A DNA stretch of 64,000 nucleotides from Xanthomarina maritima (GTDB taxonomy: Bacteria; Bacteroidota; Bacteroidia; Flavobacteriales; Flavobacteriaceae). Location: positions 1 to 64,000 of the forward strand of contig NZ_VSFC01000050.1 of NCBI RefSeq assembly GCF_008084905.1, read 5' to 3'. Within the stretch, counting starts at the first letter, position 1; each line of letters opens with the position of its first letter. Under the pieces are notes generated by a model that worked only from the letters and a program-made list of their open reading frames with translations, made no database searches and was not told the origin of the DNA. Both the position numbers and the translations under genes were made by a program. Positions 1-64,000 of the stretch are shown here, in pieces.

Positions 1-111
1 CATACACTTGTTTTGTGTATAGCTATTTCAGGACAAGACACTGCAACATTTGTTCATGCTTGGCAAATCACTCGAAATGACGTTTATTTATATAATGTAC
101 AATTGGCTTAA
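1..111 (+). CDS. C-terminal end of an unidentified protein (partial)
   Basis: Frame 1 is open from the window edge to a TAA at 109-111, giving 36 residues that end in YNVQLA. The start lies outside the window. I do not recognise a family from this short tail. The stop overlaps the stop end of the convergent TonB-dependent receptor by four bases, a tight convergent arrangement typical of compact flavobacterial genomes. It could be a chance open frame, because 111 bases without a stop is not rare. Confidence 0.4.
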   Translation, partial: HTLVLCIAISGQDTATFVHAWQITRNDVYLYNVQLA

Positions 112-2336
112 AATCTATAACTAATATTAGCTTTCAAAAAGAACGGAGTTCCTGGAGTAAAATGTATTTCTTCTACAGGCTCTATCTCGTTTTGTAATCT
201 AGATTCTGTAGCAAATTGTGTTTCGTTCCATTCGGTATCGAAAAGGTTTTCAATAGCAATCCCAAAAACTAAATTATTTGTAAACTCATAACTTAGGTTT
301 AAATCTGTTATGAAATAACCTTCAGCAATTATAGAATTATCTTCGTTTGCTGGTCTATCGTCTAGATAACGATATCTAATGCCACCAGAGAAACCTTTTA
401 AATTATTAACCGATAATCCTCCTGTAAGTGTAAAATCTGGCGCTAATGGAATGTAATCTTCACCTGAAGGCTCATCCACACTTCTTGCATGTGTTAACGT
501 AGCATCTGTATCAAAATACAACCAATCTGTTATTTGATATCTCAAGCCTAAATCTAAACCATATCTTTCTGATTTTCCACTAGGCTCTACAATTCCTGCA
601 TCTCCAACATACACAAACTCTTGTTCCAAGAACAAATACCATAAAGCAGAATTAAACACTACTTTTTTAAATAGTTTCCAAATTGCTCCTAAATCAGCTC
701 CATAAGCTCTCGGTAAAATATCTTCTTCTTCTTGTTGAACCACAACTCTAGTATCATTAGAGTGGAAACCTATTCCTGTTTTTAAGAACCATTGTAGGTT
801 TTGATTCTGATTAAAAAAGAAGTTCAGCTTTGGATTTACAATGGTTTTTGTTTCCGAAAGTGTTTCATAATCGCTAACCAAAGCATCGTTATACATAAAT
901 TTAAAATAGTCTAAACGCAAGGCTGGAGCTACAACAAACTTTCCAAGATCTATATCTGCATTTATGTAGGCAAACATATTGGTTTCGTTTACATCTCCTA
1001 GTGCCATATAATTTAATGTTTCGTTTCTGTTTAGGGTATGCGATAATTCTACATCGTTTACAAAATCGTATCTCATTCCAAAACCTCCAGTATATGTTGC
1101 ATCTACAGATCCTAAATGAGAGTCTTTAATAAATTCAGAATTGAAACCAAAAATATCCCTAGCTTCTTTTTGTTTTATTTGGTCGCCATTAATTTGATCA
1201 TCTAAAAAGAACGTAAAGTTTGAATACAACTCAAAATTATATTGCGAATAAAACACATTGGATTTGAACTGCAAATCTTCAGCTAAAAGCGAATTATATT
1301 CCATGTTAATATTGGTTCTAGACGTGTTTCCTCCTTCAGTATCATCTATAGAACCCCAACGACTAATCATACCACTATCTACAGCTCTTTGAGGAATTTG
1401 CCCTGAAGCATCCCAACGACTATTAAAATGTGACAGTGTAACCGATAGTCTATCGTTTCCTTTTAAATAGGTTGTATATTTCCCAAAGAGGTTGATACGG
1501 TTAAAGTTTTGAGGAGAATCGTAAGGTCCATCAAACTGAATATATTCCAAAGCTATATAGGCATTTTGATTAGGTGTGTTTCCTAACAAATCGAACATTC
1601 CAAGAGTTCTCAAGGAATTAAACTGTCCGTAACTAACACTTACTTCACTAAAGCGAATATCTTCTTTGGTATTAAACTCAACAAAACCAGCTGTATTGAA
1701 ATCGCCTTTATCTGCATAATAAGGTCCTTTTCCGAAGTTAATATTATTGATGGTTTCTGGTATAAGAAAATGTAAATCGCTATAGCCTTGTCCATGAGCA
1801 TGAGACACCATGTTAACTGGAATACCATCTACAGACAGGTTGATATCTGTTCCATGATCGATATCAAAACCACGCAAAAATATTTGTTCTGCCTTACCTC
1901 CACCTGCATGCTGCCCAATAATTAAGCCTGGAACTGTACGCAAAATTTCTTGAGAGGAATTTACAGGATTTGTTTCTAAATCTACTTTCGACAAACTACT
2001 TAAAGCATCAATTTGTTCAGTTATTACTAACTCGTCCAATAAAATAGTTTTGCTTTTTAAAACTATTGAAAGTCCATTTTTGAAATGACTCTCTTTTACT
2101 ACAATAAATGATTTTTCATATCCTAATAAACCAATAGTTAATGAATCTCCTACCGCATTGTTTTCTATTATAAAAGATCCATTGGCTATAGTATGTGCAT
2201 GACTGGAAGATTTAGTATTATAGACATAAACAGCCTCTAATGGCTTTTGGTTGTCGTCTGTAACAATCCCTTTTATGTCTTGAGCATGAGCATTATAAAA
2301 AAATAAAAGCGTTAAGATTGTAAAAAGTCTTTTCAT
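108..2336 (-). CDS. TonB-dependent outer-membrane receptor
   Basis: The 742-residue product has a signal peptide (residues 1-19, ending NAHAQ). A carboxypeptidase-regulatory-like beta-sandwich follows (about 20-100), then a plug domain (about 110-230) and a long beta-barrel that ends in the expected aromatic residue (ISYRF). The family moves substrates across the outer membrane using TonB energy. The plug is unusually histidine-rich, with His143, His161, His179, His181 and His189 in segments GQHAGGGK, DHGTD and SHAHGQGYSDLHF. This may point to a metal or metal-complex ligand, but that is inference. A candidate ECF-type promoter lies about 160 bp upstream and matches the one in front of the DUF4331 operon. 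The divergent neighbour is an ECF sigma factor, so regulation by that factor is plausible. It is not a SusC-type partner, as no SusD is adjacent. Confidence 0.93.
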   Translation of the reverse strand: MKRLFTILTLLFFYNAHAQDIKGIVTDDNQKPLEAVYVYNTKSSSHAHTIANGSFIIENNAVGDSLTIGLLGYEKSFIVVKESHFKNGLSIVLKSKTILLDELVITEQIDALSSLSKVDLETNPVNSSQEILRTVPGLIIGQHAGGGKAEQIFLRGFDIDHGTDINLSVDGIPVNMVSHAHGQGYSDLHFLIPETINNINFGKGPYYADKGDFNTAGFVEFNTKEDIRFSEVSVSYGQFNSLRTLGMFDLLGNTPNQNAYIALEYIQFDGPYDSPQNFNRINLFGKYTTYLKGNDRLSVTLSHFNSRWDASGQIPQRAVDSGMISRWGSIDDTEGGNTSRTNINMEYNSLLAEDLQFKSNVFYSQYNFELYSNFTFFLDDQINGDQIKQKEARDIFGFNSEFIKDSHLGSVDATYTGGFGMRYDFVNDVELSHTLNRNETLNYMALGDVNETNMFAYINADIDLGKFVVAPALRLDYFKFMYNDALVSDYETLSETKTIVNPKLNFFFNQNQNLQWFLKTGIGFHSNDTRVVVQQEEEDILPRAYGADLGAIWKLFKKVVFNSALWYLFLEQEFVYVGDAGIVEPSGKSERYGLDLGLRYQITDWLYFDTDATLTHARSVDEPSGEDYIPLAPDFTLTGGLSVNNLKGFSGGIRYRYLDDRPANEDNSIIAEGYFITDLNLSYEFTNNLVFGIAIENLFDTEWNETQFATESRLQNEIEPVEEIHFTPGTPFFLKANISYRF

Positions 2337-2494
2337 ATTGATTAATTATATATTGGATAATAAATGATTAACTGGTAAAAATATAACGACATATATAACC
2401 GCTTTTTAACGTTAACAGCTTTTTAACTTTTGCTATTTACTACTTTTCAAAACCTAAAGTCAAACTATTATTATTTACCAATTTGTCTTGTACA

Positions 2495-2526
2495 AATACC
2501 TACGAAAAAAAATGACATTAGGTTTT
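2495..2526 (-). promoter_or_regulatory. candidate ECF sigma promoter upstream of the TonB receptor
   Basis: On the minus strand AAAACC (2526-2521) is followed after exactly 16 bases by CGTAGGTATT (2504-2495). The same two blocks with the same 16-base spacer recur at 9473-9442, upstream of the DUF4331 operon. The spacing and the CGT-type -10 box resemble ECF promoters in general. The start codon of the receptor is about 160 bases downstream, so the leader would be long. Confidence 0.55.
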
Positions 2527-2606
2527 ATAAACTTCTTAAATAAACATTTATTTATACAATGATTATCATATATTTTAGTATTTTAGAAACTTATTAAAAA
2601 CACTAT

Positions 2607-3137
2607 ATGCAATTAGAACAACTTGTTTCTAAATTTCAAAACAAAGACGAAAAAGCTTTTGAAACTTTATACCACATGTATAGCGAAAGCATGCTTGGCG
2701 TTATTTATAATATTGTTAGAGATCAAGATATAGCTCAAGACGTAATGCAGGAAGTTTTTATAAAAGCTTGGCATAGTGCAGACAGCTATTCTCCACAAAA
2801 AGGGAGATTTTTCACCTGGCTGATAAACATTTCTAGAAATGCAGCTATAGATAAGATACGCTCTAAAAGCTTTAAAAACTCAGGTAAAAACCTCAATTCA
2901 GATTATTTCGTAGATATCATACAAGACCATGATAACTTGGACGAAAAAACCGATGCCATTGGCATTAAAAAGTTTGTTAGTAAACTGAAAAAAAAGTGCA
3001 TTGAAGTCATTGAACTTTTATATTTTAAAGGGTACACACAAAAAGAAGCCTCAGAAACTTTAGACATGCCTATTGGAACTGTAAAAACAAGAAATAGAAA
3101 TTGTATAAACGAGCTAAGACTCATGCTCGACGTTTAG
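2607..3137 (+). CDS. ECF-type RNA polymerase sigma factor
   Basis: The 176-residue product has sigma-70 region 2 (about 10-80, with the core-binding stretch DQDIAQDVMQEVFIKAW and the DNA-melting part RFFTWLINISRNAAIDKIR). Region 4 follows (about 118-170, with a helix-turn-helix around GYTQKEASETLDMPIGTVKTR). There is no region 3, as in ECF factors. The ATG is the first in frame and the anti-sigma gene follows after one base, so the two are cotranscribed and probably translationally coupled. The receptor gene is divergent. Likely targets are the receptor and the DUF4331 operon, judged from shared promoter-like elements; this is inference. No copy of that element faces the sigma gene itself. 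Confidence 0.93.
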   Translation: MQLEQLVSKFQNKDEKAFETLYHMYSESMLGVIYNIVRDQDIAQDVMQEVFIKAWHSADSYSPQKGRFFTWLINISRNAAIDKIRSKSFKNSGKNLNSDYFVDIIQDHDNLDEKTDAIGIKKFVSKLKKKCIEVIELLYFKGYTQKEASETLDMPIGTVKTRNRNCINELRLMLDV

Positions 3138-3138
3138 T

Positions 3139-3945
3139 ATGGATATTAAAGACTACATAGAATCTGGAATTTTAGAGCTGTATGTTGCAGGATCACTTTC
3201 TGAAAAAGAGAATCAGGAAATCTATGCGCAATTATTAAAACATCCAGAATTACTAGACGAAGTTTTAAAAATAGAGTCAACCATAGTAAAACTAACAGCA
3301 GCAGTATCTCCAACAGACACGAAACATTTGTTTAAAGCTGTAAAAGAAAAACTAGGTATAATTACAGACAAAGAAACTACCGTTAGACCATTACACAAAC
3401 CTGGAACAAATTGGTTTAGTTTTGTAGGTTGGGCAGCATCGCTTGTTATAGGACTTGGTTTATTTTGGTTTATTATTGAGAATAACGACTTAAAAGAACA
3501 AATTCAAACGGTAGAAACAGACAAGGAACTTTTAGAAGTAACTATTGAAAAATATAGTAACGATTTAACCGAAACTAAACAACTCATCACTTTCTTAAGA
3601 GACAAAGACATTATTGCTGTACCACTTGCTGGACAAGCTGTATCTCCAGACTCTTATGCAAAAGCTTATTGGGATAAAAAAACCAACACAGTTGTTTTAG
3701 ATGTACAAGGTTTACCAGAACCACCACAAGGAAAAGTGTATCAGGTTTGGTCTTTAACTTTGAATCCGTTAACACCAACCAGTCTTGGAACCATAGATAC
3801 CTTTAGTACAGACGAGAACAAACTCTTTACTATTGAAAATGCCAATGCTACTGAAGCCTTTGGGATTACTTTAGAACCAGCAGGTGGAAGCGAATCTCCT
3901 ACTCTTGAGCAATTGTATACGCTTGGAGTTGTAGAAGCGTCTTAG
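3139..3945 (+). CDS. RskA-type anti-sigma factor
   Basis: The 268-residue protein has a cytoplasmic N-terminal part (1-90) and one membrane span (about residues 93-113, WFSFVGWAASLVIGLGLFWF). A coiled-coil-like stretch follows (115-160), then a periplasmic anti-sigma-K (RskA) domain with the typical LPEPPQGKVYQVW motif. The N-terminal segment has the layout of an anti-sigma domain but lacks an obvious zinc-binding HxxxCxxC. It starts one base after the sigma gene stop and is followed by a hairpin terminator, so the operon is just these two genes. It presumably holds the upstream sigma factor inactive until a periplasmic signal arrives. The signal cannot be read from sequence. Confidence 0.9.
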   Translation: MDIKDYIESGILELYVAGSLSEKENQEIYAQLLKHPELLDEVLKIESTIVKLTAAVSPTDTKHLFKAVKEKLGIITDKETTVRPLHKPGTNWFSFVGWAASLVIGLGLFWFIIENNDLKEQIQTVETDKELLEVTIEKYSNDLTETKQLITFLRDKDIIAVPLAGQAVSPDSYAKAYWDKKTNTVVLDVQGLPEPPQGKVYQVWSLTLNPLTPTSLGTIDTFSTDENKLFTIENANATEAFGITLEPAGGSESPTLEQLYTLGVVEAS

Positions 3946-3980
3946 GGTTTAAATTCATTTTATTGAACATATTTACTTCT

Positions 3981-4031
3981 AATAACTCATTGTCGCTATT
4001 AATTTTGTGGATAATGAGTTATTTGTTTTTT
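3981..4031 (+). terminator. intrinsic terminator of the sigma/anti-sigma operon
   Basis: A perfect 11-base inverted repeat, AATAACTCATT (3981-3991) and AATGAGTTATT (4013-4023), is followed by TGTTTTTTAT. The loop is 21 bases, longer than usual, but the U-tract supports termination on the plus strand 36 bases after the anti-sigma stop. Confidence 0.65.
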
Positions 4032-4136
4032 ATAAAACTTATTTAAATATTTTGATATTAAAGACTATCCATAACTTTGAGATTTAAGGGTAAAAGCACA
4101 TGAAATATCTTTTTTAAAATATTACAAACCAAACCC

Positions 4137-4164
4137 TTGACACAGATTGACACAAATTGACACA
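4137..4164 (+). repeat. three TTGACACA repeats with 10-base period
   Basis: TTGACACA occurs at 4137-4144, 4147-4154 and 4157-4164, separated by GA and AA. The period matches one helical turn, so the copies lie on the same DNA face. This suits an iterated protein-binding site upstream of the 4389 gene, but no regulator can be named. Confidence 0.6.
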
Positions 4165-4197
4165 TATATGCTATTTTAAGGTGGTTTTGTTTGAGAC

Positions 4198-4261
4198 TTG
4201 TTCGAGAACGACTTTACTGTATTTTTTAAAAATCGAGCTTTTTGAGAGGGTTCTCGAACAA
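4198..4261. repeat. REP-like inverted repeat
   Basis: TTGTTCGAGAAC at 4198-4209 is perfectly inverted as GTTCTCGAACAA at 4250-4261 with a 40-base interior that is itself rich in T/A tracts. The TTCGAGAAC core resembles the imperfect palindromes often scattered between genes in flavobacteria. There is no other copy in this window that I noticed. Confidence 0.5.
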
Positions 4262-4388
4262 AACTGGAAGCAAAACCCTAAAAAACCCATTAGAAAGACT
4301 AGAAAACTATGTTACTTTAGTAGCTTGTATATCGTGGATATGGACTATTGTATGTATACAATTGTTGGCTAATATTAAGAACAAAATA

Positions 4389-5198
4389 ATGAATAAAATT
4401 ATATATATTCTGATTTTAGGAATACTACCTATTTCTGCCTTTTCACAAGAAATATCTAATAAAATAATACTGGATTCAATAATAAAAGAAGCTGACTTAC
4501 TTTATAATTATGAGAAAATTACATGGAACTCTACAGATTTGGCTTATTCAAATAAACGAATTAAAGAAAATATTGGGACGTATATAGTGTATCATTCTAA
4601 TGACACACTTTTTGCTGTTTTTGCAGATAAAGAATATAAAAATCAAATAGCAAAATATACTTTTACCAAGAAAAATTTAAAAGTTCCCTGCTCAGAGGAT
4701 TTTGAAATTAAACCAATACCAGAAAAAATTTCAAAAATATTTGAAATTAAAAATGTTATTCTCAATAATCTTAATTCTAATTCAGAAAAATATAGTTTCA
4801 GCTTTCAAAAAGGTTTTAATCCAAACCCAGTATTGATTCCTGAAGTTAATGGATTTAAACTTTATATAATTATTGGGACGCCTAACTCAAATGTAATTCC
4901 CTTTGGAAATGATTATTTATTTAAAACAGACAAAAGAGGAAATATTATATATTGGAGAAAATTTCATAAAACATTAATAGCTACTCAAACTAAAGGTCCG
5001 AACAACGAAGTTGTTGTTTCTGCAATACATTCTCATTTAAAAATGACGCCCTACATTTCGGCAACTGATATTTGCACATTTAGATTATATGGATTTGATT
5101 TATTTGGAATAGAAGAATTTATAGTGACTTCTACTGCATTAAATAAGTTATTTATATATAACGCAAAACAAAATTCAATAACAGAAACAGATTTATAA
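4389..5198 (+). CDS. exported protein of unknown function
   Basis: I chose the ATG at 4389 because it opens a clear signal peptide (MNKIIYILILGILPISAFSQ). The longer frame begins with a TTG inside the inverted repeat and has no export signal at its end. The mature protein is about 249 residues and hydrophilic, with no motif I recognise. Segments such as GTPNSNVIPFGNDYLFKTD and the repeated short Tyr/Phe-rich beta-like strands suggest a globular beta-rich periplasmic or secreted protein. It stands alone between a terminator and a convergent TPR gene. Its A+T content appears slightly higher than that of its neighbours, so recent acquisition is possible but unproven. Confidence 0.75.
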   Translation: MNKIIYILILGILPISAFSQEISNKIILDSIIKEADLLYNYEKITWNSTDLAYSNKRIKENIGTYIVYHSNDTLFAVFADKEYKNQIAKYTFTKKNLKVPCSEDFEIKPIPEKISKIFEIKNVILNNLNSNSEKYSFSFQKGFNPNPVLIPEVNGFKLYIIIGTPNSNVIPFGNDYLFKTDKRGNIIYWRKFHKTLIATQTKGPNNEVVVSAIHSHLKMTPYISATDICTFRLYGFDLFGIEEFIVTSTALNKLFIYNAKQNSITETDL

Positions 5199-5231
5199 AA
5201 GTAAGCCAACATCGTGCTGAGACACCTATAT

Positions 5232-5272
5232 AAAAAAACAAAAACGCCAAGCTTAAACAAACTTGACGTTTT
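5232..5272 (-). terminator. terminator of the TPR/DUF4331 operon
   Basis: The arms AAAACGCCAAGCTT (5241-5254) and AAACTTGACGTTTT (5259-5272) pair fully only on the minus-strand transcript, where two positions become G-U wobbles. The A-run at 5232-5240 supplies the U-tract in the same direction. It lies about 100 bases past the TPR gene stop. Confidence 0.65.
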
Positions 5273-5373
5273 CACAAAAAACCAACAAAAAACACTAGCA
5301 AATCCCTCAATATGTATTTTTAACTTAAAAAAACATGTTTTTTATTGGTTTAGACTACTTCAATATTCATAGA

Positions 5374-6669
5374 TTAAATTTTAAGAATCTCACGTTCCAT
5401 AACTGGTCCAAGCTCAAATGTACTTTCTAATAATTCTTTTTTTAAATTTTCAGCTTCAGCTATTTTCCCATTGGCTTTGTAAATTTTAGCTAAATGAAAT
5501 AAAACTTCAGGTTCGAATGTTTTATTTGCAACATGTTCTTCGGCTACAATTAAAGCATTAATATATTTTCCTTTATTATAGTAGGTCCAAGCCAACAAAT
5601 CGTAAGACTGTGGTGTGGGTCTATTTTCAATTTCGGTATTTGCAATTTGTTGAGCTTTATCTATTTTTTGTAATTCTTCAGCATATAATATAGCGTTATA
5701 CTTATTGTACATATTGCCATATTTTGTGTTGGCAACGGCATTAAAATATTGATTTAGATTTTTTTCTTTTTCTTCTAAATTGTTTTGGTATTCAGCAATA
5801 TCAGATTTAAACAAATAATAATCTGGTGCTTGATGATTATTAGAAATACTATTTAAAATACGAAGGGCTTCATCTGGATTTTTTTCATAAGAATAAACAA
5901 TCCAAGCAATTCCTTTTTTTGCATAGGCATTGTCTGGATGTAATGCCAAGGCTTTTAAATAATAGGTGTAAGACTTATCTATTTCTCCGTTATGTCCGTA
6001 AAAATCAGCAATGTTTGTGTAGGTCCATTGCTTAAAGTCAGCCATATTAGAAGATTCTGAAATAGCCATAGCTTGTTCCATATATTTTATAGCAGCCTGT
6101 AAATCTCCTTGATGATCGCTCCATTTTGACAAACGGATTAAGTAATCGAAATCTGAAACATCTTTAATTTCATAAAGGTATGTTTTAGCCATTTCGTGAT
6201 TTCCTAATTCTAAATAGACATCAAAAAGCATCTTTTGAGTGCCTTTTAAATTTTCTCCTATGGTTTCTGCTTTTTTCAAAAGTTCCAAAGACTCTTTAAA
6301 TCTATGTTGCGAAATATAATTTCTTGCTAGAGCTCTTAAATAACCTGATTGCATGTAATTTGTGCGTTTATTTGCTTGAATCAAGCTTTCTTCAGCATGA
6401 ATTAAATAATCGATATCTCCAGTAGTATGAAACATTTTAGATTGTGCCGAAGCAATTTTAGTCAAATAAGGAAACTGACTCGGTTCTTTTTCTAGCTTTT
6501 CTTCCCAAAATTTAAGTTCCTCAGTGGCTTTTTGCTTTGTTATATTTTCTTTTGATTCCAGATATAGATTATAATCTTCTACATCTGTAATTTTGTTTTG
6601 GTTTGTATGACAACTGGTTAAAAACAGTAGCAATACAACCATTAGTATACATTTGTTAAACGTTTTCAT
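5374..6669 (-). CDS. TPR-repeat lipoprotein
   Basis: The 431-residue product has a lipoprotein signal (VVLLLFLTSC, Cys20), so it is probably anchored in a membrane facing the periplasm. At least six to eight degenerate tetratricopeptide repeats follow; one clear repeat is WTYTNIADFYGHNGEIDKSY with the next helix pair YLKALALHPDNAYAKKGIAW. TPR arrays are protein-binding scaffolds and no catalytic motif is seen. It is the last gene of the DUF4331 operon (73 bases after the C-half gene) and a terminator follows. Its conserved placement suggests that it acts with the DUF4331 products or the receptor, which is inference. Confidence 0.85.
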   Translation of the reverse strand: MKTFNKCILMVVLLLFLTSCHTNQNKITDVEDYNLYLESKENITKQKATEELKFWEEKLEKEPSQFPYLTKIASAQSKMFHTTGDIDYLIHAEESLIQANKRTNYMQSGYLRALARNYISQHRFKESLELLKKAETIGENLKGTQKMLFDVYLELGNHEMAKTYLYEIKDVSDFDYLIRLSKWSDHQGDLQAAIKYMEQAMAISESSNMADFKQWTYTNIADFYGHNGEIDKSYTYYLKALALHPDNAYAKKGIAWIVYSYEKNPDEALRILNSISNNHQAPDYYLFKSDIAEYQNNLEEKEKNLNQYFNAVANTKYGNMYNKYNAILYAEELQKIDKAQQIANTEIENRPTPQSYDLLAWTYYNKGKYINALIVAEEHVANKTFEPEVLFHLAKIYKANGKIAEAENLKKELLESTFELGPVMEREILKI

Positions 6670-6742
6670 TTTGTTTGTTTTTTGTTTTGTTTTTAAAAAA
6701 AATCAGAGCACACTTGAAGCATGCTCTGATTATGAGCATATT

Positions 6743-7330
6743 TTACCAAGGTGAGGCGAGATATGGGAAATCACCTAAAAATGCTTTATCGTTAGCATCT
6801 ACGTTATCGTTTGATAATGTTGGATATTCCGGATTTGTTAATCCAGTTTCACCTCCAAAAATCAAAATAAGTTCTACAGTAATCACATCGTCTGTTAAAG
6901 CTCTTCCTGTTAAAACATTCGTTCCATCAAAGAAAGTTGTTACACCATCTAATGAGACGTTTAACACATCTGTAGCTAATAAGCCTGTAAAAGTTGCAGC
7001 ATCTAATCCTAATGCATTTGTGTCTTCAGGATTAGCATAAGCTGGACTTAAAGCCATTAAATTAGTTTGAAACATAGATTGAAACAGAGAGTTTTGTTCC
7101 GAAGGAATAGTCGTGTTAAACATATCTTTGCTAGTTGAACTAACAAAAACCGTGTTTACAGCAGGTCTTCCCATCTGGTCTTCCTGTAAATAGATTGCTT
7201 GAAATGGATTGCCTTTTTTATAGACTTCTTCTTCTTTTTGAATATCCATCTGATCGTTGTCGCTACAGCTAAATGCCATAAACGCTATAATTGCAGATAA
7301 TGCGACTAGTTTTATATTATAAATTTTCAT
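6743..7330 (-). CDS. DUF4331 C-terminal half, lipoprotein (copy 2)
   Basis: The 195-residue product has a lipobox (AFMAFSC) and then only the C-terminal part of a DUF4331 protein: QMGRPAVNTVF, LTGRALTDDVITVEL, LSNDNVDANDKAFL and a FPYLASPW end. In fused family members this part follows directly on the half encoded by the upstream gene. The gene begins 17 bases after that N-half gene, so the pair is cotranscribed. DUF4331 has no established biochemical role. This protein is a close paralogue of the one at 8157-8729, and both keep all motifs. The C-half is therefore probably a surface or periplasmic lipoprotein that rejoins its N-half non-covalently; that is inference. Confidence 0.85.
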   Translation of the reverse strand: MKIYNIKLVALSAIIAFMAFSCSDNDQMDIQKEEEVYKKGNPFQAIYLQEDQMGRPAVNTVFVSSTSKDMFNTTIPSEQNSLFQSMFQTNLMALSPAYANPEDTNALGLDAATFTGLLATDVLNVSLDGVTTFFDGTNVLTGRALTDDVITVELILIFGGETGLTNPEYPTLSNDNVDANDKAFLGDFPYLASPW

Positions 7331-7347
7331 GATTTTCGTTTTTTGGA

Positions 7348-8010
7348 TTATTGTTTTCTTTTAGATTCTACCCAAGTGTTTATAGTACCTGTACCTCCAA
7401 TCATGGATTTAGGTACTTCAACAACTACAGATAAAACATTAGTACCAGCAAAAGTGTCTGCTCCAGGATTGTTAAATCCAGTGGCATTACCACTAATAAT
7501 AGCACTATATTGTGCAAAGTCCATAAAAAACGGATCATCTCTAGGTCCTGCAAAGATTGACATTCCATCACTAGAAGTGTTAATAATTGCCTGAGAACCA
7601 TAAGGAGTAATTTCTACTTTAGAAACATCGTTGCCAAAATTTGATGCTTCTAGAGTGCTTATTAAACCTGTTTGCGAAGGTGCAACTGGTCCAATAACAT
7701 TCATTTTGTCATCTTTCCTAATAGCTTGAATGACTAAGTCCTCAATATTATCTCCATTAGTATCAATGTTAAATTCAATCATAACATTTTCGTCAAAACT
7801 AGCATTTGCAGTTGCTCCTGGACTTAAAAGCCCTTGAAGGTTCGCTACAAACACCATGTTGTCTGTATTTTTCGCCTGAAAAACATAGAAGTCTGTAATA
7901 TCGCTAGCACCACCAGCTACTTCTGGAGCATCAATGTGGTCTGCTGCGATAATGAATAAACCAGCAGCAAACAGCAAACTGATTCCAAAAATTTGATTCA
8001 TTTTTTTCAT
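7348..8010 (-). CDS. DUF4331 N-terminal half, secreted (copy 2)
   Basis: The 220-residue product carries a signal peptide (cleavage near FIIAADHIDAP) and the N-terminal DUF4331 motifs: ADHIDAPEVAGGASDITDFYVF, IFAGPRDDPFFMDF and TGFNNPGADTFAGTNV. The end is NTWVESKRKQ, just where fused family members would continue into QMGRP. That continuation is encoded by the next gene. Most positions are identical to the copy at 8752-9402, apart from the middle (about residues 110-150). The two copies probably arose by duplication of the two-gene unit. Start ATG at 8010; a second ATG four codons on is also possible. Confidence 0.87.
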   Translation of the reverse strand: MKKMNQIFGISLLFAAGLFIIAADHIDAPEVAGGASDITDFYVFQAKNTDNMVFVANLQGLLSPGATANASFDENVMIEFNIDTNGDNIEDLVIQAIRKDDKMNVIGPVAPSQTGLISTLEASNFGNDVSKVEITPYGSQAIINTSSDGMSIFAGPRDDPFFMDFAQYSAIISGNATGFNNPGADTFAGTNVLSVVVEVPKSMIGGTGTINTWVESKRKQ

Positions 8011-8113
8011 AATAAATGTATTTAATTAATAAATTATTTTTTCACAACATTGAGGCTTCTTATAGTAGATATGGTTTGCTAATCTGGCTAGGTTAAGTAT
8101 TAAGATTTAAGTG

Positions 8114-8148
8114 ATAGCATCAACATGTGATAACCATGCTGATGCTAT
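8114..8148 (-). other. hairpin between the two DUF4331 gene pairs
   Basis: ATAGCATCAACATG (8114-8127) and CATGCTGATGCTAT (8135-8148) form a 14-base stem with a 7-base loop, complete on the minus strand through one G-U wobble. It begins 9 bases after the stop of the upstream C-half gene. No U-tract follows, so partial termination or mRNA processing seems more likely than a full stop. Confidence 0.5.
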
Positions 8149-8156
8149 TTATTATT

Positions 8157-8729
8157 TTACCAAGCAGAAGCTAGGTAAGGAAACGAGGCTAAAAAAGGCT
8201 TATCGTTTGCATCTACATTATCATTTGAAAGCGTTGGATTTTCAGAAAAATCTTCACCTCCAAAAATTAGAAGCAATTCTACTGTAATAACATCGTCTGC
8301 TAAGGCACGACCAGTTAACACATTAGTTCCATCGTAAAACGTAGTGGTTCCATCTAATGACAGATTTAATACATCTGTAGCCAACAATCCTGTAAAAGTT
8401 GCAGCATCTAACCCAAGTGCATTGGCATCTCCAGGATTTGCGTAAGCAGGACTTAAAGCCATTAAATTAGTTTGAAACATGCTTTGAAAAGCAGCACCTT
8501 GCTGAGAAGGAGGAGTTATGTTATACATATCTTTACTTGCCGAAGACCCAAAAACAGTGTTTACTGCTGGCCTTCCCATTTGATCTTGTTGCACATAAAG
8601 ACCAGAAAAATCTGGTTCTGTCGGCATTGGAGTTACCGTATTCATATCATCATCGTTTGAACAATTAAAGGCTAAACCTGAAATCATTAAGACTGCAATG
8701 ATGTTTTTTATATTTAATAGAGTTTTCAT
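8157..8729 (-). CDS. DUF4331 C-terminal half, lipoprotein (copy 1)
   Basis: The 190-residue product has a lipobox (ISGLAFNC), a short acidic linker (SNDDDMNT) and the C-terminal DUF4331 motifs QMGRPAVNTVF, NALGLDAATFTGLLATDVLN, LTGRALADDVITVEL and LSNDNVDANDKPFL, ending FPYLASAW. Long stretches match the paralogue at 6743-7330 exactly, while the region after the lipobox differs. The gene starts 22 bases after the N-half gene of the same pair. Function is unknown. The duplicated arrangement and common operon suggest that both pairs are expressed together under the candidate ECF promoter at 9442-9473. Confidence 0.86.
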   Translation of the reverse strand: MKTLLNIKNIIAVLMISGLAFNCSNDDDMNTVTPMPTEPDFSGLYVQQDQMGRPAVNTVFGSSASKDMYNITPPSQQGAAFQSMFQTNLMALSPAYANPGDANALGLDAATFTGLLATDVLNLSLDGTTTFYDGTNVLTGRALADDVITVELLLIFGGEDFSENPTLSNDNVDANDKPFLASFPYLASAW

Positions 8730-8751
8730 AATTCTAGTATTTTAAAGGTTA

Positions 8752-9402
8752 TTATTGTTTTCTTTTAGATTCCACCCAAGTGTTTACAGTTCCTGAACCA
8801 CCTAGCATGCCTTTTGGTACTTCTACTACAATAGACATCACATTTGTTCCTGCAAAAGTGTCTGAGCCTGGATTATTGAATCCAGTTGCATTTCCAGCTA
8901 TAATTTCACTATACTGTGCAAAGTCCATAAAGAATGGATCGTCTCTAGGGCCAGCAAATATTTTCAGTCCATTACTTGTTTTAGTAATCGCGTTAGACCC
9001 ATAAGGTGAAATATCAACCACAGATTGTGCTCCAGCCGTTTCGATAGAACTATTTAACCCAGTAGTTCCAGGGTTTGTTGGTCCAAAAAAGTACATTTTA
9101 CCATCTCTTGGAATAGCTTGAATAACTAAATTTTCAACATTATCGCCAGTAGTATCAATGTTAAACTCAATTAACACATTTTCATCAAATGTTGCATCTG
9201 CAGTTGCCATAGGACTTAATAATCCTTGAACATTTGCAACAAATACTACATTGTCTGTGTTTTGCCCTTGAAAGGCGTAGAAATCTGTGATATCACTTGT
9301 ACCACCTTGTACTGCAGGAGCATCGATATGATCTGCTGCAACCATAAAGAAACCAGCAACTGCTAAGATGCTAATTCCTAATATTACTTTCATTTTTTTC
9401 AT
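8752..9402 (-). CDS. DUF4331 N-terminal half, secreted (copy 1)
   Basis: This is the first gene of the five-gene minus-strand operon. The 216-residue product has a signal peptide (GFFMVAADHIDAP), the family signatures SDITDFYAFQ, FAGPRDDPFFMDFAQYS and GNATGFNNPGSDTFAGTNV, and the same NTWVESKRKQ end as its paralogue. Full-length DUF4331 proteins are roughly twice as long, so the domain has been split between this gene and the next. A candidate ECF promoter lies about 40 bases upstream of the start. A second ATG three codons downstream is an alternative start. Confidence 0.88.
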   Translation of the reverse strand: MKKMKVILGISILAVAGFFMVAADHIDAPAVQGGTSDITDFYAFQGQNTDNVVFVANVQGLLSPMATADATFDENVLIEFNIDTTGDNVENLVIQAIPRDGKMYFFGPTNPGTTGLNSSIETAGAQSVVDISPYGSNAITKTSNGLKIFAGPRDDPFFMDFAQYSEIIAGNATGFNNPGSDTFAGTNVMSIVVEVPKGMLGGSGTVNTWVESKRKQ

Positions 9403-9441
9403 AATAGTGAGTTTTTTGTTAATTAATAATTGTCTCTCACC

Positions 9442-9473
9442 AATACCTACGAAAAAAAGTATAAGTCGGTTTT
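9442..9473 (-). promoter_or_regulatory. candidate ECF sigma promoter of the DUF4331 operon
   Basis: On the minus strand AAAACC (9473-9468), a 16-base spacer and CGTAGGTATT (9451-9442) repeat the element found at 2526-2495. The spacers differ in their first eight bases but both end in a T-run. Transcription would start near 9435, giving a leader of about 30 bases to the first DUF4331 gene. Confidence 0.6.
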
Positions 9474-9551
9474 ATATTTTTTTTACATCTTAAAATTTAG
9501 GTTGATTTTAGATATATAATTTATCTTTACATCATTGAAATATTTAAAACA

Positions 9552-10727
9552 ATGAATCCATCAGCAAGTGGCTGGATAAAAAAGTTACTAAAAGAAATAG
9601 ACCACAACCCTATTTGGAATGAAACTGACTATCTTGTGTTTTATGAGTCCTTAAGGGAAAGTGGGTTTATATATGGAAGTAATATTAAAATCTTAAAAGA
9701 TTATATAAATTATTCCGGATTTACTGAAGAAGAAATTTGTAAAGTAAATTTTTTACTTGCTTTAAAGTACATTTTTGAAAAAAATAATCCTTCCAATAAT
9801 AATTTTATTGAGAGTGTAATTAACTTTTATATTGAAATTAATGCCCATGCACCATCCATTTTTTCTGAAATATTAGGTGAAAAGAAAACAGCTTCTTTAT
9901 TAGAAAAAATAATTCAAAAGCGTATTCAAATTGATGATAATTTAATTGACAGAAGTTTTAATTATTTTATAACTAATGCGTTACTTTTTATTGATGTTAT
10001 AGCTTACAAAGCATTTTTACAAACTCAAGAAATCTCTGAAAAACATATACAACATTTAGAATCTGCTATAGAATCTATTGTTAGTGAAGTATTAAATTCT
10101 AAAGCCGTAAAAACTGAATATGACGAAAGTTTAATAAAACTAGTTGAACAATCTATTCGATATAAAACCAATGAATCTTTAACCTTTGAAGAAGCTCTTG
10201 TATTTATTAATACAGATTTAGAAAAATTTTATATTATGGATATTGCCAGTATGGCAACTTGGGGAGATTTAACTATTGATAAAAGTGAAAAAATTCTATT
10301 AAAAACATTAGGGAATAGGCTTCAACTAGAACCTAATAGGGTGGAAGAATCAATAACATTTATAGAATTATTTTATAAAGAAAATAAAGATAAGATTGCC
10401 TTATTAAGTTCTCAAAATATTGTAAAAACCTTTTATTCAAATTCGAGTAAAATGGTTAAGAAACTAATAGCAAGAAACAGTAAACGACTTCAAAAAGAAC
10501 TTTTAGAAAGCAAAGAATTGATGGTTCTATTATCAAAATCGACTGTTAGAGATTTAAGTGATGAAGAACAAAAAAAGGTTCAAACACAGCTATTAGATAT
10601 TTTTAAATCTATACCAAGCTTAGCTATTTTTATGCTTCCTGGTGGTGCTTTGTTATTACCTTTGGTAATAAAGTTTATACCAAAATTATTGCCATCTTCT
10701 TTTGATGACAATCGAATTGAAGATTAA
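9552..10727 (+). CDS. LETM1-like protein
   Basis: The 391-residue product is mostly helical and hydrophilic, with a C-terminal LETM1-like segment FMLPGGALLLPLVIKFIPKLLP (about 362-383) that could act as one hydrophobic span. Flavobacterial proteins of this build are annotated as LETM1-related biofilm-associated proteins. The mitochondrial family is tied to cation homeostasis, but whether the bacterial form moves ions is not known. The ATG at 9552 starts MNPSASGWIKK, a plausible conserved beginning. The stop is one base from the stop of the convergent LytTR gene, so no terminator separates the two. It is transcribed away from the DUF4331 operon. Confidence 0.82.
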   Translation: MNPSASGWIKKLLKEIDHNPIWNETDYLVFYESLRESGFIYGSNIKILKDYINYSGFTEEEICKVNFLLALKYIFEKNNPSNNNFIESVINFYIEINAHAPSIFSEILGEKKTASLLEKIIQKRIQIDDNLIDRSFNYFITNALLFIDVIAYKAFLQTQEISEKHIQHLESAIESIVSEVLNSKAVKTEYDESLIKLVEQSIRYKTNESLTFEEALVFINTDLEKFYIMDIASMATWGDLTIDKSEKILLKTLGNRLQLEPNRVEESITFIELFYKENKDKIALLSSQNIVKTFYSNSSKMVKKLIARNSKRLQKELLESKELMVLLSKSTVRDLSDEEQKKVQTQLLDIFKSIPSLAIFMLPGGALLLPLVIKFIPKLLPSSFDDNRIED

Positions 10728-10728
10728 T

Positions 10729-11484
10729 CTATTCTAACCAGGCTTTAAAATCTTTTACTTTTTCTCTGGCTACAATTACATCTTGTTCATTATAGGAATT
10801 CAATTTAATTTGCAATCTAGAATTTGTATAACTAACCATATCCTTAATAGCTTTAATATTTACATAAAAAGTTCTATTAACTCTAAAAAATAAATCTGGA
10901 TTCAATTCATCTTCCAATTGTTCTAAAGTTAAATCTATTAAGTAATTTCTACCATCTACAGTATGCAAATAAGTTCCTTTATTCTCACTGAAAATACATT
11001 CAATCTCATGTACTGAAATAAGTTTTAAGTGTTGCCCTACTTTAACTGAAAAGCGCTTCTTGTATGCCTTCTCATTAGAATTCACTAACAGCTTTTTAAT
11101 TTCATCGAAATTTAAAGTGACTGATGATTGATCATTAAGATTTGAATTAAACTTATTAACTGCTTGTTGCATTTCTTCTGGATCTATTGGTTTTAACAAA
11201 TAATCCACACTATTTAATTTAAAAGCTTGAAGAGCATACTCATCATAAGCTGTTGTGAATATGATGGATGATTTTATCTTGACTAAATCGAAAATTTCAA
11301 ACGAAAGACCGTCACTTAACTGTATATCTAAAAAAATAAGATCTGGATGTTCATTTTCGAGAAACCAAGTTACAGATTCTTCAACCGAATGAAGCATTGT
11401 TTCAGCTTGAACTCCAATTTTATCTAACATACGTTGTAATCTTCTAGCTGATGGTTTTTCGTCTTCAATAATAATAACTCTCAT
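10729..11484 (-). CDS. LytTR-family response regulator
   Basis: The 251-residue product has a receiver domain (1-120) with Asp53 as phospho-acceptor in FLDIQL, acidic pocket residues near IIEDEK, Thr77/78 and Lys98 in YLLKP. A LytTR DNA-binding domain follows (about 150-250; FSVKVGQHLKLISVHEIECIF and RVNRTFYVN). It lies 46 bases after the small 2TM protein gene and shares its operon with the LytS-like kinase, the likely partner. Targets cannot be told from this sequence. Confidence 0.93.
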   Translation of the reverse strand: MRVIIIEDEKPSARRLQRMLDKIGVQAETMLHSVEESVTWFLENEHPDLIFLDIQLSDGLSFEIFDLVKIKSSIIFTTAYDEYALQAFKLNSVDYLLKPIDPEEMQQAVNKFNSNLNDQSSVTLNFDEIKKLLVNSNEKAYKKRFSVKVGQHLKLISVHEIECIFSENKGTYLHTVDGRNYLIDLTLEQLEDELNPDLFFRVNRTFYVNIKAIKDMVSYTNSRLQIKLNSYNEQDVIVAREKVKDFKAWLE

Positions 11485-11530
11485 GTGTGTCTTTTTTTTT
11501 ATAATATACCTTTTAAAACCATTATAAATC

Positions 11531-11842
11531 TTAATCCCATTGCTTTCTATCCTTTTCCATTAACTCTTTAATTTTTCGTTCTTCCCAATTTTTACTAAAA
11601 ATAAAGTCTGGTAAAAACACACTTAATCCATGAACTAGAAGGCCTATTCCCCAGAAAAATAAAGTAAAGAAATTTTTAAATTGAAAATAACTTTCTCCTG
11701 GCTCTAAATCTTGAATGTTAATTATAACTATCATAATATTTATTACTATATACACAAGTAAATGAGAATAAAATCCTTTAATCTTTTTAACTCGTTTTCT
11801 AACACGATCTAAATATTCTAAATCTGAAATATCTTGGTTCAT
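11531..11842 (-). CDS. 2TM-domain membrane protein
   Basis: About 103 residues with two membrane spans (around HLLVYIVINIMIVIINI and FTLFFWGIGLLVHGLSVF) and a basic W-E-E-R-K-I motif near the end. This is the 2TM domain. The same domain sits at the C-terminus of the upstream kinase, so the two may have arisen by duplication and may interact. I prefer the ATG at 11842: a GGAG lies seven bases before it and it falls three bases after the kinase stop. The ATG at 11854 would overlap the kinase by ten bases. Confidence 0.8.
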   Translation of the reverse strand: MNQDISDLEYLDRVRKRVKKIKGFYSHLLVYIVINIMIVIINIQDLEPGESYFQFKNFFTLFFWGIGLLVHGLSVFLPDFIFSKNWEERKIKELMEKDRKQWD

Positions 11843-11844
11843 AA

Positions 11845-13182
11845 CTATCTCCATTTTTCTTGTTTATATTCTTCTTCTTTCGCTAAGATTTCTTGAATCT
11901 TTCTCTCTTCCCATGATTTACCATAACCAAATACGGCAAATCCATGAAATATTAATCCCATTCCCCAACCTAACATTGGGAACCAAAACCATTGAAAACC
12001 CCAATAAGTTTGATAGTTTATAAAAATTAATAAAGGAATAACACAAACATAAGATATTAAATTTCCATAAAACCCTTTTAATTCTTCTACCTGTTTTTTT
12101 GCTCTATAATATGCATCTTCTCTGCTTTGTGAGTTATTTGTTTCCATAATTGTGATTTGTTTTGTAAGCATAGGAATTGACACTGCAAAACTGTCTGCTT
12201 GTTGATTGATGTTTACTTTTCTTTTAGTTAATAAATTATAACGTTGTGTAATATTACTTAATCCTACACCACTACTCTTTTTTACTATTTGTTTTGGTTG
12301 TAAATTATTCTCTACAACTAAACTTCCCTCAAATTCGAAAATTTTGATTTGTAATGGCTTGTTCTCTGTTACCATATTATGCTTAACAGCATTCTCTAAT
12401 AACAACTGCAAAGACAATGGTACCACTTTACTTTCTGGGTTTGAAGCTTTTTCTGGAATATCAAAAATAATACTGTCTTCAAATCTCATCTTTAATAAAG
12501 ACATATATGTTTTTGCGAATTTTAATTCTTCATCTACAGACACCAAGTCTTTATTTTTTTGCTCTAAAACATATCTATAAACTTTAGATAATGAAGTAGT
12601 GAAATTTTGGGCATTTTCTGGATTCTCTTCAATTAAACTAGTTAATACATTTAAACTATTAAATAAAAAATGTGGATCTAGCTGATTTTTTAAAGCATCG
12701 AATTTTGCTGTTTGAGTTTGTGCAACTATTTGAGATTCTTTAACCTTTTTTTCCTGATTTTTTTTAAAAAAATATATAGCGTGAAACGTAATTACAATTG
12801 ATAAGGTAATCCATAATCCAAAAGAGTAATTTGTATAAGATTCATTAGTAATAAATACTTCGAAAGATTGATCATTATAGAACATTCCAGTAAGCATTCT
12901 TAATAAAAACAACCCTAATAAAGTAATGATAATTGAACCAGAAATTCCAATAATAATTCGCTTTATTCCATCAGATTTTTTCCAAGGTAATTTTTCCAGA
13001 TAATTAAAAAAGAACATATTAGAGTATCCTAAAACAAATGCATATAATTGATAAAATGTAAAATCAATTAGAAATTCTCTAACACTTTCAAATTCAAAAC
13101 CATTATATAGTGCATTACCAATAACAAACACCAAACAGCCTATGCCAAATGTTATTAAGATATTTTTAGAATTTCTATTCAT
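11845..13182 (-). CDS. LytS-like sensor histidine kinase with C-terminal 2TM domain
   Basis: The 445-residue product has four predicted spans in residues 1-140, then a His_kinase segment with QLDPHFLFNSLN (His171 as phospho-site). An HATPase region contains LQLLLENAVKHN and GVGLSNITQR. After about residue 350 it continues into a 2TM domain (RAKKQVEELKGFYGNLISYV, then two spans, then KSWEERKIQEIL). This C-terminal fusion is unusual for the family, where the ATPase domain normally ends the protein. A free 2TM protein is encoded next. The receiver partner is the LytTR regulator two genes on. No periplasmic sensor domain is seen, so the signal may be felt in the membrane. Confidence 0.9.
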   Translation of the reverse strand: MNRNSKNILITFGIGCLVFVIGNALYNGFEFESVREFLIDFTFYQLYAFVLGYSNMFFFNYLEKLPWKKSDGIKRIIIGISGSIIITLLGLFLLRMLTGMFYNDQSFEVFITNESYTNYSFGLWITLSIVITFHAIYFFKKNQEKKVKESQIVAQTQTAKFDALKNQLDPHFLFNSLNVLTSLIEENPENAQNFTTSLSKVYRYVLEQKNKDLVSVDEELKFAKTYMSLLKMRFEDSIIFDIPEKASNPESKVVPLSLQLLLENAVKHNMVTENKPLQIKIFEFEGSLVVENNLQPKQIVKKSSGVGLSNITQRYNLLTKRKVNINQQADSFAVSIPMLTKQITIMETNNSQSREDAYYRAKKQVEELKGFYGNLISYVCVIPLLIFINYQTYWGFQWFWFPMLGWGMGLIFHGFAVFGYGKSWEERKIQEILAKEEEYKQEKWR

Positions 13183-13187
13183 ATGTA

Positions 13188-13817
13188 TTATTTACATTCA
13201 TTTAAAACTTGTACTGCACGTTCTAATCCCCAATTTGGAGCAAATTTAGATACAGGTTTAAAGTTAGCAAAAAGTTCTAATGATTCTTTAATCTCTTTAC
13301 AATAAGGTGTTGTGTCTTGTCCAAAATATTGGGCACTTCCATAAGCCCAATCTGCTTTACTAAAAACCACTCTTGGGTTTTCTGGGTCTATTTTAAAAGC
13401 ATTTTCATATAATTCAGAAATTGTGGCTCCATATTTCATTCCATAAAATGCACCATCAAAAACTACCCAATTTGTATAAATATGTGCTTGCAAAACCATA
13501 ATTTCTGGATTGTCTTTACTTATAGATTTTGCAATATCTAAATATGACTGAGCTTTATCTAATTGCGCTTTTATAATAGTTGCATCTTTTTCCTCCCAGC
13601 TTTTTAAACTATTAATTTGAGCAATATAATAATTAGGTAACCACTCGGTTGGTTCTGCATTTGCTATTCGCTCAAATAATTGTTCTGCTGCATTAATATC
13701 ACCCAATTCCCAAAAAGAAAAAGCTTTTTCCATGCCTTTCTCATAATTTGATTGAGAATGAATACTTAATGAAAGTAATGTGACTATCATAAGTATATAA
13801 TGTTTTGTTTTTAGCAT
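13188..13817 (-). CDS. periplasmic TPR-like protein of the kinase operon
   Basis: The 209-residue product has a signal peptide (ILMIVTLLSLSIHSQ) and helical repeats resembling TPRs (SFWELGDINAAEQLFERIAN, then NPRVVFSKADWAYGSAQYFG). It is the first gene of the operon and ends five bases before the kinase start codon. A periplasmic TPR protein next to a membrane kinase might present a ligand or partner to it, which is speculation. No enzyme motif is visible. Confidence 0.8.
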   Translation of the reverse strand: MLKTKHYILMIVTLLSLSIHSQSNYEKGMEKAFSFWELGDINAAEQLFERIANAEPTEWLPNYYIAQINSLKSWEEKDATIIKAQLDKAQSYLDIAKSISKDNPEIMVLQAHIYTNWVVFDGAFYGMKYGATISELYENAFKIDPENPRVVFSKADWAYGSAQYFGQDTTPYCKEIKESLELFANFKPVSKFAPNWGLERAVQVLNECK

Positions 13818-13935
13818 TTTAGTTATTTTTTTAATTATAAATCAAATATCAAACTTAAAATCCTACAAATAAAAAGAGTTGAACCGAATTGTAATATTTC
13901 ATTTCTGAACTGTAAATAGAAGTTGATTTAAGCAC

Positions 13936-13967
13936 AAAAACACCTTCTTTTTATAAGAAAGTGTTTT
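13936..13967 (-). terminator. terminator after tonB
   Basis: AAAACACCTTCTT (13937-13949) pairs with AAGAAAGTGTTTT (13955-13967). One mismatch on the plus strand becomes a G-U wobble on the minus strand, which identifies the working direction. It lies 40 bases past the tonB stop. Confidence 0.6.
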
Positions 13968-14006
13968 ACTTTTAAAATACTATTGAATCGTGTTCTTTTT
14001 AGGATT

Positions 14007-14738
14007 CTAATTTAGAATTTGAAAATTTATAGGAATACTATACGGAACAGATACTGGATTTCCACGTTGCAAACCAGGTTTCATCTGTGGTAATAAACCA
14101 ATAATGCGTTCTGCCTCTTTTTCTAGCATTTTATCAGGTCCTCGAGATTTAATATTAGTAACATTTCCTTCTCTATCAATAGTAAATAGTACATATACTT
14201 TTCCATATATTCCTAATTCTAATGCTGCTTGTGGATATCTAAAGTTTTTAATAATATGATCATTTATTTTTTTATTGAAACAAGCTTTTAAATCGTCGTT
14301 TGATGTTTCTAAACACCCTGGAAATATTGGCACTTTTTCAACAACAGAAAAAGGTACAGATACATCTTCATCTACTTCTTCAACTTCAACTTCATTAACA
14401 TCAACAATGCGTTCTTCTATCATATCGTCCTGTCCAGTTTCAGTACTTTCAATAACCGTTTCTTCAATTTCTTTTGTGTCTTCAACAATAGTAATGGTTT
14501 CTGGCGTTGAAAGAACTGGAGGTGGTGGAGGTGGTGGAGGTATATTTAAATCTGTAATAGGAATATCTTCTTCGAATTCCTCTATAAGATCAAGATTCTC
14601 TAATAATATGTCTGATTTTTCAAACGTTTTATGTTCAAAGGATAACCAAGTAAAAAGTAACATTACATTTAATCCTAAAGCGAAATAAATACTACTGTTT
14701 CTATTTACTGCAACGTTTGGATTTTTTTTTGCTTCCAT
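14007..14738 (-). CDS. energy transducer TonB
   Basis: The 243-residue product has one N-terminal span (about 14-33, YFALGLNVMLLFTWLSF), a proline run (eight prolines near residue 70) and an acidic linker rich in Glu/Val. A C-terminal TonB domain follows (about 155-243) with YPQAALELGIYGKVYVLFTID and the PYSIPINF end. It couples inner-membrane energy to outer-membrane receptors. The receptor gene at 14833-16986 lies just upstream in the same direction (94 bases apart), so this may be a dedicated TonB. ExbB/ExbD are not in the window. Confidence 0.93.
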   Translation of the reverse strand: MEAKKNPNVAVNRNSSIYFALGLNVMLLFTWLSFEHKTFEKSDILLENLDLIEEFEEDIPITDLNIPPPPPPPPVLSTPETITIVEDTKEIEETVIESTETGQDDMIEERIVDVNEVEVEEVDEDVSVPFSVVEKVPIFPGCLETSNDDLKACFNKKINDHIIKNFRYPQAALELGIYGKVYVLFTIDREGNVTNIKSRGPDKMLEKEAERIIGLLPQMKPGLQRGNPVSVPYSIPINFQILN

Positions 14739-14832
14739 GACGATACATTTTATAGCATTAAAGTTAGTATTATAACTATCTAAATACTATGATATTAGTC
14801 ATGTTTTCAGCTAAATTCTTACAGTGTTTTTA

Positions 14833-16986
14833 TTACAGATTATCCAATTGGTTATCGGTTCCATTTTCGCTTATTGTCCAAAAGAATCCAACAAAAAAGA
14901 ACTGATCTGCTGCTGGTCTTAATGCTCTTCTAGCATAATTACCATTACTGTCTGGTACATCTGCATATTGATAACCATTTATATTTTTGATTCCTAAAAC
15001 ATTGTTTACTGAAAAATATAATATCTTTTGTTGCGAAATCAAATATGACCAATTCAGACTTAAGCTGTTATAAGATTTCGTTTTTTGATTTAAAAAACCT
15101 TCAATATTTGGGTTTGTATAAGTTCTACCAGATGCAAAACCATAACTCATTCCAACTTGACTTTTCCAATTTTCAATCCAATATTTTGTTACTACTGAAA
15201 GGTTATGAGTGTTAACAAAATTTGGAGTTGCTGTTGCTGGGTAATTTTTATAATTTCTTTCACTATCCAAATAGCTATAACTTATCCAATAATCTAAGTT
15301 ATTGATGCTTTTATTGTCTCTCCAGAACAAATCTATACCTTTAGCATAGGCCGTTCCAGAATTTGAATAATTGCTAGAAAAATCTGCATATTCAGTATCG
15401 AATTTAATTAAATCATCATATTGTTTATAATATGCTTCTGCTCTAAATATTTTCCCATCATTATTTAATTGATAATTTAAAATATAATGCCTTGTGCTTT
15501 CAGCGTCTAAATCTTGATTAAATTTTAAAATATTATTATTCGGATTCTGATAAAAATTCCCATAAGCTAGAGATATTTGACTTTTAGCTGAAGTTTTATA
15601 AGCTAAAGACATTCTAGGAGATAAGGTTAATTCTTTAAATAAATCGCTATATTCTAATCTTAATCCCGCTTTTAATGCTAAGTTTTTTGAAAAGAATATA
15701 TCTGCTTCAGAATAAACAGCAGTTATATTATTTTTAAATCCATAAGAGACTTCATTTATAACAGGATTGTCATAATTTTCTTTAAAATTAGTTGAAAAAT
15801 ATTCTGCTCCAATATTTAATTTAAATCTACTACTAAAATTGTGTTTTAATTTAAATTTGGCATGAAATGAATTTTCTTTATCATCAATTTTATCGTCTAT
15901 GACTTCAAATTTACTATAGTTATAAGTATAGCTTAAACCACCAAAAACAGACCAATTATCATTCAAAACACCCTTATATGAACTATTGAAATATAAATTT
16001 TTATTTTTTAATTTATTATGTATTCCTTCTGGAAAATTAATGTCTTCTTGAATAAGATCAAAACTACTAAACTCAAATGCAGAATACATTTTAAGTAACC
16101 CTTGACTTAAATTTTTTCTAAAAACAGCCTCACCAGATCCTCCTTGAAAAGGTTTTATCCAATGGTTTCTATCTGGAAACAAAGCAATATATGGAGCTAG
16201 ATTAATATAGGCTCCATTAACACTTAAAGAACTTGATTCCCATTTTTCGGTGTGCCCTAAAGCAGCTCCAACACTCATAATTCCAATATCTGTTTTCTCT
16301 TGGTTTGGTTCTTCAATAGTATTTAATAGTAAAACAGAAGATAAAGCTTGGCCATATTCTGCTGAATAACCTCCTGTAGAAAAAGTAATTCCATCAAATA
16401 AAAAAGGAGAATATCTACCTCTAGTTGGAGTATTGTTTGTAGTAGGTACATAAGGTGTAAAAACACGAATGCCATCAATAAAAATTTGGGTTTCTTCTGC
16501 TTCCCCTCCTCTAACAAATAGTCTTCCATCTTCGGCAACTGTAGTAGTTCCAGGTAAAGTTTGTAATGCTCCAACAAAATCTCCTAAAGCGCTTGCTGTT
16601 GTTACCACATCTAATGGCTTTAATACAGAAATCTTACTATTATCACCTGCTGAAAATGTTCCAGCTGAAATAACCACAGTATCTAATGCATTTATATCTT
16701 CACGAAGTTCTATTTGCAAATTGTTTAATTCTGAAACTTCTTTGGTAAGAGATAAAGTTTCAAAAGAAAGAAATGATACTTTTAAAGTATTTTCTCCTGA
16801 TGCATCTGTAATAAATGAAAATTCTCCTTTATCGTTGGTAGTACTACCATCATAAGTACCATCTAAATACACATTGGCTCCTTCTATTGGATTATTTTTA
16901 TTATCCAACACTTTTCCACTTACAATAGATTGAGAAACTCCAGAAATAGAGCTGAATAATAAAATGATAAAAATGAATAATCTCAT
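14833..16986 (-). CDS. TonB-dependent receptor
   Basis: The 717-residue product has a signal peptide (FIILLFSSISGVSQ), a carboxypeptidase-regulatory-like domain (about 22-105), a plug domain with FVRGGEAEETQIFIDGIRV and a beta-barrel. The last strand-like segment is FFFVGFFWTI, followed by ten more polar residues ending in DNL, so the terminal aromatic is not at the very end as is usual for barrel insertion. The substrate is unknown. Its plug type (GGEAEETQI) differs from the receptor at 108-2336. It precedes the tonB gene, suggesting a receptor/transducer unit. Confidence 0.92.
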   Translation of the reverse strand: MRLFIFIILLFSSISGVSQSIVSGKVLDNKNNPIEGANVYLDGTYDGSTTNDKGEFSFITDASGENTLKVSFLSFETLSLTKEVSELNNLQIELREDINALDTVVISAGTFSAGDNSKISVLKPLDVVTTASALGDFVGALQTLPGTTTVAEDGRLFVRGGEAEETQIFIDGIRVFTPYVPTTNNTPTRGRYSPFLFDGITFSTGGYSAEYGQALSSVLLLNTIEEPNQEKTDIGIMSVGAALGHTEKWESSSLSVNGAYINLAPYIALFPDRNHWIKPFQGGSGEAVFRKNLSQGLLKMYSAFEFSSFDLIQEDINFPEGIHNKLKNKNLYFNSSYKGVLNDNWSVFGGLSYTYNYSKFEVIDDKIDDKENSFHAKFKLKHNFSSRFKLNIGAEYFSTNFKENYDNPVINEVSYGFKNNITAVYSEADIFFSKNLALKAGLRLEYSDLFKELTLSPRMSLAYKTSAKSQISLAYGNFYQNPNNNILKFNQDLDAESTRHYILNYQLNNDGKIFRAEAYYKQYDDLIKFDTEYADFSSNYSNSGTAYAKGIDLFWRDNKSINNLDYWISYSYLDSERNYKNYPATATPNFVNTHNLSVVTKYWIENWKSQVGMSYGFASGRTYTNPNIEGFLNQKTKSYNSLSLNWSYLISQQKILYFSVNNVLGIKNINGYQYADVPDSNGNYARRALRPAADQFFFVGFFWTISENGTDNQLDNL

Positions 16987-17095
16987 TTGGCTAGTTTTCT
17001 GTTCGATTGTTCGATGTATATGACAAATCTCTTTTATTAATGAAAAAACAGAAACTAAAAATGACTGAATTGTAATAATTGTATGATGAATTGAA

Positions 17096-17103
17096 TATAT
17101 TTG
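17096..17103 (+). promoter_or_regulatory. -7 box upstream of the YhhN-family gene
   Basis: TATATTTG fits the Bacteroidetes -7 consensus TAnnTTTG exactly. No good -33 TTTG lies 19-20 bases upstream. If used, it puts the transcript start near 17110 and rules out translation from the TTG at 17079. Confidence 0.35.
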
Positions 17104-17117
17104 ATTTTAACCCAACA

Positions 17118-17789
17118 ATGATGCTTACAAAAACCGAAAAAAACTTCTCAATATTATTTATTATACTTTTAGCTTTTGAAATTGCAACATCAAGTATCGA
17201 TAGTACTGCAAGTCTAAACTATATTGCAAAACCAGCATTACTAATTTCTTTAATAGTATATTTTTATAAGCAGAGTAACCATATAAATAAAACAATTAAA
17301 AAATTTACTTTATTAGCATTGTGTTTTTCTCTTTTGGGAGATATTCTTCTGATGTTTGTAAGCCAATCTCAAAACTTTTTTATAGGTGGTTTGATAGCTT
17401 TTTTAACAGCTCATATTTTTTATGTATTGGTGTTTTTAAAACAAAGAAATCGATCAAAAAGAGGTACCCTCTTTATTACACTTATGCTACTATATGGAAC
17501 TCTATTATTTTATATTTTGAAAGATACTTTAGGCGAAATGTTACTTCCAGTTATCATGTATATGATTGTTATTTTAACTATGGCAACTTCAGCATTTTTA
17601 AGAAAAGATCAAGTAGTTAAATATAGTTTTATTTTGGTTTTTATTGGAGCAATTTTATTTATGATTTCGGACAGTATTCTGGCTTTAAATAAGTTTTATC
17701 AACCATTGCCTTTTTCAAATTTTAGTATTATGTTTACATATGCTTTTGCACAGCTTTTTATCGTTTTCGGGCTCTTAAAACAACCATAG
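17118..17789 (+). CDS. YhhN/TMEM86-family membrane protein (lysoplasmalogenase-like)
   Basis: About 223 residues with roughly eight membrane spans. YhhN family signatures are KPALLISLI, FSLLGDILLMF, GLIAFLTAHIFYVLVF and GAILFMISDSILALNKF, with conserved Asp and His residues in the spans. Animal homologues hydrolyse lysoplasmalogen; the bacterial role is in lipid turnover but poorly defined. I start at the ATG at 17118 (a second ATG follows at once). The longer frame begins with TTG at 17079 and crosses a candidate -7 box. It is divergent from the TonB receptor. Confidence 0.85.
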   Translation: MMLTKTEKNFSILFIILLAFEIATSSIDSTASLNYIAKPALLISLIVYFYKQSNHINKTIKKFTLLALCFSLLGDILLMFVSQSQNFFIGGLIAFLTAHIFYVLVFLKQRNRSKRGTLFITLMLLYGTLLFYILKDTLGEMLLPVIMYMIVILTMATSAFLRKDQVVKYSFILVFIGAILFMISDSILALNKFYQPLPFSNFSIMFTYAFAQLFIVFGLLKQP

Positions 17790-17850
17790 GTTTTTTCTAT
17801 AACAAATAGTTATAATATTGTATTCCATGCACTTACAAGGTTTATTTAAA

Positions 17851-19131
17851 TTATAAATTTAATTTTTTAAAAGGTCTTATAATTAGCCTTGCTGCTTTAT
17901 CAAAATTGATATAATTGTACGTCCAATTAAAGAAAACTACTACTCTATTTCTAAATCCAACTAAAGACATTAAGTGAACAAACATCCAAACAAACCAAGC
18001 AAAAAATCCAGCAAATTTATAAGCTTTTAAATCTACTACTGCTTTGTTTCTACCTATGGTTGCCATAGAACCTTTATCCTTATATTCAAATTTTATTAAA
18101 GGCTTACCTTCTATTAATTTGATCAAATTTTTACCTAATAATTCACCTTGTTGGATTGCAGGTTGAGCTACTTGAGGATGACCATTTGGATACTCTTCAG
18201 TTTTCATTAATGCAATATCTCCAAGAGCAAAAACATTTCTAAATCCTTCTACTTGATTATACCTATTAACTAGATATCTGTTTGTTTTTTCAACTAAAGA
18301 ATTTATAGGCAAACCAATTATTGGGTTTCCAGTAACTCCAGCAGCCCAAATTAACGTTTCAGATTCTAATATTAAATCTGTATTGGTTGAAACTTTTAAG
18401 CCATTATAATCTTTAACAAACGTGTTACAATGTACAACAACACCTAACTTTTCTAAAAACTCTAAAGATTTTTTTGACGCATGATCACTCATTGGAGGTA
18501 ACAGCCTTGGACTACCTTCTAATAAATGGATTTGCATATCGCTAGGATTTAAATCGTGATAATCTCTAGGAAGGATATGATTTTTAAGTTCTGCAATTGC
18601 ACCTGCTAGCTCTACTCCAGTAGGACCTCCACCTACTATCACAAAGTTTAAAAATGCATTTCGCTCATCTTTAGTATTGGCAATAGTCGCTTTTTCAAAA
18701 TTTTGAAGAATTAAGCTTCTAATATTTAAAGCTTGAGGAACCGTTTTCATTGGCATACTATTAAATTCAATAGCTTTATTACCAAAATAATTCGTTTTTG
18801 TTCCTGTAGCAATTATCAAATAATCGAATACTAAATTTCCAATATCTGTTATTACTTTATTTGAAGAAACATCAATAGAATTTACTTTAGCCAATCTAAA
18901 AAACGTGTTTTTTTGCTTTTTTATAATTTTTCTTAAAGGATAGGCAATAGAATCGGGTTCTAATCCAGAAGAAGATACCTGATATAATAATGGCTGAAAC
19001 GTATGGTAATTATGTTTGTCTAATAAAACAACCTGTACTTTTTTATTAGCTAGTTTTTTAACTAAACTAACACCAGCAAAGCCTCCACCAATAATAACAA
19101 TTCTAGGAAATTCAGATTTTGGGATATTCAT
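17851..19131 (-). CDS. ndh: type II NADH dehydrogenase (NDH-2)
   Basis: The 426-residue flavoprotein has two dinucleotide-binding motifs, VIIGGGFAGV (FAD) near the start and FVIVGGGPTGVELAG (NAD) near residue 165. It also has the FAD-proximal NVFALGDIA and the quinone-site HPQVAQPAIQQGELLGKN. The C-terminal amphipathic region (about 375-426) would attach it to the inner membrane. It passes electrons from NADH to menaquinone without pumping protons. I start at ATG 19131; the ORF can be extended three codons only with a TTG. It is a single gene convergent with the YhhN gene. Confidence 0.92.
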   Translation of the reverse strand: MNIPKSEFPRIVIIGGGFAGVSLVKKLANKKVQVVLLDKHNYHTFQPLLYQVSSSGLEPDSIAYPLRKIIKKQKNTFFRLAKVNSIDVSSNKVITDIGNLVFDYLIIATGTKTNYFGNKAIEFNSMPMKTVPQALNIRSLILQNFEKATIANTKDERNAFLNFVIVGGGPTGVELAGAIAELKNHILPRDYHDLNPSDMQIHLLEGSPRLLPPMSDHASKKSLEFLEKLGVVVHCNTFVKDYNGLKVSTNTDLILESETLIWAAGVTGNPIIGLPINSLVEKTNRYLVNRYNQVEGFRNVFALGDIALMKTEEYPNGHPQVAQPAIQQGELLGKNLIKLIEGKPLIKFEYKDKGSMATIGRNKAVVDLKAYKFAGFFAWFVWMFVHLMSLVGFRNRVVVFFNWTYNYINFDKAARLIIRPFKKLNL

Positions 19132-19258
19132 AATATGCAAAAAAAAATCTATACCAAAGATACAATTTAAGCCTGTTAAACACTATTTTTAAATAATGTT
19201 TCAAGAATTTGTAACAAATTAAATAATATACTACTTATAGTATAACTAAACTAACAGT

Positions 19259-19753
19259 TTGAATAAAGAGTTAGAACATAATTTTATAGAAGAACTAGAG
19301 AAGAATCAAAACATTGTGCATAAGGTTTGTAGAATTTATACGAACAACCAAGAAGCACATAACGATTTATTTCAAGAGATAACCATTCAACTTTGGAAAG
19401 CCTATCCGAAATTTCGAGGCGATTCAAAATTTAGTACATGGATGTATCGTGTTGGTTTAAATACTGCCATTACGCTTTATAGAAAACGTAAACGCTCTAT
19501 AAAAACTGAAGAATTTGATGCATTTCAATATAAAATATCTTCTGAACCATACGACGATACTGAAGAAGAGCAGTTAAAACTGCTTTATAAAGCAGTACAT
19601 CAATTAAACGATATTGAAAAAGCGCTTGTGTTCCTTTATTTAGAAGACAAGAACTATAAAGAAATTAGTGAAACAATAGGAATTAGTGAAGTTAACGCTA
19701 GAGTTAAAATGAATCGTGTAAAGACAAAACTAAAAACTATTTTAAATCCGTAA
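19259..19753 (+). CDS. sigma-70 family (ECF) factor with TTG start
   Basis: The 164-residue product has region 2 (HNDLFQEITIQLWKAYPKFRGDSKFSTWMYRVGLNTAI) and region 4 (DIEKALVFLYLEDKNYKEISETIGISEVNARVKMNR). The only start that keeps region 2.1 is the TTG at 19259, with an in-frame stop four codons upstream, so a non-ATG start is needed. The next gene, a membrane protein, starts four bases after its stop and may act as its regulator. A palindrome ATACTA-CTTA-TAGTAT lies just upstream, a possible operator. This factor is distinct from the one at 2607. Confidence 0.9.
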   Translation: MNKELEHNFIEELEKNQNIVHKVCRIYTNNQEAHNDLFQEITIQLWKAYPKFRGDSKFSTWMYRVGLNTAITLYRKRKRSIKTEEFDAFQYKISSEPYDDTEEEQLKLLYKAVHQLNDIEKALVFLYLEDKNYKEISETIGISEVNARVKMNRVKTKLKTILNP

Positions 19754-19757
19754 TCAT

Positions 19758-20402
19758 ATGGATGAATTAGAATTATTAAAGAAAGACTGGAAAAAGAATG
19801 AGGATACAAAATATCCTAAGCTTTCCTATAATGAAATTTATAAGATGATATTAAAAAAATCCTCTTCAATTGTTAAGTGGATTTTTATTATCAGTTTATT
19901 AGAATTTGGTTTATGGACAGCCATCTCTTTTGCTTTTAAAAACACTGAATATAATAAGCGTTTTGAAAGTTATCATGCTGAAAACATCATGATTCCATTA
20001 TTAGTATTGGGTTATATAATCTTAGCTTATTTTTTCTATAAGTTTTACATGAATTACAGAACTATTTCGGCAACTGATAGTGCTAAAGTTTTAATGGAAA
20101 ATATCTTAAAAACAAGACGAACCGTAAAACAATACGTAGGTTTTAATTTAATCTATTTAGCACTTTCTGCATTTGTTGCTTTAGGAGTTCAGTTTGATAG
20201 AGATCAAGAAATGATTTCTCTAATTGAAAAAGCATCAGCAAATGGTGAAGTCTTTAAATTTTATGCGCTTACAATTATTATAACCCTTGTGTTTTTAGCA
20301 GTGTTAATTGCAATTATACTTGGATTCTACTACTTGATTTATGGCATTTTATTAAAACGATTAAATAGAAATTACAAGGAACTTAAAAAACTTGAAGTTT
20401 AA
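19758..20402 (+). CDS. membrane protein paired with the ECF factor
   Basis: The 214-residue product begins with a charged segment (MDELELLKKDWKKNEDTKYPKLSYNEI) and has four likely spans (about 36-56, 80-100, 123-143 and 170-195). No zinc-binding anti-sigma motif is seen. Its tight coupling to the sigma gene and its cytoplasmic N-terminal helix suggest a membrane anti-sigma role, which is inference. No other family is recognised. It ends where the acyltransferase gene ends on the opposite strand. Confidence 0.8.
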   Translation: MDELELLKKDWKKNEDTKYPKLSYNEIYKMILKKSSSIVKWIFIISLLEFGLWTAISFAFKNTEYNKRFESYHAENIMIPLLVLGYIILAYFFYKFYMNYRTISATDSAKVLMENILKTRRTVKQYVGFNLIYLALSAFVALGVQFDRDQEMISLIEKASANGEVFKFYALTIIITLVFLAVLIAIILGFYYLIYGILLKRLNRNYKELKKLEV

Positions 20403-21218
20403 TTAATAATTATCCTCAAGACGCCATTTTCGTTGTTTATTTAATTCTTCTGTTTCTTCTAATTCTTCTCTTGGAATTACTTTTAAGAAAGATGGATGTT
20501 GCTCGATTGCATATTCAATTTTCTCTACAATATCTGCAATACTCTCGTTTTCATAATCAATTTCTAAAGGCTGTTTAATTTCAAACGTCTGTAAGATATT
20601 TTTCTTTTTAACTCGTAGTCCTTTTTTATCAAAAGAACGTCTAAATCCATCAATTACAATAGGCACCACAATTGGCTTGTAATGTTTAATAATATGTGCA
20701 GTTCCTTTTCTAATTGGCTTAAATGGTGTTGTTGTACCTTGTGGGAAAGTAATTACCCAACCATCGTCTAATGCTTTTTTTATGTTGGAAATATCACTCA
20801 TTTTTACTTGGCGTTTTACATCTTCGCCTTTAGATCTCCAAGTTCTTTCTATACTAATAGAACCAGCATACGCCAATATTTTAGGCAGCAAACCAGATTT
20901 CATAGTTTCTTTTGCTGCTACATAATAGATATTTAATTTTGGGTTCCATAAGTATCCTATATTTTTAATGTTGTCTTCTCTATTACTTAAGCTAGCATTA
21001 AAAACATGAAACATGGCAACAACATCTGCAAAATAAGTTTGATGATTTGATATAAAAAGGACATTGGTTTCTGGTAGGTTTTTAATTATTTCAGAACCCT
21101 CAATTTGAAGCTCATTGAACCCTCTAAATCTCCTGTGAGAAAGAGAGCCAATAATTCTAATAACCCATTTTTTAATAAAAAGTATATGTCCGAAAGGATT
21201 TCTTTTAAACAATCCCAT
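20403..21218 (-). CDS. 1-acylglycerol-3-phosphate acyltransferase-like protein
   Basis: The 271-residue product carries the PlsC signatures NHQTYFAD (the catalytic NHx4D), the FPQGTT acceptor block and a KPIRKGTAHIIKHYKPIVVPIVIDG segment. It probably transfers an acyl chain onto a lysophospholipid or related lipid at the inner membrane. I start at ATG 21218 (MGLFKRNPFGHILF), since the longer frame needs a TTG at 21248. The NUDIX gene follows 50 bases upstream on the same strand, possibly cotranscribed. Confidence 0.86.
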   Translation of the reverse strand: MGLFKRNPFGHILFIKKWVIRIIGSLSHRRFRGFNELQIEGSEIIKNLPETNVLFISNHQTYFADVVAMFHVFNASLSNREDNIKNIGYLWNPKLNIYYVAAKETMKSGLLPKILAYAGSISIERTWRSKGEDVKRQVKMSDISNIKKALDDGWVITFPQGTTTPFKPIRKGTAHIIKHYKPIVVPIVIDGFRRSFDKKGLRVKKKNILQTFEIKQPLEIDYENESIADIVEKIEYAIEQHPSFLKVIPREELEETEELNKQRKWRLEDNY

Positions 21219-21268
21219 AAAAGATTTTTTCTTAGTTAGATAATACAAAGGTAATAAAAACTGAACCT

Positions 21269-21910
21269 TTACAGGAGTTGTTTTAACAAGTCTTTAATTT
21301 CGCTTAACATCATAGCTGTTGCTCCCCAAACAATATGACCATTTAAATTAAAAGCTGGAACTATAACACTTTTATTATAAGATGTTGCTACAGATTTCTG
21401 AACCACATTCATTTCATTTATAAAGTCTTGTAGAGTAATCTCTAATATGTCTTCTACTTCATCATCTTGTTTAATAAAACTTGGAGTTATTCTGGAAATA
21501 CCTATAAACGGTTGCACAAAAAAATTACTCGGTGGAATATAAACCTGTGTTAATTTCTTTAAAACTTTAATATGCTTTTCAGGTATGCCAACTTCTTCAA
21601 AAGTTTCCCTTACGGCAGCTGCTTCTATTGAGACATCTGTATCTTCAAGTTTTCCTCCAGGAAAGCCCACTTGTGCAGAATGAACTCCTTTATAAGTTTT
21701 ACGCAATATCAATACTAAATGCGTTTGCTGAGCATGATTAGGATAAAACAAAGCCATTACTCCAGCTTTTCTAGCATCTTTTATCAGGTGTTTTTGTCTT
21801 TCTTGTAAAGCTTCTCTAAAAGGTGGAGACATTTTTAACTGAGATGGTTCGGCTGGAAGTGGTATATTTTCTATTTTTGAAATTAGCTTACAAAATTTAT
21901 CAAATTCCAT
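21269..21910 (-). CDS. nudL: CoA pyrophosphatase (NUDIX hydrolase)
   Basis: The 213-residue product has the CoA-type signature HSAQVGFPGGK joined to a NUDIX box (GGKLED...AAAVRETFEEVGI) with REx2EE-like catalytic residues. CoAse NUDIX enzymes cut CoA or its oxidised form to phosphopantetheine and 3',5'-ADP. The start at 21910 is an ATG. Upstream of it the divergent cyclophilin gene begins 75 bases away. Confidence 0.88.
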   Translation of the reverse strand: MEFDKFCKLISKIENIPLPAEPSQLKMSPPFREALQERQKHLIKDARKAGVMALFYPNHAQQTHLVLILRKTYKGVHSAQVGFPGGKLEDTDVSIEAAAVRETFEEVGIPEKHIKVLKKLTQVYIPPSNFFVQPFIGISRITPSFIKQDDEVEDILEITLQDFINEMNVVQKSVATSYNKSVIVPAFNLNGHIVWGATAMMLSEIKDLLKQLL

Positions 21911-21984
21911 AGTATTCTATTTGGCATCTAAAAACTTAAGCAACCATTAATAAATCTGATTTTATAAAACATCAACATTCATTT

Positions 21985-22680
21985 ATGAAGTATTATTTTC
22001 TAGTTATAGTTAGTTTATTTTTTTTGAATTGTGAAGATAAACAATCTCATAAAAAAACAAATATCGTAACTGAAGTTTCCAATATAAAAGTAGTAAAAGA
22101 TACTATTTCTTTAAATACAGAAGAATCTACTTTATTAACTGACGAAAATGTTATGGAGTTTTTTCTTCAATATGAAAAGACTAATAAAGAGAATAAAGTT
22201 AGAATAACAACACGTTTTGGTGATATTGACATATTGTTATTTAATGAAACTAAATTTCATCGTGCTAATTTTATTTATTTAACAAAGCAAGGTTATTTCG
22301 AAAACACACAATTTTATCGAGTTATAGATAATTTTATAATTCAAGGAGGAAATTCGGACAATTCTGAAACAGCAAAAAAAAGGAATAAAATTGGAAAATA
22401 TTTATTACCAACAGATACCAAACGTGGTTTTAAACATGATAGAGGTGTTATAAGTATGCCAAGTGGTGAGATAGATAATCCATACAAACTAGCTTCTCCA
22501 TTTGAGTTTTTTATTGTTCAACAAGAAGGAGGAGCTCATCATTTAAATGGCGATTATACCATTTTTGGAAAAGTAATTAAAGGCATGGATGTTGTTGACC
22601 AAATTGCTAAACAAAAAACAGATAAAGGAGATTGGCCTCTTAGGAATATCTATATAGAAAAAGTTGAAATTATTAATTGA
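21985..22680 (+). CDS. cyclophilin-type peptidyl-prolyl isomerase lipoprotein
   Basis: The 231-residue product has a lipobox (VSLFFLNC, Cys16) and a cyclophilin domain (about 70-230) with RFGDIDILLF, FYRVIDNFIIQGG, SPFEFFIVQQEGGAHHLNGDYTIFGKV. It is expected to help fold envelope proteins on the periplasmic side. The active-site Arg (FYRVI) and Gln/Gly (IIQGG) are kept. Confidence 0.9.
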   Translation: MKYYFLVIVSLFFLNCEDKQSHKKTNIVTEVSNIKVVKDTISLNTEESTLLTDENVMEFFLQYEKTNKENKVRITTRFGDIDILLFNETKFHRANFIYLTKQGYFENTQFYRVIDNFIIQGGNSDNSETAKKRNKIGKYLLPTDTKRGFKHDRGVISMPSGEIDNPYKLASPFEFFIVQQEGGAHHLNGDYTIFGKVIKGMDVVDQIAKQKTDKGDWPLRNIYIEKVEIIN

Positions 22681-22737
22681 TGGCTTAGATGTTTTTTTAA
22701 CGGAGTAATAATAAATTCTCTTGCTTTTTCGTCTAAA

Positions 22738-23340
22738 TTAATCCTTATATAAACTTGGGAAACTTATTTTAAACTTAACTGCTAGCAATCTAATAACAAT
22801 TACAATCGCGCCAGCAAATGCAAAAGCTAAATCTACTTCAATAGGTAATTTCTTAATTAAAAAATACGAAAAACCTCCAACAATACAAGCTGTTGCATAT
22901 ATTTCTTTTCTAAAAATAACTGGAATTTCACTACAAAGAATATCTCGAATAACTCCACCAAAACATGCAGAAATAGTACCTAGAGCCACACATATTATAG
23001 GATCTAATCCAGCCAAAACACCTCTTTCAACACCTACAACTGTATATAACCCAATTCCAATAGTATCGAATAACAATAAAGATTTTCTTAAATAATCTAA
23101 CCTCCTTCTAAATACAACTGCAAAAATGGTAGATGCAATTATAACATATGTATAGGTCATATTTTCCATCCAACTTACAGGTGTGTGGCCAATTAAAATA
23201 TCTCGAAGTGTTCCTCCTCCTACTGCAGTAACAAAGGCAATAATTAAAATTCCAAATGGATCCATTCTTTTATTTAGTGCTACCAAAACACCAGAAATAG
23301 AAAAGGCAATGGTTCCTAAAATATCTATAGTATAAAACAT
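22738..23340 (-). CDS. TRIC/UPF0126-family channel protein
   Basis: The 200-residue product has about seven spans in two homologous halves. Each half carries the family glycine motif: AFVTAVGGGTLRDILIG and VALGTISACFGGVIRDILCS. Prokaryotic TRIC channels conduct monovalent cations. Alternatively it may act like the YicG glycine transporters. The start is ATG 23340. No operon partner is apparent. Confidence 0.88.
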   Translation of the reverse strand: MFYTIDILGTIAFSISGVLVALNKRMDPFGILIIAFVTAVGGGTLRDILIGHTPVSWMENMTYTYVIIASTIFAVVFRRRLDYLRKSLLLFDTIGIGLYTVVGVERGVLAGLDPIICVALGTISACFGGVIRDILCSEIPVIFRKEIYATACIVGGFSYFLIKKLPIEVDLAFAFAGAIVIVIRLLAVKFKISFPSLYKD

Positions 23341-23577
23341 ATATTATAATATTCTGAATATAAAATTCACTTACTAATTTGCTGCAAAATAAAGGTAAAT
23401 ACAGACAATAATGAAGATTCTTTTAAATAAATTCAGTTAAAAAAATAACATTTAGATTCGAATAATTATCCGTTAACAACAATTCAAGCCTATTTATTTA
23501 CAATTGAGTAAGTAATCTTATTCTTGTCCAAATTTTATCTCGACATTTGAAGTGTATTGTCAATAAAAAATCAATAA

Positions 23578-24000
23578 ATGAAAACTCTAGCATTAATTTT
23601 ATCCCTTGTTTTAACAACTTCATTAAATCTTGCACAAGACAATATAGAAACTTACAGTATTGCAATAAAAATTGATAACGCTTTAAACAATGATGGCCAT
23701 ATGCTAATTGGGCTGCATAATGCAGATACTTTTATGAAAGGAAAAGGAATACAAAATTCTAAAAGTAAAATTACAGATGGTGTTGTAAACATAACATTTG
23801 AAAACGTTACGCCAGGAATTTATGCCATAATGGTTTTACATGATGCAAATGATAATGGGAAAATGGATTTCGATACATCAGGAATGCCAAAAGAATCTTA
23901 TGGCATGTCTAACAACCCAATGCTATTTGGACCTCCAACTTTTACAGATGCTAAATTTGAACTTTTAAATGAAGACAAAGAAATAATCATCAGATTTTAA
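23578..24000 (+). CDS. DUF2141 secreted protein
   Basis: The 140-residue product has a signal peptide (LILSLVLTTSLNLAQ) and the DUF2141 features VNITFENVTPGIYAIMVLHDANDNGKMDFD and YGMSNNPMLFGPPTF. The DANDNGKMD loop resembles a calcium-binding loop. Function of the family is unknown. The RDD gene follows after four bases. The 237 bases upstream hold no gene; I see only AT-rich sequence there. Confidence 0.88.
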   Translation: MKTLALILSLVLTTSLNLAQDNIETYSIAIKIDNALNNDGHMLIGLHNADTFMKGKGIQNSKSKITDGVVNITFENVTPGIYAIMVLHDANDNGKMDFDTSGMPKESYGMSNNPMLFGPPTFTDAKFELLNEDKEIIIRF

Positions 24001-24004
24001 TTTC

Positions 24005-24502
24005 ATGCTACTTATAAAACGTTTAATAGCTGCCTTAATCGATTATTTAATAATTCTGTTATATGGTTTTATATTATTCACATTAACAACTACTATTTAT
24101 TCTTTAGACAATCTTACATTAAATATAAACCCAATTAATGGACAGTTAATTGGGTTTATAAGTTTAACACTCCCAGTGTTTTTATATTTCTACTTTATGG
24201 AGTCTAGTAAACTCAAAGCATCTCTTGGTAAGATGATTTTAAAAATTCAAGTAGATACAAAAAAAGGATCTATTTTAAAACGAAATATATTTAAGTTTTT
24301 ACCTTGGGAAATAGCACATATAGGTGTGCATTTTATGTTTCATTACAATTCTATTGGTTCTACTGAACCTGTTTGGATTTGGATTATTCTTATATTGCCA
24401 CAAATTATTGCTCTATTATATTTTTTAAGCATATTGTACACAAAAGGTAATAGTAGTATTTACGATTATTTGGCAAAGACCTGCATTAAAATTAAAATAT
24501 AA
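24005..24502 (+). CDS. RDD-family membrane protein
   Basis: The 165-residue product has four likely spans and the RDD hallmarks KRLIAALIDYLII (Arg-Asp in the first helix) and SSKLKASLGKMILKIQV. Family members are small transporters or regulators of unknown substrate. It is coupled to the DUF2141 gene and ends at a strong bidirectional terminator. Confidence 0.87.
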   Translation: MLLIKRLIAALIDYLIILLYGFILFTLTTTIYSLDNLTLNINPINGQLIGFISLTLPVFLYFYFMESSKLKASLGKMILKIQVDTKKGSILKRNIFKFLPWEIAHIGVHFMFHYNSIGSTEPVWIWIILILPQIIALLYFLSILYTKGNSSIYDYLAKTCIKIKI

Positions 24503-24537
24503 AAAAGCGACCAAAAAAAAACATGGTCGCTTTTTTA
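24501..24537. terminator. bidirectional terminator between the RDD and dps genes
   Basis: AAAAAAGCGACCA (24501-24512 region) and TGGTCGCTTTTTT (24524-24536) form a stem that ends in an A-run on one side and a T-run on the other, so it can stop both the RDD and the dps transcripts. Confidence 0.8.
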
Positions 24538-24558
24538 TTTACTTTTAATTATTCTTTT

Positions 24559-25038
24559 TTATACTGTCTCGCCTAACCATGCTTTCATCATCCAAACCGT
24601 TTTTTCTTGTTCAGTGATAAAATCGCTCATCATTGAATTTGTTCCTTCATCGTTAGCATCCCCAGATTTTTCTAATATGGCGCGTTCAATTTGTAATAAT
24701 TCATATAAAGAATCTACAATTAAACGAACTGCTTTTTCATCTTGAGACACATTTTTACCTACTGGTACTCTTGCAAGTTTTGAGTAATCTTCAAATGTAT
24801 GTAATGGAGTTTCACCTAAGGTTAAAATACGTTCTGCTATTTCATCAACTTTTAAGTTTGCATCTGTATATAACTCTTCAAACTTAACATGCAAATCAAA
24901 AAAACGTTTACCTTTAATATTCCAATGAATTCCTCTTAAATTCTGATAATATATTTGAAAATTAGCCAATAATCCGTTTAAGTCTTGTGCTAATTCCTTC
25001 GTTTTATTTTGTTCTAATCCAATGCTATTTAAACTCAT
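24559..25038 (-). CDS. dps: Dps ferritin-like DNA-protection protein
   Basis: The 159-residue product is a four-helix Dps protein with the ferroxidase ligands in LRGIHWNIKGKRFFDLHVKFEELY and VDEIAERILTLG. Dps dodecamers oxidise and store iron using peroxide and protect DNA. It is divergent from oxyR, which usually activates dps. A perfect -7 box TAAATTTG (25074-25067) lies about 30 bases upstream and abuts the CTAT/ATAG elements. Confidence 0.94.
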   Translation of the reverse strand: MSLNSIGLEQNKTKELAQDLNGLLANFQIYYQNLRGIHWNIKGKRFFDLHVKFEELYTDANLKVDEIAERILTLGETPLHTFEDYSKLARVPVGKNVSQDEKAVRLIVDSLYELLQIERAILEKSGDANDEGTNSMMSDFITEQEKTVWMMKAWLGETV

Positions 25039-25066
25039 AATTATATTGTTTTTTTATTATCTACTA

Positions 25067-25131
25067 CAAATTTAATCTATAATTAACATTCTTTTCTATA
25101 AATTTTATTGATAGTTTTTATATTTTTATAG
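25067..25131. promoter_or_regulatory. dps/oxyR intergenic control region
   Basis: The minus strand carries TAAATTTG (25074-25067), an exact -7 box for dps. Next to it are CTAT at 25077 and 25096, then ATAG at 25111 and 25128, in mirror order. OxyR sites elsewhere are built of spaced ATAG/CTAT elements, so this is a candidate OxyR-binding region. The spacing is not the E. coli one. Confidence 0.45.
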
Positions 25132-25146
25132 TCTAAATTGATAGAC

Positions 25147-26085
25147 ATGACTATTACACAATTATATTACATATTAGCAGTTGCGGAAAACCAGAATTTC
25201 ACAAAAGCAGCAGAAAAATGTTTTGTGACCCAACCGACCTTAAGTATGCAAATTCAAAAACTAGAAGATGAATTAGATGTTTTAATTTTTGATAGAAGTA
25301 AAAAACCTATAGAGCTAACTGAAGTAGGTAGAAAAATAGTAACCCAGGCAAAAAACATTGTTAATGAATCTTACAGAATTCAAGACATTGTAGATCAACA
25401 AAAGGGATTTATAGGTGGCGAGTTTAAGCTAGGTATAATTCCAACCATTATGCCTACACTTTTACCAATGTTTTTGAAGGCCTTTATTAAAAAGTATCCA
25501 AAAATTAAACTTAAAATTGAAGAGCTTACTACAGAAGAAATTATTTCTAGACTAAATGAAGGTCATTTAGATGCAGCAATTGCTGCAACACCTTTAGAAA
25601 TTGAAAGCATAAAAGAACGTGTGTTATATTTCGAACCATTTGTAGGTTATATTCCAGAACATCATAGATTGCATAGCAAACAAAAGATAAACACTTCTGA
25701 TTTAGATATTGATGATATGCTATTGCTTGAAGATGGACATTGTTTTAGAGATGGTGTTATAAACCTTTGTAAAACATTTAAAAGTCAAGTAGATTCACAT
25801 TTTCAATTAGAAAGTGGCAGTATTGAAACCTTAATAAAACTTTCTAATGAAGGGTTAGGAATGACACTACTACCCTATTTACACACTTTAGATTTAAATG
25901 AAAAATCTAAACAAAATCTACATCATTTTAACGAACCAAGTCCAGCTAGAGAAGTAAGTCTAATTTACCATAAGAGTGAACTTAAAATGCAAATAATAGA
26001 AGCCATGCAAAGTGTTATTTCTGGAATTATAAGAGGTGCTATTAAATTCCAAAACGTGGAAATAATTAGTCCGTTACCAAAATAA
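25147..26085 (+). CDS. oxyR: OxyR hydrogen-peroxide regulator
   Basis: The 312-residue product is a LysR-type regulator: winged helix (MTITQLYYILAVAENQNFTKAAEKCFVTQPTLS) and a LysR substrate domain. Counting from ATG 25147, cysteines fall at 199 and 208 within GHCFRDGVINLC, the same numbers as the redox-active pair of E. coli OxyR. Hydrogen peroxide would form a disulfide there and switch the factor to activation. The longer frame uses a TTG at 25138 and spoils this count. It is divergent from dps, a classical target. Confidence 0.94.
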   Translation: MTITQLYYILAVAENQNFTKAAEKCFVTQPTLSMQIQKLEDELDVLIFDRSKKPIELTEVGRKIVTQAKNIVNESYRIQDIVDQQKGFIGGEFKLGIIPTIMPTLLPMFLKAFIKKYPKIKLKIEELTTEEIISRLNEGHLDAAIAATPLEIESIKERVLYFEPFVGYIPEHHRLHSKQKINTSDLDIDDMLLLEDGHCFRDGVINLCKTFKSQVDSHFQLESGSIETLIKLSNEGLGMTLLPYLHTLDLNEKSKQNLHHFNEPSPAREVSLIYHKSELKMQIIEAMQSVISGIIRGAIKFQNVEIISPLPK

Positions 26086-26116
26086 AGAAGGCGACCATTT
26101 GGTCGCCTTCTTTATT
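26084..26116. terminator. bidirectional terminator after oxyR
   Basis: A perfect 13-base stem AAAGAAGGCGACC (26084-26096) / GGTCGCCTTCTTT (26101-26113) with a four-base loop starts inside the oxyR stop codon. The plus side continues ATTTTAT. It also lies at the end of the small minus-strand gene at 26117. Confidence 0.8.
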
Positions 26117-26314
26117 TTATGTTTTTAAATAGATTAGACATTGATTTAAGTCGGGATTTTGCTGGACAAGAGATTGAATAAAAATCTTTAACTCTTCAAT
26201 TTCATAAGGTAATAATCTTTGAAGGGCTTTTTGTACTTCCTTGCAAAACAACGTAGCATCAAAACTAACTTTATTAAGTACTGTTTTGGTGTACTCGAAC
26301 ATTGCTCTCGCCAT
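26117..26314 (-). CDS. small protein of unknown function
   Basis: The 65-residue product (MARAMFEYTKTVLNKVSFD ... PDLNQCLIYLKT) is mixed-charge and helical with two cysteines and no export signal. It resembles a small cytoplasmic protein I associate with many Flavobacteriaceae, which are otherwise unnamed. A terminator follows the stop. Codon use and the ATG context look genuine. Function unknown. Confidence 0.72.
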   Translation of the reverse strand: MARAMFEYTKTVLNKVSFDATLFCKEVQKALQRLLPYEIEELKIFIQSLVQQNPDLNQCLIYLKT

Positions 26315-26392
26315 AATTATTTTTAAGTTTTAGGTTTAATAAAAGTAGATTTGTTTTATAGGCTTATTAGTTTAGATATATATAAATTTAGT

Positions 26393-26445
26393 AAAAAAAA
26401 GGATTAGTTTTTAATTTAAACAAAATTTTAACAGTCCTTTTTTTT
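26393..26445 (-). terminator. possible terminator after the TIGR00266 gene
   Basis: AAAAAAAAGGA (26393-26403) and TCCTTTTTTTT (26435-26445) can pair over an AT-rich loop of about 30 bases immediately after the stop. The long loop makes the call weak. Confidence 0.4.
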
Positions 26446-26446
26446 A

Positions 26447-27247
26447 TTAAAATCTATTATCTCCATCCAATAAATCTCCTAAACCACCTAAAATACTACC
26501 TTCTCCTTTATCCTTCCCTCCTCCTTTTGGCGCAGAAGCTAAAACACGATCTGCTAATCTGCTAAATGGTAAAGATTGTATGTAAACAGTTCCTGGTCCT
26601 TGAAGTCTTGCGAAGAATAATCCTTCTCCACCAAAAATGGTGTTTTTAATACCTCCAATAAACTCAATATCATAATCTATATCTTGTGTAAAACCAATAA
26701 TACAACCAGTATCCACTTTTAGTACTTCTCCTGCCTTAAGTTCTTTTTTAGCCATAGTTCCTCCAGCATGAACAAAAGCCATTCCATCTCCTTCCAACTT
26801 TTGCATAATAAAGCCTTCGCCTCCAAATAGTCCACGACCTAATTTTTTGCTAAATTCAATACCAACACTAACACCTTTTGCTGCACATAAAAAAGCATCT
26901 TTCTGACAGATAAATTTACCTCTAAAATCTGTTAAATCTATTGGTATTATTTTTCCAGGATAAGGGGAAGCAAAACTGACATTTCTTTTTTCGGAAAGTG
27001 AATTATAAAAAGCTGTCATAAACAAACTTTCACCTGTTAAAATTCGCTTTCCTGCTCCAAGAATTGACCCTAAAAACCCTTTATTTTGAGTGGAACCATC
27101 CCCAAAAATAGTTTCCATCTTAATACCATGATCCATCATCATAAAACTACCTGCTTCTGCTACTACTCCTTCTTGTGGGTCCAACTCAATTTCTACAAAT
27201 TGCATTTCTTCGCCATGTATTTTGTAATCGATTTCGTGTGCTGTCAT
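26447..27247 (-). CDS. TIGR00266/AIM24-family protein
   Basis: The 266-residue product is a beta-rich AIM24-like protein with [21 protein letters not shown], a central [17 protein letters not shown] and a second [22 protein letters not shown] repeat, and a glycine/lysine-rich tail. The function of bacterial members is unknown; an AMP-binding or scaffold role has been suggested only for relatives. No signal peptide, so cytoplasmic. The DUF4442 gene lies 58 bases upstream on the same strand. Confidence 0.88.
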
Positions 27248-27304
27248 AATTTTATTTTTTAGTTAATACTACAAATAAGTAGCTAAAAATATTTTTTGTT
27301 ACAC

Positions 27305-27760
27305 TTAAGTTCTGACTTTCATTGACCAAGTAAAGCTAAATCTAGAAACTTCTTCATCTTTACTATTACTTCCAACAACATTAAGTGTTACTGTTTGTCC
27401 TTCTCCTGTTTTTATGGCTTCTTCTATAACTGAATCTATTAAATCTCCTTCATGGCATTCGAAAGTAATTCTTCCGGTAGCTTTTTTAGAATAGCTTGCG
27501 TCATTCTTAACTAAAAGCATAGCAATATTTTTGTCTGTAGCCTTTATTTTATTTATTATTAATGCACCTGTAGTAAGTTCGGCTGCCATACCTTGTACTG
27601 CCCAAAACAAAGATTTAAACGGATTTTGATTAATCCATCTATGCTTCACTGTTACAATACATTTTACATCGTCAATATACTTTGTACGAACACCAGTGAA
27701 ATAAGCTGCTGGTAATTTAAAAAGTAAAAAGGCATTAAGTTTTCTTGGAGTTATCTTCAT
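27305..27760 (-). CDS. DUF4442 hotdog-fold protein
   Basis: The 151-residue product matches the DUF4442 group of thioesterase-like hotdog proteins: PFKSLFWAVQGMAAELTTGAL in the middle helix and ATGRITFECHEGDLI in the sheet. Acyl-CoA thioesterase activity is plausible but unproven. A TATCTTTG -7 box (27803-27796) sits 36 bases upstream of the start. Confidence 0.85.
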   Translation of the reverse strand: MKITPRKLNAFLLFKLPAAYFTGVRTKYIDDVKCIVTVKHRWINQNPFKSLFWAVQGMAAELTTGALIINKIKATDKNIAMLLVKNDASYSKKATGRITFECHEGDLIDSVIEEAIKTGEGQTVTLNVVGSNSKDEEVSRFSFTWSMKVRT

Positions 27761-27795
27761 TTTATAGTTTAAAAGATTAAAAAAGTTTAACCTAC

Positions 27796-27803
27796 CAAAG
27801 ATA
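27796..27803 (-). promoter_or_regulatory. -7 box upstream of the DUF4442 gene
   Basis: On the minus strand TATCTTTG matches TAnnTTTG exactly, about 36 bases before the ATG at 27760. No TTTG at the -33 distance. Confidence 0.35.
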
Positions 27804-27824
27804 AGATTTCAAAAATTATAGTGA

Positions 27825-29018
27825 TTATTTCTTTTCAACTATAAAAGCTGGAGGGTATTTTGTAGTAAATAAACCGTTCCAACTACTTGCAAACATAATT
27901 TTTGAACCATCTCTATTAGGTACTGCATGAGGCTCTTGTTGATAATTATCTTGATAGGTTGCATGATGATACCCATATCGTTCAATGGTATTACTATCAT
28001 CTAATCTAATTGCAAATACTTCCTTTCCTGCAATAGTATCATCGGCACAACAACCCTCACTTACGTATGCATAACCAGGTCTTAAATTATTTCTGCATGA
28101 AATATGTCCTCCCCAAACTCCATAACCTTCTGTGTAATGAAATAAAGGTGTGGTATGTCCATCTGAAAGTCTTACCATTTTCATATAGTAATCTTTTTTT
28201 CTTGTGATTGAATCTCCAAAAGCCACATATACTTCATCACCATAAGCATCTATTCCTAAATCTGAATGAGTCGTAAAGTTTGTTAAATGTCTTTTCTTTG
28301 TTAAATCTATTTGGTATACTTTTAATCCTTGGTTTTCTTCTGAACCATCTTCAGAAAAAGCTGATACTGCAAAATTACCTAATGGACTTACTGAAAACCA
28401 AGCTATATTAATTCTACCTATAAAATTAGTTCCAACTATTTTATTGTTTATTATATCGAAAACAATTAATGTTAGATCTTTATCATTTACACCTATAAGT
28501 CCAATATATTTATCATTATAAGAAGTATTACCTTTATTAAGTCCATAACTTATTTTTTCAAACTCATTAAAAATGTAAAGAGTTTGATTTCTATTAGTAG
28601 TTAAATTATACGAAACCAACCTATTATCTTTAATCCCATACATAATATTTGGATTGGTATTAGACCAAGTTGCAGAGCTAGGAATATTTGCCCATTTTAC
28701 AAACTTATAATTACTTCCATTGAGAATTGCTGCAGGATATCCTGAAAGTTTAATATATGATCCATCACTATTCCAAGGTGAATCTACACTATAATGATGA
28801 CGTAATTTTTGACTATCCTCTCTTATAATATCAAGATCGCTAATTTTGGTAACTTGAACATCAAATTCATTAATAAATGATTCTAAATACTTAGGTGTAT
28901 TTGAAGGTTGAATATATACTTTCCATGTAATATCCATTATATTTTCTCCAACAGGATATGTTTGAGAGATACAAAGCATACTAACTAAAAACAATATATA
29001 AGTCAATTTTTTAATCAT
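27825..29018 (-). CDS. exported beta-propeller-like protein of unknown function
   Basis: I start at ATG 29018 because it opens a signal peptide (ILFLVSMLCISQTYPVGE); the longer frame would bury it. The mature protein of about 378 residues has propeller-like blades with SPLGNFAVSAFSEDG and NRDGSKIMFASSWNG (a WD40/TolB-like end motif), and a Cys/His-rich stretch GGHISCRNN ... EGCCADDT. It is rich in VYQIDL/LVSYNL-type strands. The Cys-Cys pair may bind metal. No neighbour suggests a pathway. Confidence 0.78.
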   Translation of the reverse strand: MIKKLTYILFLVSMLCISQTYPVGENIMDITWKVYIQPSNTPKYLESFINEFDVQVTKISDLDIIREDSQKLRHHYSVDSPWNSDGSYIKLSGYPAAILNGSNYKFVKWANIPSSATWSNTNPNIMYGIKDNRLVSYNLTTNRNQTLYIFNEFEKISYGLNKGNTSYNDKYIGLIGVNDKDLTLIVFDIINNKIVGTNFIGRINIAWFSVSPLGNFAVSAFSEDGSEENQGLKVYQIDLTKKRHLTNFTTHSDLGIDAYGDEVYVAFGDSITRKKDYYMKMVRLSDGHTTPLFHYTEGYGVWGGHISCRNNLRPGYAYVSEGCCADDTIAGKEVFAIRLDDSNTIERYGYHHATYQDNYQQEPHAVPNRDGSKIMFASSWNGLFTTKYPPAFIVEKK

Positions 29019-29176
29019 ACTTAAACTATTAGGTGGAATGTTTAAATTATGCTTCAATTTAATAAAAATATTGACACCTAAATTTGTTAATTTTTTGTTA
29101 ATTTTTAGTACTTTGTATTGCATAATACCTTCTTTTAGACATATATTTGCATAAGAAACTATTATATGCTTTTAAA

Positions 29177-29623
29177 ATGTTAGATAATCATCAAAAAAAT
29201 ATTGCCACATTTATCCATCTTTCTACATTCTCTAGGTTCATTATTCCATTAGGAAATTTTATTGGTCCTTTAATTTTATGGATTGCTAATAAAGATAAAT
29301 CGGAATTTGTTGATGCACATGGAAAACAGGCAATTAATTTTCAGATAAGTATTTTATTGTATGCTATTATTTTAGGAATGATAACCATCCCATTTTTTAT
29401 TTTCAACTTATTTAATGGTTTAGACTTTATTAATATTGATTCGTTTGACAGTATTCACTTAAGTCTTACAAAACCTTCTCCTCTTTTGTATATAACAGGA
29501 GGATTAGGAATTATAGCATTTATTGGATTTATACTAGAATTAGTTTTTATTGTTAAAGCAAGTTTAGCTGCAAAAGATGGAGACTATTACAAATATCCAT
29601 TAACAATAAACTTTTTAAAATAA
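29177..29623 (+). CDS. DUF4870 membrane protein
   Basis: I choose ATG 29177 over TTG 29147. The 148-residue product has three to four spans and the DUF4870 hallmark IANKDKSEFVDAHGKQAINFQIS. It opens an operon-like run with a PadR regulator, a PspC protein and a GIN-domain lipoprotein, all on the plus strand with short gaps. It probably acts in envelope stress, as inferred from these neighbours. Confidence 0.86.
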   Translation: MLDNHQKNIATFIHLSTFSRFIIPLGNFIGPLILWIANKDKSEFVDAHGKQAINFQISILLYAIILGMITIPFFIFNLFNGLDFINIDSFDSIHLSLTKPSPLLYITGGLGIIAFIGFILELVFIVKASLAAKDGDYYKYPLTINFLK

Positions 29624-29624
29624 C

Positions 29625-29659
29625 AATCATCAATCAAATCAATTAAAAAATGAACAGTT
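29625..29659 (+). repeat. duplicated leader sequence, copy A
   Basis: AATCATCAATCAAA followed by TCAATTAAAAAATGAACAGTT is closely matched at 31924-31965, before the GIN gene. Only an AT-rich insertion of about seven bases and two substitutions separate the copies. A 12-codon ORF (29650-29688) starts inside this copy and overlaps the PadR start. Confidence 0.55.
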
Positions 29660-29684
29660 TTAAAAATTTAAATCGCTTTAGAAT

Positions 29685-30023
29685 ATGAAGATAGAAAACA
29701 CAAAGGCACAAATGCGAAAAGGTGTTTTAGAATACTGCATTTTATCTGTCCTTAAAGACGAGGATGCATATGTTGCAGAAATATTAGACACGCTTAAAGA
29801 CGCTAAATTGTTAGTAGTTGAAGGGACTATTTATCCTTTACTAACTCGCCTTAAAAATGCAGGCCTTCTCAATTATAGATGGGAAGAATCAACCTCTGGA
29901 CCACCAAGAAAATATTATGGTCTTACAGAAACAGGAAAATTGTTTCTAAATGAATTAAACACGACTTGGAGTGAATTACAAAATGCAGTTAATATAGTAA
30001 CCAGACAAAAAAACACGAAATAA
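29685..30023 (+). CDS. PadR-family transcriptional regulator
   Basis: The 112-residue product has the PadR winged helix: QMRKGVLEYCILSVLKDEDAYVAEI, GTIYPLLTRLKNAGLLNYRWEES and GPPRKYYGLTETGKL. Such regulators are usually repressors that autoregulate. The stop TAATG overlaps the ATG of the PspC gene, showing translational coupling. It likely controls this envelope operon, in which it sits. Confidence 0.93.
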   Translation: MKIENTKAQMRKGVLEYCILSVLKDEDAYVAEILDTLKDAKLLVVEGTIYPLLTRLKNAGLLNYRWEESTSGPPRKYYGLTETGKLFLNELNTTWSELQNAVNIVTRQKNTK

Positions 30024-31867
30024 TGAATAAAACAGTCAACATAAATTTAGCAGGTGTATTTTTTCATATTGATGAAGATGCATACATAAAACTACAACGC
30101 TATCTTGAGGCTATAAAACGTTCATTTACAGACTCTCAAGGACGATCTGAAATCATTGCTGATATTGAAGCAAGAATTGCTGAGCTTTTTAGTGAACGTG
30201 TAAAACACGAAAAACAAGTTATTAGCAATAAAGAAGTTGATGAAGTGATTACAATCATGGGACAACCAGAAGACTATCTTGTTGATGACGAAATTTTTGA
30301 AGACGAACCAAAATCGTATCATAGTCGAACATATTCTGGACGTGCAAAAAAATTATTTAGAGATACTGACAACTCTTATATTGGAGGTGTAGCATCAGGA
30401 CTTGGACATTACTTAGGTATAGATGCTCTTTGGGTTAGATTACTTTGGATTTTGTTAGCAATTGGTTCTGGTGGAACTTTTATCTTTATCTATATTTTGT
30501 TCTGGATTTTGGTTCCTGAAGCAGTTTCTACTGCAGATAAGCTAACCATGACAGGAGAACCTGTGAATATTAGCAATATCGAAAAAAAAATCAAGGACGG
30601 ATTTGAAGGTGTATCAGATGCAGCAAAAAACGTATCTGATACCATTTCAGAAAAAGCTAAAGATGTTACTAATTCTGTAAATGAAGCTGCTAAAAACGTT
30701 AATTTTCAAAAACAAGGAAATCGGTTAAAATCAACTTCAAAATCGTTTTTTGATACCATTGGAGATATCATTATGTTTTTCCTTAAAGTCTTTTCAAAAT
30801 TTATTGGTATCATGCTAATAATAGTTGGTGCAGCTACCTTAATTGGATTAATAATTGGATTCTTTACTGTTGGAGCTACAGACTTAATTCATGTTCCTGG
30901 ATTCGATTTTATTGATGCTGCTAATGCAGCTAATACACCAATCTGGCTTATATCTTTATTAATGCTTTTTGCAATAGGAATTCCATTCTTTTTCTTATTC
31001 TATTTAGGATTAAAAATTCTAATCAACAATTTAAAATCAATTGGAAACATTGCTAAATTTTCATTATTAGGTATTTGGTTTATAGCTATCATCAGTTTAA
31101 TTGTTATTGGTATAAAACAAGCAAGCGAACATGCTTTTGATGCGAGCGTTAACAGTAAAGAAGTTCTATATATTTCAGCTAATGATACGCTTAGAGTAAA
31201 AATGAATACAAACGATACCTATAAGAATAAAGCTTATAGAAGTGGCCATTCTGTGAAATTAGTTTACAATGATAACGATGAAAAAATAATTTATTCATCA
31301 GACATTAGATTGATAGTAAGATCTACAAAAGATAGTTTAGCTTCTATAAGAATAGAAAAAAGGGCTGAAGGAAGTAGCTATCAGCAAGCTAAAGAAAGAG
31401 CAAATAATATTAATTACAATTATATTTTAAACGGTAATGAACTTTTATTAGACGCTTACCTAACAACAGCTTACGAAAATAAATTTAGCGATCAAGAAGT
31501 AGAGCTTATATTATATCTACCAGAAGGGTTAACATTATATGCAGATGACAATACCTATAGCTTTCACAGAAATTCAAGTTATTACGATGACATTTTAGAT
31601 AATGGTATGGAAGAACATTATTTGATAATAATGAATAATGAAATTCTTTGTTCAGATTGTCCTGATGATGAATATAAAGTTAGAGTTAATATCAATGACG
31701 AATCACATATTAGAATAAATGAAGATGGATTAGAAATAAAATCTATTGATTCTAACTTAGAAATTAATGATGAAGGAGTAAAAGCTGAAAGCGAAAGTGT
31801 TCGAGTAGATATAAATGAAAATGGTATTAATATAACCTCAGAAGAAAATAATACAGTTGAGGAATAA
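30023..31867 (+). CDS. PspC-domain membrane protein
   Basis: The 614-residue product has a cytoplasmic N-terminal domain (1-100, with FHIDEDAYIKLQRYLEAI and GQPEDYL). A PspC domain (about 108-170, NSYIGGVASGLGHYLGIDALWVRLLW) with one or two spans follows. A helical linker with KNVSDTISEKAKDVTNSV comes next, then further spans (about 240-370). Last is a large periplasmic region (about 380-614) ending in a run of Asp/Asn/Glu. PspC links to phage-shock envelope stress responses. It overlaps the PadR stop by one base. Confidence 0.92.
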   Translation: MNKTVNINLAGVFFHIDEDAYIKLQRYLEAIKRSFTDSQGRSEIIADIEARIAELFSERVKHEKQVISNKEVDEVITIMGQPEDYLVDDEIFEDEPKSYHSRTYSGRAKKLFRDTDNSYIGGVASGLGHYLGIDALWVRLLWILLAIGSGGTFIFIYILFWILVPEAVSTADKLTMTGEPVNISNIEKKIKDGFEGVSDAAKNVSDTISEKAKDVTNSVNEAAKNVNFQKQGNRLKSTSKSFFDTIGDIIMFFLKVFSKFIGIMLIIVGAATLIGLIIGFFTVGATDLIHVPGFDFIDAANAANTPIWLISLLMLFAIGIPFFFLFYLGLKILINNLKSIGNIAKFSLLGIWFIAIISLIVIGIKQASEHAFDASVNSKEVLYISANDTLRVKMNTNDTYKNKAYRSGHSVKLVYNDNDEKIIYSSDIRLIVRSTKDSLASIRIEKRAEGSSYQQAKERANNINYNYILNGNELLLDAYLTTAYENKFSDQEVELILYLPEGLTLYADDNTYSFHRNSSYYDDILDNGMEEHYLIIMNNEILCSDCPDDEYKVRVNINDESHIRINEDGLEIKSIDSNLEINDEGVKAESESVRVDINENGINITSEENNTVEE

Positions 31868-31923
31868 TTTCTAACAATTCAGAAAAGTATACTTTATAAA
31901 TATTAATTATAAAACAATCTTTG

Positions 31924-31965
31924 AATCATCAATCAAAAAAATAATCAATCAAAAAACGAACAGTT
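31924..31965 (+). repeat. duplicated leader sequence, copy B
   Basis: AATCATCAATCAAAAAAATAATCAATCAAAAAACGAACAGTT resembles copy A at 29625-29659 and ends directly at the ATG of the GIN gene, so it could be a translation or regulatory leader shared inside the operon. Confidence 0.55.
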
Positions 31966-32694
31966 ATGAGTACACTAACAAAAATAATGGCATCCATCAT
32001 TCTAGCTATCTTAATGATATCTTGCAATTTTGACGGAAATTTTGGAACTGGAATAAATGGGAACGGTCAAGTAGTTATCAAAGATCGAGCATTAAATGGC
32101 TCTTTTAGTTCCATTAAAGTAAGTCGAGGCATCGATTTGTATTTAACACAAAGTGATACCGAAAGTTTAAGCGTAGAAGCAGACGAAAATCTTCAAGAAA
32201 TAATAACAACAAACATCGAAAATGATGTATTAATTATTACTGCAAGTGAAAACATTGGAAGATCAACTTCTAAAAAAGTAATGCTAAGTTTCAATCATAT
32301 TTCTGCAATAAAAGCAACAAGTGGTAGTGATGTGGTTTCAAATAATACTATTCGTGTTTCAGATTTAGAATTAAATTCTACCAGTGGAAGCGATATTGAA
32401 TTAACTTTAGATGCAGAATCTGTTAATTGTCACTCAACAAGTGGAAGCGATATTGAATTAAAAGGTAAAACAAATAATTTTATTGCTGAAGCTACAAGTG
32501 GAAGTTCTATAAAAGCTGAAGACCTAATGACATTTAATGCTCAAGTAAAAGCAACTAGTGGAGCAAATATTAGAGTAAACACCTCAAAAAAACTAACTGC
32601 AAAGGCATCTAGTGGTGGCGATATAAGATACTCAGGAAATCCAGAAATTATTAAAACTAGCGATGGTGTTTCTGGTTCTATAAAAGGACATTAA
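31966..32694 (+). CDS. GIN-domain (DUF2807) lipoprotein
   Basis: The 242-residue product has a lipobox (ILMISC, Cys20), then the head-GIN domain. Six turns of a beta-solenoid are visible from the T-S-G-S motif at residues 117, 138, 157, 176, 196 and 214 (spacing 18-21). The domain's function is unknown. It closes the DUF4870-PadR-PspC operon, followed by a strong bidirectional terminator. Confidence 0.9.
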   Translation: MSTLTKIMASIILAILMISCNFDGNFGTGINGNGQVVIKDRALNGSFSSIKVSRGIDLYLTQSDTESLSVEADENLQEIITTNIENDVLIITASENIGRSTSKKVMLSFNHISAIKATSGSDVVSNNTIRVSDLELNSTSGSDIELTLDAESVNCHSTSGSDIELKGKTNNFIAEATSGSSIKAEDLMTFNAQVKATSGANIRVNTSKKLTAKASSGGDIRYSGNPEIIKTSDGVSGSIKGH

Positions 32695-32716
32695 ACAAAC
32701 TAATACAACCAAAATA

Positions 32717-32762
32717 AAAACCACCTTAATCTTTGATACTTAAAGATTAAGGTGGTTTTATT
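32717..32762. terminator. strong bidirectional terminator
   Basis: AAAACCACCTTAATCTTT (32717-32734) and AAAGATTAAGGTGGTTTT (32742-32759) make an 18-base perfect stem with a seven-base loop. It serves the GIN gene and the convergent peptidase gene. Confidence 0.9.
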
Positions 32763-32775
32763 TATTATTATTATT

Positions 32776-34935
32776 TTAATCTTTCACTTTCTCTTTCAAT
32801 TTAAAATCAGGATGTCCTGATTGCCAATAAAAGAAAGAAAATATATTTGAAAACTCGTTCAATGTTTTAGTTAACGCCACTCCTCCTCCATGACCTCCGT
32901 CAAAATCAGTCAAAAATAAAATAGGAGAATCTCCTGCATTATCATGCTGCATTTTAGCGGCAAATTTAGCAGGCTGCCAAGCTATAACTCTAGGGTCATT
33001 AATTCCTGCAGTTATTAACATAGCAGGATAATCTGTTCCTGGTTCTAAATGATGGTATGAGTCCATTTCTAACAATCCTTTAAATTCTTCAGGGTCTTTA
33101 ACAGAACCAAATTCAGGTGTATTAACGGGACCATTTGGTGTTTCTTCCATTCTTACCATATTCATAGCTCCTACCATTGGTGATGCTGCAACAAATAAAT
33201 CAGGTCGTTCGGTAACAGATCTTCCTACTAAAATACCGCCAGCACTACCACCAAAAAATGATAGTTTATCTGCTGAAGTATATCCTTCATCAATAAGATA
33301 CTCTCCTGTTGCAATAGCATCTTTCCAAGTATTAGGTTTGTTAAGTTTTTGCCCTGCTTTATGCCAAGCATCACCTAATTCACCTCCTCCTCTAACATGT
33401 GGTACTACCAAAACACCTCCATAAATAGTATAAGCCAATGTAATAGGACTAAAAAATGGACTTGTAGAATTCCCATAAGCTCCATAACTATACATAACTG
33501 CAGGTGTTTGACCATCCATTTTCATGTTTTTATTATAAATAATTGATACTGGAACCATAACTCCATCATGAGATTTTACCATAACTTCTTTAGCAACAAG
33601 ATTTTCTAATTCTGGATATTCAGCTGGTGTTGATAAAGGTTGATAAGTAAAAGTATTATTTTCAGCATTATATAAATAGCGCTTGTTTGGTGAGGTCCAG
33701 CCAGATATATTTACCCATACCTCACTATAATCACTTCCTCTAGTTGAAACACTAGCACTTCCTGCTGTAAAAGGCAGTCCTAATTCAATAGGAATTGTTT
33801 TGTTTGAAGGTAAAAAATACACTTTTGCCTCTACTCCATTTTTTACAGTACAATAATATAGACCATCTTTAGACGTTGCAATTTGAGTTATATTCTCTGT
33901 TTTAGATTCTTCTATAACAATCGTAGCATTTGAAAATTCTGGACTACTTATTGGCGCTTTAACAATTTTATAATTTGGTGCTTCATCATAAGTCAAATAA
34001 TAAACATCTGTTGAATTAAATGTTGTACTAGTAACTTTATTTTCTCTTGTTAATATAGGCTTCCAATTATTAGGAGTATTAGTATCCTCTATATATAATT
34101 TTAAGTTCTTGTCTACAGAACTTGCATACAAAAAATTCTTTCTTGCCTCCTTTGAATAAAAAATATAAGGAGACTCAGACTCAAAAATATTTAAAGGTCC
34201 ATAATCATCTTTTGAAAAATATTTTTCATCTAAAGATTGATCTGCACCCATTTTATGAACATAATTTGATTTATATATTTGTCTGTTAACATCTTTTAAG
34301 TCGGCAGAATTTAATTTATTATAAAAGAAACTGTCTCCAGACTTATGCCATGAAATCCCACTTGCTAATTGCAAAACCTCACTATATTGTTCCCCAGATT
34401 TTTTGAAGATGAGTAACTCTGGGTTTTCAGAACCATCAGCTGAAACAGAAACAGCTATTTTATCACCTTTAATATTTGGTGTAATACCTGAAACCGTATA
34501 AGTTCCTTCTTCTTTCTTATATTGTGTCGGATCAAAAAACAAAACTTCATTTCCATCATAACCATCACGTTTATACATCTTACTAATTTCTTCACCTGGA
34601 ACTCTCTTTAAATAAAAATAAGTATTATCATCTGTTATTCTTAAACTTCCAATGGCTGCAGTAGTTCTATTAATAAGCTCCAACATTTTATCAAGTATTT
34701 CTTGCTTTCCTGATATATTATCAAGAATTGAGTTTGCATAATTAGTGTTATCCTTCATCCAAGCAACAACACTAGGATCATCTAGGTTTTCGAGATATTG
34801 ATAAGGGTCATTTAATGTTATACCATGATACGTATTTGTAACATTTTTTTGTGGTGGTGGTTCAGGTTTTACAGATTCTTGAGAAAAAACTGAAAAAGAA
34901 AATAAAAATAACAGAGCAAAAAATAGTTGTTTCAT
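32776..34935 (-). CDS. prolyl oligopeptidase family (S9) serine peptidase
   Basis: The 719-residue product has a signal peptide (FALLFLFSFSVFSQ), an N-terminal seven-bladed propeller and a C-terminal alpha/beta-hydrolase with GGSAGG (nucleophile Ser564). Asp and His follow in INDPRVIAW and DFDGGHGGG. These enzymes cut short peptides after proline, here probably in the periplasm. All three catalytic residues are present. It stands alone between two terminators. Confidence 0.94.
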   Translation of the reverse strand: MKQLFFALLFLFSFSVFSQESVKPEPPPQKNVTNTYHGITLNDPYQYLENLDDPSVVAWMKDNTNYANSILDNISGKQEILDKMLELINRTTAAIGSLRITDDNTYFYLKRVPGEEISKMYKRDGYDGNEVLFFDPTQYKKEEGTYTVSGITPNIKGDKIAVSVSADGSENPELLIFKKSGEQYSEVLQLASGISWHKSGDSFFYNKLNSADLKDVNRQIYKSNYVHKMGADQSLDEKYFSKDDYGPLNIFESESPYIFYSKEARKNFLYASSVDKNLKLYIEDTNTPNNWKPILTRENKVTSTTFNSTDVYYLTYDEAPNYKIVKAPISSPEFSNATIVIEESKTENITQIATSKDGLYYCTVKNGVEAKVYFLPSNKTIPIELGLPFTAGSASVSTRGSDYSEVWVNISGWTSPNKRYLYNAENNTFTYQPLSTPAEYPELENLVAKEVMVKSHDGVMVPVSIIYNKNMKMDGQTPAVMYSYGAYGNSTSPFFSPITLAYTIYGGVLVVPHVRGGGELGDAWHKAGQKLNKPNTWKDAIATGEYLIDEGYTSADKLSFFGGSAGGILVGRSVTERPDLFVAASPMVGAMNMVRMEETPNGPVNTPEFGSVKDPEEFKGLLEMDSYHHLEPGTDYPAMLITAGINDPRVIAWQPAKFAAKMQHDNAGDSPILFLTDFDGGHGGGVALTKTLNEFSNIFSFFYWQSGHPDFKLKEKVKD

Positions 34936-35001
34936 ATTTTTGAGTTTAGGTGTTAATAAAATACTACTAAAAAAATTCTTGGGGAAGTGACAACAAGGTA
35001 C

Positions 35002-35031
35002 AAAAAAACCGAAACAAATGTTTCGGTTTTT
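35002..35031 (-). terminator. terminator after trxB
   Basis: AAAAACCGAAACA (35004-35016) pairs with TGTTTCGGTTTTT (35019-35031), leaving a tight loop, with an A-run at 35002-35008 giving the U-tract on the minus strand. It separates trxB from the peptidase gene. Confidence 0.8.
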
Positions 35032-35052
35032 AAATTTAATAAATATGTCTAA

Positions 35053-36033
35053 TTAGTTATACGTCGAAGTTGATACTTCAAAAGAAGCATCTTTAGCAGC
35101 TAACCAACGTTCTGCATCTAAAGCAGCCATACAACCCGTTCCTGCTGCTGTTACAGCCTGTCTATATACATGATCTGCAGCATCTCCAGAAACAAAAACA
35201 CCTTCTACATTGGTTTTAGAAGTTCCAGACACATTAATAATATATCCTGTTTCGTCTAAGTTTAAAAAATCTTTAAAAATATCGGTGTTTGGTTTATGTC
35301 CAATGGCCACGAAAAATCCTGTTGCTGGAATGTCATGTTTTTCATTGGTTTGATTATTATACACACGAACACCTGTAACCACTTGTCCATCTCCAAGAAC
35401 CTCTTCTGTTTCAGTATTGTATAAAATTTCAATATTCTCTGTGTTTTTTACTCGAGCAGCCATAATTTTTGAAGCTCTAAACTCATCACGTCTTACCAAC
35501 ATAGTTACTTTTTTACAAAGCTTTGATAAGTAGTGTGCTTCTTCGCAAGCAGAATCTCCTGCTCCAACAATCACCACTTCTTGATTTCTATAAAAGAAAC
35601 CATCGCAAATGGCACATGCTGAAACACCTCCGCCAAGTTTTAAATATTTTTGTTCTGAATCTAAACCTAAATACATTGCTGAAGCTCCAGTTGAAATAAT
35701 AACCGTATCGCAATGAATTTCTTTGGTGTCGTTTACCCAAACTTTATGTATATCTCCAGAAAAATCGACTTTAGTCACCCATCCATCACGTACATCTGTT
35801 TCAAATCGTTCGGCTTGTTTTTGTAATTCTATCATCATTTCAGGTCCAGTGATTCCATCTGGATAACCAGGGAAATTTTCAACTTCATTAGTTGTTGTTA
35901 ATTGCCCACCTGGTTGAGTTCCTTGGTATAAAACCGGTTTCATATTTGCTCTAGCTGCATAGATGGCCGCAGTATATCCTGCAGGTCCAGACCCTATAAT
36001 CAAGCACTTTACTTTTTCTATTTTTTCAGACAT
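35053..36033 (-). CDS. trxB: thioredoxin-disulfide reductase
   Basis: The 326-residue product has the FAD-binding IIGSGPAGYTAAIYAARAN, the redox pair Cys140/Cys143 in SACAICDG, the NADPH motif VVIVGAGDSACEEAHYLS and FVSGDAADHVYRQAVTAAGTGCMAA. It reduces thioredoxin with NADPH. A TACTTTTG -7 box (36063-36056) lies about 25 bases upstream. Confidence 0.95.
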   Translation of the reverse strand: MSEKIEKVKCLIIGSGPAGYTAAIYAARANMKPVLYQGTQPGGQLTTTNEVENFPGYPDGITGPEMMIELQKQAERFETDVRDGWVTKVDFSGDIHKVWVNDTKEIHCDTVIISTGASAMYLGLDSEQKYLKLGGGVSACAICDGFFYRNQEVVIVGAGDSACEEAHYLSKLCKKVTMLVRRDEFRASKIMAARVKNTENIEILYNTETEEVLGDGQVVTGVRVYNNQTNEKHDIPATGFFVAIGHKPNTDIFKDFLNLDETGYIINVSGTSKTNVEGVFVSGDAADHVYRQAVTAAGTGCMAALDAERWLAAKDASFEVSTSTYN

Positions 36034-36055
36034 TATTATATTTTTTTTACTACAA

Positions 36056-36063
36056 CAAAAGTA
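36056..36063 (-). promoter_or_regulatory. -7 box upstream of trxB
   Basis: On the minus strand TACTTTTG is an exact TAnnTTTG match 23-30 bases before the ATG. A TTTTG lies only 11 bases further upstream, too close for -33. Confidence 0.4.
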
Positions 36064-36136
36064 GGTTTTTTATACAAAACCATACTTATAAGTTATTAAC
36101 AGTTATTATGGTTCTATTAATATTGTTGATAGTCAT

Positions 36137-36169
36137 TAAAAAGCCATATTTAATTTTAAAATATGGCTT
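36137..36169 (-). terminator. terminator after the YtxH operon
   Basis: AAGCCATATTT (36141-36151) pairs with AAATATGGCTT (36159-36169); the A-run just left of it gives a U-tract on the minus strand. It lies about 20 bases past the DUF6327-like stop. Confidence 0.65.
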
Positions 36170-36190
36170 AAAAAACTATGTTAATTCTAA

Positions 36191-36391
36191 TTATCTTAAA
36201 AACTTCTTTAATAATGCATACAAACCATATTTCCCAGCAATACTTAGCACTGAACTAAACCAATTTGAAGGTTTTAGGTTGTCTTGAAATTCGCTTTTAA
36301 GAAGTTTCATTTCTTCTAACGCTATTTTTCGCTCTAGGCTTAAACGTTTTAAATCTGTTTCTATATCTTCAAAAGATTGATATTGTTTCAT
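36191..36391 (-). CDS. DUF6327-like small protein
   Basis: The 66-residue product (MKQYQSFEDIETDLKRLSL ... LLKKFLR) has a charged helix followed by a more hydrophobic end. It lies three bases after the holin-like gene and is the last of three coupled genes (YtxH, holin-like, this one), a combination common in flavobacteria and probably related to envelope stress. The family name is tentative. Confidence 0.78.
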   Translation of the reverse strand: MKQYQSFEDIETDLKRLSLERKIALEEMKLLKSEFQDNLKPSNWFSSVLSIAGKYGLYALLKKFLR

Positions 36392-36394
36392 AGT

Positions 36395-36745
36395 CTACGA
36401 TTCAAAAAATTTGGAAGAGAGTGATTGTATTATCTTTTTGTTTATGTAGTGTCTGTTATAATATAATATAATGGTAACAATTAAAAACAAACAAGCAACT
36501 ATTAAGTAACCTAATGCAAAATTATTAAGCCATTGACCTAATGCAAAAGCCAACGAAAAGGTTAGAAAAAATAATGCTAAGAATAAAACGCCTCCAATAA
36601 TGAGTCCCCTAGTAACAAAACTAATAGACACAGCAATTTGTTGAAATACTTTTAATTTATAATATTCTTCTGTCTTTTTTATATAAGTTTCTCCTGCATC
36701 TGTTAACTTTCCAGATGTTTCATTTAAAGATTCTAAGATATTCAT
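36395..36745 (-). CDS. phage-holin-superfamily membrane protein
   Basis: The 116-residue product has an N-terminal amphipathic helix and two spans (about 47-70 and 78-98), with the small-membrane-protein pattern FLALFFLTFSLAFALGQWL. It belongs to the holin-like family that in bacteria is not phage-borne. It lies between the YtxH and DUF6327-like genes with five and three-base gaps. Confidence 0.83.
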   Translation of the reverse strand: MNILESLNETSGKLTDAGETYIKKTEEYYKLKVFQQIAVSISFVTRGLIIGGVLFLALFFLTFSLAFALGQWLNNFALGYLIVACLFLIVTIILYYNRHYINKKIIQSLSSKFFES

Positions 36746-36750
36746 TCAAT

Positions 36751-37080
36751 TTAAGATTTTTGATATTTCTTGTTTTTAGCTTTAAGTTCACTCAACTTTT
36801 TTTCTAAAGTTGAAATAACATCTTCAGCCTTATGACTAGCATCACTCATAATATGATCTAATTTATCATCTAGACTTTCTTTTTTAGAGGAAACTGTATC
36901 TGCAACTTTATCTCTTAAATGATGGGCTCCTTCAGCCATTTTATCACGAGCAGCTGCAGCTTCATCGGCAATTCTTTGTCTAGTTTTTGCCCCTTTATCT
37001 GGAGCAAATAATATTCCTAAGGTTGCACCAATTGCTGCTCCTGCTAATATTCCTAATAACGTACTACTTTCTTTTCCCAT
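36751..37080 (-). CDS. YtxH-domain protein
   Basis: The 109-residue product begins with a glycine-rich span (LLGILAGAAIGATLGILFAPDKG), the YtxH signature, and continues as a lysine/glutamate coiled coil. It is first of the three-gene unit. YtxH-type proteins are membrane-associated stress proteins without known enzyme activity. Confidence 0.88.
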   Translation of the reverse strand: MGKESSTLLGILAGAAIGATLGILFAPDKGAKTRQRIADEAAAARDKMAEGAHHLRDKVADTVSSKKESLDDKLDHIMSDASHKAEDVISTLEKKLSELKAKNKKYQKS

Positions 37081-37198
37081 ATTCTTTTGTAAATTTTAAA
37101 TTTATAAGTTTGATTTAAAATAATGTAACATATAAATTTGAATTATTCAAATGGATTATAACTATTTTAACATTTCAATTCTATTTAAATTTATATAT

Positions 37199-37229
37199 TT
37201 TGACATCAAAAGTTTATTAATTACTTTGG
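37199..37229 (+). promoter_or_regulatory. promoter of the SDR/5alpha-reductase cluster
   Basis: TTTG (37199-37202), a 19-base spacer and TACTTTGG (37222-37229) match the Bacteroidetes -33/-7 pattern with one deviation in the last block. The transcript would start near 37236, 22 bases before the ATG. Confidence 0.55.
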
Positions 37230-37257
37230 TCAAAATAAATCTTCTATCATTTCTTAA

Positions 37258-38235
37258 ATGACAAAAAAACAACAAATCAGCCTTACTGGAGGAAGTGGTC
37301 ATTTAGGAACTTGTTTAATTACACTTCTTTTAGAACAACAATTTACGGTTAAAGCACTATACAAAAATAACCTACCTAAAATTAAACATCCTAATCTAAT
37401 TTGGATAAAAGGTGATGTTAAAGACAAAAATTGTATTGAAAAGCTAATTGAAAATACGTCTGTTTTGGTTCACTCAGCTAGTATTATTTCTATAGGTGAA
37501 AAAAAACGAGATACTGTTTACCATACCAATGTTATTGGTACTGAAATTGTAATTGAAGCTTGTTTGAATAAAAACATCCAATTAATATACATTAGCTCGT
37601 CTAACGCTGTAAAAGAAACAATTAATGATGATGTTTTTGATGAAAGTAGACCTTATAAAACAGAAACAGACTTTCTATATGGCTACACCAAAGCACTAGC
37701 TGAACAAAACGTTTTAAAAGCAGTAACTACAAAAAGTTTAGATGCTTTAATTATCAGACCAACTTCTATCATTGGGCCTCCAGACTATATTCCTTCGCAT
37801 TTTGGCCAAACAATTTTAGATATGTATCATGGAAATATTCCAGCTCTTACAACTGGAGGATATAATTTAGTTGACGTTAGAGATGTTTCACAAACTATTA
37901 TTAATAGTTTTATTAAAGGAAAAACAGGTGCAGTTTATTTAGTTGGTGGAAATTATTTTAGTTTAAAAGAAATTTCAAAAATGGCAAATTCAAAAAGGAA
38001 TCCGATAATTATTCCTTTAGATATTCTAATTTTCCTTAGTCCTCTTTTTTCTGTTTTCAATAAACTATTTAAAATGAGATGGCCTGTAACTAGAGAAAGC
38101 TTGGTAATTTTAAAAAAAGCTCCAAAAAATGTAGATTCATCTAAAGCCATAGAAAATTTAAATCACACAATTAGACCAACCAAAAACAGCATCGAGAACT
38201 TAATTTCTTGGTTTAAAACTGAAAACAAAATATGA
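37258..38235 (+). CDS. NAD(P)-dependent SDR, 3beta-hydroxysteroid-dehydrogenase-like
   Basis: The 325-residue product is an extended SDR with TGGSGHLG near the N-terminus, VLVHSASI, ISSSNAVKE and catalytic Tyr141-x3-Lys145 (YGYTK). The PTSIIGPPDY block and the lack of a sugar-nucleotide signature place it among the 3beta-HSD/dihydroflavonol-reductase branch. It would oxidise or reduce a hydroxy/keto group on a hydrophobic substrate. It overlaps the 5alpha-reductase gene by four bases (ATGA), so the two are coupled. The substrate is unknown; sterol or isoprenoid lipid is inference from the neighbours. Confidence 0.88.
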   Translation: MTKKQQISLTGGSGHLGTCLITLLLEQQFTVKALYKNNLPKIKHPNLIWIKGDVKDKNCIEKLIENTSVLVHSASIISIGEKKRDTVYHTNVIGTEIVIEACLNKNIQLIYISSSNAVKETINDDVFDESRPYKTETDFLYGYTKALAEQNVLKAVTTKSLDALIIRPTSIIGPPDYIPSHFGQTILDMYHGNIPALTTGGYNLVDVRDVSQTIINSFIKGKTGAVYLVGGNYFSLKEISKMANSKRNPIIIPLDILIFLSPLFSVFNKLFKMRWPVTRESLVILKKAPKNVDSSKAIENLNHTIRPTKNSIENLISWFKTENKI

Positions 38236-38981
38236 GTTTAGAACAATTTAATAACATCTGTATTATTTGGGCAAGTCTTGGAGTAACTACGTTTATATTA
38301 TTACAATTTGTAACTGCACCTTATGGCAGACACATAAAAAAAGGTTGGGGACCAGAATTACCAAATAAACTAGGTTGGGTTCTTATGGAACTTCCTTCTT
38401 TTGCTATTATCTTATATTTTTATTTAAACTTTAGTCAGAGTTCTTATGCACAATTTCTTAACATTTTATGGCTTTTTCATTATTTTAATAGAACCTTTAT
38501 CTTTCCTTTAAGAATAAGAACTAAAGGAAAGAAAATGCCTTTAACCATAGTGCTTTCTGCCATATTTTTCAATCTTATTAATGCTGGATTAAATGGTTAT
38601 TTTTTATCTCATTTTGAGCAATATAGTAGTTTAGATTTTGAAAATTGGATGTTTTATTTAGGTCTAACTATTTTTGTTTTAGGTTTTATTTCTAATCAAA
38701 TAAGTGATTCTATTCTAATTAATTTAAGAAAACCAGATGAAGTAGGTTATAAAATTCCAAATGGATTTTTATTTAAATACATTTCTTGCCCAAATCTTTT
38801 AAGTGAAATAATTCAATGGTCTGGTTTTGCCATCATGGCTTGGAATTTACCAGCAACTACCTTTCTTATTTGGACCATTGCAAATTTACTTCCAAGAGCT
38901 TTAAATCACCATAAATGGTATCGAGACCATTTTAAAGAGTATCCAATTAATAGGAAAGCCATTATTCCAAAAATATGGTAA
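38232..38981 (+). CDS. steroid 5alpha-reductase family membrane protein
   Basis: The 249-residue product has about six spans and the C-terminal 3-oxo-5alpha-steroid 4-dehydrogenase block: HYFNRTFIFPLRIR, IPNGFLFKYISCPNLLSEIIQW, ANLLPRALNHHKWYRDHF and the YPINRKAIIP end. YGRHIKKGWGPELPNKLGWVLMELPS also matches animal SRD5A proteins. The family reduces a conjugated C=C with NADPH. Overall likeness to animal SRD5A1/2 is clear, rather than to DUF1295. In bacteria the natural substrate is mostly unknown. Confidence 0.9.
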   Translation: MSLEQFNNICIIWASLGVTTFILLQFVTAPYGRHIKKGWGPELPNKLGWVLMELPSFAIILYFYLNFSQSSYAQFLNILWLFHYFNRTFIFPLRIRTKGKKMPLTIVLSAIFFNLINAGLNGYFLSHFEQYSSLDFENWMFYLGLTIFVLGFISNQISDSILINLRKPDEVGYKIPNGFLFKYISCPNLLSEIIQWSGFAIMAWNLPATTFLIWTIANLLPRALNHHKWYRDHFKEYPINRKAIIPKIW

Positions 38982-39052
38982 TTCAATGTTTTATATACTA
39001 AATAAAATCACGATATTTAGACCTTGAATCTCCTATTAAGGTTCGTAAAAAT

Positions 39053-41314
39053 ATGTCTTTAAACAGCAAGAAAATTTCAAATAAAATAGTCTCATTTAGA
39101 TGGATTACCATCTTCTTAGTCATTTTAAGCACCTGTTTCTTTGGGTTTCAATTAACAAAATTAACGATTGACGCAGATATCATTAAATCTTTACCTGATG
39201 ATGATAAAAATGCGAAACTTTTAAAGCATATCAGTAAAAATTTTGGCGGTAATAGTATGGGAGTTATTATTCTGGAAACAGATAATATCTATCAAACAAA
39301 AGTTTTAGAACATGTCAGATTATTAACGGATTCTCTTTCAAAAATAGATGGTATAGCTTCAGTTTCAAGTTTAACTAATATTATCAATATTAAAGGTAGC
39401 GAATATGGCATTGAAGTTGGTAGATTAGTTGATGAATTTGAGCTACCTACAAGTCCAGAACAATTTGAAGTTCTTAGAAATAATATTCTTTCTAACGACA
39501 TGTACAAAGGCTCTATTGTTTCTGAAGATGAAACTTCAACTTTAATTATTTTTAATTTAGAGGATGAAGCAATTGTAAATGCTGTTGCCAAAAATGTTTT
39601 AAAAACCACCGAAACACTTAATTTACCTGAAACTCTATATTACACAGGCTCTCCAATGCTTGTAACATACATATCTGAGTTAATGAAAAACGATTTAACA
39701 AGATTATTACCACTCGCTTTTTTAGTAATTGCAATTATACTTTACTTTAGTTTTAAAACTATTTTAGGAGTTTTATTGCCACTTTTAACAGCTGTAATCT
39801 CGATTGTTTGGAGCTTAGGTCTAATGGCTATACTTGGATTTAGTATGTCTATGATTTCTAACAATATTCCAATTATTTTATTAGCCATTGGAAGTGCTTA
39901 CGCAATCCATGTAATAAATAGAATTAACCAAATACACGACCAAAACAAAACAGACATCGTTCAAACTGCTTTAGCTTATGTGTTGATTCCAGTTATATTA
40001 GCATCAATAACAACTATGATTGGTTTTGTATCTTTTATTTTTGGAGCTTATTTAGAAATGATAGTCGACTTTGGCATTTTTACAGCTTTAGGAACTTTAT
40101 TTGCTTGCATCTTATCTATCTTTTTTGTTCCAGCAATTATGTCTTTTAAAAAATCAGCGTCGAAAGTTAAAACATCCAAAAATGTATTATTAACAAGTTA
40201 TTTTTTAGAGCCTTTAAATTCTATTCTTTTAAAATATCCAAAACGTATTTTAACTATGTGGATGCTTCTTATAGCAATCAGCATATTTGGATTATTTTCT
40301 ATTAAACGCAGTGTTGATATTCAAGAGTATTTTAAACATGATAATCCTACCAGATTAGCCGAAAAAATAATGATTGATAAATTTGGAGGAACAAAACCTG
40401 TTTTTGTTTTGTTTAAAGGAAACATGCAAAGTCCAGAAGTTTTAAAAACTATGAAAAAGACAGCTGACTATATGGAAGAAAGTCCAGATATTTATACATC
40501 AATGTCTATTGCAGATTTAATTTCTGAATTAAATTTTGCCATAACTGGAAATAGAGACATTCCTGAAGATCCAGAACAAATTGAACAGCTTTGGTTTTTA
40601 TTAGATGGCAACGAAACACTAGAACGCTTTGTTAGTGATGATTTAGATGAAGGCATTATTATTTCTAAATTTAAATCTCCAGACAATCAGTCAAAAAAGG
40701 TGTTTTCAGATTATATGAATGCTTTTATTGAAGAAAATTCAACAGAAAAATGTCAGATTGAAATAACTGGAATGCCTTTTGTAGATATTACTATGGATCA
40801 AAGTTTAATTAACAGTCAAATGGGAAGTATTTCCATAGCTATTATATTTGTAATATTTATTGTGGGGCTTATTTTACGCTCATTAAAAAGTGGTATTTAT
40901 GCAGCTATTCCAATTGTTGCAGCCATCATTATTCTATTTGGAGTAATGGGATTAACAGGAATATCGCTAAACATAGCTACCGTTTTAGTTGCCAGTGTGG
41001 CATTAGGTATTGGAATCGATTATTCCATTCATATCATATCGCATTTTAATCATGTTTTTAAAGACACTCAAAATTTTAAAATAGCTATAAAAGAATCTAT
41101 TTTAGTTAGTGGTAATGCAATTATTATTAATGTTATTGCTGTTTCAGCAGGATTTTTAATGCTTGTTTTTTCAGATATGGTTCCTTTACAATATTTTGGA
41201 TTACTAATAGCAATTAGTATGGTTAGTTCTGGGCTTGGAGCTATAACTTTACTTCCAGCAATTTTAATACTAGTTAACAAAAAATCTTTAAATCAAAATT
41301 CAAATGAATTATAA
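39053..41314 (+). CDS. RND/MMPL-superfamily exporter
   Basis: The 753-residue product has about 12 spans in two halves, each with a periplasmic loop, and the RND motifs LLAIGSAYAIHVINRIN and ALGIGIDYSIHIISHFNH. The size and architecture fit the COG1033/HpnN-type lipid exporters rather than the tripartite AcrB type. It overlaps the LolA-like gene by 11 bases, so they are coupled. Family members move hydrophobic lipids such as hopanoids or sterols to the outer membrane. Substrate here is unknown. Confidence 0.9.
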   Translation: MSLNSKKISNKIVSFRWITIFLVILSTCFFGFQLTKLTIDADIIKSLPDDDKNAKLLKHISKNFGGNSMGVIILETDNIYQTKVLEHVRLLTDSLSKIDGIASVSSLTNIINIKGSEYGIEVGRLVDEFELPTSPEQFEVLRNNILSNDMYKGSIVSEDETSTLIIFNLEDEAIVNAVAKNVLKTTETLNLPETLYYTGSPMLVTYISELMKNDLTRLLPLAFLVIAIILYFSFKTILGVLLPLLTAVISIVWSLGLMAILGFSMSMISNNIPIILLAIGSAYAIHVINRINQIHDQNKTDIVQTALAYVLIPVILASITTMIGFVSFIFGAYLEMIVDFGIFTALGTLFACILSIFFVPAIMSFKKSASKVKTSKNVLLTSYFLEPLNSILLKYPKRILTMWMLLIAISIFGLFSIKRSVDIQEYFKHDNPTRLAEKIMIDKFGGTKPVFVLFKGNMQSPEVLKTMKKTADYMEESPDIYTSMSIADLISELNFAITGNRDIPEDPEQIEQLWFLLDGNETLERFVSDDLDEGIIISKFKSPDNQSKKVFSDYMNAFIEENSTEKCQIEITGMPFVDITMDQSLINSQMGSISIAIIFVIFIVGLILRSLKSGIYAAIPIVAAIIILFGVMGLTGISLNIATVLVASVALGIGIDYSIHIISHFNHVFKDTQNFKIAIKESILVSGNAIIINVIAVSAGFLMLVFSDMVPLQYFGLLIAISMVSSGLGAITLLPAILILVNKKSLNQNSNEL

Positions 41315-42041
41315 AACATTATCTATTATAACTTTTTTAATATTTAATTTTATTCCCTTTTCTGAAGCACAAAATGCAGAAACATTACTTCAAAATATGG
41401 ATAAGCTTATGTCTGCACCAAAAGATAGAGTTGCAACAGTAGAAATGACAGTAACTAACAAATTTGAAGATGAAAAAGTTAGAGAAGCCATTTTAAAACA
41501 AAAAGGAACAGATAGAAAAATGTACAGATATACAAAGCCTGAAAAAAAAGCTGGAATTGCTACATTATCTCTTCCTGATGACATTATGTGGCTTTATATG
41601 CCATCTTTTGGAAAACCTATAAAAATTTCATTATTAAGTAAAAGTCAAGCCTTTACTGGAACTGATTTTTCTTATGAAGATATGAGCGGAATTCCTTATA
41701 GCGAAAGATATATCCCAAAGTTATTAAATCCAGATACGCCAAATACTTATATGTTGGAATTAACACCAAGAACCAACAAAACAACTTATTCTAAAATTGT
41801 AATTTCAATTGATAAAACTCATTATTACCCTGTTAAAATGGCCTTTTTTGATTTAGATAAAAACTATGAAAAACTAGCAACCTATAAATATGCTAAAAAA
41901 GGCAATTATTGGTATGCGCAAGAAGTAATAATGGAAGATTTACAAAAGAGTCATTCCACAAAAATTGTTATGAAAGATATTAAATTCGATCAAGGATTAA
42001 AAGATGAAGAATTTGAGGTTGAAAAATTAATATCTAATTAA
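41304..42041 (+). CDS. LolA-like outer-membrane lipid carrier
   Basis: The 245-residue product has a signal peptide (FLIFNFIPFSEA) and a LolA-like (PF17131-type) fold with KQKGTDRKMYRYTKPEKKAGI, MWLYMPSFGKPIKISLLSKSQAFTGTDFSYEDM. It would pick up a lipid in the periplasm from the upstream RND exporter. It ends inside the convergent START gene, an eight-base overlap. Confidence 0.88.
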   Translation: MNYKTLSIITFLIFNFIPFSEAQNAETLLQNMDKLMSAPKDRVATVEMTVTNKFEDEKVREAILKQKGTDRKMYRYTKPEKKAGIATLSLPDDIMWLYMPSFGKPIKISLLSKSQAFTGTDFSYEDMSGIPYSERYIPKLLNPDTPNTYMLELTPRTNKTTYSKIVISIDKTHYYPVKMAFFDLDKNYEKLATYKYAKKGNYWYAQEVIMEDLQKSHSTKIVMKDIKFDQGLKDEEFEVEKLISN

Positions 42042-42678
42042 TAAACTTATACGTTTTGTTCTGATACTTTTTATTTTTAATCACATTTCTTATTTCAACC
42101 ATCGTGAAATAAGGTGAGTCGTCTGCAAACATATTTGCCATCCAAGCAGGAATACCTCCTCCTGGATCCACTTGCATTTCGAAATCAATTTCTAGCCTAC
42201 CAGAATCTAAAACTTTAGCTTTCCAATAGCCTTTACCAGTTAATCTTACTAAATCTTCTTTGGCAGCCATGTAATTTTCCAAAAGCTTAATTTCTACAAA
42301 TAAAGTCTTAGTTTTTGGATTCCATTTAAAGCTATTGGAGTAAATACCATCTCTATTTTTATAAGGAAAAGGCACTTTAGCTTCGGCATAATATATTTGA
42401 AGAGAATCGCCAGATCTTTTAAGTAACGTTACATCGTTTAACTTATAACCCCAATCTAAAAGGCCTTCTACATCATATAAAACGGATAGAAACGCATGAA
42501 TGCTTTCATCTATTGTCATTGTTGCTTTAAAAGCTTTAAAGTCTGAAGTACTAACAGGTTTTGTGTAAACTTTTATCCCACTTTCTTCTTTAACTAAATC
42601 CCATCCATCTTGTGAAAAAACAGATTGCAATGCTAACATAAAAATCAGCAAACTATATTTCAACTTATTCTTAATCAT
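42034..42678 (-). CDS. START-domain lipid-binding protein
   Basis: The 214-residue product has a signal peptide (LIFMLALQSVFSQ) and a START-like domain: WDLVKEESGIKVYTKPV, VLYDVEGLLDWGY, PYKNRDGIYSN and WKAKVLDSGRLEIDFEMQVDPGGGIP. START domains hold a hydrophobic ligand such as a sterol or phospholipid in a cavity. It overlaps the sulfotransferase gene by eight bases, indicating coupling. Confidence 0.9.
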   Translation of the reverse strand: MIKNKLKYSLLIFMLALQSVFSQDGWDLVKEESGIKVYTKPVSTSDFKAFKATMTIDESIHAFLSVLYDVEGLLDWGYKLNDVTLLKRSGDSLQIYYAEAKVPFPYKNRDGIYSNSFKWNPKTKTLFVEIKLLENYMAAKEDLVRLTGKGYWKAKVLDSGRLEIDFEMQVDPGGGIPAWMANMFADDSPYFTMVEIRNVIKNKKYQNKTYKFIN

Positions 42679-43819
42679 TTATTATTTCTATATTTTCAGG
42701 AATGTTATAATTATATTCTTCAAAAACAAATTTACATGTTGTTTTTAATGTCTCTAGATGATTTTTAGAAATTTTATGAGTATTCTTTTTATAACTTTTT
42801 TTACTTTCAATATATGTTTTAAAATTTATTTCAGCTCTTTCAAAACCTGAAAGATTTAATTTTTTATAAATATTGTTTAACACGTCCATTGGGCTTTCTT
42901 GAAGACAATCAAAAGACACTTCTACTAAATTTCCTTTTGGAATTAATTCTCGTTGCTTCAAATAATCACTCATCAAGTTTTCATAAAGTTCAAATACCAT
43001 AACATCTAAAGACTCCCTAGGTATAGTTTGAAGCTGCAAATGAGGCATCATTTTAGAGAAAAAATTGTGTGTTGACAAAAAGACTTCTACTGGATTTCTA
43101 TGAATATGAATAAATTTTGCGTTTGGAAACATTTCTAACAACATCTCTACACGTCCTGTATTTGGTGGGTTTTTAGAAAGATACATGTTTTTATTTGTGT
43201 TTTTTAAAGACTTTTTTATAAGCAATTTGTAATCTGATTTCCAAGATTCTAATTGATTGCTATCTAAGTCTTTAAATTGTATAAAATGTTTATAATATTC
43301 TTTAATTTTTTGAGGAAACATCCAGAAATAATAAAAGCTTATAGGAGTTTTATCTCCTAAAGCAAACTCTTCTTCTTGTGGTAACTTTGTATCTAAAACC
43401 ACATTATCTCCTGCTCTTCTACCTGGAATTAATAATTTAGCAAACCCTTCAAATATAAAATTTCCAATGTTATTAAAAATAGTATCAGGAAATACACTTT
43501 GAAACGTGGTTGTATAACCCATTTTCTGGTCTTGACAAAGCAAATTATGCAAATGCGTCGTTCCACTTCGCCAATGACCTACAATAAAAATAGGTGGATT
43601 TTTAATGTCTTGCTTTTTATATTTCGGGTTGATAAATAGACGTTCGAAAGTTCTAAATGGAAAGTTTATAATATTAATAAATATAGTAATTAGTAACCTG
43701 AAATAATACCGTAAAGATATTTTATTTTTCCATACTAAGCCTAAAACAATATGAAAAGAATAACCTACAGCTGGAGGTAATAAAAATCCTTTTTTACTCT
43801 TTTTCACTAATTGAGACAT
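42671..43819 (-). CDS. sulfotransferase-family protein
   Basis: The 382-residue product has the PAPS 5'-phosphosulfate loop (PIFIVGHWRSGTTHLHNLL) and the 3'-phosphate site (RNPVEVFLSTHNFF). It would sulfate a hydroxy group. The N-terminal stretch (1-70) is hydrophobic and basic (FHIVLGLVWKNKISLRYYFRL) and may sit at the membrane. It precedes the START gene on the same strand and lies in the steroid-like cluster, so a lipid acceptor is likely, but this is inference. Confidence 0.9.
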   Translation of the reverse strand: MSQLVKKSKKGFLLPPAVGYSFHIVLGLVWKNKISLRYYFRLLITIFINIINFPFRTFERLFINPKYKKQDIKNPPIFIVGHWRSGTTHLHNLLCQDQKMGYTTTFQSVFPDTIFNNIGNFIFEGFAKLLIPGRRAGDNVVLDTKLPQEEEFALGDKTPISFYYFWMFPQKIKEYYKHFIQFKDLDSNQLESWKSDYKLLIKKSLKNTNKNMYLSKNPPNTGRVEMLLEMFPNAKFIHIHRNPVEVFLSTHNFFSKMMPHLQLQTIPRESLDVMVFELYENLMSDYLKQRELIPKGNLVEVSFDCLQESPMDVLNNIYKKLNLSGFERAEINFKTYIESKKSYKKNTHKISKNHLETLKTTCKFVFEEYNYNIPENIEIIND

Positions 43820-43850
43820 TTGGTTAAGCTATTATATATTTAATCATTTA

Positions 43851-43888
43851 AAAAAAAATCTTGAAGAATTACATTCCTCAAGATTTTT
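43851..43888 (-). terminator. terminator after the outer-membrane protein gene
   Basis: AAAAAAATCTTGAAGAAT and ATTCCTCAAGATTTTTTT pair fully on the minus strand via one G-U wobble, with an A-run at the left giving the U-tract. It separates the outer-membrane gene from the sulfotransferase gene. Confidence 0.7.
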
Positions 43889-43912
43889 TTCCATTTCTTT
43901 TAACTATATCAT

Positions 43913-44773
43913 TTATTCATTAGGTACAACTTCTTTACTTTTTCTTTTAAAAGTATAAGCATAACCCAAAGAGAATACAAAACTTCCCATATGTACAGTA
44001 CCATAAGTATCTGTATCGTTTTGTAAAGGTATAAATCCATAAGAGCCTCTAAAGTCAAAAATCAATTCACTTGTATCAGTTAAGTTATAAGTTACTCCTC
44101 CTCCAAACATAGCACCAAAATCCATATCTGCTAAATCACTATCGATATCTGTAGTTGCTGTTAAATCACCTTCCACATCAACTAAAATATAATTAGGCAT
44201 GTCTTCTGTACCAATATTAACAGGAATTTGTAAAGGAATAGTCCCTGCCTCATCCAAATAAAACTGACTTTCACCTGAAGTAACTTGTTCTGGGCTTAAA
44301 ATAAATTCTACATATAAACCTGCATTAGCATATACGCCCCATTTATCGCCTAAATTCCACTCGTATTTAGCTAAAACCGGAATTCCAATATAATCAAAAA
44401 CAGCTCTATTATCAAAAGTTGCATAAATTGTTTCAATACCTTGTGATTGTAAATAACCAGATAGTTGTTGACCTTCAGGTGTACTATTCAATGTAGCAGA
44501 TGGAATAGGTTGCATCCCATTTCTATCACCACCTTTTCTTGCGTAATACAATTCTGTTTTAATAGAAAAGTTTTCTGTAAGGCCATAATCTAAAAAGATA
44601 CCACCATCAAAACCAGCTACAGTTTCGTAATCTTTACTATAGATATTATCGTCAGTACTTTTAAGATTTGGCAAGCCTATTCCAAGACGAATACCCATTT
44701 TTGTTTCTTGTGCAAAACTACCTGACGTTAGTAATACAAACGCTAAAACAATTAGTTTATTAAAATGTTTCAT
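43913..44773 (-). CDS. outer-membrane beta-barrel protein
   Basis: The 286-residue product has a signal peptide (VLAFVLLTSGSFAQ) and alternating strands (FSIKTELYYARKGG, WGVYANAGLYVEFIL, SELIFDFRGSYGFIP, SFVFSLGYAYTFKRK). The pattern fits the small PorT-like/outer_membrane_beta-barrel family. It ends with a few charged residues after the last strand. It probably forms a pore or adhesin; no partner is evident. Confidence 0.85.
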   Translation of the reverse strand: MKHFNKLIVLAFVLLTSGSFAQETKMGIRLGIGLPNLKSTDDNIYSKDYETVAGFDGGIFLDYGLTENFSIKTELYYARKGGDRNGMQPIPSATLNSTPEGQQLSGYLQSQGIETIYATFDNRAVFDYIGIPVLAKYEWNLGDKWGVYANAGLYVEFILSPEQVTSGESQFYLDEAGTIPLQIPVNIGTEDMPNYILVDVEGDLTATTDIDSDLADMDFGAMFGGGVTYNLTDTSELIFDFRGSYGFIPLQNDTDTYGTVHMGSFVFSLGYAYTFKRKSKEVVPNE

Positions 44774-44859
44774 TTATTAATATTTTGTTGGTTAATTATG
44801 GTTAAATATAGACAAATTTTATAAAAAGTAGATAGGTGAAAAATTATTATATAATATTT

Positions 44860-45789
44860 TTACTTTTTAACTTTCATAGGAAAAAAACGTGATACTCTTT
44901 TTTGATAATTAGTATATTCTGGATACTTTCCTGCACTAATCTCTTCAGAAAAATCTGAACTTCCCTGAAACAAAACAATTAATAATAAACATCCAGCTAT
45001 ACTCCAATTTATCCATTGACCTGATGCAGACACGCTAAACAGGTAGAAACTTACCCAAATACTTTGTTCAGCAAAATAATTTGGGTGTCTTGAATATGCC
45101 CAGAGTCCTTTGTCTAAAAACCCTTTTTTATAATCTCCTGTTAACTCTTCCCCATTTTTAATCATATCATGTTTTTTACTTTGATATCTCCAATGTTGTT
45201 GGTCTGCAATGGTTTCATATACTATAAAAAACAACATAAAACCAGCTGCTAAATAATCTAATATTCCTAATGGTGTATTATTAAATTGTAATGCAACAAG
45301 TACTGGTAAAGTAAATAACAAAATCAATATATTTTGATACCCAGAAATAAAAAACAAGTTAAAAAGTGTCCATTTCCATTTTGGCTGAAACTCTGGCTTA
45401 TCTCTTAAAACTTGCCATCTATAATCTTCAACACCTTCCCAGAATTTAATAGTAAAAGCCCCATGTCTAGAGAAGTTATAAGTTAATCTCAAACCCCAAA
45501 TAGTTACTAAAACAGACATTAAAATTAATCTAGGTGAATAATTCCCGAAATCAGTAATTACCCATGTGTAAACAATTGGAATAATACTCCAAAGTTTATC
45601 TACTTGACTATTGTTGTTAGTTAATTCTCCAACAACAAAGCAATATACAACAACTGCTAAATTAATATACAAGACCGTTTTTAAAGCTAATAATTCAGTG
45701 TTATCTAAAGGAGTTCCAAAAAAACAAGTAATGATTGGGACAATAAGAAGTGTAGTAATTAAAAGAGAGGCTACTTTTATAATATTCAT
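44860..45789 (-). CDS. DUF1295 (steroid-reductase-like) membrane protein
   Basis: I start at ATG 45789, since the longer frame needs a TTG. The 309-residue product has about eight spans and the DUF1295 signature WAYSRHPNYFAEQSIWVSFY with YPEYTNYQKRVSRFFP at the C-terminus. The family is related to isoprenylcysteine methyltransferases and steroid 5alpha-reductases, so it likely reduces or methylates a hydrophobic substrate. It is a second such enzyme within 6 kb of the SRD5A-like gene. Confidence 0.87.
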   Translation of the reverse strand: MNIIKVASLLITTLLIVPIITCFFGTPLDNTELLALKTVLYINLAVVVYCFVVGELTNNNSQVDKLWSIIPIVYTWVITDFGNYSPRLILMSVLVTIWGLRLTYNFSRHGAFTIKFWEGVEDYRWQVLRDKPEFQPKWKWTLFNLFFISGYQNILILLFTLPVLVALQFNNTPLGILDYLAAGFMLFFIVYETIADQQHWRYQSKKHDMIKNGEELTGDYKKGFLDKGLWAYSRHPNYFAEQSIWVSFYLFSVSASGQWINWSIAGCLLLIVLFQGSSDFSEEISAGKYPEYTNYQKRVSRFFPMKVKK

Positions 45790-45837
45790 ATAATAAAATT
45801 GGTTTAGTTGCAATAAATGTAATCAAATTATGCTATA

Positions 45838-45869
45838 AAAAAAAAGCTTGAGAAGAAACTCAAGCTTTT
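45838..45869 (-). terminator. terminator after the FKBP gene
   Basis: AAAAGCTTGAG (45842-45852) and CTCAAGCTTTT (45859-45869) form an 11-base stem with a six-base loop; an A-run at 45838-45845 gives the U-tract on the minus strand. Confidence 0.8.
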
Positions 45870-45890
45870 AATATAATTTGGTACTATAAT

Positions 45891-46319
45891 TTATTTTATC
45901 CCAACCAATTCAAGATCAAAAGTAAGATCCTGACCAGCAAGCGGATGGTTACCATCTACTATAATATGGTCGTCATTTACAGCCACTACTCTAAATTGAT
46001 TTTCAGAACCATCTGGATTCTTAGAAGCTAAACCCATACCCACTTCAGGAGCCATATCTTGAGGAAGCTGTTCTTTTTTAACTTCGTGAAATAATTCTTT
46101 CATTACTTCACCATAAGCTTCAACTTTAGGAATATTTATAGTCTTTTTTTCGTTTAATTTCATATCAATGATAGCTTTTTCAAATCCAGGAATTAACATC
46201 CCTTGACCAAGAGTTACCTCTAAAGGTTCTCTTTCTAAAGAGCTATCAAAAACTTGTCCATTGCTTAATTTTCCTGTGTAATGAACTTTTACAGTATCAT
46301 TCTCTTTTACTTGACTCAT
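45891..46319 (-). CDS. FKBP-type (SlyD-like) peptidyl-prolyl isomerase
   Basis: The 142-residue product has the FKBP core (VKVHYTGKLSNGQVFDSS, GMLIPGFEKAIIDMKLNEKK, YGEV) with a SlyD-type insert (about 70-125) and DGNHPLAGQDLTFDLELV. It lacks the His-rich tail of E. coli SlyD, so the nickel-delivery role is not indicated. No signal peptide, thus cytoplasmic chaperone/isomerase. Confidence 0.93.
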   Translation of the reverse strand: MSQVKENDTVKVHYTGKLSNGQVFDSSLEREPLEVTLGQGMLIPGFEKAIIDMKLNEKKTINIPKVEAYGEVMKELFHEVKKEQLPQDMAPEVGMGLASKNPDGSENQFRVVAVNDDHIIVDGNHPLAGQDLTFDLELVGIK

Positions 46320-46433
46320 AATATATTTTTCTAGTTTTTAAATCTGTACAAAACTATTAATTTATTGAATGAACATCCACCTTTTATGGAATAAATACCT
46401 GATAATTAAGATAACATTAACGTATTAAATAAA

Positions 46434-46460
46434 AAAAGCCCAACATAAAGTTGAGCTTTT
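46434..46460 (-). terminator. terminator of tRNA-Pro
   Basis: AAAAGCCCAAC (46434-46444) and GTTGAGCTTTT (46450-46460) pair on the minus strand with one G-U wobble, and the A-run at 46431-46437 gives the U-tract just past the tRNA 3' end. Confidence 0.7.
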
Positions 46461-46464
46461 AAAG

Positions 46465-46539
46465 TCGGGGTGGCAGGATTCGAACCTGCGACCTCCGCGT
46501 CCCAAACGCGGCGCGATAACCGGGCTACGCTACACCCCG
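46465..46539 (-). tRNA. tRNA-Pro (anticodon TGG)
   Basis: On the minus strand the acceptor CGGGGTG pairs with CACCCCG, and a discriminator A follows. The anticodon stem CCGCG/CGCGG encloses the loop TTTGGGA with anticodon TGG. The T-loop GGTTCGAATCC is canonical, and the D-arm AGCGTAGCCCGGTTATCGC fits. No CCA is encoded, so the tail must be added after transcription. Confidence 0.96.
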
Positions 46540-46635
46540 AATTAGTTATCAAAATTTTGAGGTGCAAATATATAGCTTTTCTTTAACAACAAACAAGTTT
46601 TTATTTTTTAAATTTAACCTTAAAACTCTATTTAA

Positions 46636-47742
46636 ATGAAATTAAAATATTCACAATATATTATTTTGCTTATAATAAGTATTTTAGCTTGTTCTCAATC
46701 AAAAAAACAAAAGGCATCAAGTGACACATATCAAATAATTGTACCTGATTTAAATATTCCATGGGGATTTACTTTTCTTCCAGATAACTCCATGTTAATT
46801 ACAGAAAAAAAAGGAGAACTTATACATTTTAAAGATGGAAAAAAAACACTTATTCAAGGACTACCAGATATAGAAATCCGTGGCCAAGGTGGTTTTATGG
46901 ATATAGAGATTCATCCAGATTATAAAAACAATGGTTGGATATACTTTTCTTACGCATCGCCTGAAGGAGAAGAAGAAGGTTGCAATACGGCTATAATGAG
47001 GGCAAAAATAGAAAACAACCTACTTGTAAATAAAGCGTTGATATATAAAGCATCACCAAATAGCACTAAAGGACAGCATTTTGGGTCTAGAATTGCATTT
47101 GATAAAGATGGATATTTATTTTTCACTATTGGTGATCGTGGTGATAGAGATAATAACCCACAAGATATTTCAAAAGATTGTGGTAAAGTCTATAGATTAC
47201 ATGATGATGGCAAAATTCCAACAGATAACCCTTTTTACAATATTTCTAATACCAAGACTGCTATTTTTTCTTTAGGCCACAGAAATCCTCAAGGCATGAA
47301 AAAACATCCAGAAACTGGTGAAATCTGGACTCATGAGCATGGTCCAAAAGGAGGAGATGAAATAAACATTATTAAATCAGGTAAAAACTATGGCTGGCCT
47401 TTAGTAACATATGGTGTTAATTATATAGGAACTAAAATTACTGATAATAAAGAACTACCCGGCATGGAGTCTCCAATTCATTATTGGGTACCTTCAATTG
47501 CACCAAGCGGTATGGCTTTTATCTCTAGCGACATTTATACTGGATGGAAAGGCAACTTGCTGGTTGGATCTTTAAAATTTGAATATGTTAGCAGATGTAT
47601 TTTAAAAGATAACAAGGTAATTAAAGAAGAAAAATTACTTGAAGGTCTTGGCAGAGTTCGTTCTCTAGAACAAGGTCCTGATGGTTATATATATGTTGGA
47701 ATAGAAAAATTAGGTATTGTAAAGCTAATACCTGAAAAATAA
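46636..47742 (+). CDS. PQQ-dependent sugar dehydrogenase lipoprotein
   Basis: The 368-residue product has a lipobox (IISILAC, Cys19) and a six-bladed soluble-glucose-dehydrogenase propeller with LNIPWGFTFLPDNSMLITEK, FTIGDRGDRDNNPQDIS, HRNPQGMKKHPETGEIWTHEHGPKGGDE and a final LEGLGRVRSLEQGPDGYIYV. This is the Asd/YliI type, which oxidises aldoses with PQQ as cofactor. No pqq synthesis genes are in the window. Confidence 0.92.
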   Translation: MKLKYSQYIILLIISILACSQSKKQKASSDTYQIIVPDLNIPWGFTFLPDNSMLITEKKGELIHFKDGKKTLIQGLPDIEIRGQGGFMDIEIHPDYKNNGWIYFSYASPEGEEEGCNTAIMRAKIENNLLVNKALIYKASPNSTKGQHFGSRIAFDKDGYLFFTIGDRGDRDNNPQDISKDCGKVYRLHDDGKIPTDNPFYNISNTKTAIFSLGHRNPQGMKKHPETGEIWTHEHGPKGGDEINIIKSGKNYGWPLVTYGVNYIGTKITDNKELPGMESPIHYWVPSIAPSGMAFISSDIYTGWKGNLLVGSLKFEYVSRCILKDNKVIKEEKLLEGLGRVRSLEQGPDGYIYVGIEKLGIVKLIPEK

Positions 47743-47792
47743 TGGTTTTATAAGTTTCAATAATACCTCTCGTATTTCCCAATGTAAATAAC

Positions 47793-47800
47793 TAAATTTG
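47793..47800 (+). promoter_or_regulatory. -7 box upstream of udk
   Basis: TAAATTTG is an exact TAnnTTTG match, 24-31 bases before the udk ATG. No clear -33 element. Confidence 0.4.
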
Positions 47801-47823
47801 TGCTTAAATTTAAATATTAATTC

Positions 47824-48432
47824 ATGCTAATTATTGGTATTGCTGGTGGAACTGGATGTGGAAAAACTACGGTTGTAAATCAAATTTTAGATCAATTGCC
47901 TGAAGGTGAAGTTGGCGTTATTTCACAAGATTCTTATTATAAAGACACATCTCATTTAAGCTTCGATGAGCGTGTAAAGATAAATTTCGACCATCCAAGG
48001 TCTATCGATTTCGTATTACTAGAATCTCATTTAAAAGAATTAAGAAAAGGAAACGACATTCATCAACCTGTTTATTCTTTTATAAAACATAACAGAACTG
48101 GAGATACAATTTTAACACATCCAAGAAAAGTAATGATTGTTGAAGGTATTTTAATTCTAACAAATCCAGAATTAAGAGAGATGTTCGATATTAAAATATT
48201 TGTACATGCAGATAGTGATGAAAGATTAATTCGTCGTTTAAAAAGAGATATTACAGAACGTGGAAGAGATATTGAAGAAGTTCTTTCTCGATACCAAAAC
48301 ACGTTAAAGCCTATGCACCAACAATTTATTGAACCCATGAAGGAATATGCAGATATTATTATTCCTAACAATAAGTATAATACAGTAGCTGTGGATATCG
48401 TTAAGACTATTATTAATCAACGCTTGGCATAA
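47824..48432 (+). CDS. udk: uridine kinase
   Basis: The 202-residue product has the P-loop GIAGGTGCGKTTVVN, the substrate motif ISQDSYYKD and FDHPRSIDFVLL, and the RLIRRLKRDITERGRD arginine patch. It phosphorylates uridine and cytidine for pyrimidine salvage. It overlaps the divIC-like gene (TAATG), the start of an operon with the methylmalonyl-CoA mutase genes. Confidence 0.95.
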   Translation: MLIIGIAGGTGCGKTTVVNQILDQLPEGEVGVISQDSYYKDTSHLSFDERVKINFDHPRSIDFVLLESHLKELRKGNDIHQPVYSFIKHNRTGDTILTHPRKVMIVEGILILTNPELREMFDIKIFVHADSDERLIRRLKRDITERGRDIEEVLSRYQNTLKPMHQQFIEPMKEYADIIIPNNKYNTVAVDIVKTIINQRLA

Positions 48433-48761
48433 TGGCTAAAAGTAGAAACAAATACCTAAAACCTTTTAGAAACATCTTTGTTTTAATATTAGTTGTATTT
48501 GCTGTTTGGATGATTTTTTTTGATGCTAATTCCTGGCTTATACACAATGAATTAAATTCAGATATTGACGAGCTAGAAGATGAAAAGGATTTTTACAAAA
48601 ACGAAATCATAAAAGATAAAAAAGCTATAAAAGAGTTAAGTACAGAAGAAGGTATTGAAAAACTTGCTAGAGAAAAATATTATATGAAGAAAGAAAATGA
48701 AGACATTTACATTATTGAATATGAAGATAGCATAGCTAAAGTGAAAGAAAATGAAAAATAA
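48432..48761 (+). CDS. FtsB/DivIC-like septum protein
   Basis: The 109-residue product has one N-terminal span (about 14-33, IFVLILVVFAVWMIFF) and a long coiled coil (ELNSDIDELEDEKDFYKNEII), ending in LAREKYYMKKENEDIYIIEYED. This is the divisome FtsB/DivIC pattern. It overlaps udk by one base and mutA by 11 bases, a conserved order in flavobacteria. Confidence 0.9.
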   Translation: MAKSRNKYLKPFRNIFVLILVVFAVWMIFFDANSWLIHNELNSDIDELEDEKDFYKNEIIKDKKAIKELSTEEGIEKLAREKYYMKKENEDIYIIEYEDSIAKVKENEK

Positions 48762-50103
48762 ACTATTTGAAGAATTTAGCGACGTTTCATCTAAAGAATG
48801 GAAACAAAAAATTCAAGCCGATTTAAAAGGTGCCGATTATAACGAAACCCTTATTTGGAAAACAAACGAAGGTATTGATGTAAAACCTTTTTATCATGCA
48901 GATGAATTCTCTTCTTTACCAAACGTATCATCATCTCAAGCTACGCAATGGCATATTTGCGATACCATTTTTGTTTCAGATGTTAAAAAATCGAATCACT
49001 ATGCAAAAGAATTTTTAAGTAGAGGCGCACAAAGTATTAAATTTATTATTCCTTCAAAAGATGTTTCATTAAACACGCTTTTAAAAGGTATCGATGCTTA
49101 TGCTAATTCTTTATATTTTGAACTTAAATTTTTAGATTCTAAATTTGCCAAAACACTTGCACAATTTCCCTTTGAAGCTAAAATCTACATCAATACAGAC
49201 ATTATTGGCAATCTGGCTAGAACTGGAAACTGGTTTACATCACTTGAAGCAGATCATCAACATTTTGATACTATAATTAAAGAAACTTCAACTTTTAGTG
49301 TTGATTTATCTTTATTCCAAAATGCTGGAGCAACTATCATTCAGCAGTTGGCTTATGCTTTAGCCCAATCAAATGAATATTTAAATCATGTAGACAACAA
49401 GGAATCAATTCATGTAATTTTTAATGTTTCAGTTGGTACAAATTACTTCTTTGAAATAGCTAAACTTAGAGCTTTACGTTTACTTTGGAAGACTTTAGCT
49501 TCTGAATATAACATCACTTCAGACTGTCATATTTTTGCTACTCCAACCAAACGCAATAAAACATTATACGATTATAACACCAATTTGCTTCGTACAACAA
49601 CAGAATGTATGAGTGCAATTTTAGGTGGAGCGAATACCATTAACAATCTAGCTTACGATGCTATTTATCATAAATCTAACGAATTTGGAAATCGAATTTC
49701 TAGAAATCAACTTTTGGTTTTAAAGCATGAAAGCTATTTCGATAAAGTTAATAATCCTTCAGATGGAACTTATTATATCGAAAGTCTTACACAGCAATTA
49801 GCTGAAAAAGCATTGGAATTATTTAAAGATATTGAAAGAAATGGCGGCTTTTTAAAACAATTGAAAGAAGGCATTATTCAAAGAAAAATAAAAGAAAGCG
49901 CCGAAACTGAACAAACTCAATTCAATTTTGGCGAAGAAGTTTTATTAGGGACCAATAAGCATCCAAATCCTAATGATAAAATGAAACATGAATTAGAACT
50001 TTATCCTTTTGTCAAAACAAACCCAAGAAAGACTCTAGTTGAACCAATTATTGAAAAAAGACTAGCTGAAACTACAGAACAAAATAGATTAAAAACTGAA
50101 TAA
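48751..50103 (+). CDS. mutA: methylmalonyl-CoA mutase, small (beta) subunit
   Basis: The 450-residue product resembles the TIM-barrel part of methylmalonyl-CoA mutase (IQADLKGADYNETLIWKTNEGIDVKPFYHADE, then LGGANTINNLAYDAIYHKSNEFGNRISRNQ). It is shorter than the catalytic subunit and lacks the B12-binding DxHxxG domain, as expected for the non-catalytic subunit. It pairs with mutB after one intervening lipoprotein gene. The reaction interconverts methylmalonyl-CoA and succinyl-CoA. Confidence 0.92.
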   Translation: MKNKLFEEFSDVSSKEWKQKIQADLKGADYNETLIWKTNEGIDVKPFYHADEFSSLPNVSSSQATQWHICDTIFVSDVKKSNHYAKEFLSRGAQSIKFIIPSKDVSLNTLLKGIDAYANSLYFELKFLDSKFAKTLAQFPFEAKIYINTDIIGNLARTGNWFTSLEADHQHFDTIIKETSTFSVDLSLFQNAGATIIQQLAYALAQSNEYLNHVDNKESIHVIFNVSVGTNYFFEIAKLRALRLLWKTLASEYNITSDCHIFATPTKRNKTLYDYNTNLLRTTTECMSAILGGANTINNLAYDAIYHKSNEFGNRISRNQLLVLKHESYFDKVNNPSDGTYYIESLTQQLAEKALELFKDIERNGGFLKQLKEGIIQRKIKESAETEQTQFNFGEEVLLGTNKHPNPNDKMKHELELYPFVKTNPRKTLVEPIIEKRLAETTEQNRLKTE

Positions 50104-50119
50104 ATCTCAAATAAAAATT

Positions 50120-50812
50120 ATGAGCAAATTAAACCTTAAAATTACTTTTATTGCATTAAGTCTAACTCTTTTTAACTGTAAAAAAGAGTCAACAGAATTT
50201 GAAAATTTTAAGTTTGCAAATGAAGAAAATATTTTAATCTGCGAAAACTTAGACACCAAATTATATGTTGAAGCACTTCTTTCATTTGAAGATGATATTG
50301 CTTTGTATTACGATGAAAAAAATAAAAATATAAGGAGAGCTCATTCATTTTATTTCAGAGATGCTATAGCTAATAGAGCAAAATATGAAGAATTTGTTTC
50401 ACCTCATACAATGGAGGTTTTTGAATCTTTAAAACAAGATAAATACCTTTGGAATGAAGATAATAGCATCAACTACAATGCAGATATTTTCACCTGTCTT
50501 TCAAGTAATTTTAAGGTTGAAGGTTTACAAACAACATTTAATGCTTTAGTATCTACAAATAGTATGAGTCCTGAGCTTTTTGGTGCTCCATTAAAAGCAC
50601 ATGTTAAAAATGCACATGAAGACAGATATATGGCAACCTATATTGCATTAGATTTATTTTATGCAAAACTATTTAATGTAGACCCTGCAACTATTACTGA
50701 AAGAACTGGATCTACATTAAACAATAAAATAAAAAATTTACCAGCTATAAATGCAGCAAAAGTCAACCAAGAAAATGCAGTTAAAATAGAACAGAAAGAA
50801 TCTCAAGAATAG
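50120..50812 (+). CDS. lipoprotein of unknown function within the mut operon
   Basis: The 230-residue product has a lipobox (ALSLTLFNC, Cys20) and a mostly helical mature part, with no motif I recognise. It begins 16 bases after mutA and ends 13 bases before mutB. A membrane-anchored envelope protein between two subunits of a cytoplasmic enzyme is odd; it may be an accidental operon member. Confidence 0.8.
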
Positions 50813-50825
50813 ACTAAGCAATAAT

Positions 50826-52946
50826 ATGTCAAGAAAAAACATTCAAAATATAATCCTTCAAGAAAGTAAAAGGCAAGAGGAAAAAGATAATAAAATCTTT
50901 AAAACTGCCGAAGATATCGATGTAAAATCTACTTACTCAAAAGAAGATTTAAACAACCTTGAACATCTAAACTTTGTTGCAGGAATCTCTCCATATCTTC
51001 GTGGACCATATAGTACCATGTATGTTCGTAGACCTTGGACTATTCGTCAATATGCTGGGTTTTCAACTGCTGAAGATAGCAATGCTTTTTACAGACGGAA
51101 TTTAGCTGCTGGACAAAAAGGCTTGTCCGTAGCTTTCGATTTAGCGACGCATAGAGGATACGATTCAGATCACGAACGTGTGTTTGGAGATGTTGGAAAA
51201 GCAGGAGTTGCAATCGATTCTGTTGAAGACATGAAAATCCTTTTTGATCAGATTCCTCTGGATAAAATGTCTGTTTCCATGACCATGAATGGAGCTGTAC
51301 TACCAATAATGGCATTTTATATTGTGGCTGCTGAAGAGCAAGGAGTTTCTCCTGAACAACTAGCTGGAACTATTCAAAATGATATTTTAAAGGAGTTTAT
51401 GGTACGTAACACTTACATCTATCCTCCTACGCCATCTATGAAAATTATTTCAGATATTTTTGAATACACTAGCAAGAACATGCCAAAATTCAATAGTATC
51501 AGTATTTCTGGATACCACATGCAAGAAGCTGGAGCCACTTGCGATATTGAATTAGCTTACACACTTGCAGATGGTTTAGAATACATAAAAAAAGGCTTAG
51601 ATGCTGGAATGGACATCGATACCTTTGCTCCTAGATTATCATTCTTTTGGGCTATTGGCATGAATCATTTTATGGAAATTGCTAAAATGAGAGCTGCCAG
51701 AATGCTATGGGCAAAAATGGTGAAACATTTTAATCCGAAAGACAAAAAATCGTTAGCTTTAAGAACCCATTGTCAAACTTCTGGATGGAGTTTAACAGAG
51801 CAAGACCCTTTTAATAATGTAGCGCGAACCTGTATAGAAGCTGCTGCTGCTGCTTTTGGTGGCACGCAATCTTTACACACAAATGCTTTAGATGAAGCCA
51901 TTGCGCTACCTACAGATTTTTCTGCAAGAATTGCTAGAAATACACAAATCTATCTTCAAGAAGAAACTAAGATTACGAAAACGGTTGACCCTTGGGCTGG
52001 AAGTTTTTATGTTGAAAAACTAACAGATGACATTGCAAGAAAAGCTTGGGAATTAATTGAAGAAGTTGAAGAACTTGGGGGTATGACAAAAGCCATTGAA
52101 GCTGGCATCCCAAAATTACGAATAGAAGAAGCTGCTGCAAGAAAACAAGCCAGAATAGATTCTGGTGAAGATATTATAGTTGGTGTTAATAAATATAGAT
52201 TAGATCAAGAAGACCCTATTTCTACTTTAGAAGTCGATAATCAAACAGTAAGAAATCAGCAAATAGAACTATTAACAAAAATTAAAGCTGAAAGAAATTC
52301 TGATAAAGTACAAAAAGCTTTAGCTAATTTAACAGCTGCTGCCCAATCAGGACAAGAAAATTTATTAGCTTTAGCTGTTGAAGCTGCTCGTGAAAGAGCA
52401 ACTCTTGGTGAAATAAGCGATGCTTTAGAAACTGTTTTCGGACGTTATAAAGCACAAATTAAATCTTTTTCTGGTGTGTATAGTAAAGAAATAAAAGATG
52501 ATGCCTCTTTTAATAAGGCTAAAGAATTAGCAGATAAGTTTGCTGAACAAGATGGCAGAAGACCACGTATCATGATTGCCAAAATGGGACAAGATGGTCA
52601 TGATCGTGGAGCCAAAGTGGTTGCTACTGGTTATGCAGATGTTGGCTTTGATGTGGATATTGGACCACTTTTCCAAACACCACAAGAAGCAGCAAAACAA
52701 GCAGTAGAAAATGATGTGCATATTCTAGGTGTTTCTTCTTTAGCTGCTGGACATAAAACCTTGGTTCCACAAGTTATCGAAGAACTTAAAAAATATGGCA
52801 GAGACGATATTATGGTGGTTGTTGGAGGTGTTATCCCGAAACAGGATTACCAATATTTATTTGATGCTGGAGCTATGGCTGTATTTGGCCCTGGAACTAA
52901 AATTAGTGATGCTGCGATACAGATTTTGGAGATTTTGATTGATTAG
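50826..52946 (+). CDS. mutB: methylmalonyl-CoA mutase, large (catalytic) subunit
   Basis: The 706-residue product has the substrate-binding TIM barrel with [10 protein letters not shown] (catalytic Tyr76) and [22 protein letters not shown]. The C-terminal cobalamin domain has GQDGHDRG (His592 lower ligand of B12), GVSSLAAGH and VVVGGVIP. It completes the enzyme with mutA. Propionyl-CoA catabolism or odd-chain and branched-chain breakdown is its usual role. Confidence 0.96.
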
Positions 52947-53045
52947 AATAAAGAGACTAAAGATTCTTAATATTTTGAATATTATATATTTAACAACTTA
53001 ATTGACTTGATACAGTAAGTTGTGATTAAATAAGTAATTGAAGTA

Positions 53046-53930
53046 ATGAAGTACGTACCCACATTTCTGCTATTTTTTATTATTATTAGTCAAATAAATT
53101 CACAGATAAATACTAATGTTTTTAATTATAATGAAAAATCAATCAATTTGGCTAATATTGTTCAAAGTCAGCAAATTGACTCTGTAACTGTTTTTGAAAA
53201 AATAACCATTAATGGCTTTGATTCTAAAATACCATTCTACCACTTCATAAATAAAAGAATTAATACAAAAAACTATATTATCTTACTACATGGATTAGGT
53301 GGCTCTAAAAAGGATTGGGTTTATCCATCTAAACCATATTTAGAATGGAGTGAAAATTTAAAGACTATAAAAGATTCTCTTATTTCACTTGGGTATAATT
53401 TAATTATTCCAGATGCCAAATATCATGGAGAAAGAAGTTATGAATTAGATTTTCGTCCTGCTGAAAAACTTCCACCTATGCTTTCAAAGAATGAAGCAGA
53501 TGCTAAACACTTTGAAACATTAATGACTTCTACAGTAAAAGATATTAGAATCATTATTGATTATTTACAATTTAGATTTGAAAATCCAGATTTGAAATTT
53601 GGAGTCATTGGATATAGTATGGGAGGAGCTCTTGCTATTTTATTAAATGCAACTGACAATCGCATCTCATGCATCGTAGTATGTGTTCCTCCTTTAAATC
53701 ATCCTGAAAAAGAATTAAAGGAATTTAATTGGTCCAAACAATTAACGAAAGAGCTTTCAGATGTAACTCCATCTAATTATTCAATTTTTCAGAAATCCCC
53801 AATTCTATTGTTAATGGGTAAAAAAGATTTCTTTTATACTGAAAAAGAGGTTTCATCCTTTTTTAAGAATGTTCCTGAAACAAAAAAAGAATTAATCTAT
53901 TTTGATTCTGGACACGTTCTTCCTAATTAA
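53046..53930 (+). CDS. secreted alpha/beta-hydrolase
   Basis: The 294-residue product has a signal peptide (FLLFFIIISQINSQ) and the hydrolase fold: HGLGGSKKDW (oxyanion), GVIGYSMGGALAIL with the nucleophile Ser in GYSMGG, LLMGKKDFFY near the acid residue and a terminal SGHVLP with His. Esterase, lipase or peptidase activity; substrate unknown. It begins the region of the second steroid-like cluster but faces away from it. Confidence 0.86.
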   Translation: MKYVPTFLLFFIIISQINSQINTNVFNYNEKSINLANIVQSQQIDSVTVFEKITINGFDSKIPFYHFINKRINTKNYIILLHGLGGSKKDWVYPSKPYLEWSENLKTIKDSLISLGYNLIIPDAKYHGERSYELDFRPAEKLPPMLSKNEADAKHFETLMTSTVKDIRIIIDYLQFRFENPDLKFGVIGYSMGGALAILLNATDNRISCIVVCVPPLNHPEKELKEFNWSKQLTKELSDVTPSNYSIFQKSPILLLMGKKDFFYTEKEVSSFFKNVPETKKELIYFDSGHVLPN

Positions 53931-54017
53931 TTTAAAATGGATGCAATACAATGGATAATTAAATACAATAAGATATTTCGATAAGAGACTTTTCTTTGCG
54001 ATTCTAACCTCAAAACC

Positions 54018-55058
54018 TTATTTCCTTTTAGAATAAAACCCAATTGTTCTCTTAAGAGCCTCTTCAGTTGCATATTTTGGTCGAAAATTAAAATCGTGCA
54101 ATGCTTTCTTTGAAGAAAACGTAAAATCCGTACAGGTATAAGTTACAGCAAACCGACTAAATTTTGGATTATAATGTTTTATTGGTCGAAATAAAACAGC
54201 GACGCCTTCAGATAGACTTCCAATAGCATATGCAAGCCTTTTAGGTATCCATGCATTTTTTGGGAAAATCTTATAACCAGCACCTTTAACGATATTATCA
54301 AAAAAATGAAAGAAATTATGTCCTGTATCATCCGTAATAAAATAAACTTCGTTCTCAATTTTTTGGTTCCCAGTCAACAAAGCATTTGCGGCTAATACAT
54401 GTGCATAAGCCATGTTCCCAACATAAACATGCTGGCATGTAGAGGTTCCATTTCCTAAACGCACATAAAAACCACTTTTTGCCATATCAATTAATGGATC
54501 CATATGATACGGATCAGCTTCACCATACACATCTGAAGGTCTTAAAATACAAGTCTTAAGCATGGATGAATGTGCTTCTAAAACTGCTAATTCTGCTAGT
54601 TTTTTAGATTCGCAATAGACCGTATGATGTGTTTCAGGATAAGGTTGAGTTTCATCAATATCAACCAAAGGAAAACCAGTAAAAACAGCATCTAAAGAAC
54701 TTGTATAGACCAAATAATTGATATTGTTTGTTTTACAAGCTTTTATGATGTTTTTAGTGCCATCCACATTAATATGTAACACCTCATCTTTCGTTTTAGT
54801 TCCCCAATCAATAATGGCAGCCGTATGAATAACAAGATCAGCATCTTTACTAGATGTTTCAACAGCTTCATAATCACAAACAGAACCTTGAACAAAATGA
54901 ATAAGCTCACTTTCAACACCTTGATAAGCTTTAATATCAAAAACAGTAATTTTTGATGGCTTTAAAGGAGAATCTTCAGCTAACAATTCTTCTACAATTC
55001 TACTTCCTATAAAGCCAGAGCCTCCTGTTAAAAATATATGTGGTTGCTTATTTTCCAT
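54018..55058 (-). CDS. 3beta-hydroxysteroid dehydrogenase/isomerase-like SDR
   Basis: The 346-residue product is an extended SDR of the 3beta-HSD family: TGGSGFIGSRIVEELL at the N-terminus, DLVIHTAAIIDWG, YTSSLDAVFTG and catalytic Tyr148-x3-Lys152 (YCESK). LRPSDVYGEADPYHMDPLI and YVGNMAYAHVLAA are typical of the 3beta-HSD branch. It would oxidise a 3beta-hydroxy group and possibly shift a double bond. It is divergent from the EthD gene, with an inverted repeat between them. Confidence 0.9.
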   Translation of the reverse strand: MENKQPHIFLTGGSGFIGSRIVEELLAEDSPLKPSKITVFDIKAYQGVESELIHFVQGSVCDYEAVETSSKDADLVIHTAAIIDWGTKTKDEVLHINVDGTKNIIKACKTNNINYLVYTSSLDAVFTGFPLVDIDETQPYPETHHTVYCESKKLAELAVLEAHSSMLKTCILRPSDVYGEADPYHMDPLIDMAKSGFYVRLGNGTSTCQHVYVGNMAYAHVLAANALLTGNQKIENEVYFITDDTGHNFFHFFDNIVKGAGYKIFPKNAWIPKRLAYAIGSLSEGVAVLFRPIKHYNPKFSRFAVTYTCTDFTFSSKKALHDFNFRPKYATEEALKRTIGFYSKRK

Positions 55059-55079
55059 ATGCTTTTCATCAATTTATTA

Positions 55080-55098
55080 GTATCTTGCTCTTAGATAC
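55080..55098. promoter_or_regulatory. inverted repeat between divergent 3beta-HSD and EthD genes
   Basis: GTATCT (55080-55085) and AGATAC (55093-55098) form a perfect palindrome with a seven-base centre, 22 bases before the 3beta-HSD start and 37 before the EthD start. It is a candidate operator; no regulator gene is adjacent. Confidence 0.35.
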
Positions 55099-55134
55099 AA
55101 GCAACTAAATTAGTCATAATAATTGATTTTGAAA

Positions 55135-55806
55135 ATGACAAAAACTATATACTTAATAAGAGGTGGAAAAAAAGAGAGTTATAAAGATTTTAAAAACTAT
55201 GTACTTCAGTCAGTAAATCAATTAGTCGAAAAAAATCCAACTCTTTTGGCTAAAGTTGTTTTAACCGAAACACCTCCACCTACCATATCTATCATTCCTT
55301 TTAAAAAAGATAAAGTTGCTTCTGTAACTATAAAAAGTTCTGAAAAAAAATATTTTACCGAATTGCTACATGCCAAAGGATTTGCTGGAGTTTTTGAAGT
55401 CACCGAATCACTTCCTGTAGCTTACAATAAAGATTGGGATGATGGAAAAGTAACTCCAGGTATCTGTTTGTTAACGCTCTTCAATCAAAAAAAATCGATT
55501 GAATACAACACATTTATTGATCGTTGGCATAACAGTCATACACCACTTTCCTTAAAAATTCATCCTTTAACCCACTATAATAGAAATGTGGTTGATGAAA
55601 AAGGTTCCAGTAATTTAGAAAACTGGGATGGTATTGTTGAAGAACATTGTAACACCAAAGCTGAATTAATAAATCCTATAAAGTTTTTTGGAGGCTCGCT
55701 TAAAATGATTCCAAATATGATTTCGGTTTATACAGACACGAAATCTTTTTTAGATTATGGAACGATTGAAACCTATTTAACTGCTGAATATCATATAAAA
55801 AGTTAG
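55135..55806 (+). CDS. EthD-domain protein
   Basis: I start at ATG 55135 (the longer frame uses TTG 55123). The 223-residue product ends in an EthD-like ferredoxin-fold region (FIDRWHNSHTPLSLKIHPLTHYNRNVV, and later NPIKFFGGSLKMIPNM). EthD folds appear in proteins that handle small hydrophobic or aromatic molecules, often near SDRs. Exact function unknown. It is followed by the DUF1214 gene after 134 bases. Confidence 0.83.
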   Translation: MTKTIYLIRGGKKESYKDFKNYVLQSVNQLVEKNPTLLAKVVLTETPPPTISIIPFKKDKVASVTIKSSEKKYFTELLHAKGFAGVFEVTESLPVAYNKDWDDGKVTPGICLLTLFNQKKSIEYNTFIDRWHNSHTPLSLKIHPLTHYNRNVVDEKGSSNLENWDGIVEEHCNTKAELINPIKFFGGSLKMIPNMISVYTDTKSFLDYGTIETYLTAEYHIKS

Positions 55807-55940
55807 TCCTTACTTTTGTGTTCAAACATCTTGAAAAGGATTTTAAGACTCCAAATAATGGCTTTGACTTTTAATTTATAATCATATTCATAAAATTCCT
55901 TTACTTTTAAGAATATTAAAAAATACTTTAATTTCATACA

Positions 55941-57122
55941 ATGCGTAAACTCCTTTTTGCTTTTTTAAATATTTCGAAATTTTTAAGATCTATTAGATTA
56001 TCACTTTTTGGAAAAACAGAAGATGATATTTATAATGAACGCATTGTTTCAGGAAAATCTTGGGATGAGTTTTGCAACCAAATAAAGCTAGCAGGAACTA
56101 ATTTAAAAGCTCCAGGAACACCTCAAGATGCGCTTTCTCAAGCAGAAGGCATTCGTTATTTAACACGTTTAACACGAGTTTCATTAGAAGCCTTTGTGGA
56201 ATATGCCGATCCTTCTTTTCCTATTTTTAAAAGAATGGTGCATGAAACTGTAAAAATGGGTGCCGATAATCCGGATAATTATTATTTCAATGCACAAATT
56301 AGTGGTGACTTTGAATATAAAATTTCTGGAAAAAGAAACACAGCACATTATATTGGTTTTTTTACACAGAATGGAAATTATGGAACAACAGGAGGTTTAT
56401 CTCCTTGTGGAACGTTAGAAGGAAAAGACCTGATTTTAGAAACTGATGGGAGTTTTGAAATTATTTTAAGCAAAGAAAGAAAAGGCAAAAACTGGCTAAA
56501 AATTGAAGACGAAACTGGTATGGTTATGGTACGTCAGACGTTTTTAAATCGCTTTAAAGAAATTCCTGCAGAAATTACTATTGAAAACCTAAATGGAAAG
56601 AAATCACCAGATGCCATAACACCTAAATTGATAGACGAAGGATTAAAAATGGCAGCCATGCTTGTTGCTGGAGCTCCTATTCTGTTTACACGTTGGGCTA
56701 AAGGATTTAAAAAACACCCCAACACCTTACCACAATTCGACCCAAAAGTATCGAATGCTGCTGGAGGTGATGCTAATATTATTTATTATCATAGTTATTG
56801 GAATTTAAAAGAAGATGAAGCATTGATAATTACTGTAAAGCCACCAGCTTGCGATAGCTGGAATTTTCAGCTTAATAATTATTGGATGGAATCTTTAGAT
56901 TATCGTTACCACACCATTTGCATTAGCAAAGGTACTGCAGAATATGAAGCAGATGGAAGTATAAAAGTTATTGTGGCACATAAAAATCCTGGATTAAAAA
57001 ATTGGTTAAATACGTGCGATCATTTAGAAGGAACCATGTGTTGGAGATGGTATCGATTAGAAAAAGAAGGAACAGAAATACAACCAACTTGCGAAGTCGT
57101 AAAATGGGATAGTTTAATATAA
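55941..57122 (+). CDS. DUF1214 protein
   Basis: The 393-residue product has the DUF1214 signatures YLTRLTRVSLEAFVEYADP near the N-terminus and ALIITVKPPACDSWNFQLNNYWMESLDY toward the C-terminus, with a two-domain beta-rich fold. No enzyme function is established. In other bacteria DUF1214 genes often sit by SDR and sulfotransferase genes, as here. It precedes the sulfotransferase gene by one base. Confidence 0.87.
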   Translation: MRKLLFAFLNISKFLRSIRLSLFGKTEDDIYNERIVSGKSWDEFCNQIKLAGTNLKAPGTPQDALSQAEGIRYLTRLTRVSLEAFVEYADPSFPIFKRMVHETVKMGADNPDNYYFNAQISGDFEYKISGKRNTAHYIGFFTQNGNYGTTGGLSPCGTLEGKDLILETDGSFEIILSKERKGKNWLKIEDETGMVMVRQTFLNRFKEIPAEITIENLNGKKSPDAITPKLIDEGLKMAAMLVAGAPILFTRWAKGFKKHPNTLPQFDPKVSNAAGGDANIIYYHSYWNLKEDEALIITVKPPACDSWNFQLNNYWMESLDYRYHTICISKGTAEYEADGSIKVIVAHKNPGLKNWLNTCDHLEGTMCWRWYRLEKEGTEIQPTCEVVKWDSLI

Positions 57123-57123
57123 C

Positions 57124-58374
57124 ATGAAAGCAGGAACTACATACTCTTCGAGTGATTATAATAAACAACCTGGTTGGTTTAATCTGCTAAATAGTGTTTG
57201 GTTGAAAACCTATGCTTTAGGAACCAAGTCAACTTTAGAAATTGAAAGTCTAAAAAAAGCAGCAATCAAAGCCACAGGATTATCAGATTTTGGAAATTTC
57301 TGGGAAGAACCTCTTAAAGTCATGCTGAAATCCATTAATGAAGAAGCAAAATTACATCCAATAGGACAGTTTATTGCAAGACAACGCATTATTAATTTAT
57401 TGGCTGTTCGCTTAAGAGCAGAAGACTATTTCAAAAAATATCCTGAAATTTTAGAACAGGAATTATATCCATGTATGGTTATTGTTGGGTTACAACGTAC
57501 AGGAACCACAAAATTACAACGTTTGTTGGCTGCAGATCCAGACAATCGTGCCCTTTTAAGTTGGGAAGCTTTAAATCCAGCTCCATTAAAAGGAGATGAT
57601 AAAACGGGAAAAGAACGCCTTAAAATTGCCCAAACAAGTGTCAAAGCCCTGAAACACATGTCTCCTGGATTTTTTGCTATTCATCCACTTGAATCTGAAG
57701 CTCCCGAAGAAGATGTTCTATTGTTAGATGTTTCTTTCTTAAGCACCACTACTGAAGCAACCATGAATGTACCAACGTATGCTGCTTGGTTAGAAAAAAC
57801 AGATCAATCACCAGCTTATGAATATATGGTGAAATTGCTAAAATTACTACAATGGCAAAGACCTGCGAAACGTTGGGTATTGAAAACCCCTCATCATTTA
57901 GAATTTTTACCCATGGTAAAAAAGCATTTTGGAGATGTTCAATTTATCTGGACACATAGAAACGTTCAAGAATGTATTCCATCTTTTTTAAGCATGGTTT
58001 CTTATTCTCGAATTTTATTTAGTAAAGAGGTTAAACAAATTGAAGTGGCAAAACATTGGGTTCGGAAAAACGGTTATATGCTACAAAAAGCACTGGATTA
58101 CAGAACTAAAATCGAGGCTGATATTATATTTACTGATATTTCATATAACGCATTAGTAAAAGATTCTTTAGTTGCTATTAAAAAAATTTATGCTGATCGA
58201 GATGAGATTATTTCACCAGAATTAAAAAACATTCTTGAAAAATCAAATAATGAAAATCCAAAAGGAAAATATGGCATTCACAAATATAATTTAGAAGATT
58301 TTGGTATAGATGAAACGTACATAAGTGAGTTTACAAAGGAATATCAAACATTTCAACAAACATTAGAACAGTAA
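57124..58374 (+). CDS. sulfotransferase-family protein (second)
   Basis: The 416-residue product has the PAPS loop MVIVGLQRTGTTKLQRLL, RWVLKTPHHLEFLPMV and the 3'-phosphate site HRNVQECIPSFLSMVSYSR. It belongs to the PF13469-like group that differs from the one at 42671. It sits between DUF1214 and SDR genes with gaps of one and three bases, so they form one operon. The acceptor is unknown; a hydroxylated lipid is inferred. Confidence 0.9.
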   Translation: MKAGTTYSSSDYNKQPGWFNLLNSVWLKTYALGTKSTLEIESLKKAAIKATGLSDFGNFWEEPLKVMLKSINEEAKLHPIGQFIARQRIINLLAVRLRAEDYFKKYPEILEQELYPCMVIVGLQRTGTTKLQRLLAADPDNRALLSWEALNPAPLKGDDKTGKERLKIAQTSVKALKHMSPGFFAIHPLESEAPEEDVLLLDVSFLSTTTEATMNVPTYAAWLEKTDQSPAYEYMVKLLKLLQWQRPAKRWVLKTPHHLEFLPMVKKHFGDVQFIWTHRNVQECIPSFLSMVSYSRILFSKEVKQIEVAKHWVRKNGYMLQKALDYRTKIEADIIFTDISYNALVKDSLVAIKKIYADRDEIISPELKNILEKSNNENPKGKYGIHKYNLEDFGIDETYISEFTKEYQTFQQTLEQ

Positions 58375-58377
58375 CAA

Positions 58378-59358
58378 ATGAGTAAAAAAACTAAAAAATA
58401 TGATAGTCCATTACAAGCAACTGTTAGTGGAATTTTAGATTTATTTAAAAAAAGAGAACGTGTTGGCAGTTTAGATACTTCAGATAATTTAACCGGAAAA
58501 AAAGTACTCATTACAGGTTCAAGTTCTGGTTTGGGACTGGCTGTAGCCAAGCAATTGGCAAAGTTAGATGCCGAAGTTATTATGGCTGTTAGAAGTGGTA
58601 TTCCTGAAAAAGGTGAAGAAGTTATGAAAGCTTCAGGAAGTAATAAAATTAAAATGTTATCTGTTGATTTATCAGATTTCAATTCTATAAAAAACTTAAT
58701 TTCAGAAGTCAAATCGAAAATTGGAAAGATTGATGTACTGATTTGCAATGCAGCTATTGTTGTAAATGAAGCTAGAAAAACTGCTATTGGATTAGATGAA
58801 ATGCTTACAGTCAATTATCTATCAAAATTTGTCTTGGTAAATGGCTTATTAAATGAAGATTGTTTCAACACAGAAAGCAATTCAATTCCAAAGATTATTT
58901 TTATATCTTCTGAAAGTCATCGCAACCCGAAAGCTTTTGAATGGGATACTTTTGGGAAATTCCAAGAACATAAAATGGCTAAAACCGTTGAACGTTATGG
59001 CTATTATAAATTATTACTAACCACATTTGCACAAGAATTAGAAAGACGATTGAATAAAGAAAAAGTAAATTATTCCGTATTTGCTTTATGTCCAGGACCG
59101 ATAAATTCCAACATTGCACGTGAAGCCCCAAAATTGGTTCAGCCTGCAATGAAATTAGTTTTTAAATTATTTTTTAGTTCTCCTGAAAAGGCAGCAGAAC
59201 CAGTAGTATATTTAACAACGTCAAAAGATGTGGAAGGCAAGAATAAAGATTATTTATTTTTAATGAGCAAAAGAGACGTAGACGACAATGCATCAAATCC
59301 TGAAAATGGAAAACGATTATGGGAAATGACAGAAAATTTGTTAAAAGAGCATGTTTAA
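58378..59358 (+). CDS. classical SDR oxidoreductase
   Basis: The 326-residue product has TGSSSGLGLAVAKQL (cofactor motif TGxxxGxG), LICNAAI, IFISSESH and catalytic Tyr207-x3-Lys211 (YGYYK). The retinol-dehydrogenase/protochlorophyllide-reductase-like branch matches best. It probably oxidises or reduces a lipid alcohol or ketone in the same pathway as the coupled sulfotransferase. Confidence 0.9.
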   Translation: MSKKTKKYDSPLQATVSGILDLFKKRERVGSLDTSDNLTGKKVLITGSSSGLGLAVAKQLAKLDAEVIMAVRSGIPEKGEEVMKASGSNKIKMLSVDLSDFNSIKNLISEVKSKIGKIDVLICNAAIVVNEARKTAIGLDEMLTVNYLSKFVLVNGLLNEDCFNTESNSIPKIIFISSESHRNPKAFEWDTFGKFQEHKMAKTVERYGYYKLLLTTFAQELERRLNKEKVNYSVFALCPGPINSNIAREAPKLVQPAMKLVFKLFFSSPEKAAEPVVYLTTSKDVEGKNKDYLFLMSKRDVDDNASNPENGKRLWEMTENLLKEHV

Positions 59359-59475
59359 ATTAAAAAGTAATTAAACTTAACCAAATTAAGTTTGATCTAA
59401 ATTAACAGTCTAAAACAACTCTAATTTTCACTATCTTAGTTACTTATTCTTTTAACCTGACCAAAAACTAATCAA

Positions 59476-60651
59476 ATGAAAAGAGTCTTCATAATTTTCA
59501 CAATCTTACTATTTTGCTATCAAACTTACGGACAAAAGCCAAGAGCCAGAGATATAGGTATTCCGTTTAATGGAACTCCTGGAATATATAATGCCATTAC
59601 AGATGTAAAAGGTGTTGAAGTGGGTTACAGTACCATTATTTCTGGAATAGGTAAAAACATTCTTGACGAAGGACCTATAAGAACAGGTGTCACAGCGATT
59701 TTTCCAAGAGGAAAAGTTAAAAAATTCAGTCCTGTTTATGCTAATTGGTATAGTTTAAATGGCAATGGTGAAATGACAGGTACCACTTGGGTGACAGAAT
59801 CTGGTTTTCTAGAGACACCAATTATGATTACCAATACCAATAGTGTTGGTGTTGTAAGAGATGCTGTTTTAAAATGGTATGTCGATACAGATTGGTATCG
59901 AGGAGAAGATTGGTGGTATACCTATCCTGTTGTTGGCGAAACTTATGATGGCTTTTTAAACGATATTTATGGATTTCACGTCAAAGAAGAACATGTTTTA
60001 GAAGCAATTAACGACGCTAAAACTGGCAAAATAGCTGAAGGCAATGTTGGTGGTGGAACAGGAATGATGTGTTTGGGTTTTAAAGGTGGAACAGGCACTT
60101 CGTCTAGAGTTATTAAAGCCGGACCAAATGAATATACTATTGGAGTTTTAGTACAATCTAATTTTGGAGCTAAGAAGAACTTAACCATTGCAGGTGTTCC
60201 TGTTGGAGAAGAACTTAAAGATACTTTAAACTATAAATATAATGCACCACCTAAATCCAGACGTCAGGAAGGTGATGGTTCAATAATAATAGTTTTAGCA
60301 ACCGATGCGCCTCTTCTACCTCATCAATTAAAAAGAGTGGCACAACGCATCCCTTTAGGTGTGGGAATTGTTGGAGGACGTGGCAGTAATGGATCTGGCG
60401 ACATCTTTATTGCTTTCTCAACTGCAAATGAACAAGCTTTTAACAGAGACGATGTAGTTGAAGTTGAAACCTATCCAAACGATCAATTATTTCCAGTATT
60501 CGATGCAACTGTTCAAGCAGTTGAAGAAGCCATTATTAATGCCATGATTGCTGCAGAAACCATGGAAGGTATTAATGGTAATAAAGCCTACGCACTACCA
60601 CACGATTTACTTATTGAAACACTTAAAAAGTATAATCGTATCGAGCCATGA
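59476..60651 (+). CDS. P1 (DmpA-family) aminopeptidase, exported
   Basis: The 391-residue product has a signal peptide (FTILLFCYQTYG) and the DmpA/S58 fold, with IPFNGTPGIYNAITDVKGVEVG near the start. The autocleavage site is Gly268-Ser269 in EGDGSIIIVLATDAPL, where Ser becomes the new N-terminal nucleophile. It would cut N-terminal D- or L-residues or beta-peptides. Export implies periplasmic peptide or murein use. Confidence 0.92.
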   Translation: MKRVFIIFTILLFCYQTYGQKPRARDIGIPFNGTPGIYNAITDVKGVEVGYSTIISGIGKNILDEGPIRTGVTAIFPRGKVKKFSPVYANWYSLNGNGEMTGTTWVTESGFLETPIMITNTNSVGVVRDAVLKWYVDTDWYRGEDWWYTYPVVGETYDGFLNDIYGFHVKEEHVLEAINDAKTGKIAEGNVGGGTGMMCLGFKGGTGTSSRVIKAGPNEYTIGVLVQSNFGAKKNLTIAGVPVGEELKDTLNYKYNAPPKSRRQEGDGSIIIVLATDAPLLPHQLKRVAQRIPLGVGIVGGRGSNGSGDIFIAFSTANEQAFNRDDVVEVETYPNDQLFPVFDATVQAVEEAIINAMIAAETMEGINGNKAYALPHDLLIETLKKYNRIEP

Positions 60652-60700
60652 TTAATCAAATAACAATTACTATGGTTTTAAAAACGTTTAAAATTTAAAA

Positions 60701-61909
60701 ATGAAAAAAAACAAAAAATGCAATAATCGAAGAGAGTTTTTAAAAACATGTGGCTTATCTACAATCCCTTTTTTAATGCCCACTGCAAGTATAAATGCTT
60801 TTTCATCTATAAAAGACAAACCAATAATATCTAATAAAAATCAACCAATTGTAAATTTTATTTTTGATGGCTTTAATTTTTCGCCACAAGAATATATAGA
60901 AAAATTAACCGAAATAAACCTATCAAATCCCATTTCAAAAGATTTCTATGGTAGTGGTGGTGAAACGGAATTATTAGAGAAATCCTTTGCTAAAATAACT
61001 GGTAAAGAAAAAGCGATCTATCTTCCTACTGGTACTATGGCGAACCAGATTGCTATTTATTTACTCAATGGAAATAATACCAAAGTAATTGTTCCAGAAA
61101 ACTCACATGTATATAGAGACGAAGCAGATGCAGCACAAAGTGTTTTCAATAAAAGGCTGATTCCTGTTGAAACTGACAATGCCTATTTTAATCTTTCAGA
61201 ATTAGAAAAAACCATCAAAGAAACTAATAATAATGAAGTTTTTAAAAGTGGATTAGGCACAGTTGTTATTGAAAATCCAATCCGTCGTGCAAACGGAATA
61301 GCAGTTCCTATTGAAACAATTCAGAAAATATCTAATTATTGTAAGCAAAAAGGTTATAAAATGCATTTAGATGGAGCAAGATTACATATTGCATCTGCAT
61401 TTACAAACGTATCTGTTTTAGAGTATGCTTCATATTTTGATACGGTTTATATTTCTCTTTATAAATATTTAAATGCAGCTGGAGGAGCAATCCTTTGTGG
61501 AGATGCAGAAATTATAGATCAAGTGGCACATCAAATAAAGATTCATGGTGGAGCAGCTTATAAAACATGGCCTAACACTTCAGTTGCTTTACACTATTTA
61601 CAGACTATTGAAGAGAAATTAAAACAAGTTAAAGAAATCACAAGCATTTTAATTCCAGAATTAAATAAAATAGATGGCATTTCTATTACAAAAATTGAAA
61701 ATGGAACGAATCTTTATGATTTAAAATTATCTAAAAACATTAATTCCGAAAAGCTAGAATCCATTTTATATAAAGAACATTACATTTGGATAAGCTCAGC
61801 TAATCAAGATGGTATAACAAGATTTGCTGTAAATGAGAGTTTATTATCAAGGGATATTCAAGATATCATTCAAGCTTGGAAACAAAGTATTATTAAAGCA
61901 CGAAATTAA
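60701..61909 (+). CDS. PLP-dependent beta-eliminating lyase/threonine-aldolase-like enzyme with Tat-like signal
   Basis: The 402-residue product opens with NRREFLKTCGLSTIPFLMPTA, a twin-arginine-type signal. It continues as a fold-type-I PLP enzyme of the low-specificity threonine aldolase group: GSGGETELLEKSFAKITGKEKA, YLPTGTMANQIAIYLL, MHLDGARLHIASA and catalytic Lys255 in SLYKYLNAAGGAIL. Such enzymes are normally cytosolic, so export is unusual. Substrate unknown. It follows the exported peptidase by 49 bases. Confidence 0.87.
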   Translation: MKKNKKCNNRREFLKTCGLSTIPFLMPTASINAFSSIKDKPIISNKNQPIVNFIFDGFNFSPQEYIEKLTEINLSNPISKDFYGSGGETELLEKSFAKITGKEKAIYLPTGTMANQIAIYLLNGNNTKVIVPENSHVYRDEADAAQSVFNKRLIPVETDNAYFNLSELEKTIKETNNNEVFKSGLGTVVIENPIRRANGIAVPIETIQKISNYCKQKGYKMHLDGARLHIASAFTNVSVLEYASYFDTVYISLYKYLNAAGGAILCGDAEIIDQVAHQIKIHGGAAYKTWPNTSVALHYLQTIEEKLKQVKEITSILIPELNKIDGISITKIENGTNLYDLKLSKNINSEKLESILYKEHYIWISSANQDGITRFAVNESLLSRDIQDIIQAWKQSIIKARN

Positions 61910-61978
61910 TCTTAAATAATTCATTATTTTCTGCATATAACCTACTCTTTTACAAAAAATAAATTTAACATTATTTTA

Positions 61979-62001
61979 ATTCGGATAAATTTGTCCGTAT
62001 T
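61979..62001 (+). promoter_or_regulatory. candidate Rrf2 operator, site 1
   Basis: ATTCGGATAAATTTGTCCGTATT is a near palindrome (CGGATA-n5-TCCG). A site of the same layout, on the opposite strand, lies before ric at 62492-62514. It overlaps the -33 element of the Rrf2 promoter, consistent with repression. Confidence 0.6.
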
Positions 62002-62021
62002 AAAAATATGTTTTACATTTG
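61990..62021 (+). promoter_or_regulatory. promoter of the Rrf2 gene
   Basis: TTTG (61990-61993) and TACATTTG (62014-62021), an exact -7 box, are spaced by 20 bases, in the range of the Bacteroidetes consensus. The ATG at 62043 is about 22 bases beyond. Confidence 0.6.
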
Positions 62022-62042
62022 TTCCATAATTAAAACGAATAT

Positions 62043-62477
62043 ATGTTTTCTAAAGCATGCGAATATGGTATAAAAGCGTCAATATTTATTGCGCTAAACT
62101 CCTACGAAAATAAGAGAGTTAGCCTAAAAGCTATTGCTAAAGAAATAAATTCACCAGAAGCTTTTACAGCCAAAATATTACAAGATTTAGCTAGACATAA
62201 CATTATTAACTCTACCAAAGGAGCACATGGTGGTTTTGAAATTGATAAATATGCTATTTCATCTATTAAATTATCTCAAATTGTAAATGCTATTGATGGA
62301 GACAGTATATACAAAGGTTGTGGTTTAGGTTTACATACTTGCGATGAAGAGCATCCTTGTCCAGTACATGATAAGTTTAAAGCGGTAAGAGACGAATTAA
62401 AACATATGCTAGAAAGTACCAATTTAGAAGAATTAGCATTAGATATTAAATCTGGTGTAGCATTTTTGAAGACATAA
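62043..62477 (+). CDS. Rrf2-family (NsrR/IscR-like) iron-sulfur regulator
   Basis: The 144-residue product has the winged helix (FSKACEYGIKASIFIALN, ISSPEAFTAKILQDLARHNIINSTKGAHGGFEI-like stretch) and three cysteines Cys93, Cys100 and Cys106 in GCGLGLHTCDEEHPCPVHD, arranged as IscR/NsrR cluster ligands. A [2Fe-2S] or [4Fe-4S] cluster would sense NO or iron-sulfur status. It is upstream of ric; matched operators suggest that it represses itself and ric. Confidence 0.92.
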   Translation: MFSKACEYGIKASIFIALNSYENKRVSLKAIAKEINSPEAFTAKILQDLARHNIINSTKGAHGGFEIDKYAISSIKLSQIVNAIDGDSIYKGCGLGLHTCDEEHPCPVHDKFKAVRDELKHMLESTNLEELALDIKSGVAFLKT

Positions 62478-62491
62478 AAAAATTTGAATAG

Positions 62492-62514
62492 AAATAGGAT
62501 AAAACTATCCGAAT
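62492..62514 (-). promoter_or_regulatory. candidate Rrf2 operator, site 2
   Basis: The minus strand reads ATTCGGATAGTTTTATCCTATTT, matching site 1 (ATTCGGATA then a five-to-six base centre, TCC and a T/A end). It lies 12 bases before the ric start, where binding would block transcription. Confidence 0.6.
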
Positions 62515-62525
62515 AATTAGTAATT

Positions 62526-63257
62526 ATGGAAACATTAAGTAAAGAAACACAAAAGCAAATAGGAGAATTTGTTGCTCAAAATTACAGAACAGCAGCAGTA
62601 TTTTCAAAATACGGAATTGACTTTTGTTGTAAAGGTCACAGAACGATTGAAGAAGTTTGTGCTAAAAATGAAATTGATAGCAATCAGCTTCTTAATGAAT
62701 TAAGCAAAGCGTTATCTACAAATACAAATCAATCCATAGATTATAAATCGTGGCCATTAGACCTACTGGCTGAATACATTGAGAAAAAACACCACAGATA
62801 TGTGGAAGAAAAGATTCCTGTAATACGTCAGTTTTTAGATAAACTTTGTAGAGTTCATGGAGAAAGACATCCAGAATTATTAAAAATCAATGAGTTATTT
62901 ACTGCATCGGCTGGCGAATTAGCTTCACATATGAAAAAAGAGGAATTAATATTATTCCCTTTCATTAAAAAGATGGTAAAAGCTAAAATAGATCATGGAG
63001 CTATTTTAGCACCACAATTTGGATCTGTAAAAAATCCTATTGCCATGATGATGCAAGAACACGATAATGAAGGCGAACGTTTTAGACAAATTGCTAAATT
63101 AACAGATAATTACAATCCACCAGCTGACGCTTGTAACACCTATAGAGTTACGTTTGCCATGTTGGACGAGTTTGAAAAAGATTTACATCTACATATCCAT
63201 TTAGAAAATAACATATTATTCCCTGAAGCAGCTAAATTAGAAAAAGCTTTTCTTTAA
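62526..63257 (+). CDS. ric: iron-sulfur cluster repair di-iron protein
   Basis: The 243-residue product has a ScdA N-domain with the cysteine pair GIDFCCKGHRTIEEV and a hemerythrin-like di-iron domain: KKHHRYVEEKIPVIRQFLDKL, HMKKEELILFPFIKK, MMQEHDNEGERF and LHLHIHLENNILFPEA, with its His and Glu ligands. Ric/YtfE proteins mend Fe-S clusters after NO or oxidative damage. Downstream of the Rrf2 gene and under a matched operator. Confidence 0.94.
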   Translation: METLSKETQKQIGEFVAQNYRTAAVFSKYGIDFCCKGHRTIEEVCAKNEIDSNQLLNELSKALSTNTNQSIDYKSWPLDLLAEYIEKKHHRYVEEKIPVIRQFLDKLCRVHGERHPELLKINELFTASAGELASHMKKEELILFPFIKKMVKAKIDHGAILAPQFGSVKNPIAMMMQEHDNEGERFRQIAKLTDNYNPPADACNTYRVTFAMLDEFEKDLHLHIHLENNILFPEAAKLEKAFL

Positions 63258-63295
63258 GAATGATTAATAGCAAATGATATTTTCTTTATTGTAGT

Positions 63296-63331
63296 AATCA
63301 GGGAATCTCTCCCCTAAGGTTCCCTGATTTT
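63296..63331 (+). terminator. terminator after ric
   Basis: AATCAGGGAA (63296-63305) and TTCCCTGATT (63320-63329) form a ten-base perfect stem with a 14-base loop, followed by TTTAAAAATTT. It lies 38 bases after the ric stop. Confidence 0.75.
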
Positions 63332-63476
63332 AAAAATTTAAAACAGGAGAAATCCTCAAATTATAAATAAAATCATACCCTCTATAAGGGAATTAAGTTT
63401 TTGGTTAGTAATAGTTGTTTTTAAAACACTTCTTTTGTAAATAATTATAATATTAAATTTGTTGAGGAGGAAATTT

Positions 63477-63569
63477 ATGTTATTTAAAATTATAGCTTCA
63501 AAAGGAGTGTTTTTCTTTCTATATATTTTAACATTTAAACTTATTTTATGCCCAAAAAGCTCGTTTTAA
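63477..63569 (+). CDS. possible 30-residue leader peptide
   Basis: The ATG at 63477 follows GAGGAGG by six bases, an unusually strong ribosome site for this phylum, and opens MLFKIIASKGVFFFLYILTF ..., a hydrophobic 30-residue frame. The frame overlaps the next gene's start by 22 bases, so it could couple translation. A TAAATTTG -7-like box at 63454-63461 may begin the transcript inside the ribosome site, which argues against. Uncertain. Confidence 0.3.
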   Translation: MLFKIIASKGVFFFLYILTFKLILCPKSSF

Positions 63570-64000
63570 CTTGCTTATTAAACTTCTTAATAGCTGCCTT
63601 AATGGGATTAGCTTTACGCTATACCTATCTATCTCCAATCTCTGTTAATTACAGATTTCTTACGCATGCACATTCTCATGTTGCAATGTTAGGTTGGTTG
63701 TATTTAATAATCTATACGCTTTTTGTTCATTATTTTATTCCTGAAAAAAATCCAGTGTACAATAGACTTTTTTGGATCACTCAAATATCTGTAGTAGGTA
63801 TGATGATTAGTTTTTCTATTCAAGGTTATGCTGCTATTTCTATAACATTTTCAACGCTTCATATATTTTGCAGTTATTATTTTGTTAGACTTCTTTGGAA
63901 AAACCATAAAACAGAAAGTTTAGTTTCAAAATTGTTACTTAAAGTATCACTCCTATTCATGTTAATTTCTACTATAGGAGTTTGGTGTTTAGGTCCAGCA
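63548..64000 (+). CDS. multi-pass membrane protein, heme-copper-oxidase-like (partial)
   Basis: The 151 residues in view start at ATG 63548 and run off the window. At least four spans are seen (LTCLLNFLIAALMGLAL, then HVAMLGWLYLIIYTLFVHYF, then ISVVGMMISFSIQGY and KLLLKVSLLFMLISTIGV). The FLTHAHSHVAMLGW motif, with three histidines close together, resembles heme-binding helices of cbb3/NO-reductase-type subunit I proteins. Its place after Rrf2/ric hints at NO handling, an inference. Confidence 0.7.
   Translation, partial: MPKKLVLTCLLNFLIAALMGLALRYTYLSPISVNYRFLTHAHSHVAMLGWLYLIIYTLFVHYFIPEKNPVYNRLFWITQISVVGMMISFSIQGYAAISITFSTLHIFCSYYFVRLLWKNHKTESLVSKLLLKVSLLFMLISTIGVWCLGPA

Follow-up and report, generated by a model that had tools for sequence, protein, structure and literature searches.

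The window analysed here, a stretch of 64,000 nucleotides from Xanthomarina maritima, carries an ECF sigma factor gene between a TonB-dependent receptor gene and a DUF4331/TPR operon (Table 1), which raises the question of which genes this sigma factor reads and how its own activity is held in check. Many ECF sigma factors activate their own operon and thereby raise sigma and anti-sigma factor together. ECF promoters are defined by an AAC-type -35 box and a CGT-type -10 box with about 16 nt between them, and at the sequence level the pattern AAAACC-N16-CGTA has this form.

Table 1. Genes and sequence elements discussed in the text, with window coordinates
Feature	Position	Strand	Sequence or evidence
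TonB-dependent receptor, outside the operon here	108..2336	-	PF00593, PF07715
ECF-type promoter element upstream of the receptor gene	2526-2495	-	AAAACC-TAATGTCATTTTTTTT-CGTAGGTATT
ECF sigma factor gene (SigK-like)	2607..3137	+	PF04542, PF04545
Embedded element in the sigma ORF, aimed at rskA	2887..2916	+	AAAACC-N16-CGTAGATA
Anti-sigma factor gene rskA, RskA_C domain	3139..3945	+	PF10099
T-rich motif and terminator-like hairpin past the operon end	5236..5300	-	GTTTTTTGTTGGTT; fold z-score -4.0
TPR protein, last gene of the operon	5374..6669	-	domain search
Second DUF4331 C-terminal-half protein, tandem copy	6743..7330	-	domain search
Second DUF4331 N-terminal-half protein, tandem copy	7348..8010	-	domain search
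DUF4331 C-terminal-half protein	8157..8729	-	domain search
DUF4331 N-terminal-half protein, first gene of the operon	8752..9402	-	domain search
ECF-type promoter element upstream of the DUF4331/TPR operon	9473-9442	-	AAAACC-GACTTATACTTTTTTT-CGTAGGTATT

A preliminary description had reported the two upstream elements, and both were confirmed at the positions claimed. The genome search that it had proposed, with AAAACC-N16-CGTAGG, returned only two exact matches in the whole genome (3,041,326 bases, 3.04 Mb), namely the two sites of Table 1 that precede the receptor gene and the DUF4331/TPR operon. This specificity belongs to the strict form, but not to a loosened one, which is unspecific because it matches 23 places in the genome when up to two mismatches are allowed and TA is added. 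In the family genomes, many further pattern matches at other places were present among the matches listed. Five genes do lie downstream of 9473, as had been described, but four of them encode DUF4331 halves and the fifth a TPR protein. DUF4331 (PF14224) is split, with its N- and C-terminal halves encoded by separate genes, and the pair occurs twice in the window. No paper on the DUF4331 system was found in the literature searched.

Across the family, the association of the element with these surface genes is conserved. Regions were collected from 99 of the 104 PF14224 genomes (one of which, G070, gave two) in addition to the window's own, and in most of the resulting 101 loci the element lies upstream of the first DUF4331 gene. 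AACC-N16-CGTA was the commonest dyad of two four-base boxes 5' of the first gene of the operon (78 of 101 loci), while no dyad reached more than 12 of 101 loci in any of ten shuffles. Strict elements, present in 131 of 249 genomes, numbered 253 in the 104 genomes with DUF4331 (mean 2.43) versus 63 in the 145 without it (mean 0.43), a difference assessed by a Mann-Whitney test whose p value is not a true probability, since the genomes are related. The receptor is mostly encoded within the DUF4331 operon, 68 receptor genes having been found in loci of at most about 20 kb, a length that leaves receptor or sigma genes farther off uncounted. Where the receptor gene stands apart, a separate copy of the element precedes it in all three fetched loci (the window and its close relatives L186 and L187). 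This conservation lends good support to a regulon of receptor and DUF4331 operon that is tied to a sigma factor. The two elements delimit a small group of surface genes, probably under one sigma factor, and the co-occurrence and adjacency of the parts suggest that this is the neighbouring one.

The sigma protein contains ECF regions 2 and 4 (PF04542, PF04545/PF08281) within 176 amino acids and is nearest to SigK both in NCBIfam and among solved chains (4nqw). The rskA gene, which begins one base past the sigma stop codon, encodes an RskA-type protein (PF10099, 1.9e-18, residues 102-255) that scores 99.6 bits with the NCBIfam antisigma model NF052375, 0.4 bit under the cut-off of 100; from gene order and family, it is predicted to bind and inhibit the adjacent sigma factor. 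FecI/FecR-type surface signalling combines a FecR-domain anti-sigma factor with a receptor whose N-terminus carries a signalling domain. The window system departs from this scheme: the anti-sigma factor is of the RskA_C type, the receptor N-terminus is CarbopepD_reg_2, and the domain search of the window proteins gave no STN or FecR domain at E<=0.001.

The preliminary description had further held that the promoter of the sigma gene lacks the element. This is true upstream of the gene, where an element with 0-1 mismatches was found in none of 75 ECF 300-nt upstream regions from the first 101 loci, a set to which as many as six weak ECF matches (24-34 bits) may have contributed. The sigma locus as a whole, however, is not free of the element, as a conserved copy directed at rskA lies within the sigma ORF and appears as a one-mismatch match in the window and genome scans. 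This third copy had been overlooked in the earlier sequence-only description. Without any mismatch, its strict boxes occur in 57 of 70 orthologs of the sample set and in 79 of 80 of the named set, and three of 71 orthologs have a site with three mismatches to the 11-base pattern. The -10 box differs by use, being mostly CGTAGG upstream of the operon and CGTAGA inside the sigma gene, where CGTAAA also occurs. In an ortholog sample drawn blind to the element, 19 of 20 readable rows were within 0-1 mismatch of nine positions (20 of 26 rows were judged, the other six having no anchor); the ortholog of G174 in this sample is without the embedded element. It was also present in eight of eight orthologs from genomes without DUF4331, a biased figure given that the 12 genomes of this set were selected because they contain elements (two more that qualified, G127 and G242, were not included).

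Such a match could arise as a by-product of protein conservation, if the linker residues Asn-Leu...Phe-Val were needed for folding or anti-sigma binding, and Asn95, Phe101 and Val102 are indeed invariant in a 17-sequence alignment. This explanation is contradicted by the codons, because synonymous choices are constrained as well. In the 69 of 71 ECF genes of at least 500 nt, Phe101 is TTC in 69 of 69 (expected from usage, 14.6), Val102 is GTA in 69 of 69 (expected, 27.5) and the Asn codon is AAC in 68 of 69 (expected, 24.1), and among 169 columns, the four under the strongest synonymous constraint lie beneath the boxes; the uniform TTC and GTA had been noticed by eye before this test. The neighbouring Phe100, unlike Phe101, is TTT in 29 of 29. 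A paralogous ECF-RskA pair carries an embedded element of its own, TCC-N16-CGTATA, in 36 of 36 sequences, and there five different amino acids occur just before Val, with a C-ending codon in 36 of 36, and Val is GTA, again in 36 of 36. On this codon evidence from the window family and the paralog, we rejected protein constraint as an explanation for the embedded copy and regard it as barely credible.

The embedded element might alternatively act as a holoenzyme roadblock, pause or decoy, in negative autoregulation of sigma, rather than as a promoter for rskA. The deviating embedded -10 boxes would fit such a role, and sections of PMC10771440 discuss, for other sigma factors, promoter-like sites within genes that pause RNA polymerase or stay silent. 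We nevertheless consider it unlikely, as the N16 spacing and the sense orientation to rskA are kept, with no antisense embedded copy in either ortholog set (150 orthologs). A real embedded promoter with another product, such as a peptide of sigma4 alone or an RNA from the 3' end, appears quite unlikely: 130 of 150 genes do have an in-frame ATG after the presumed start, and in 94 of these it sits at a single region 4 codon, but in 17 divergent sequences inspected by eye that codon is Met in four, Ile in 11, Thr in one and Leu in one, and rskA is directly next in 143 of 148 pairs, its start falling within -30 to +10 nt of the sigma stop.

It is also conceivable that both upstream elements are read by a different sigma factor of the genome, considering that adjacency is not recognition and that ECF regulons can overlap, as part of PMC9723704 indicates. 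Against this, element counts follow the module, and the paralogous pair has boxes of its own; we judge this alternative decidedly unlikely. Of the 34 matches from one search, 30 were fetched. Two paralogs closer to the window sigma factor than that of the paralogous pair (L278 and L279) are without an embedded element. In a wider phylum panel, an embedded element was found in 13 of 52 RskA-linked sigma genes outside the family, with 0.67 expected from synonymous shuffles and one antisense occurrence, under a pattern set from the two systems after 30 panel linkers had been viewed. The panel covered 61 of 77 PF10099 places (the remaining 16 all belong to the window's family), and four of the 61 gave no ECF gene. 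The RskA-linked sigma genes of f19, f22, f29 and f34-f37 contained the embedded element in none of 36 cases.

In some other genera, the T-rich motif and hairpin that Table 1 lists past the operon end close off a short unit that carries a separate element. Rfam gave no match above the gathering score in seven loci other than the window, and two non-window 3' pieces ending inside the terminator had fold z-scores of 0.85 and -0.74. Within the 60 nt that precede the gene, TAACAAAAA occurs at 35 of 152 DUF4331-N, 10 of 148 TPR, one of 129 DUF4331-C and two of 148 ECF genes, and at no receptor, rskA or LETM1 gene. Pairing of a small RNA with the operon leader was considered; the T-rich motif is kept also where the leader mismatches. 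A possible hairpin in the leader, GTGAG...CTCAC, was seen by eye, and the folded piece, which was minus the first bases, gave no structure.

The reading that we favour, with a probability of about 0.78 on the sequence evidence, is negative feedback through an intragenic promoter. The ECF sigma factor would read AAAACC-N16-CGTA(G/A) and, upon release from its membrane anti-sigma factor, transcribe the DUF4331-half/TPR operon together with the receptor, usually as an operon member and here from a separate promoter copy. We infer that the embedded element, located in the coding sequence of the sigma2-sigma4 linker, also fires with this sigma factor and transcribes the distal sigma gene and rskA. 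Because such a transcript would start inside the sigma ORF, anti-sigma factor would be raised without new full-length sigma factor, and negative feedback would be uncoupled from positive autoregulation. If true, the embedded promoter would split sigma from anti-sigma output and yield pure negative feedback. Extended to the class that contains the window's family, it seems fairly probable that many RskA-paired ECF sigma genes carry a self-type promoter at the sigma2-sigma4 linker, held for so long that it dictates codons and amino acids and giving anti-sigma-only feedback, with each paralogous pair using its own boxes and, in some genera, a linked sigma-dependent small RNA rounding off the regulon. 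The promoter specificity of uncharacterised sigma factors might then be readable from sequence alone, the site being written in the gene, and the DUF4331 system gains its first candidate regulon.

Among known systems, no description of an embedded anti-sigma promoter was found in the literature searched, a scope that leaves most subscription journals outside. The promoters of Flavobacterium psychrophilum SM6 are alike in being ECF-type with a CGT -10 box; in the parts of PMC9723704 covered, the assigned SM6 starts include one for an ECF/anti-sigma gene pair and another for the small RNA Rfp11, and these parts describe no embedded start. In E. coli, rpoE-rseABC shares the order of sigma gene then anti-sigma gene on one strand. 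With the rpoE-type consensus GGAACT-N15-17-TCAAA, the best site among the top eight lies 110 nt upstream of rpoE with one mismatch, whereas those inside rpoE have three. SigK-RskA is alike in its SigK-nearest sigma factor, PF10099 anti-sigma factor and adjacent co-directional genes, and the window pair may differ from it through the element of its own type that lies inside the sigma ORF.

The window comprises bases 1-64000 of contig C20 in a genome of 3,041,326 bases. Judged by this sigma factor, the closest relatives with a name are Flavobacteriaceae bacterium LYZ1037 and Xanthomarina spongicola (93% identity each). The preliminary description had proposed a small regulon from two matching copies of an ECF-type promoter element (AAAACC-N16-CGTAGG), located upstream of the TonB-dependent receptor gene and of the DUF4331/TPR operon. 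Both copies are exact, and the hexamer pair is absent elsewhere in the genome. Since 23 places are found when two mismatches are allowed, only the strict form is informative within one genome, and comparison between genomes is a stronger test than a single-genome search.

Features of the window
Feature	Coordinates	Strand	Remark
TonB-dependent receptor	108-2336	-	
Element upstream of receptor	2526-2495	-	
ECF sigma factor	2607-3137	+	
Embedded element	2887-2916	+	AAAACCTCAATTCAGATTATTTCGTAGATA
RskA_C anti-sigma factor	3139-3945	+	
T-rich motif with terminator-like hairpin	5236-5300	-	fold z -4.0
TPR protein	5374-6669	-	
Four DUF4331-half genes	6743-9402	-	
Element upstream of operon	9473-9442	-	
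LETM1-related biofilm-associated protein	9552-10727	+	NF040639; divergent from operon

Within a family sample of 249 genomes, 104 possess DUF4331 (the window's own included), and 100 regions were fetched from 99 of these. A recurrent layout emerged, in which the ECF-rskA pair faces a DUF4331N-DUF4331C-TPR operon, often followed by the receptor gene, with the LETM1-related gene divergent upstream in most fetched relatives; none of 81 LETM1-related genes scanned has the element (0-1 mismatches) upstream. The 421 positions of PF14224 are divided between two genes, one matching the profile up to ~237 and the other from ~243; this pair is tandemly duplicated in the window, with one pair present in most fetched relatives. 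The sole other genome of the same genus in the sample (G038) has no DUF4331 match. Upstream of the first DUF4331 gene, AAACC-N16-CGTAGG is exact in 45 of 101 loci (window included) and carries one mismatch at the same spacing in 17 further loci, while a spacing of 15 fits best in 9; as read by eye, a convincing site is missing in about 10, some of which are accounted for by a misplaced start-codon call. With no motif assumed, AACC-N16-CGTA was the most frequent 4+4-base dyad (78/101 loci; across ten shuffles, no dyad exceeded 12). The strict pattern MAAACCN16CGTARRTA has 253 copies in the 104 DUF4331 genomes vs 63 in the 145 without DUF4331, the reversed control giving 142 and 160, respectively.

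Receptor placement provides a natural experiment. The window and 180 fetched loci (L086-L265) yield receptor homologs scoring >700 bits, of which 68 immediately follow the TPR gene and three are separate (window, L186 and L187), all three with the element within 400 nt upstream. A receptor outside the operon has its own promoter copy, and the proposed pairing of receptor and operon genes is better supported by this pattern than by the window alone, although the three loci are close relatives.

When regions ahead of other genes were scanned as a control, the element (0-2 mismatches, N16) unexpectedly turned up within 300 nt of 67 of 72 rskA genes, where the matches fall inside the sigma gene. 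The earlier statement that the sigma factor's own promoter lacks the element therefore holds insofar as none was found upstream of the sigma gene, but it has to be amended by the embedded copy. All 71 sigma orthologs examined (window included) have an embedded match that deviates at no more than 3 of 11 positions and keeps one codon frame (0 mismatches in 3 genes, 1 in 55, 2 in 10 and 3 in 3); in L159, the best match is 12 nt away from the usual site. Strict AAACC-N16-CGTA is found in 57/70 orthologs of the sample and 79/80 named orthologs, with no antisense copy in either set. The embedded element also persists without the operon. Sigma orthologs of at least 270 bits occur in 8 of 12 genomes without DUF4331, and all eight have it, a count biased by the choice of these genomes for holding elements. 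An order sample not picked in this manner, with 20 readable rows of 26, yielded 17 exact copies, two with one mismatch of 9 and one ortholog without (G174).

Such conservation could reflect the protein alone, an explanation contradicted by synonymous constraint at the box codons. Using 69 orthologs of at least 500 nt, with codon usage of other annotated genes at the same loci as reference, the four most constrained of 169 columns were those under the two boxes: Phe101 (TTC 69/69, expected 14.6), Asn95 (AAC 68/69, expected 24.1), Leu96 (CTN in 63 of 66 shown) and Val102 (GTA 69/69, expected 27.5). The adjoining Phe100 is TTT in 29/29. By our own arithmetic, the odds of these ranks are ~3 in 10^8 if columns are exchangeable, the uniform codons having been noticed by eye before the test was run.

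A second ECF-RskA pair, a paralog scoring 137-163 bits against the first system's profile and also present in the window's genome (contig C8; L382, L431), carries [AG][AG]TCC-N16-CGTATA in the same sigma2-sigma4 linker; each system thus has its own box sequences. All 36 sequences have a C-ending codon both where TCC is formed and immediately before Val, the latter despite encoding five amino acids (Asn 19, Asp 9, Ser 4, Ala 3, Thr 1); GTA is used for Val in 36/36 (expected 11.2) and TAT for Tyr in 36/36 (expected 21.8), the four columns ranking 1, 2, 6 and 8 of 162 by total constraint. The embedded site was found in all 30 loci scanned, and the sequence fetched ahead of the sigma gene held no sense site; three loci have an opposite-strand match just upstream.

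In a sample of the phylum, 57 ECF genes adjoining RskA_C genes were searched for embedded sense A[AG]NCC-N16-CGTA. By family, it is present in f1 (the window's family, 4/5), f5 (2/2), f17 (4/4), f18 (4/7), f23 (2/2) and f24 (1/1), and absent in f19 (0/3), f22 (0/3) and the families of other classes (f29 0/7, f34 0/2, f35 0/1, f36 0/19, f37 0/1). Outside f1, 13 of 52 genes match vs 0.67 expected from synonymous shuffles, with one antisense match. Counting f1 as well, 17 of 18 sense matches lie 241-277 nt before the ORF end, within the linker or at its edge. Judged from these 57 genes, the trait is class-level rather than phylum-wide.

In the window, a single base separates the sigma stop codon from the start of rskA; among 148 pairs, the median distance is 1, with 143 within -30 to +10. 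A transcript starting just past the embedded -10 box would cover the distal sigma gene and rskA, and no full-length sigma factor would be made from it. Because no element was found upstream of the sigma gene, we infer that active sigma factor would raise its inhibitor and targets but not itself. The main alternative is that the embedded site acts as a roadblock or pause.

The ends of TPR and receptor genes (219, some of them not operon ends) include 44 that are followed within 600 nt by a T-run motif, TTTTTTGTT(A/G)GT; two of the 44 (L112, L118) look spurious. An exact element precedes 14 of the 44 (including Olleya, Lacinutrix and Mesoflavibacter), and an inverted repeat and T-run follow the motif in most of 16 aligned sequences. 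Short units past the operon end were seen in the window, L197, L201, L202, L208, L100, L162 and others, and this conserved unit is possibly a sigma-dependent small RNA. Seven loci other than the window gave no Rfam match. In the window, no good element precedes the motif (3 mismatches), so it would mark only the end of the operon transcript there; it occurs at one further place in that genome. Back-to-back element pairs in L114, L146, L151 and L158 lie between a lipoprotein-like small gene and a glycosyltransferase-like gene (start of product, by eye), both candidate extra targets. In L093, the interval separating the TPR gene from rskA holds two more elements (11486-12032, +), which precede sequence with no recognised gene.

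The F. psychrophilum start map reports a motif of ECF type whose -10 box is CGT, one such start being assigned to an ECF/anti-sigma pair (PMC9723704). The window's sigma/anti-sigma pair is of the SigK-RskA kind. A scan of E. coli rpoE with the consensus GGAACT-N15-17-TCAAA showed no comparable internal site among the eight best matches.
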